Shown here piece by piece: positions 1 through 21,533 of a stretch of DNA of 21,533 bases. Both the position numbers and the translations under genes were made by a program. This DNA is from Clostridia bacterium (GTDB lineage Bacteria > Bacillota > Clostridia > Christensenellales > Borkfalkiaceae). The notes under the pieces were generated by a model. The model had not been told where the DNA came from, ran no database searches, and saw only the letters and a program-made list of their open reading frames with translations. The first letter of the stretch is position 1, and each line of letters opens with the position of its first letter. The stretch covers positions 1 to 21,533 of the forward strand of contig JAFOHH010000121.1 of NCBI GenBank assembly GCA_017421905.1, given 5' to 3'.

Positions 1-484
1 CGTATTTCGTAAGCTTGCCTGCTTTTTTTAGGGCGACGAAATCCTTTTGACGCATTGCCTCGTAAACGGCAACGGCGACGGTGTTGGAAAGGTTGAGAGA
101 GCGCGCGTCTTCTCGCATGGGGAGGCGCACCGTTTTATCGTAATTTTTAAGCAACAATTCTTCGGGGAGGCCTCTCGATTCCGGTCCAAACATTAAAAAG
201 GCGTCTTCTTCGTATTCTACCTCGGTATAAACGTAGCGGGATTTAGTGGAAAAATAGTGCACCTTTGCCCCGGGATAGCAGTCGTAAAAGGCTTGCAGAT
301 TTTCGTGAATTTTTACGTCTAACAAATGCCAGTAATCTAGGCCGGCACGCTTCATTTTTTTATCGTCCAGCGCAAAGCCGAGGGGCTTTATGAGGTCGAG
401 CGAGGCACCCGTTGCCGCGCAGGTACGCGCAATGTTGCCCGTGTTTTGGGGGATTTCCGGTTCGTATAAAACGATATGTAGCAT
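1..484 (-). CDS. trmL: tRNA (cytidine(34)-2'-O)-methyltransferase TrmL, SPOUT family (3' end cut by window edge)
   Basis: Predicted to methylate the 2'-O of the wobble nucleotide of tRNA-Leu isoacceptors using S-adenosylmethionine. The protein begins MLHIVLYEPEIPQNTGNIAR, the usual TrmL/CspR opening. It carries the SPOUT motif 2 (MFGPESRGLP, about residues 107-116) and motif 3 (LPMREDARSLNLSNTVAVAV, about residues 125-144), which form the trefoil-knot SAM site. About 161 codons are visible with no stop, so only the last few residues should be missing, as the family is about 155-165 residues long. The ATG at 484 follows an AGGAG six bases upstream. It lies 64 bases downstream of the nitrilase-like gene on the same strand and is probably co-transcribed or has a weak promoter of its own. 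The family call is firm; the exact tRNA substrates are inferred. Confidence 0.93.
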   Translation of the reverse strand, partial: MLHIVLYEPEIPQNTGNIARTCAATGASLDLIKPLGFALDDKKMKRAGLDYWHLLDVKIHENLQAFYDCYPGAKVHYFSTKSRYVYTEVEYEEDAFLMFGPESRGLPEELLLKNYDKTVRLPMREDARSLNLSNTVAVAVYEAMRQKDFVALKKAGKLTKY

Positions 485-548
485 GGTGTTTCTCCTGTGA
501 AAAATTGATAATTTGAGGGAATATTTTAGTAAAAAGCTTGGGCTTGGG

Positions 549-1178
549 TTAGCGTTCGGTGCGGGCGATGCCGCGCGTAGAATGGGTGGATGGGTAGGAA
601 AACCGTTCGCCCGTTAAGCGAAAAACCGTACCGTTTTTGCAGGTAGTGGAAAGAGTGCCTTGCTCCGTGGCAAAATGAGCAATTTCCCCCGAAAGGGATA
701 AAATAGGCACGCCGCAAAGATGGGCGAGCGCCGCCGTAATAAGGGGCGTTTGCGCGGTTTGCGTTTGAGAAAGGTGCAAAATTAAATCGCTATCGCACAC
801 GGAAAGAGCGTGGACGACCTCGTAGCGGAAGAGGTCTTGACCGACGATTGCGCCGACGTTTCCCCCTGCCGTATGATATACGCGAACTGCAGATCGGCGA
901 AAATTTGGGGAGGAAAGCTCGTCGGTAACGCCGAGAAGCGTTCCTTGCTCTGCCGCCGCTAGCGAGCGGTAAATAGTGCCGCAATTATCCGTTTCCAAAT
1001 AACAAAAAAGAGCGGAGCTCGTACGGGCGGAAAGTGCTGCAAAGGTGGAAAGGGTTGCCGTTTCCCCCGATAGCTCGGCGCGGTAGGACACCCTGCCGAG
1101 CGATTTTCCAAATACCGAAAGGGCGGCTTCCGTTTGTACGGCGTGCGGCGCACTTTCCGGATATACTGCAATTTCCAT
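549..1178 (-). CDS. Nitrilase-fold (carbon-nitrogen hydrolase-like) protein lacking catalytic residues
   Basis: About 209 residues. The middle reads like the core of a carbon-nitrogen hydrolase: a TIYRSLAAAEQGTLLG stretch resembling the 'lyNs..v....G.ilg' strand pair, then GAIVGQDLFRYEVVHALSV and DSDLILHL matching the family's 'GvxICyDlrfPE...la..GAdlil' block, then a GVPILSLSG segment. The catalytic Cys of that block is a Gly here (about residue 113), and the Lys expected some 25-30 residues earlier is not seen (TDEL in its place). It is therefore probably not an amidase; a structural or binding role is inferred. An upstream in-frame ATG at 1184 exists, but GGGGG sits six bases before the ATG at 1178, so that start is preferred. 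The protein is shorter than usual nitrilases (about 260-300). Specific function unknown. Confidence 0.6.
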   Translation of the reverse strand: MEIAVYPESAPHAVQTEAALSVFGKSLGRVSYRAELSGETATLSTFAALSARTSSALFCYLETDNCGTIYRSLAAAEQGTLLGVTDELSSPNFRRSAVRVYHTAGGNVGAIVGQDLFRYEVVHALSVCDSDLILHLSQTQTAQTPLITAALAHLCGVPILSLSGEIAHFATEQGTLSTTCKNGTVFRLTGERFSYPSTHSTRGIARTER

Positions 1179-1328
1179 AACCATCCCCCGAAAGACAATT
1201 ACTATACTGTATGCAAGCGGAGGACGTTTTGCGCGGGCGGCACGCTAAAAATTACAGGGAAACCGATAAGCGCATTTAGATTTTTATAAATATTGCAACG
1301 TTAGTTTTGTTAGGTTTTCTATGAAAAA

Positions 1329-2297
1329 TCAGTCCCAGCAAACTTCGCTTGCAAGGGCTTTAAGCGTTTGTAAATCTTCTGCCGCGAAAACGGCGTCTTT
1401 AATGCGTTTGCCACCGCGAACGCCGTGCAAATACGCAACGAATTGTTTGCGGAAATTGATGGCGGCAAAGCGATGATCGGGATAAACCGCGGCAATTTCG
1501 TCCAGCTGGGCTTGTATGATAGAGGCAAAATCGGGACGAGGGGTAGCGGTAAAATCGCAAAACAGGCGGGGGTTAAACATTGCGCCCCTTGCAAGCATAA
1601 TGCCGGCTGCGCCCGTTTCTGTAAGCATTTTTTCGCCTTCTTCTACCGAAAAAATACCGCCGTTTGCAATGACGGGAACGGTAACGGCGTTGACTGCCGA
1701 GGCAATTTCTTTATAGTTGGGCTCGCCCGAATAGTACGCCTCCCTTACCCTGCCGTGCACGGTGATCATTGCCGCGCCTGCGCCTTCCATTCTCTTGGCA
1801 AATTCCTGCGTTACGTAGGCGTTTTCGGTAAGGCCGATGCGCATTTTTACCGTAATGGTTTTGCCCGTTTTGGTTAATTCTTTTACGATGCGCTCGGCAA
1901 GAAGGGGTTCTTTTAATAGGGCACTCCCCTCCCCGTTTTTAACGAGTTTGGGAACGGGACAGCCCATATTTACGTCGATAATATCGAATTTAGATAGAGC
2001 GGGGAGCTCTACCGCGCGGCGCATAATATCGGGCTCTCTGCCGAAAATTTGCGCACTAGAGGGGCTTTCTTGTTTGCCGATAGAAAGCAGTTCTTCCGTT
2101 TTTTCGCTACCGTAAACAAGCCCCTTGCAGGAAACCATTTCAGTTACGGTAAGACCTGCGCCGAGGCGGCGAACCATATTGCGAAAGGGGGCATCCGTAT
2201 AGCCGGCAAGGGGTGCCATAAACACGTTGTTTGCCGTTTGAAAGCCACCTATATTAATCTTTTTTTGAAAGAGTCCAGTACGCGTCATATTCTTCAT
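1329..2297 (-). CDS. dusB: tRNA-dihydrouridine synthase, DusB type
   Basis: FMN-dependent enzyme that reduces uridines in the tRNA D-loop with NADPH. The 322-residue protein shows the family landmarks: VFMAPLAGYTDAPFR (FMN-binding opening of the TIM barrel), a glycine-rich GAGLTVTEMVSCKGL segment, QIFGREPD, and the active-site DVNMGCPVPKLVKNGEGSAL, with the catalytic Cys in NMGCP. Further on are VKMRIGL, TVHGR and ANGGIFS, the FMN phosphate site. The gene overlaps the end of the yabN/mazG gene by 44 bases in another frame, so translation is probably coupled. An alternative ATG nine bases further in (2288) is preceded by GGATGAAG and may be the real start. Dus has no fixed place in the spoVT-yabM-yabN cluster, so its link to that cluster is positional. 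Confidence 0.94.
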   Translation of the reverse strand: MKNMTRTGLFQKKINIGGFQTANNVFMAPLAGYTDAPFRNMVRRLGAGLTVTEMVSCKGLVYGSEKTEELLSIGKQESPSSAQIFGREPDIMRRAVELPALSKFDIIDVNMGCPVPKLVKNGEGSALLKEPLLAERIVKELTKTGKTITVKMRIGLTENAYVTQEFAKRMEGAGAAMITVHGRVREAYYSGEPNYKEIASAVNAVTVPVIANGGIFSVEEGEKMLTETGAAGIMLARGAMFNPRLFCDFTATPRPDFASIIQAQLDEIAAVYPDHRFAAINFRKQFVAYLHGVRGGKRIKDAVFAAEDLQTLKALASEVCWD

Positions 2298-3660
2298 CCG
2301 TTAGTTCGCCCATTTTTTTGCCGTCGGCTAAAATGCGTTTTTCCATATTCGTAAAACGGCGAACGAATTTGTCCGTGCCTTCCTTAAGTACCATTTCCGG
2401 GTGCAAGCCAAGGTGAGAAACCACGCAAGCTGCGGCAAGCAAAAAGTCGCCGCATTCTTCGCGGATGCGGTCGGGATTGTTTTCGCTAACCGCCTCTTCT
2501 ACCTCTGCCGTTTCTTCCTTTAATTTTGCCATGACGTCTGCAAAGGTTTTCCAGTCGAAATTAACCTTTGCCGCGCGAGATTTGGTTTTTTCCGCACGGA
2601 GCAGCTGCGGGAGGCAGGTGGGTAAATCTAAAAGCGTTTCCGACGCCAGTTTTTGCGATTTTTCCACCTTTTTATTGCGATTCCAAATGGCGAGAGCCTC
2701 CTCTGCCGAGGTGGTTTTTTCCGTGCCGAATACGTGCGAGTGGCGGAAAATAAGCTTTTTGCAAACGCGCGTGGTTACGTCGTCGATATCAAACGAGCCT
2801 TCTTCCTTTGCCATAACGGCGTGGAAGGCACTTTGCATTAACACGTCGCCGCTTTCCTCTTCTAAATTGTCCGCATCGCCGCTATCGATAGCGTTTACCA
2901 GCTCGTAGGCCTCTTCAATCATATTTTGGCGAATGGTTTCGTGCGTTTGCTCTCTATCCCACGGGCAACCGTTGGGGAGGCGGAGCATGCGGATAATTTC
3001 TACCAGGTCGTAAAAATCGTAGCGCTGCTTGGATAAAAACTCCGCCTTGGGGAGGTAGAGCGTTGCGCCCGTTCCGTACGATTTTACGCGGTCGATTTCA
3101 TACAAAAGCATTTGCTTTACGCTTCCGTCAACGCAAAAATAAACGGGGGTTTCTTCTCCAAACAAATTAGATAAATGCAACTTTACCTCCGACGCGGTAA
3201 AGGCGGTATCCACGTCGTAAACGGCGAGCGGCAAGGTAAAGCGGGCGTTTTCTTCTACGTCGTAAGCGGAAACGGCGGTGTAGGTGAGGTCGCCCGTGCG
3301 TTGCAATACTTGAGAGAGCTTGGAAACGCCGTCGATAAAGGTAATCGGCTTGCGCTTATTCAGTAAAATTTTAACCGAACGGTCTTCGGCAAGCGCGCCG
3401 TCTACAAGGTAGCAGGTGTTTGCCGTTTTTGCCGCGGTAAGCGCAGCGGAAGCAAGGTTTTTATTGAGCGAATCGAAATTACGGCTCTTTTCGTAAACGC
3501 TATCCAGCGTGCCGTAAGCGATGCCGCGCTCCTTTAAAAAAGCGGCAATATGGTTTTTTTCCGTTTTGACGAGGACGAGTTCGGAATTTTGAATAGCCTC
3601 GTATGCGGCGAGCGTGCAATCTTCTGCGCGCGTTCCCATACCGATGACGGTGAGTTTCAT
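2254..3660 (-). CDS. mazG: YabN-type fusion: tetrapyrrole-methylase-like domain + MazG nucleoside triphosphate pyrophosphohydrolase
   Basis: 468 residues, close to Bacillus YabN (about 490). The N-terminal part (about 1-215) looks like a degenerate tetrapyrrole methylase: the usual GxGPGD loop reads GMGTRAED. The rest holds two MazG halves. The first has CPWDREQTHETIRQN (232-246), the metal-binding EEAYE (249-253) and EESGD (268-272). The second repeats the pattern as EETAEVEEA and EECGDFL. MazG hydrolyses (d)NTPs to NMP and pyrophosphate and is thought to clean nucleotide pools. The ATG is preceded by AAAAGGAG with good spacing. The order spoVT-yabM-yabN matches the Bacillus subtilis arrangement. 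What the methylase-like domain does is not known from sequence. Confidence 0.93.
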   Translation of the reverse strand: MKLTVIGMGTRAEDCTLAAYEAIQNSELVLVKTEKNHIAAFLKERGIAYGTLDSVYEKSRNFDSLNKNLASAALTAAKTANTCYLVDGALAEDRSVKILLNKRKPITFIDGVSKLSQVLQRTGDLTYTAVSAYDVEENARFTLPLAVYDVDTAFTASEVKLHLSNLFGEETPVYFCVDGSVKQMLLYEIDRVKSYGTGATLYLPKAEFLSKQRYDFYDLVEIIRMLRLPNGCPWDREQTHETIRQNMIEEAYELVNAIDSGDADNLEEESGDVLMQSAFHAVMAKEEGSFDIDDVTTRVCKKLIFRHSHVFGTEKTTSAEEALAIWNRNKKVEKSQKLASETLLDLPTCLPQLLRAEKTKSRAAKVNFDWKTFADVMAKLKEETAEVEEAVSENNPDRIREECGDFLLAAACVVSHLGLHPEMVLKEGTDKFVRRFTNMEKRILADGKKMGELTDEEYDAYWTLSKKD

Positions 3661-3757
3661 AAACGTGCTCCTTTTGTGTATCGTAGTGCCGCGAAAGCGG
3701 CGGCTTGTAAAAATATCTTTCCCCTGCGGTTCGTATAAAAAACTTTCCCCCTAGGGC
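3661..3757 (-). other. yabM-yabN intergenic leader with a small hairpin
   Basis: This 97-base gap between yabM and yabN holds a five-base-pair hairpin (GCCGC-TTTC-GCGGC) without a T-run, two imperfect copies of AGGGGAAAG, and the yabN ribosome binding site AAAAGGAG. No convincing housekeeping promoter or terminator was found. Confidence 0.35.
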
Positions 3758-5359
3758 TTATCCCTTTTGCAATTTACGCAACAGAGGTTTTTTGCAAAAG
3801 AAAACTGCGGCGTGCAATAGTAAATATACGCCTGCCGTAACCGAAAACCCCAAAAGCAGATGGAAAAGGGGACTTTTGAGAACGGCGGAGGCGGCTTTTC
3901 CTACCGCGGCGGAGAAAAAGGCCGCAAAAGCCTGTGCCGCGGTTTGCAAGGCAAACCGTTTGCGAGCCTTACTAGTTGTTTTTCCTTTCATACTATATAC
4001 CAAATTGAAAAAAGTTGCAACAAAATAACCGACGATTGCCGAAATTGGCAAGGAAAAAATGCCTATTCCCCGCAAAAGCAGAAAAAAAGACAAGAATACT
4101 TCTACCAGGCAGGAGATTCCGAGAGCAAAAGCCGAGCGGCGTGCCTTACCCTGCGAAATTAAAACGGCGTTGCCCGTTTGCACGATGGAAAGCAAGGGGA
4201 TTTGGAGGGAGGAAAGGCGAAGCAATCTAGCGGAGAGGGCGACTTCTTGCAAAGAAAGCTGAAAAAAGAGCAGGCGGGATACGGGCAAGGCGAAAAAGGC
4301 AAGAAAGGCGCAGGCAGGCAAAGCGATAAACAGCGTTAAGCGGTAGGAGGAGAGGAGGCTTTCTTCCCCTTTGGGGACGGGCGGAGCGGTAACAGTCTGG
4401 GTGTTTCCCCAAAGGGGGTTAGAGGTGTTTTGCCCCGTTTTAGAAAGGGGCGGCGTGGATTTGTTTTTGGCAAGAACGGGCAACGCCGCAACTGCTATGC
4501 CGTAGCAAAGCGCAACGGGAACTCCTACCACCGAGGTTACGCCGCCGAAATACGCCCCGTACTGCGCGGTGGCGTTTGCCGCTCTTCGGGAGAGGAGGGG
4601 TATGGTATAAAATCCGCTAATCACTCCCGAAAGAGGGGGTAAAATGCCGATGAAAACAACGGGAAGCAGACTTTTTAACAACGTTTGCAGATAGGGCGTT
4701 TGAGAGGAAAGAGATAGCTTTGGGAGCTTTCCGCACCGTTTACGATAAAAAAGGAATAAAAACAGCGCGGCTGCGCCTTCGCTAACCGAAACGCCAAGCG
4801 TTGCACCTGCCGCCGCTTTTACGGGAGAAGGCAACAAGGCGTGTGCAAAAAACAGTCCTACGCCAAGCTTTACTACCTGCTCTACCAGCTGAGAAAGGGC
4901 GGTGGGAAGCATGTTCATTTTCCCCTGAAAATAACCGCGAATGGAGGCAAAGGTGGATACGAAAAACACAGAGGGCGCTAAGGCTAGGTAACAATAGCGT
5001 GCATCGGCGTTTCCCTGCAAGCGGGCGAGCGGTCGGCTAAAAATCGCCATGAGCAACGCAAAGAAAAAGCCGATGGCAGGGAGCAAGGTAAGGGCGGCGC
5101 GCAGCATTCGTTTCCCCTCTTCTTCCTCTCGTTCGGCAACGAGCTTGGATAGCACGGTTGGCACGCTTGCACCCGACAACGTAAGGAGCATTCCGTATAC
5201 GGGAAACACCATTTGATATACGCCAAGCCCATAGCTGCCGAGAAGATTTGTAAGCGGAACGCGGTATACTGCGCCTATCATTTTTGCCGCAAAACTGCCG
5301 ATTGCAATGATAGCCGCGCTTTTTACGAGCGCGGCGGTTTTGGGGTTTTTGCTTTTCAT
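3758..5359 (-). CDS. yabM: YabM/SpoVB-like polysaccharide (lipid-linked oligosaccharide) flippase, MOP superfamily
   Basis: About 533 residues from the chosen ATG. It is a very hydrophobic protein with roughly 12-14 membrane segments. The first, KSAAIIAIGSFAAKMIGAVY, is followed by RVPLTNLLGSYGLGVYQMVF, a signature of the SpoVB/YabM/YtgP family of membrane exporters related to MurJ. A Pro/Ser/Thr-rich loop (KNKSTPPLSKTGQ onward) sits between central helices and is longer than usual. The reading frame is open back to a TTG at 5440, eight bases after spoVT. The ATG at 5359 is preferred because family members start 10-15 residues before the first helix; neither start has a good ribosome binding site. 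An eight-base-pair hairpin lies just upstream. Position between spoVT and yabN supports yabM. The substrate is unknown, presumably a lipid-linked wall or cortex precursor. Confidence 0.85.
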   Translation of the reverse strand: MKSKNPKTAALVKSAAIIAIGSFAAKMIGAVYRVPLTNLLGSYGLGVYQMVFPVYGMLLTLSGASVPTVLSKLVAEREEEEGKRMLRAALTLLPAIGFFFALLMAIFSRPLARLQGNADARYCYLALAPSVFFVSTFASIRGYFQGKMNMLPTALSQLVEQVVKLGVGLFFAHALLPSPVKAAAGATLGVSVSEGAAALFLFLFYRKRCGKLPKLSLSSQTPYLQTLLKSLLPVVFIGILPPLSGVISGFYTIPLLSRRAANATAQYGAYFGGVTSVVGVPVALCYGIAVAALPVLAKNKSTPPLSKTGQNTSNPLWGNTQTVTAPPVPKGEESLLSSYRLTLFIALPACAFLAFFALPVSRLLFFQLSLQEVALSARLLRLSSLQIPLLSIVQTGNAVLISQGKARRSAFALGISCLVEVFLSFFLLLRGIGIFSLPISAIVGYFVATFFNLVYSMKGKTTSKARKRFALQTAAQAFAAFFSAAVGKAASAVLKSPLFHLLLGFSVTAGVYLLLHAAVFFCKKPLLRKLQKG

Positions 5360-5367
5360 ATGTAACG

Positions 5368-5388
5368 CTTTTCGGACACGCCGAAAAG
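5368..5388 (-). promoter_or_regulatory. Perfect 8-bp hairpin eight bases upstream of the yabM ATG
   Basis: The arms CTTTTCGG and CCGAAAAG enclose a five-base loop. The hairpin lies inside the N-terminal extension that would be read if the TTG at 5440 were used. It has no T-run, so it is not a terminator. It may affect translation initiation of yabM or processing of the spoVT-yabM mRNA. Confidence 0.45.
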
Positions 5389-5448
5389 ACGTTTTTGCCT
5401 GCAACGATTTAAGGGATGCGACAATTTTTATAAGCGGCAACTGAATAA

Positions 5449-5988
5449 TTAATCGAAACGGCGGGCGAGAAAAGCGGAGGCGTTTTTAGCCACGAGCAGT
5501 TCGCATTCGCTAAGCGATTCTTCCCTGCCAGATACAAGCGCAACGCAACCGAGAAGATCGCCACCCGATACGATAGGAACGATGATTTGAGCGGCAACGT
5601 GCATAATTTCCTTGCGAAACAAGGGTACGACGCGCCCGTCTTGACGGGAGGTAATACGCGTAGTACGCTCTCGCATCAGCTGCTCTAATTCTTCCGAAAC
5701 GGGCTCTCCGACGAGAGTTTTTGCATCCTTACCGGCGGCGGCGATTACGGCGTCGCTATCGAAAATAACGGCGGTGAGGTCGGTTACCTCGTGCAGTGAT
5801 TCGGCAAGGGCACTAGCCTCCCCCTCGATGCCGGCAAGGGGGGAATATTTGCGAAATAACACGTCTTCTCGGTCGGTATAAATTTCGAGGGGATCGCCCT
5901 CCTTTATGCGCAGGGTTTTGCGAATTTCCTTGGGGATAACGACTCTGCCGAGTTCGTCTATTCTTCTTACGATTCCGGTTGCTTTCAT
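5449..5988 (-). CDS. spoVT: Stage V sporulation protein T (AbrB-family forespore transcription regulator)
   Basis: 179 residues, against 178 in Bacillus subtilis. The N-terminus MKATGIVRRIDELGRVVIPK is the near-invariant SpoVT swapped-hairpin AbrB DNA-binding domain (residues 1-50), followed by a GAF-like domain (about 55-178) containing AVIFDSDAVIAAAG and IIVPIVSGGDLLGCVALVSG. In spore formers SpoVT tunes sigma-G-dependent forespore genes. The frame is open upstream to an ATG at 6033, but conservation puts the start at 5988. The best ribosome binding site, AAGGAG, is an unusually long 13 bases upstream and lies inside an 18-bp hairpin (described separately). Its presence argues that the organism, or a recent ancestor, sporulates. 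yabM begins downstream on the same strand. Confidence 0.96.
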   Translation of the reverse strand: MKATGIVRRIDELGRVVIPKEIRKTLRIKEGDPLEIYTDREDVLFRKYSPLAGIEGEASALAESLHEVTDLTAVIFDSDAVIAAAGKDAKTLVGEPVSEELEQLMRERTTRITSRQDGRVVPLFRKEIMHVAAQIIVPIVSGGDLLGCVALVSGREESLSECELLVAKNASAFLARRFD

Positions 5989-5993
5989 ACGAT

Positions 5994-6049
5994 AAAAAAA
6001 TCTCCTTCCTTTACAAATTTGCACTGTTAGCATTTGTAAAAAAAGGAGA
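5994..6049 (-). terminator. 18-bp hairpin plus T7 run overlapping the spoVT ribosome binding site
   Basis: In the minus-strand transcript two 18-base arms (6032-6049 and 6001-6018) pair along their whole length with only two G-U wobbles, around a 13-base loop. Seven T residues (6000-5994) follow directly. This is the shape of an intrinsic terminator for the upstream transporter gene. The 3' arm is also the only Shine-Dalgarno sequence of spoVT, so any read-through RNA that escapes termination would have it base-paired. Confidence 0.72.
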
Positions 6050-6056
6050 TATATAC
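6028..6056 (-). promoter_or_regulatory. Possible sigma-G-like promoter for spoVT
   Basis: GTATA (6052-6056) fits the sigma-G -35 consensus GHATR. It is followed after 17 bases by AATGCTA (6028-6034), a 5 of 7 match to CATWHTA. spoVT is a sigma-G gene in Bacillus. A start a few bases downstream would fall in the loop of the hairpin above, so the resulting mRNA would lack its 5' arm. The match is weak and AT-rich background could produce it. Confidence 0.35.
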
Positions 6057-6134
6057 TTTATTTTTTATTTGTTTTGCGCTTGTTGAAAAGCGAGGATCTT
6101 CTTTTACCAAACAGTAAAAGCAGAATTGATACAA

Positions 6135-7427
6135 TTAAATGTTTTTGGTTTTCATTTTGCGCGCAAGGAGGGTTAAAACGAGCATAAGCGCGTAAAGCGT
6201 GCCGATGGTGATAAACACCGCAGACCACCCGAACGCATCCTTTACAAAGCCGAATAAAATGGCTTGGAGGGCTGCGCCCATATAAACCGCCCAATCGAAC
6301 ACGCCGACGACGGTGGAGGAAAAGGCTCTGCCGCCGATATCCCCTGCGATTGCCCAAACGACGCCCGTGATCATGCTGGATACGCCGAGGAAGAAGAGGA
6401 TGACGCTTGCGAGCGTTTGCGTTTTGATAAAGGCGAAACATATCATTCCGCAGAAGGTTACGATGGATGCAATAACGAGCATGGGTTCGCGCTTGCCTTT
6501 TAAAAGCTTATCGGTAATAAGCGGGAAAAGGAACATTGCGCACGTTTGCCCGATGGGGAGCAGGATAGAACTGAAAATACCGTCTTTAATAGCGAGACCG
6601 AGCTCTTCGGTAAAATAGGTAGGAATCCAGGTGAGGAGTCCGTAGCGCCCCACGCCTGCAATAGCGGAAATAAGGCAGAATACGATAACCTTGGGTTCGC
6701 TAAACAGCACCTTATAGGGGTATAAAAAGCCCTTTTTCGTGATATCCTCTTGCTCGGTAGGTTCGCCATCTGCATTTGCTTCTACGAAAGGTGCAAGGCC
6801 GACGTCTTCGGGTTTTTCCTTAAAAAAGAAGAAAAACGCAACGAGCATTAAGACCATAGGGATCATAGGATAACGGAAAGCGGCGCGCCAGCCCCATTCC
6901 GGATTTAAGCTTAAGCAAAGCAAAATGGTAAGATAGGTTACTACCTGTGCCGAGCCCGAAAATGCCGTTGCAAAGCCCGAGGCAAAGCCACGTTTCGCTT
7001 TGGGCCACCACTTGTTAAGAACGCCCAGACCGTTTGCCCATACCATGGATTGGAAAAAGCCGTTTAAGCCCCAAAGCACGGCGATAACGGGGATGGAATG
7101 TTGAAAGGAAATGACGACGTTTACGATTGCAGATGCGGCTACGCCGAACATCATAAAACGTTTATAGCCAAAAAACGCGCCCAGTCTGCCGTTTACGAGT
7201 TGGCCGAAGGCATAGCACCAAAAAAGAGCCGAGGAAACCACCCCGATTGCCGCCGTTTTGGAGTTAAATTCTTCTGCCATTTGCGTCATAACGAGGTTGA
7301 TATTTTGCCTACCGTTATAAAAGAATAGATAGGTTAAGCCAAAGCTGAGGAGCATAAGCCAGCCCCAAAGCTTAAATTTTTTGTAATCTTGCTTGGAATA
7401 GCCAAACGTGTTTTCCGTTTTTTCCAT
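6135..7427 (-). CDS. MFS transporter of the organophosphate:phosphate antiporter (OPA) type
   Basis: 430 residues, about 12 membrane helices. It resembles GlpT/UhpT/UhpC: an Arg in helix 1 (YNGRQNINLVM, R40) and one in the helix-7 region (RYGLLTWIPTYF, R261) line up with the two phosphate-binding arginines of GlpT. The NGFFQSMVWANGLGVLNKWW segment matches the OPA 'NGWFQG' region. The His found in helix 5 of GlpT appears replaced (AFSGSAQVV). A Glu/Asp-rich cytoplasmic loop (about 215-232) joins the two halves. Likely an importer of a phosphorylated organic compound, or a UhpC-like sensor; the substrate cannot be told. An in-frame start exists at 7454, but AGGAG six bases before the ATG at 7427 decides the start. 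It has its own promoter and is divergent from purC. Confidence 0.88.
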   Translation of the reverse strand: MEKTENTFGYSKQDYKKFKLWGWLMLLSFGLTYLFFYNGRQNINLVMTQMAEEFNSKTAAIGVVSSALFWCYAFGQLVNGRLGAFFGYKRFMMFGVAASAIVNVVISFQHSIPVIAVLWGLNGFFQSMVWANGLGVLNKWWPKAKRGFASGFATAFSGSAQVVTYLTILLCLSLNPEWGWRAAFRYPMIPMVLMLVAFFFFFKEKPEDVGLAPFVEANADGEPTEQEDITKKGFLYPYKVLFSEPKVIVFCLISAIAGVGRYGLLTWIPTYFTEELGLAIKDGIFSSILLPIGQTCAMFLFPLITDKLLKGKREPMLVIASIVTFCGMICFAFIKTQTLASVILFFLGVSSMITGVVWAIAGDIGGRAFSSTVVGVFDWAVYMGAALQAILFGFVKDAFGWSAVFITIGTLYALMLVLTLLARKMKTKNI

Positions 7428-7441
7428 TTTTTCTCCTGTTT

Positions 7442-7454
7442 TTGCAACGTGCAA
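7442..7454. promoter_or_regulatory. Inverted repeat TTGCA-ACG-TGCAA in the transporter leader
   Basis: A 13-base symmetric element lies between the transporter promoter and its ribosome binding site. Its position fits an operator, but the arms are only five bases and no regulator gene is adjacent. Confidence 0.3.
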
Positions 7455-7481
7455 AAAATGCTGTAAAATTTCACTTTTTAT

Positions 7482-7511
7482 ATCATATCACAATTTTCAT
7501 ATCTTTGGCAA
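7482..7511 (-). promoter_or_regulatory. Housekeeping-type promoter for the OPA transporter
   Basis: -35 TTGCCA (7506-7511), 18-base spacer, -10 TATGAT (7482-7487) with an upstream TG extension. The predicted start is near 7475, about 48 bases before the ATG. The heptamer GATATGA occurs twice around the -10 region. Confidence 0.65.
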
Positions 7512-7612
7512 TAATTTTGTCGCTATATTTTTAGGTAAAGCGTAAAGAAGATGCGTTTTTCTTTTTTCGTAAAAAAAAATTAAAAAAACGTTATTTTTTT
7601 CTGTTAAAAATA

Positions 7613-7641
7613 CGGACAAACGGCAAAAGTTGTGATATAAT
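7613..7641 (+). promoter_or_regulatory. Promoter for purC
   Basis: A perfect -10 TATAAT (7636-7641) with a TG extension lies 17 bases after CGGACA (7613-7618), a 4 of 6 match to TTGACA. A start near 7648 gives a leader of about 50 bases. Upstream is a very A/T-rich stretch (about 7555-7610) with long A and T runs that could act as an UP element. No PurR box or purine riboswitch was recognised. Confidence 0.7.
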
Positions 7642-7699
7642 AGTCTTTGTTAAAAAACCTTACTGGATAAAAAATTTTTTTAATATAAGGAGCGCAATT

Positions 7700-8383
7700 A
7701 TGAAAAAGATTTACGAAGGTAAAACCAAAGACGTATATAGCTTGGAAAACGGCAACGTTTTGCTCAAATTTAAGGACGACTGCACGGGCAAAGACGGCGT
7801 GTTTGATCCCGGCGAAAACACCGTTGGCTTGACCATTGAAGGTATTGGCAAGGCTAACTTGCAAACTTCGGTTTACTATTTTGAATTATTAAAGCAAGCA
7901 GGCATTAAAACCCACTACGTTAGCGCAAACGTTGAAGACGCTACGATGGAAGTGCTCCCCGGCAAGGTTTTTGGCCACGGCTTGGAAGTAATTTGCCGTT
8001 TGGTTGCAACGGGTAGCTTTATCCGCAGATACGGCGAATATATTGAAGACGGCACTCCCCTCACCGGCGGATACGTAGAATGCACCTTTAAAAACGATGC
8101 GAAGGGCGATCCCCTTGTAACGGGCGAAGGCTTGGCTGCGCTTGGCGTTATGTCCCCCGCTATGTTTGAAAGCATGAAGGAACAAACCTTAAAGATTACT
8201 AAAATCGTTGCAGACGATTTAAAGAGCATCGGTTTGGATCTTTGGGATATTAAGTTTGAATTCGGCTACAACAACGACGAAGTTATTTTGATTGACGAAA
8301 TTGCTTCCGGCAATATGCGCGTTTACAAAGACGGCGTTATCGTAAACCCCGTAGACCTTACCAAGCTTATTTTAAACAGATAA
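7700..8383 (+). CDS. purC: Phosphoribosylaminoimidazole-succinocarboxamide synthase (SAICAR synthetase)
   Basis: Purine biosynthesis: ATP-dependent joining of aspartate to CAIR to form SAICAR in the cytoplasm. The 227-residue protein has the N-terminal [12 protein letters not shown] nucleotide-binding loop, the PurC signature [17 protein letters not shown], and the C-terminal [12 protein letters not shown] plus [14 protein letters not shown] motifs. The length is normal for the bacterial single-domain enzyme. AAGGAG sits eight bases before the ATG. It is the only plus-strand gene here, with its own promoter and terminator, so it is monocistronic rather than inside a pur operon. Other pur genes must be elsewhere in the genome. 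Confidence 0.97.
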
Positions 8384-8397
8384 CTTTTTATTAGATG

Positions 8398-8427
8398 AAA
8401 AGCCCTCGCTTTTGCGAGGGCTTTTTT
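8398..8427 (+). terminator. Intrinsic terminator of purC
   Basis: The stem AAAAGCCCTCGC pairs with GCGAGGGCTTTT around a TTTT loop and ends in six T residues, 15 bases after the purC stop. The A-run on the 5' side means it could also work on the other strand. Confidence 0.93.
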
Positions 8428-8448
8428 AATGCGTTTTCAATTAAGTAG

Positions 8449-8511
8449 TTGGCGGAGGCAAGCTTTTATCTTTTATAAAAAACACGCCAAGGAGAAGCAG
8501 AACGCTTGCCT
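8449..8511. other. Interleaved inverted repeats (pseudoknot-capable) between two terminators
   Basis: TTGGCG (8449-8454) pairs with CGCCAA (8485-8490), and AGGCAAGC (8456-8463) pairs with GCTTGCCT (8504-8511). The order is a-b-a'-b', the layout of an H-type pseudoknot. The element lies in a 106-base gap with no gene, bounded by the purC and efp terminators. No promoter was found for it on either strand. Confidence 0.35.
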
Positions 8512-8533
8512 TTCCGTAATAAAAAAGCATACG

Positions 8534-8573
8534 AAAAGACGCCCGTGCGATTCGCCGCAGGGCGTCTTTTTTA
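8534..8573 (-). terminator. Intrinsic terminator of the pepP-efp unit, bidirectional in form
   Basis: AAAAGACGCCC pairs with GGGCGTCTTTT, and TGCG/CGCA extends the stem past a one-base bulge. On the minus strand it lies 29 bases after the efp stop and ends in TTTT. On the plus strand it ends in six T residues and could back up the purC terminator. Confidence 0.9.
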
Positions 8574-8602
8574 TCCTCTTACAATAAAGGAATAAAGCTT
8601 AC

Positions 8603-9160
8603 TTATTTAACGCGTTCCATATATTCGCCCGTTCTCGTATCGATACGAATGGTTTCGCCTTCGTTTACGAAGATGGGAACTTGAATGGTAGCGCCCGTTT
8701 CTACAACCGCTTGTTTGGTTACGTTGGTAGCGGTATCGCCCTTAACGCCGGGTTCTGCAGAAATAATTTTAAGTTCTACGAAGTTTTCACATTCTACGGA
8801 GAATGCGTTGCCTTTGTAGAATCTTACGGTTACGGGGTCGTTTTCTTTAATATAAATTAAAGCGTCTTCAACCTGATCGTGGTTGAGGGGGATGAGGTTA
8901 AATTCTTCATCCATGAAGTAGTAGAGTTCGCCATCGTTGTAAGAATAGGTCATCTTTTTGGTTTCGATGTGTGCGTTTTCTACTTTTTCGGTGGGGTTGA
9001 AGGTTTTTTCGAGTACGGAACCGGTGATGACGTTTTTAAGTCTGGTTCTTACAAAAGCAGAGCCTTTGCCCGGTTTTACGTGCTGGAAGTCTACTACTAC
9101 GTAGATGTTACCTTCGTATTCGATGGTAGTGCCTTTTCTGAATTCGCCTGCAGAAATCAT
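8603..9160 (-). CDS. efp: Translation elongation factor P
   Basis: 185 residues, the standard length. EF-P enters the ribosomal E site and relieves stalling at polyproline stretches. The KOW-like N-terminal domain contains the modification loop KPGKGSAF, with the conserved Lys at residue 32, modified in many bacteria. Two OB domains follow, and the protein ends with the conserved [17 protein letters not shown] lies eight bases before the ATG. It is 29 bases downstream of the M24 peptidase gene, the same pairing as yqhT-efp in Bacillus. No EF-P modification enzyme gene is in the window, so the modification type is unknown. Confidence 0.98.
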
Positions 9161-9189
9161 AAATTATCTCCTTTTCAATAACACATATG

Positions 9190-10269
9190 TTATATTTTTG
9201 CTTTTTTAACGACACCGTTTTCGATGTACGTAAGTGCCTTGTTGGTTTTCATTAAGCTGACGGCCTTGCCGCCCTTAATGACGAGCGTATCCTCGATGCG
9301 GATACCGAATTTCCCCTCTTTATAAATACCCGGCTCGTCGGTAAATACCATATTTTCGGCAAAAACCGCGGTGGCTAGGGGGCTTAAATTGGGCAGTTCG
9401 TGAATATGCACGCCCACGCCGTGCCCAAGCGAGTGGGTAAACAGCCCTTTAAATTCGCTTTCTTCTATCACCGTGCGGGCAATAGCGTCTGCATCCTTTG
9501 TGGGCATACCTGCGGTGATGGCGTTTCTTGCATCGAGATGGGCTTTTAACGCTACGGCGTACGCTTTGCGGAAGGTTTTATCGGGCTTGCCGAAGTAAAC
9601 CGTGCGCGTCATATCCGAGCAGTAGCCCTGATAGGAGCAGCCGAAGTCCATTAAAATTGCCATGCCTTTTTTAAGCTTGGTGTTGCCGGGAACGTGGTGC
9701 GGAACGGAAGCGTTTTTACCAAACGCTACGATGGTAGAAAAAGCAAGGCCGGTTGCGCCGAGATTTTTCATACGATATTCCATTTCGGTAGCCACTTCTA
9801 TTTCCGTCATTCCCTCTTTAAAAAAGGTGAGAATGCTTTGATAGGTTTTTTCGGTAATGGAGCACGCCTTTTTGATGAGGGAGAGCTCTTCGTCCGTTTT
9901 TACCATTTCCTGCTCCCAAACCTCGGTGGACATATCCACAAAGTTTTTACCGAGCGCGGAAAGCTGTTCAAATTCCTTTACCGTTACGCAATCGGCCTGG
10001 TAGCCGACGGTTGCCGCGTTGCCGAGTACGGAAGAAAGCACCTCAATTACCGTTTTGGGCGTTGCGGTTAAAACTTCAATCCCCTTGGGGGTAAGCGTTT
10101 TTTCCGCACCCTCTTTATAGCGGAGGTCGGTAATATAAACGGTTTTTTCGGGGAGGACGACGACGTAGCCGAACGAGCTTTCGAACCGAGTGAAATACCA
10201 CATCGTTTGCTCGTCGGAAGTGAGAAATGCGTCTGCCCCTTTTTTATTTAAAAAGTTGCGATTATTCAT
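9190..10269 (-). CDS. M24-family aminopeptidase (Xaa-Pro dipeptidase / aminopeptidase P type)
   Basis: 359 residues from the ATG at 10269. Dimetal peptidase that probably releases residues ahead of proline. The N-terminal creatinase-like domain spans about 1-125. The catalytic pita-bread domain has all five metal ligands: D208 (LMDFG), D219 (CSDMTR), H283 (SLGHGVG), E312 (TDEPGIY) and E326 (GIRIED). The HHVPG at about 191-195 is also typical. The frame is open to 10323, but AAGGAAA just before 10269 and the match of MNNRNFLNKKGADAFL to the family start support 10269. Paired with efp as in Bacillus (yqhT-efp), a sensible link because both concern proline-containing proteins. It has a strong promoter of its own. 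Confidence 0.93.
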   Translation of the reverse strand: MNNRNFLNKKGADAFLTSDEQTMWYFTRFESSFGYVVVLPEKTVYITDLRYKEGAEKTLTPKGIEVLTATPKTVIEVLSSVLGNAATVGYQADCVTVKEFEQLSALGKNFVDMSTEVWEQEMVKTDEELSLIKKACSITEKTYQSILTFFKEGMTEIEVATEMEYRMKNLGATGLAFSTIVAFGKNASVPHHVPGNTKLKKGMAILMDFGCSYQGYCSDMTRTVYFGKPDKTFRKAYAVALKAHLDARNAITAGMPTKDADAIARTVIEESEFKGLFTHSLGHGVGVHIHELPNLSPLATAVFAENMVFTDEPGIYKEGKFGIRIEDTLVIKGGKAVSLMKTNKALTYIENGVVKKAKI

Positions 10270-10308
10270 AGTTTCCTTACTTTTTGGAAAAAACGGTGGC
10301 CCGAATTC

Positions 10309-10320
10309 TCCATATATGGA
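10309..10320. promoter_or_regulatory. Perfect 12-base palindrome TCCATATATGGA at the predicted start of the peptidase-efp transcript
   Basis: The palindrome is centred at 10314.5, about 7 bases below the -10 box, where transcription should start. The position fits an operator. No cognate regulator is known. Confidence 0.4.
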
Positions 10321-10321
10321 C

Positions 10322-10351
10322 ATTTTACCATAAATGATAGGCGTTTGTCAA
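10322..10351 (-). promoter_or_regulatory. Strong promoter for the M24 peptidase-efp unit
   Basis: -35 TTGACA (10346-10351, perfect), 18-base spacer, -10 TAAAAT (10322-10327) with a TG extension. The -35 box overlaps the TGA stop codon of the upstream AP-endonuclease-like gene, so the two transcription units abut directly. Confidence 0.85.
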
Positions 10352-11193
10352 TATTTCTCGTAAATATCTTTCATAATCTTTGCTTCTTCTACCTGCATTC
10401 CGTCCGATTCGGAAATAACGACGGGTTCTAGCTTTAATGCATGTAAAGCGGAAGCGAGGGGCTCGAAATTAGGGCCGTATTTATCGTCTTCAAAGGTAAG
10501 GTGCTTTACTTCGCCCTTTGCCCCGTACATAATTTTGGAGAAATGCACGTGAAAATGCTTCATTTTTTCGTAGCCAAGCTCGTCGATCATATACGAAAGG
10601 CGGTCGATATAATCCTTTTCGGTTTTTAGGCTGCCTTGTTCGCGCGCGTTGACGTGACCGAAATCGACGCAAGGGAGGTAAACGTCGTCTACCTTGCAAA
10701 AGCGGCAAACCTCCTCTATCGTGCCGATTTGAGCAAGCTTGCCCATGGTTTCGGGACAAAAAGAGAGATTTTGCATATCGTTAAGGTGAATGAATTCCGC
10801 AAGAACGTGCAGGCGGTTTTCGGTTAAAGCTACGGCCTCTTCCCTATTCATTTTGCCTTGGCTTGCGGGGTGAAAAATAACGCGGCTGCCGCGCATAAGC
10901 TGTAGCATTTTTGCCGAACGCAGCACGTAGTCGTAGGACTTTTGCGCCATTTCGTCCGAGGGGTTGGCAAAGTTAATATAGTACGGGGCGTGAACGCTGA
11001 GCTCTACGCCAGCTTCGGTAAACACCTCGCCGAGAAGCTCTGCTTTTTCTTCGCCCATCATAATGCCTCTTCCAAAGGAATATTCGTAAGCGTTGAGGCC
11101 GCGCGCTTTAACAAACGCCGCCGCTTGCTCCGTTTTGGAAAACCCTTCTGCAAAAAAGCTTAAACTGTTTCCGCTGGGTCCGAATTTAATCAT
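10348..11193 (-). CDS. TIM-barrel protein of the AP endonuclease 2 / endonuclease IV (Nfo-like) family
   Basis: 281 residues, the size of endonuclease IV. The metal ligands of Nfo can be matched in order: H68 (SVHAPYYIN), H108 (IFHPAS), E148 (CPETMG), D177 and H180 (CVDFGH), H215 or H217 (FHVHFS), H231 (VKHL) and E262 (SESDG). The position equivalent to Nfo Asp229 seems to be Glu228. An AP-site incising repair nuclease is likely, but sequence around the ligands is divergent from classical Nfo, so a sugar-isomerase-like activity in the same fold is possible. AAAGGAG precedes the ATG. It follows ribF by 15 bases and ends the long operon, where the next promoter begins inside its stop codon. Confidence 0.8.
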   Translation of the reverse strand: MIKFGPSGNSLSFFAEGFSKTEQAAAFVKARGLNAYEYSFGRGIMMGEEKAELLGEVFTEAGVELSVHAPYYINFANPSDEMAQKSYDYVLRSAKMLQLMRGSRVIFHPASQGKMNREEAVALTENRLHVLAEFIHLNDMQNLSFCPETMGKLAQIGTIEEVCRFCKVDDVYLPCVDFGHVNAREQGSLKTEKDYIDRLSYMIDELGYEKMKHFHVHFSKIMYGAKGEVKHLTFEDDKYGPNFEPLASALHALKLEPVVISESDGMQVEEAKIMKDIYEKY

Positions 11194-11208
11194 ATGGTAC
11201 TCCTTTCC

Positions 11209-12114
11209 CTATTCGCAGTCTGCAAACGCGGGATGCTCGTCCTCTCGGACGGCGGTAAGATCGCGCGCGAGCTGCTCGATAAGGGCTTCTTGCGAAGGAA
11301 ATTTGCGGATGGCGCGGAGATAGCGCACGAATCCGACTTCTATCGTTTGACCGTATAAATCGCCCTCGTAGCCGATAATATGCGTTTCGAGCAGCACCTT
11401 ATCGTGCAAAAAGGTAGGGGCTGCGCCGAGATTTGCTACGCCGCGATAAAGCTTACCTTCTGCTTTAGCAAGGACGGCGTAAACGCCTGCTTTGGGCAGG
11501 AAACGGTCGTTCATTTCTATATTAGCGGTGGGAAAGCCGAGCTTTTGGCCTAAACGGTAGCCGCCTTCTACCACGCCGCTGATGGTATAAATTCTGCCGA
11601 GAAGAGAGGCGGCAATTTGAGGTTCGCCCGAGGAAAGAGCCGTTTTAACTGCCGAGGTAGATACCTTTTCCTCCTTAACCGTAACGGGCGGCAAAACGGA
11701 AAGCGGGATTCCTGCTTTTTCGCACAGGGAGGAAAGCTGCTCGGTAGTACACGCGGCGTTTGCCCCAAAGCGGTAATCGAACCCGCAAACGAGGGCTTTT
11801 ACGTCGAAATTACAGGTGAGAATTTCGAAAAATTCCTCGCCGGACATCGCCTTTGTTTCCGCATTAAACTCCGCCATAACGGTGAGCTCTATGCCGCAAG
11901 ATTCAAAAAGGGAAAGGCGTTCGTTTTCCGTTTGAATGGGCGTGCCTTTTATTTCCCCCGTAAAGGTGAAGGCGGCGGGGGTAACGCCGAATTGATTTGC
12001 CAAACGGACGGTTTCTTCAAACACCTTTTGGTGGCCGAGGTGTACGCTATCGAAATAGCCGAGGGCGAGCACGACGGGATAGTCCGTTTTTTGGTTTAAT
12101 TCTAAAATTTCCAT
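11209..12114 (-). CDS. ribF: Bifunctional riboflavin kinase / FAD synthetase
   Basis: 301 residues. Converts riboflavin to FMN and then FAD. The N-terminal FAD synthetase (nucleotidyltransferase) domain has GYFDSVHLGH (residues 19-28), where most homologues have G in place of S23, and STSAVKTALSSG. The C-terminal flavokinase domain (about 180-295) has GGYRLGQKLGFPTANIE, GVANLGAAPTF and the catalytic-Glu region LLETHIIGYEGDLYG. No clear ribosome binding site precedes the ATG; the truB stop is only 21 bases upstream, so it is probably translated by coupling. The truB-ribF pair is the common Firmicutes arrangement. No FMN riboswitch was seen upstream, consistent with control by the operon promoter. 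Confidence 0.96.
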   Translation of the reverse strand: MEILELNQKTDYPVVLALGYFDSVHLGHQKVFEETVRLANQFGVTPAAFTFTGEIKGTPIQTENERLSLFESCGIELTVMAEFNAETKAMSGEEFFEILTCNFDVKALVCGFDYRFGANAACTTEQLSSLCEKAGIPLSVLPPVTVKEEKVSTSAVKTALSSGEPQIAASLLGRIYTISGVVEGGYRLGQKLGFPTANIEMNDRFLPKAGVYAVLAKAEGKLYRGVANLGAAPTFLHDKVLLETHIIGYEGDLYGQTIEVGFVRYLRAIRKFPSQEALIEQLARDLTAVREDEHPAFADCE

Positions 12115-12135
12115 AAGTTTAGGCTAATAAGCCGA

Positions 12136-12984
12136 TTATTCCTTTAAAAAAGCTTTTATTTTTAAGCGGGTTGCGGTAACCTCTCCCACGCCGAGCAAAA
12201 CGTCTTCTCCAAAAACGGTATAAAGGCCGTCGCTATTAGGGAGGTTGGTGGGGAGCCCATCGATAATGCGCTTGGTAAACTTTGCGTTTAAAGTAATGCG
12301 CGGGTAGGACAAGGCGCGTTCGGACGGGATGAGAAATTTTGCTACCGTTTCCTCGGTGAGATCGTCTAAAGCGATGCTGTTTTCTAACGTAAAAACGCCG
12401 CTTTGGGTGCGGCAAAGCGCCGTCATCGTACCATAAGAGCCGAGTGCGTAAGCAATATCGCGCACAAGGGAGCGAATATACGTTCCGCCGCCGCAGGATA
12501 CGCGGATGCGATGGGAGTTTTCCCCCGTTTGACCGAGGTATTCGATAGCATCGATGCGGACGGTTTTTGCGGCAAGGGTAAATTCTACGCCGCGACGGGC
12601 GAGAGCATAGCCGCGTTTTCCATCGACAAAGCAAGCGGAATACGCAGGCGGCACTTGGGAAATTTCCCCTACGAATTGCGGTAGAATTGCCTCTACCTGC
12701 TCTTTAGTGGGAATGACGTCCGTCGTTTTCGTTACCGTGCCGGTGGCGTCTAACGTGTCGCGTTCTTCGCCAAAAAGGAGTTCGGCAACGTATACCTTTT
12801 GCTTTTCGATAAGATAGGGAAAAAGGCGCGTAGCTTTGCCAACGGCAACGGGAAGTACGCCCGACGCCATAGGATCGAGCGTGCCCATATGTCCGCAAGC
12901 CGCGCCCGTGAGTTTACGAACGCGCGCAACCACGCGGGTGGAATTGCAGTTTTCCGGCTTGATAACTGAAATAAATCCCTGCAT
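12136..12984 (-). CDS. truB: tRNA pseudouridine(55) synthase
   Basis: Makes the universal pseudouridine-55 in the T-loop of tRNAs. 282 residues. The catalytic motif HMGTLDPMASGVLP holds the active-site Asp at residue 37. Also present are the N-terminal SVIKPENCNSTRVV, the Tyr-containing QVPPAYSACFVDG region, and GGGTYIRSLVRDIA. A short PUA-like tail closes the protein. The start ATG follows the nrnA stop directly (TAAATG), and its ribosome binding site GGAGG lies inside the last codons of nrnA, so translation is coupled. A substitution in the usual KPxGxTS motif (KPENCNST) is noted but seems harmless. Confidence 0.97.
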   Translation of the reverse strand: MQGFISVIKPENCNSTRVVARVRKLTGAACGHMGTLDPMASGVLPVAVGKATRLFPYLIEKQKVYVAELLFGEERDTLDATGTVTKTTDVIPTKEQVEAILPQFVGEISQVPPAYSACFVDGKRGYALARRGVEFTLAAKTVRIDAIEYLGQTGENSHRIRVSCGGGTYIRSLVRDIAYALGSYGTMTALCRTQSGVFTLENSIALDDLTEETVAKFLIPSERALSYPRITLNAKFTKRIIDGLPTNLPNSDGLYTVFGEDVLLGVGEVTATRLKIKAFLKE

Positions 12985-13947
12985 TTAGTCCTCCAAATAG
13001 TTGGACGCTTGAAAAACGAGCTTATCTTCTACGTCTTCGAAATATCCGTTTACCATACAGCCGGAGGCCTGTACGTGACCGCCGCCGCCAAATACGCCGG
13101 CGAGCTGATTGACGTTTGCCTTGCCTTTACTGCGGAAGCTGATTTTGAAATTCTTTTCCCCCACTTGTAGCATAGAAATAGCAATTTCTACGCCTTCTAC
13201 GGATAAGGGGTAGTCGATAAAGCCTTCGGTTACGTCTGCTTTTGCGCCGTAGTAGTTGAGCTGCGCTTTGGAAATAGAGATAACGGCGATTTTTCCTTCT
13301 CTGTAAAAGCGCATATTGCCCATAACCTCTGCTTGCAATGCGGCGCGCGTGCGCGTTTGACTTTTGAACATTGCTTGCGAAATTTTATGAGAATCTGCCC
13401 CTGCTTTTTTAAGAGCGGCGGCAACGAGGAAGGTTTCTTCGGTAACGTTATTGTGCGCAAAATGCCCCGTATCGGTAGAAAGGCCGAGCATGAGGGCGTT
13501 TGCAATGCGCGGGGTAATTTCCGCACCCAAAACCCCTGCCAAGCGGTAAATGAGTTGGCAGGTTGCCGCTACGTCTTCTACAAAGGAAAGGGCGGCGTAA
13601 CGGGTGTTGGACACGTGGTGATCGATTAGCACGGTGTTTGGCTTTTCCCCTTCAAAAAGATAGGAAAATGCACCGATGCGTTGTTCGTCTGCGCAGTCTA
13701 CGGCAAAATACACGTCGTACTTTTGCTTGGGGAGGGCGGAGGTAAATGCGGTAATATCGCAAACGGCCGCAAACTTTTGAGGAATTTCTCCATCGCAAAA
13801 GAGCGTAACCGTTTTGCCCATATCCTCCAGCAAATATTTTACGGCAAGCGCAGAGCCGATGGTATCGCCATCGGGACGAATATGACTAAAAACGGCAATG
13901 GAATTGCCGTTTTTTAGGGTTTGTGCTACCTTTTCGAGCGTGGTCAT
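12985..13947 (-). CDS. nrnA: DHH/DHHA1 phosphoesterase, NrnA-type oligoribonuclease / pAp phosphatase
   Basis: 320 residues. NrnA degrades short RNA oligonucleotides to mononucleotides and dephosphorylates 3'-phosphoadenosine-5'-phosphate. The metal site is complete: HIRPDGD (22-28), AVDCAD (D84), and the defining IDHH (108-111), plus STDTGHF (158-163). The DHHA1 substrate domain has GGGGH at 287-291. The frame is open to 13986, but AAAGGAT seven bases before the ATG at 13947 and the family start MTTLEKV fix the start. It lies between rbfA and truB, the usual Clostridia/Bacillales-related arrangement. Confidence 0.95.
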   Translation of the reverse strand: MTTLEKVAQTLKNGNSIAVFSHIRPDGDTIGSALAVKYLLEDMGKTVTLFCDGEIPQKFAAVCDITAFTSALPKQKYDVYFAVDCADEQRIGAFSYLFEGEKPNTVLIDHHVSNTRYAALSFVEDVAATCQLIYRLAGVLGAEITPRIANALMLGLSTDTGHFAHNNVTEETFLVAAALKKAGADSHKISQAMFKSQTRTRAALQAEVMGNMRFYREGKIAVISISKAQLNYYGAKADVTEGFIDYPLSVEGVEIAISMLQVGEKNFKISFRSKGKANVNQLAGVFGGGGHVQASGCMVNGYFEDVEDKLVFQASNYLED

Positions 13948-13960
13948 AATATATCCTTTT

Positions 13961-14332
13961 TTATTCTTCTTCGGGAGAGTCGGCAAGGTCTTTTTCTACG
14001 CTTTTTAAGAGGCGATTGATCTTGTCGCTGTAATCCATGGTGGTATCTTCTAAAAAGGTAAGTTCGGGAACGGTGCGTTGCGTCATACGGCGAGAAAGCT
14101 CGTAACGAACGGTTTTTGCGTTTTTAACGAGTGCGGCAAAGCATGCCTTTTTCTTTTCTTCGTCGGGCTGAAAAATGCTGACGTATACGCGGGCGTGGCG
14201 CAGATCGGGAGATACGTCTACCGAAAGCACGCTAACGAGCCCCGAAATTGCGTCGTCCTTTACCCTGTTGGAAATGATATCGGAAATTTCTTTACGATAT
14301 TCTTGCGAAAGCTGATTTAACCGTTTTGCCAT
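13961..14332 (-). CDS. rbfA: Ribosome-binding factor A
   Basis: 123 residues. RbfA is a KH-like fold protein that binds the 30S subunit near the 5' end of 16S rRNA during maturation. Landmarks are the start RLNQLSQEYRKEISDIISN, the SVDVSPDLRHARVYVSIF strand region and TVPELTFLEDTTMDYSDKIN. The acidic tail (DSPEEE) is normal. AAGGTGG lies four bases before the ATG. It follows infB by nine bases; the small ylxP gene found between infB and rbfA in Bacillus is absent. Confidence 0.97.
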   Translation of the reverse strand: MAKRLNQLSQEYRKEISDIISNRVKDDAISGLVSVLSVDVSPDLRHARVYVSIFQPDEEKKKACFAALVKNAKTVRYELSRRMTQRTVPELTFLEDTTMDYSDKINRLLKSVEKDLADSPEEE

Positions 14333-14341
14333 ACCGCCACC

Positions 14342-17227
14342 TTACTGTTGTTCCTTGGTAATATAGCATTCGATGATATCGTCGTTTTTGATATCGTTGA
14401 AGTTTTCGATGGAAATACCGCATTCGTAGCCGGTGGCAACTTCTTTAACGTCGTCCTTAAAGCGTTTGAGCTGGCGTACTGCGCCTTCGCAAATCATAAC
14501 GTCGTTGCGGTAGATGCGGAGCTTACCTTCGCGTACCATTTTACCTTCGATAACGTAGCAGCCTGCAACCGTACCAACACCCGTAATACGGAAGGTATCG
14601 CGTACCTCTGCCTTACCGGTGAGCACGTCTTCGTAGCGGGGAGCAAGCATACCTTTCAACGCTCTTTCTACGTCTTCGATGGCTTCGTAAATGATGCGAT
14701 AAAGTTTTACGTCTACACCGCTGCGTTCGGCCATAACCTTGGCTTTGCTATCCGGGCGCACGTTAAAGCCGATGATGATGGCTTTAGAGGACTGCGCGAG
14801 CATAACGTCCGATTCGGTAATAGCGCCGGCTGCGGCGTGGATAACGGAAATTTTAATTTCGTCGTTGGAAAGTTTAACAAGCGATTGCTTTACCGCTTCG
14901 ACAGAGCCTTGAACGTCTGCCTTTACGATGATGTTAAGCGACTTGATGTCTTGCTTGAATACGTCTTCGAGCGTTACCTTGGAGGCGTTGTGAATCATGG
15001 CCTCTCTTTCTTTATTGCGGCGTTCTTCTGCAACGAGCTTGGTGAGCTTTTCTTCTTCTACTGCAATTAAGCTATCGCCCGTGTTGGGAACGTCTTCTAA
15101 GCCGAGAACGGATACCGCGGTAGCGGGCTTAGCTTCTTTTACCGTTCTGCCCTTGTCGTCGATCATAGCGCGGACGCGGCCAACAACCGTGCCTGCAACG
15201 ATGTTATCGCCCGTTTTGAGCGTACCGTTTTGCACGAGGACGGTTGCCATAGGTCCTTTGCCTTTATCGAGCTTGGCTTCGATAATAACACCCTTGGCTT
15301 TACGCTCGGGATTGCAGCGGAGCTCTTTCACTTCGGCAAGTAAAATAAGGTTATCGAGAAGGGTATCTACACCCTCGCCCGTTTTTGCGGAAACGGGAAC
15401 GAACATAACGTCGCCGCCCCATTCTTCAATTAAAATGCCGTGCTCGGTAAGCTCTTGCTTTACGCGGTTGAGGTTTGCCGTGGGCTTATCGATTTTGTTG
15501 CATGCTACGACGATGGATACGCCTGCAGCTTTTGCGTGGTTGATGGATTCTACCGTTTGGGGCATAATACCATCGTCTGCGGCGATAACGATAACAGCGA
15601 TATCGGTTGCTTGCGCACCGCGCATACGCATTGCAGTAAACGCTTCGTGGCCGGGGGTATCGAGGAAGGTGATTGCCTCTCCCTTAACGGTTACGGTGTA
15701 TGCACCGATGTGTTGGGTAATGCCGCCGGCTTCGCCTTCTGCAATATTCGCGTGGCGAATACGGTCGAGAAGGGAGGTTTTACCGTGGTCTACGTGGCCC
15801 ATTACCGAAATAACGGGAGGACGTTTTACGGTGTTTTCGGTAGCGTCTTTTTCTTCTACCGCTTCGTTTAAAATATCTTCTGCCGTCTTATCGAGTTGCA
15901 GCTCGAGCTCGATGCCAAGATCGGCAGCGATAAAGCCTGCGGTATCGTAATCGACGGTGTCGTTAATCGTTTTGATGATGCCTTCCTTAAAGAGGCGTTT
16001 GGTAATTTCTACTGCGGTGATGCCGAGCTTTTCCGAAAGAACCTTTAAGGGGATAATTTCGGTGTTAATAACTGCCTTTTCAATTTTAATTTGCGGCGCA
16101 ACTTGCTTGGTTTTTGCCTTTTTTACGCGCAGTTTGCGATAGCCGCTTTCCTTATCGTCGAAATCTTCAATGGTGAGTTCGCGAGAAATGAGAGCGCGCT
16201 TGCTAACGGTGTTCTTTTTATCGTCGTACGTTTTGCCGTCCGCCTTCTTTTTAGCAGGACCAAAGGATTTGGTGGATTCTTTGGGGAATGCCACCATATC
16301 GGGCTTGCCCATTCCGCCTGCCGGACGTGCGGGACGTGCCATAGGACGAGGAGTTGCCGCTCCTTGATCTTTATCGCCAAAGGGACGTTGGGGACGGTCG
16401 CCGTAAGGACGTTGGGGACGCTCGCCGCCCGTGTAGGTGGGACGATCGCCGTAGGGACGTTGGGGACGGTCTCCGTTGTTGTATTGGGGACGGTCGCCGT
16501 AGGGGCGTTGCGGACGCTCGCCATTGTTGTATTGCGGACGGTCGCCGTAGGGGCGTTGAGGACGTTCGCCATTGCTGTATTGCGGACGGTCGCCGTAGGG
16601 ACGTTGCGGGCGTTCGCCGTTGTTGTTTTGGGGACGGTCGCCGTAGGGACGTTGCGGACGTTCGCCGCCCGTGTAGGTGGGACGTTCCCCATTGTTATAG
16701 GTGGGACGTTGGGGACGTTGTTCTGCATTATAGGTGGGACGAGATTCGCGCTCTGCGGCAGGCTTTTCGGCTACGGTTTTTTCTGCTGCGGGTTTTGCGG
16801 CAGGCTTTTCTTGAGCGGCAGCTTCGGCTTTAGCCTTTTCTGCGGCTTCTGCTTTTGCCTTTTCTGCAGCTTCGGCCTTTGCCTTTTCGGCGGCTTCTGC
16901 TTTCGCTTTTTCGGCGGCTTCTGCCTTTGCTTTTTCAGCGGCGGCTTTTGCGGCTTCTTCTGCTTGCTTTTTCGCCTCTTTTTCAGCGGCGGCCTTGGCC
17001 TCTTGCTCTACCTTTGCTTTTTCTGCAGCTTCGGCAAGTTCTTTTTCTGCCTGTTCTTTTTTAATGCGGGCAAATTCCTTTTCTTTTTCGTCCAACTTTT
17101 TCAGAATTTCGCCCATTTTGCGCTTTAAATCGGCAGACTTCGTTTTAATTGCGTTAAAGTCTGCGCCGGATTTCATTTCACCGATGGTTTTAATATTTTC
17201 AAACTGTTTTTCTTTGTTGTCAGCCAT
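14342..17227 (-). CDS. infB: Translation initiation factor IF-2
   Basis: 961 residues. GTPase that places fMet-tRNA on the 30S subunit and promotes subunit joining. From the N-terminus: a charged coiled-coil region (about 38-160) with five exact AEKAKAEA units (97-136); a disordered Arg/Pro/Tyr/Gly-rich region (162-300) with six 16-residue repeats (188-283); the conserved IF2-N helix bundle (about 390-450); the G domain with G1 GHVDHGKTS (477-485), G3 DTPGHEAF (523-530), G4 NKID (577-580) and G5 SAK (613-615); then domains II-IV, ending in the fMet-tRNA-binding C2 domain. The nearest Shine-Dalgarno (GAGGAG) is about 14 bases from the ATG, unusually far. It sits in the nusA-infB operon. Confidence 0.97.
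16379..16666 (-). repeat. Tandem 48-bp repeat, six units, within infB
   Basis: Six contiguous units encode [13 protein letters not shown] followed by a variable triplet (NNN, YSN, YNN, YNN, YTG or RPF in the last unit), exactly residues 188-283. All units keep the frame. DNA copies differ mostly at third positions and in the variable end, which indicates repeated duplication under selection for the protein. Confidence 0.9.
16820..16939 (-). repeat. Tandem 24-bp repeat, five units, within infB
   Basis: Five perfect AEKAKAEA octapeptides (residues 97-136) extend a predicted long charged alpha-helix. Codons vary between units, so the peptide rather than the DNA is conserved. Confidence 0.85.
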
Positions 17228-17229
17228 AA

Positions 17230-17550
17230 TTAATTATTTGTCTCCTCCCGAACGAAATCAAAGTCACTTTCTACGTGCTCCGATATGGCGCGCGCTAACC
17301 CTTGATCGGTTACCGCGATTAATTTGCAGTTTTCTTTATGCACGAGCTCTTCTACCGTGCGCGTTTTGGAAAGAAGCAAAGGACAGGAAAATTTTCTTGC
17401 CAAGGATTTTGCTTCCTTTACCGCGTTTTCCGATGCGGTGCTACACAAAATGAGAAGAAATACGCGCTTTTCGTAAGAGATTGCGTTAAACCCCTTAACG
17501 ACACTGCGTTTTTTAATTGCAAACCCGAGATATGCTTCTGCTTTAGCCAA
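17230..17550 (-). CDS. ylxQ: L7Ae/L30e-family putative kink-turn RNA-binding protein (YlxQ-like)
   Basis: 106 residues, the size of YlxQ. The N-terminal AYLGFAIKKRSVVKGFNAI and the following alternating helices and strands match the L7Ae/L30e fold; YlxQ and YbxF of Bacillus are reported kink-turn binders. The initiation codon is TTG at 17550. This is supported by AAAGGAGG six bases upstream and by the eight-base overlap with the ylxR end. The ribosome binding site lies in a small perfect hairpin, so translation probably depends on ribosomes finishing ylxR. It lies between ylxR and infB as in Bacillus. RNA partner unknown. Confidence 0.88.
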   Translation of the reverse strand: MAKAEAYLGFAIKKRSVVKGFNAISYEKRVFLLILCSTASENAVKEAKSLARKFSCPLLLSKTRTVEELVHKENCKLIAVTDQGLARAISEHVESDFDFVREETNN

Positions 17551-17806
17551 GGAGAACCTCCTTTAACTTTTCGTAAACCTCTTCCCCCACGGGTACGCCG
17601 AGAAATTTGGAAAGCGGCTTGGTTTTTAAAACGCGAGCCGCACAAGCGGGGTCTTTGCAAAGATAACAGCCTCTGCCGTTTACCTTGCCCGTCGTATCCA
17701 CCTGTACCGTTCCTTCCGGCGTTTTTACTACGCGGAGTAAATCTCTTTTATCGTGCGTGGTGCGACAGCAAACGCACGTTCTTTGCGGAATTTTTCTTTC
17801 TGCCAT
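17543..17806 (-). CDS. ylxR: YlxR/RnpM (DUF448), RNA-binding modulator
   Basis: 87 residues from the ATG at 17806. The defining pattern is present: KIPQRTCVCCR, then KRDLLRVVKTPEG, then VNGRGCYLCKDPAC. The Cys residues of CVCC and CYLC may form a redox or metal site in some members. In Bacillus subtilis YlxR is reported to modulate RNase P (RnpM). The frame continues upstream to a TTG at 17836 overlapping nusA, but conservation and GAGGAAC before the ATG favour 17806. It is flanked by nusA and ylxQ in the standard order. Confidence 0.9.
   Translation of the reverse strand: MAERKIPQRTCVCCRTTHDKRDLLRVVKTPEGTVQVDTTGKVNGRGCYLCKDPACAARVLKTKPLSKFLGVPVGEEVYEKLKEVLLG
17549..17563 (-). promoter_or_regulatory. 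Hairpin covering the ylxQ ribosome binding site
   Basis: AAGGAG-GTT-CTCCTT forms a perfect six-base-pair stem. The 5' arm is the Shine-Dalgarno of ylxQ, and the 3' arm contains the first two bases of its TTG start and the end of ylxR. Ribosomes terminating on ylxR would melt it. Confidence 0.6.
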
Positions 17807-17825
17807 ACCGTTCCTCGTTTGTTCG

Positions 17826-18974
17826 TTATTCGGCAATTTCCTCTTCGGAATCCGCTGCTTCTACGGGGATGTCTACGCCGTATTTTTCGAGATCCTTTTC
17901 AGCGAGCTCTGCTTCGTGCTCTTGCATATAGCTTTCGCTCTTTACGTCTACCTTCCAACCGGTAAGGCGTGCGGCGAGGCGTGCGTTTTGACCGTCTCTG
18001 CCGATGGCGAGAGAAAGAACGTCGTCCGAAACGACTACGCGCGCTGCTTTTTGCGTTTCGCTAAGCATAATAACCTTTTGTACCTTTGCGGGAGAAAGGG
18101 CTTTAGCGATAAATTCGAGGGGGTTTTCGCTCCAAAGAATGATGTCGATTTTTTCGCCGCCGAGCTCGGATACGATGGCGTTGACACGAGAGCCTTTGTT
18201 ACCAACGCATGCGCCTACGGGATCGATGCGAGAATCTTCGGAATAAATGGCGATTTTGGTTCTTTGACCGGGCTCGCGTGCTACCGATTTTACTTGAACG
18301 AAGCCTTGGCGAATTTCGGGAACTTCGTTTTCAAACAAGCGTTTTACAAGGCCTGCGGAAGAACGGGAAACGAGCACTTGTGCGTTTCTGCCCATGCTTC
18401 TTACGCGTTTTACGTATACCTTTAAGCGGTCGTTTACGTTATACGTTTCGCCGGGGGTTTGATCTTGCGGGAGCATTTCCCCTTCGATTTCGCCTTGACC
18501 GAGATCTACGTATACGCTTTTATTTTCGATGCGGCGAATAAGGCAGGTCATAAGCTCGTCTTCTTTATCCGAGAAAGCGGAAAGCGTGTTGTCGCGTTCT
18601 GCCTCGCGCAGCTTTTGCATAACGACTTGGCGTGCCGTTTGAGCGGCAATTCTGCCAAAATCCTTGGGGACGAATTCCTTTTTCAAAACGTCGCCAACCT
18701 TGGCTTTGGGAGAAACCTCTAGCGCGTCTTCAATCCAAATTTGTTTTTCTTCGTCTTCTACTTCTTCTTCCGTTTCTACAACCGTTTTTACGCTGTAAAA
18801 ATTGATGGTGTGCTTTTCTTCGTCCATTTTTACGACGATTTCCGAAGGATCGCCCGTGTGCTTTTTATATGCAGCAACGAGCGCGTTTTGTAATGCGTCG
18901 ATAAAAATTTGGCGGCTTATGCCCTTTTCTCTCTCTAAATCTTCCAACGCGGCAAAAAAGTCTTTGTTTGTCAT
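17826..18974 (-). CDS. nusA: Transcription termination/antitermination factor NusA
   Basis: 382 residues, the short Firmicutes form without the C-terminal acidic repeats of E. coli NusA. Binds RNA polymerase and nascent RNA and controls pausing and termination. Order: N-terminal polymerase-binding domain (about 1-125), S1 domain (about 133-200, NKSVYVDLGQGEIEGEM), KH1 with DPVGACVGNKGSRVNAIVSE, and KH2 with LSLAIGRDGQNARLAARLTG. The C-terminus is acidic. AAGGAG lies seven bases before the ATG. It follows rimP after about 70 bases that hold a 12-base palindrome. In many bacteria NusA controls its own operon, which makes the hairpin ahead of rimP relevant. Confidence 0.98.
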   Translation of the reverse strand: MTNKDFFAALEDLEREKGISRQIFIDALQNALVAAYKKHTGDPSEIVVKMDEEKHTINFYSVKTVVETEEEVEDEEKQIWIEDALEVSPKAKVGDVLKKEFVPKDFGRIAAQTARQVVMQKLREAERDNTLSAFSDKEDELMTCLIRRIENKSVYVDLGQGEIEGEMLPQDQTPGETYNVNDRLKVYVKRVRSMGRNAQVLVSRSSAGLVKRLFENEVPEIRQGFVQVKSVAREPGQRTKIAIYSEDSRIDPVGACVGNKGSRVNAIVSELGGEKIDIILWSENPLEFIAKALSPAKVQKVIMLSETQKAARVVVSDDVLSLAIGRDGQNARLAARLTGWKVDVKSESYMQEHEAELAEKDLEKYGVDIPVEAADSEEEIAE

Positions 18975-19016
18975 GGTTTTCTCCTTAATAAATTTTTAAA
19001 TGAAAGTTTCTCGTTT

Positions 19017-19028
19017 GGCGCATGCGCC
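19017..19028. other. Perfect palindrome GGCGCATGCGCC between rimP and nusA
   Basis: A GC-rich 12-base palindrome 17 bases after the rimP stop. In RNA it could form a four-base-pair hairpin with a CAUG loop. It is not followed by a T-run, so it is not a terminator. Confidence 0.45.
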
Positions 19029-19045
19029 GTGAGATGAGTAACGGG

Positions 19046-19513
19046 TTAGTCGAAATCGACGCCCTGATTAATTTTTGCGATTTTATTGCGCGGAATGCGC
19101 ACGGGAGGCTTGCCTTCTACTTCTGCTACCGTAACCGTGCCCGCATCGAATGCAGTCATAATCCCCTCGAAGTACTTTTTGCCCTGTTGGGGGGAATATA
19201 ATTTGACTTCTACCTTGTTACCGAGGTTTTTTTCAAAGTCGCGCTCGGTTTTAAAGGGGCGGTCCAGCCCTGCGCTGGAAACGTTTAAGGTGTACGGCGC
19301 ACCGTAAGTGGGATCTAACTCGTCTAAACGCTGATCGATAATCGGGTGGTAAGCGGCGCAATCGTTTAAATCGATGCCGCCCTCTTTGTCGAGATAGATG
19401 GTTAAGGAAGGCTCTCTGCCCTGCTTAAACGCAACCTCTACCACTTCAAATCCAAACCCGTTTGCCACCTCTACGGCAAGGTTTTCAATTTCGGAAAGGT
19501 CTTTAATTTTCAA
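19046..19513 (-). CDS. rimP: Ribosome maturation factor RimP
   Basis: 155 residues from a TTG start. Needed for 30S subunit assembly. The N-terminal domain has EVVEVAFKQGREPSLTIYLD; the family signature YTLNVSSAGLDRPFKTERDF is present, followed by the SH3-like C-terminal domain (GNKVEVKLYSP, FEGIMTAFDAGTVTV). The frame stays open to 19561, but that upstream part encodes the arm of a terminator-like hairpin. TAGGAG seven bases before the TTG at 19513 and the usual RimP length settle the start. First gene of the rimP-nusA-infB operon, with its own promoter inside the end of the upstream gene. Confidence 0.93.
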   Translation of the reverse strand: MKIKDLSEIENLAVEVANGFGFEVVEVAFKQGREPSLTIYLDKEGGIDLNDCAAYHPIIDQRLDELDPTYGAPYTLNVSSAGLDRPFKTERDFEKNLGNKVEVKLYSPQQGKKYFEGIMTAFDAGTVTVAEVEGKPPVRIPRNKIAKINQGVDFD

Positions 19514-19527
19514 AATTTTACTCCTAT

Positions 19528-19562
19528 AAAAAGATTTGAGAGCGGCTGTTGCCGCTCTCAAA
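19528..19562 (-). terminator. Terminator/attenuator hairpin in the rimP-nusA operon leader
   Basis: TTTGAGAGCGGC pairs perfectly with GCCGCTCTCAAA around AACA, followed on the minus strand by TCTTTTT. It ends just before the rimP Shine-Dalgarno TAGGAG. It lies downstream of the promoter at 19590-19618, so it can terminate both read-through from the PolC-like gene and the operon's own transcript. Confidence 0.82.
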
Positions 19563-19589
19563 TACAGTCAATCATATTTAAGCATCTAT

Positions 19590-19618
19590 ATTATACACTA
19601 TTTTTTTTAGTTTGGCAA
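19590..19618 (-). promoter_or_regulatory. Promoter of the rimP-nusA-infB operon
   Basis: -35 TTGCCA (19613-19618), exactly 17 bases, -10 TATAAT (19590-19595, perfect). The -35 box lies inside the last codons of the PolC-like gene. The predicted start is near 19583, giving a leader of about 70 bases that contains the terminator-like hairpin. Confidence 0.85.
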
Positions 19619-21142
19619 GCATTTTTTCATCTTTATTAGCTCTAAAAACATTTCTGCAGTGGCTACCGAGTCATAAACGGCGCGGTGGTGCTGAAATTCG
19701 ATGCCAAAATGGGCGCAAACGGTATTTAATTTGTGGTTGGCAAGGCGAGGGAGCTGCTCTCTTGCAAGCGGGAGCGTATCGATGCGAGGGTTATCGAACA
19801 CGTATCCTGCCTCTTTGCCGTGAAAACGGATAAAGCCGCAGTCGAAATCGGCATTGTGAGCAACAAGGATTGCGCCGTCTACGTACTTATAAAAGTCGCC
19901 TACCACCTCGGCAAAGGTGGGGGCATCGGCAACCATTTCGTCGGTAATACCGGTAAGCTCTACGATTTGCTTGGGTATGGGGCGTCCGGGGTTTACAAAG
20001 GTGGAAAAACCGTCTACCTGCTTGCCGTTTACAATGCGCACCGCACCGATTTCCGTAATGGCGTCGACAGAAGGAACGGTTCCCGTCGTTTCAAGGTCGA
20101 ACACGACGAAGGTTTTATTCATTAAGCACGCGGGGAGGTCCTCTTCTACGTCGAAAAGTGCCTTTTGGCGCACGGAGGTTACCTGCTCGGGCTTAACTAA
20201 AACGTATTCGGGTGCGGGCTTGCGCTTTTCCTTGGGGAGAGGCTTGAAATCTTCTGGGAAGGTACAGAGGTTTAGTTTATCCGCCGTGTAGCGGAGAGAG
20301 CCGCCGAATTCGTCGTAAGAGCCCATGGTTATGATGGAATCCCCTTCCTTAATTGCACGAACGCGCTCCAACGTGTTTTTGCGAGTGAAATAAGATACCT
20401 TGATGGTTTTTGTGGTATCGGTAAACTCGAAAATAAAGAAGGGCTTACCCTTTTTGGTTACCTTTTCCGTTACCGAAAGCACTCTGCCGGCGTGGACTAC
20501 GCCCTCCGTGGGAAAGGCGATATCCTCCATATACACCGCCGTGCGGGACATATTTTTATCGTCGATAGGGGTGAGATCCTTTACGTAAAAGGAGCGGAGT
20601 TTTACCGTTTCTACACGGAAATTTACGGTGTTGTTTTCGGGGAGCGGTCCTTCGTCCACTTCTTCCTTTTCCACCGAAAGAGAGCCTTGAAAACTGCCAC
20701 AGAAATTGCGGTATAGGTGATTATCGCACGCGGAAAGAACGCGGTTTTTTTCGAACAGCGCGTAGGTTGCGGGGGTTACGGCAATACGGTAGCGTTTAAC
20801 TGCGCCGCTGGCATCTGCGGTAACGTCCTCGGCACGCAGCTCTGCCGAAACGGCGTTTTGCGTACTTTTTAAGTAGGTATACACGGTGTGGGCGATAAGC
20901 TCCTCGTCCGCCACCTTTTTTTCTACTGAAAGCGTTACACCGAGAAAACCATCCGGAACAACCTCGTTAAAGGCGGAAAGAATGCGCTCTTGCACCGTTT
21001 CGGATACCGTTTTTTCGCAAAGAAAGGAAAAATGCACCGTTTTGCGCCGTTCGTCTACGATGACGTCGGTCAGCTTTAAGGTTTCTAATTCTTCGCTATA
21101 ATTATGTAGTTGTTCTAATATGTTGGTTAAAGTGTCGGTCAT
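19607..21142 (-). CDS. PolC-like protein reduced to N-terminal domain + OB fold + DEDDh 3'-5' exonuclease
   Basis: 511 residues, against about 1,430 for full PolC. An N-terminal PolC-like region (1-200) is followed by an OB fold (about 215-295, VLSVTEKVTKKGKPFFIFEF onward), a charged Pro/Lys linker (296-342), and a complete exonuclease domain (343-508). The exonuclease has D349 and E351 (FDLETTG), D434 (HNADFDCGF) and H486/D491 (HRAVYD). Both PHP halves and the polymerase are missing; the next 93 bases are promoter and leader, so no continuation is hidden. The linker holds QKALF (326-330), matching the QxxLF sliding-clamp motif. The ATG overlaps the ispG stop by four bases (ATGA), and the position is that of polC in relatives. 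Probable proofreading or repair exonuclease; role inferred. Confidence 0.85.
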   Translation of the reverse strand: MTDTLTNILEQLHNYSEELETLKLTDVIVDERRKTVHFSFLCEKTVSETVQERILSAFNEVVPDGFLGVTLSVEKKVADEELIAHTVYTYLKSTQNAVSAELRAEDVTADASGAVKRYRIAVTPATYALFEKNRVLSACDNHLYRNFCGSFQGSLSVEKEEVDEGPLPENNTVNFRVETVKLRSFYVKDLTPIDDKNMSRTAVYMEDIAFPTEGVVHAGRVLSVTEKVTKKGKPFFIFEFTDTTKTIKVSYFTRKNTLERVRAIKEGDSIITMGSYDEFGGSLRYTADKLNLCTFPEDFKPLPKEKRKPAPEYVLVKPEQVTSVRQKALFDVEEDLPACLMNKTFVVFDLETTGTVPSVDAITEIGAVRIVNGKQVDGFSTFVNPGRPIPKQIVELTGITDEMVADAPTFAEVVGDFYKYVDGAILVAHNADFDCGFIRFHGKEAGYVFDNPRIDTLPLAREQLPRLANHKLNTVCAHFGIEFQHHRAVYDSVATAEMFLELIKMKKCLPN

Positions 21143-21533
21143 ACTGTTTTACGTTGAATTTCCATTTGGAGCATCGTGAGGAATTCCTCCTCGATTTGCT
21201 CTCTTTTTACCGTTTTTATAATTTTGCCTTGTTTGAATAAGGCCGCGCCGCCCTTTGCGCCTGCAATGCCGAAATCTGCATCGGCAGACTCTCCGATTCC
21301 GTTTACAACGCACCCCATTACGGCAATTTTAAGGGGCGTTTTAATGCCGGAAACAAGCTCTTCTACCCGACGTGCCATTTCGATAGCGTTCCACTCGCAT
21401 CTGCCGCAGGTAGGACAAGCGACAACCTCGACGAAGCTTTTTTCCAGCCCGATGCTTTGCAAAATGGCGTGACCGGCAACGACCTCCTTTACAGGGTCTG
21501 CAGAAAGGGATACGCGAATGGTATCGCCAATGC
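21139..21533 (-). CDS. ispG: 4-hydroxy-3-methylbut-2-enyl-diphosphate synthase IspG (C-terminal part; 5' end outside window)
   Basis: Penultimate enzyme of the MEP isoprenoid pathway, a [4Fe-4S] protein. About 130 C-terminal residues are visible, starting with GDTIRVSLSADPVKEVVAGH. The cluster ligands and neighbours are present: VVACPTCGRCEW supplies two Cys, and MGCVVNGIGES supplies the third Cys and the Glu. Most homologues have NGPGE where this has NGIGE. The stop overlaps the start of the PolC-like gene (ATGA), so they are one transcription unit. The upstream neighbours are off the window; dxr and rseP would be expected. Confidence 0.95.
   Translation of the reverse strand, partial: IGDTIRVSLSADPVKEVVAGHAILQSIGLEKSFVEVVACPTCGRCEWNAIEMARRVEELVSGIKTPLKIAVMGCVVNGIGESADADFGIAGAKGGAALFKQGKIIKTVKREQIEEEFLTMLQMEIQRKTV

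Follow-up and report, generated by a model that had tools for sequence, protein, structure and literature searches.

Which kind of protein is encoded at the place of polC in a Clostridia bacterium, if that protein has neither a PHP nor a polymerase domain, and which polymerase replicates the genome in its stead? The gene in question lies in a stretch of 21,533 nucleotides (contig JAFOHH010000121.1 of assembly GCA_017421905.1), which is referred to here as the window. An earlier note on this DNA had placed it at the polC position, between two genes that we take, following that note, to be ispG and rimP. The features of the locus are as follows.

21139..21531, minus strand: ispG, 3' part, running off the window and overlapping the start of the ORF
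19607..21142, minus strand: whole gene for a predicted polymerase-less PolC derivative of 511 aa, with an ATG start and a clean frame
20663..21142, minus strand: N-terminal pair of KH-like domains, residues 1-160 (hhalign against the PolC NTD alignment, and secondary structure of the model)
20261..20500, minus strand: OB fold, residues 215-294 (sub-threshold PF01336 at 218-290; model; 9qpc alignment from residue 191 on)
20120..20254, minus strand: linker, residues 297-341, where PolC has the first half of its PHP domain
20153..20167, minus strand: QKALF, residues 326-330, a putative sliding-clamp-binding motif (QxxLF consensus of PMC12309361)
19625..20119, minus strand: DEDDh 3'-5' exonuclease domain, residues 342-506, with its five residues kept (Pfam, structure match and alignment)
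19046..19561, minus strand: rimP, downstream

The gene and its kinship with PolC

The ORF is intact. Its ATG overlaps the ispG stop codon as ATGA, the frame is clean, and all five DEDDh residues were located (D349, E351, D434, H486 and D491), as had been claimed. About 45 residues (297-341) separate the OB fold from the exonuclease, which does end the protein, since only about five residues follow its last helix in the structure model. The locus is shared by relatives. In tblastn searches with the window's ispG and rimP, ispG adjoined 28 of 29 such short proteins and rimP 26 of 29, which bears out the polC position. At PolC loci ispG was found in 28 of 31 and rimP in 10 of 31, counts that include two loci overlapping in one genome and that were obtained with short available flanks and distant queries.

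Pfam identified the exonuclease as RNase_T at residues 346-499 (E 1.7e-39) and the OB fold below threshold (22.9 bits; cut-off 27); the PolC N-terminal Pfam families gave no match at E <= 1 in the window protein. The top NCBIfam model was that of PolC, PRK00448, at 205 bits against a full-length cut-off of 873. The N-terminal domains (NTD) were compared alone, without OB fold or exonuclease, using the first 195 residues from 30 short proteins and the first 225 from 28 PolCs. The two profiles aligned over 155 colinear columns (hhalign probability 97.9, E 6e-13). The PolC NTD is called 'KH-like' in PMC3919608. In an AlphaFold model of the window protein (pLDDT 87.7, pTM 0.55), two alpha-beta units are followed by an OB fold and the exonuclease; the linker is weaker. 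The model's top PDB match in Foldseek was the PolC structure 9qpc (E 9.8e-21), and the top sequence match among solved structures was the PolC exonuclease of Thermotoga maritima, 2p1j (E 8.9e-36). Fold searches rank single domains, and therefore the missing of other NTD matches carries no meaning.

The C-family polymerase core (palm and fingers) is absent from the window protein, for which Pfam and NCBIfam give exonuclease and OB fold only, and the PHP domain that encloses the exonuclease in PolC is likewise absent by Pfam and by alignment. The N-terminal KH-like pair and the OB fold of PolC are present, the latter by a Pfam match below threshold. As judged from sequence and model, the domain order is that of PolC minus PHP and polymerase.

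A DnaQ- or DinG-type exonuclease might have captured the PolC locus or N-terminus. On the DnaQ side, only the broad subfamily TIGR00573 was above its cut-off; the epsilon equivalog models PRK05711 (106.8 of 196 bits) and TIGR01406 (106.7 of 222.7 bits) were below theirs. A tree of the exonuclease domain (79 rows, among them 30 of 74 short proteins and 28 of 72 PolCs) had only 168 columns, and the AU test returned p values of 0.114 for short proteins with PolC, 0.455 for short proteins alone and 0.313 for short proteins with other DEDDh exonucleases; an alignment this short cannot place the family, and all three groupings stay unrejected. The colinear PolC NTD and OB fold, the synteny and the top sequence matches to PolC stand against such a capture, which we consider very improbable. 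The same evidence, together with the best curated model and Foldseek match, agrees with the earlier statements that the sequence follows PolC through N-terminus, OB fold and exonuclease and that the protein derives from PolC.

Distribution of the short form and the polymerase that accompanies it

We sampled 200 genomes of the order and divided their families into those with a PolC polymerase in at least one member and those with none. By profile search this polymerase occurs in 0 of the 120 genomes of 16 families and in 74 of the 80 genomes of 17 other families, with 71 of the 74 above the model cut-off and three in pieces (G070, G084 and G194). Among the 120, two gave nothing at E <= 1e-20; in the other 118 the best match was no stronger than E 1.9e-53, the value for the window's own genome. 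Matches to PF07733 numbered one in 103 of these genomes, two in 10 and none in 7; three or more were found in 68 of the 80 genomes from PolC families. In those families the PolC polymerase was missing from six of the 80 (G062, G086, G103, G121, G125 and G155), five of which are 70-88% complete. The sixth, G062 of family f11 (loci L088 and L138), is 96% complete, yet searches for the PolC polymerase and for the short form found neither in it, the one exonuclease found being in a frame of 307 residues; it may be a true second, complete loss without a short form.

A profile of 29 short proteins gave long matches in 91 of the 120 genomes, with two partial (G043 and G138). Of the remaining 29, 21 have a diverged copy and G053 has an active one (L268); in the other seven a full copy was not found (G095, G106, G108, G114, G142, G154 and G180), although part of one lies at the end of a contig in G114. 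All 195 active-type proteins examined, namely the 120 best matches of one database search and 75 fetched loci (74 distinct), keep the DEDDh residues. A search across the class (391 genomes, E <= 1e-60) yielded, among the matches listed, 15 full-length ones, all of this order; the others listed were matches to the exonuclease only, each within a frame of at least 986 aa, and 169 genomes gave nothing at this threshold. The window's own family is Borkfalkiaceae in GTDB; among the best 80 loci with an organism name are some from Candidatus Coproplasma stercoripullorum and from an uncultured Christensenellaceae bacterium. The 120 closest database relatives are annotated, if at all, as 'hypothetical protein' or '3'-5' exoribonuclease'.

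These counts also bear on whether the gene is an assembly chimera, a frameshift or a decaying pseudogene. The genome is a fragmented assembly of 247 contigs, with a completeness of 79% and a contamination of 5.6%; most of the sampled assemblies are fragmented too, many of the 120 being nonetheless rated 95-100% complete. Proteins of this architecture, their active sites intact, recur in those 91 genomes and in named public records, which contradicts a chimera and leaves an artefact of any of these kinds hardly credible. Likewise, the short protein is no simple truncation or frameshift, and its spread over 16 families with DEDDh intact fits the stable free-standing protein that had been suggested.

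The replicative polymerase had been expected elsewhere in the genome, and a DnaE was found there. The single PF07733 match is a 1196-residue DnaE on contig C54, with PHP, polymerase, finger, HhH and OB domains, scores above the cut-offs of two DnaE equivalog models and a clamp-type motif, QMSLF. It is 76% identical to the DnaE of a genome of the same genus, G001. We considered whether this DnaE is a contaminant, as it was first placed beside family f28 and not with the sampled members of f1. With more f1 genomes it became the sister of G001's DnaE and hence belongs to this genome. By its features (domains, PHP site and QxxLF motif) the polymerase appears to be a DnaE1, DnaE1 and DnaE3 being assigned by such features and not by tree. 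In most genomes with the short form, DnaE1 is the one C-family polymerase seen. The nine PHP metal residues (the nine-residue motif as given in PMC12926913) and the three catalytic aspartates are kept in the DnaE of 20 of 20 short-form genomes examined, and Qxx[LM]F occurs beyond residue 900 in 13 of the 20 and in that region of none of the other 7. Since the DnaE PHP domain looks intact, another proofreader may exist. With the short protein as query, no further DEDDh protein turned up in the window's genome (79% complete).

A tree of DnaE (48 rows, loop excluded, truncated rows L092 and L094 left out) separates the short-form from the full-PolC families by one branch with an SH-aLRT of 100, consistent with the PolC polymerase having been lost once. 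The excluded loop, in the polymerase part, measures 20-45 residues in 20 of 20 DnaEs of short-form families (L096-L115) and 14-17 residues in 30 of 30 DnaEs of PolC families (L066-L095).

A putative clamp-binding motif and the proposed role

The published clamp-binding consensus is QL[S/D]LF, more generally QxxLF, and is located at the C-terminus in PolC, according to PMC12309361. Among 124 short proteins, nonredundant at 70% (L134, whose exonuclease start was not located by motif search, was left out), 72 have Qxx[LM]F in the linker, compared with a mean of 1.1 and a maximum of 4 in 200 shuffles. The relaxed pattern Qxx[LMIFV][FL] occurs in 92 (shuffled mean 7.4, maximum 16), and 89 of these 92 begin 17-22 residues before the end of the linker stretch; at least one, P0021, is out of register. 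The 32 proteins without a motif as defined mostly have V, E, A or I instead of Q. The corresponding stretch of PolC contains the two patterns in 0 and 1 of 70 sequences (two of 72 rows were left out, their exonuclease start not being located), so the motif was not inherited from that stretch as seen today. The last 60 residues of PolC carry them in 55 and 70 of 72, respectively, whereas the last 40 residues of short proteins hold motifs in 1 of 124. The window's genome has a clamp gene, and one was found in 8 of the 9 genomes that were searched. From these sequence patterns, the linker motif looks made for the sliding clamp. The description of the PHP half as replaced by a linker of about 45 residues thus stands for residues 297-341, but the segment is not a plain linker, as it holds QKALF.

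We propose, with a probability of roughly two in three, that the reduced polC product is tethered to the clamp and proofreads in trans for DnaE1, as a subunit that resembles DnaQ epsilon in function though not in origin or layout. A clade of Clostridia would have lost the PolC polymerase and come to rely on DnaE1. Loss of the PHP and polymerase parts would have cut polC to NTD-NTD-OB-linker-exonuclease, a trans-acting proofreader being retained when the polymerase was lost. The QxxLF-like linker motif may tie the exonuclease to the clamp also used by DnaE1, and so allow it to reach the primer end, where the short protein would remove DnaE1 mismatches as a 3'-5' proofreading exonuclease. The NTD or OB fold perhaps contacts DnaE; for the NTD this is speculation from a distant kinship to tau domain V, reported in the title of a work that PMC3919608 cites.

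Alternatively, the protein could be a DNA-repair or RNA-processing exonuclease unconnected with replication fidelity. The name 3'-5' exoribonuclease given to some public relatives and the closeness of the DEDDh fold to DinG, ExoX and RNase T would suit such a function, but the PolC-derived NTD and OB fold, the polC locus, the clamp-like motif and the lack of a PolC polymerase in the same genomes make it improbable.

Proofreading in trans would not account for every member of the group. The active site has been lost in family f16, in most of f19 and in two f32 genomes, with the gene kept at the same locus. The description as a proofreading subunit does not hold for the group as a whole, since these three families keep an orthologue without the active site, and proofreading is not the sole role across it. 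All 15 dead-type proteins that were read (L250-L254, L259, L265-L267, L270-L272 and L274-L276) keep the linker Q, a retention that comes from about three lineages, and 6 of the 21 diverged copies were called dead from the match end alone. That dead orthologues keep the motif Q suggests that the scaffold probably has a role besides catalysis, and the NTD-OB-motif part is perhaps valuable by itself, as an adaptor that links the clamp with DnaE1 and further factors.

It could then be argued that the core function is that of a clamp-binding replisome adaptor formed by NTD, OB fold and motif, with the exonuclease secondary, dropped several times and replaced by other proofreaders. We regard this as rather unlikely. 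The active site is kept in all of the active-type proteins, the narrow lineage base of the Q retention and the calls by match end apply here also, the association of dead-type copies with separate exonucleases ignores kinship, and in two f19 genomes examined no further protein matched the exonuclease motif patterns. Separate DnaQ-like exonucleases of 190-230 residues without a clamp motif were observed in f16 (L256, L257, L258, L260, L261 and L262), and one lies beside a dead-type copy in G192, G087, G215 and G204; this link was counted without regard to kinship.

Known replicases and further observations

The clamp-tethered proofreader that we favour can be compared with several known systems. 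It shares with PolC the locus, the NTD pair, the OB fold, the DEDDh exonuclease and their colinear order. It differs in the lack of PHP, polymerase and C-terminal clamp motif, in length (511 versus about 1400-1500 residues) and in the position of the clamp-like motif, which is in the linker before the exonuclease and not at the C-terminus. DnaQ, the epsilon subunit of Escherichia coli Pol III, is likewise a separate DEDDh exonuclease beside a DnaE1-type polymerase; unlike it, the short protein carries the PolC NTD and OB fold, and its putative clamp motif precedes the exonuclease. The clamp-binding motif of epsilon is located after the exonuclease, and epsilon has an alpha-binding tail, for which the five or so residues at the end of the short protein leave no counterpart. 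DinG-type exonuclease-helicases have the same exonuclease fold and sequence class, whereas the short protein has no helicase and has N-terminal PolC domains. Some Clostridia and Negativicutes have a PolC without exonuclease (PMC3919608); this is also a natural module loss alongside DnaE1, but the mirror image, as the polymerase is kept there.

Polymerase sets described in PMC3919608 and PMC12926913 are DnaE1 alone (with or without DnaE2), PolC with DnaE3 and PolC with DnaE1, and some Clostridia are said there to have a single DnaE1. The clostridial set of PolC and DnaE1 is termed 'so far experimentally uncharacterized' in the former. Literature searches that included PolC loss, remnants and truncated forms yielded no description of a PolC that kept the exonuclease and lost the polymerase; in the two hits with the wording 'PolC-derived', it concerns other matters. 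Tentatively, DnaE1 with a polymerase-stripped PolC could constitute a fourth replicase arrangement, in which the PolC part is now a clamp-binding adaptor, proofreading in most lineages and dead in at least three (f16 often with the separate DnaQ-like exonuclease lacking a clamp motif).

If confirmed, this would be a new build of the bacterial replication machine in a large group of gut Clostridia, with a replicative polymerase turned into an accessory subunit and a clamp-like motif at a new place. The clade would serve as a natural experiment, in which the PolC polymerase was lost and DnaE1, the PolC proofreader and the N-terminal domains were kept, making it possible to test if DnaE1 is enough and what in PolC is indispensable. 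If PolC is truly absent, PolC inhibitors should leave these gut bacteria untouched, their target being missing.

AT skew at fourfold sites of the gene was considered as a trace of a changed replicase. Within the order its median was -0.167 in 49 short and -0.028 in 31 full-length genes (p 3e-4), and with named records added, some of them copies of sampled genomes, -0.159 versus -0.052 (80 versus 73; p 3e-5). Nothing was concluded, as GC at these sites differs as much within the order (p 2e-4; p 0.64, and thus alike, with the named records), and the tests ignore kinship.

The promoter said to be built into the gene's end exists as a promoter-like site, TTGCCA-17-TATAAT (11/12), that overlaps the 3' end of the gene, although two such sites were found against 1.9 expected from shuffles. 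Rfam gave no match in the window at gathering thresholds and four weak ones within 19400-19700, all far below cut-offs. A 13-pair hairpin with a T-run follows the promoter-like site directly before rimP, and the two (window 19534-19618, minus strand) are possibly a leader terminator for the downstream genes. Further along, an ORF at 14342-17227, IF2-like by eye, contains a run of near-repeats near its N-terminus (window 16200-16750, minus strand).
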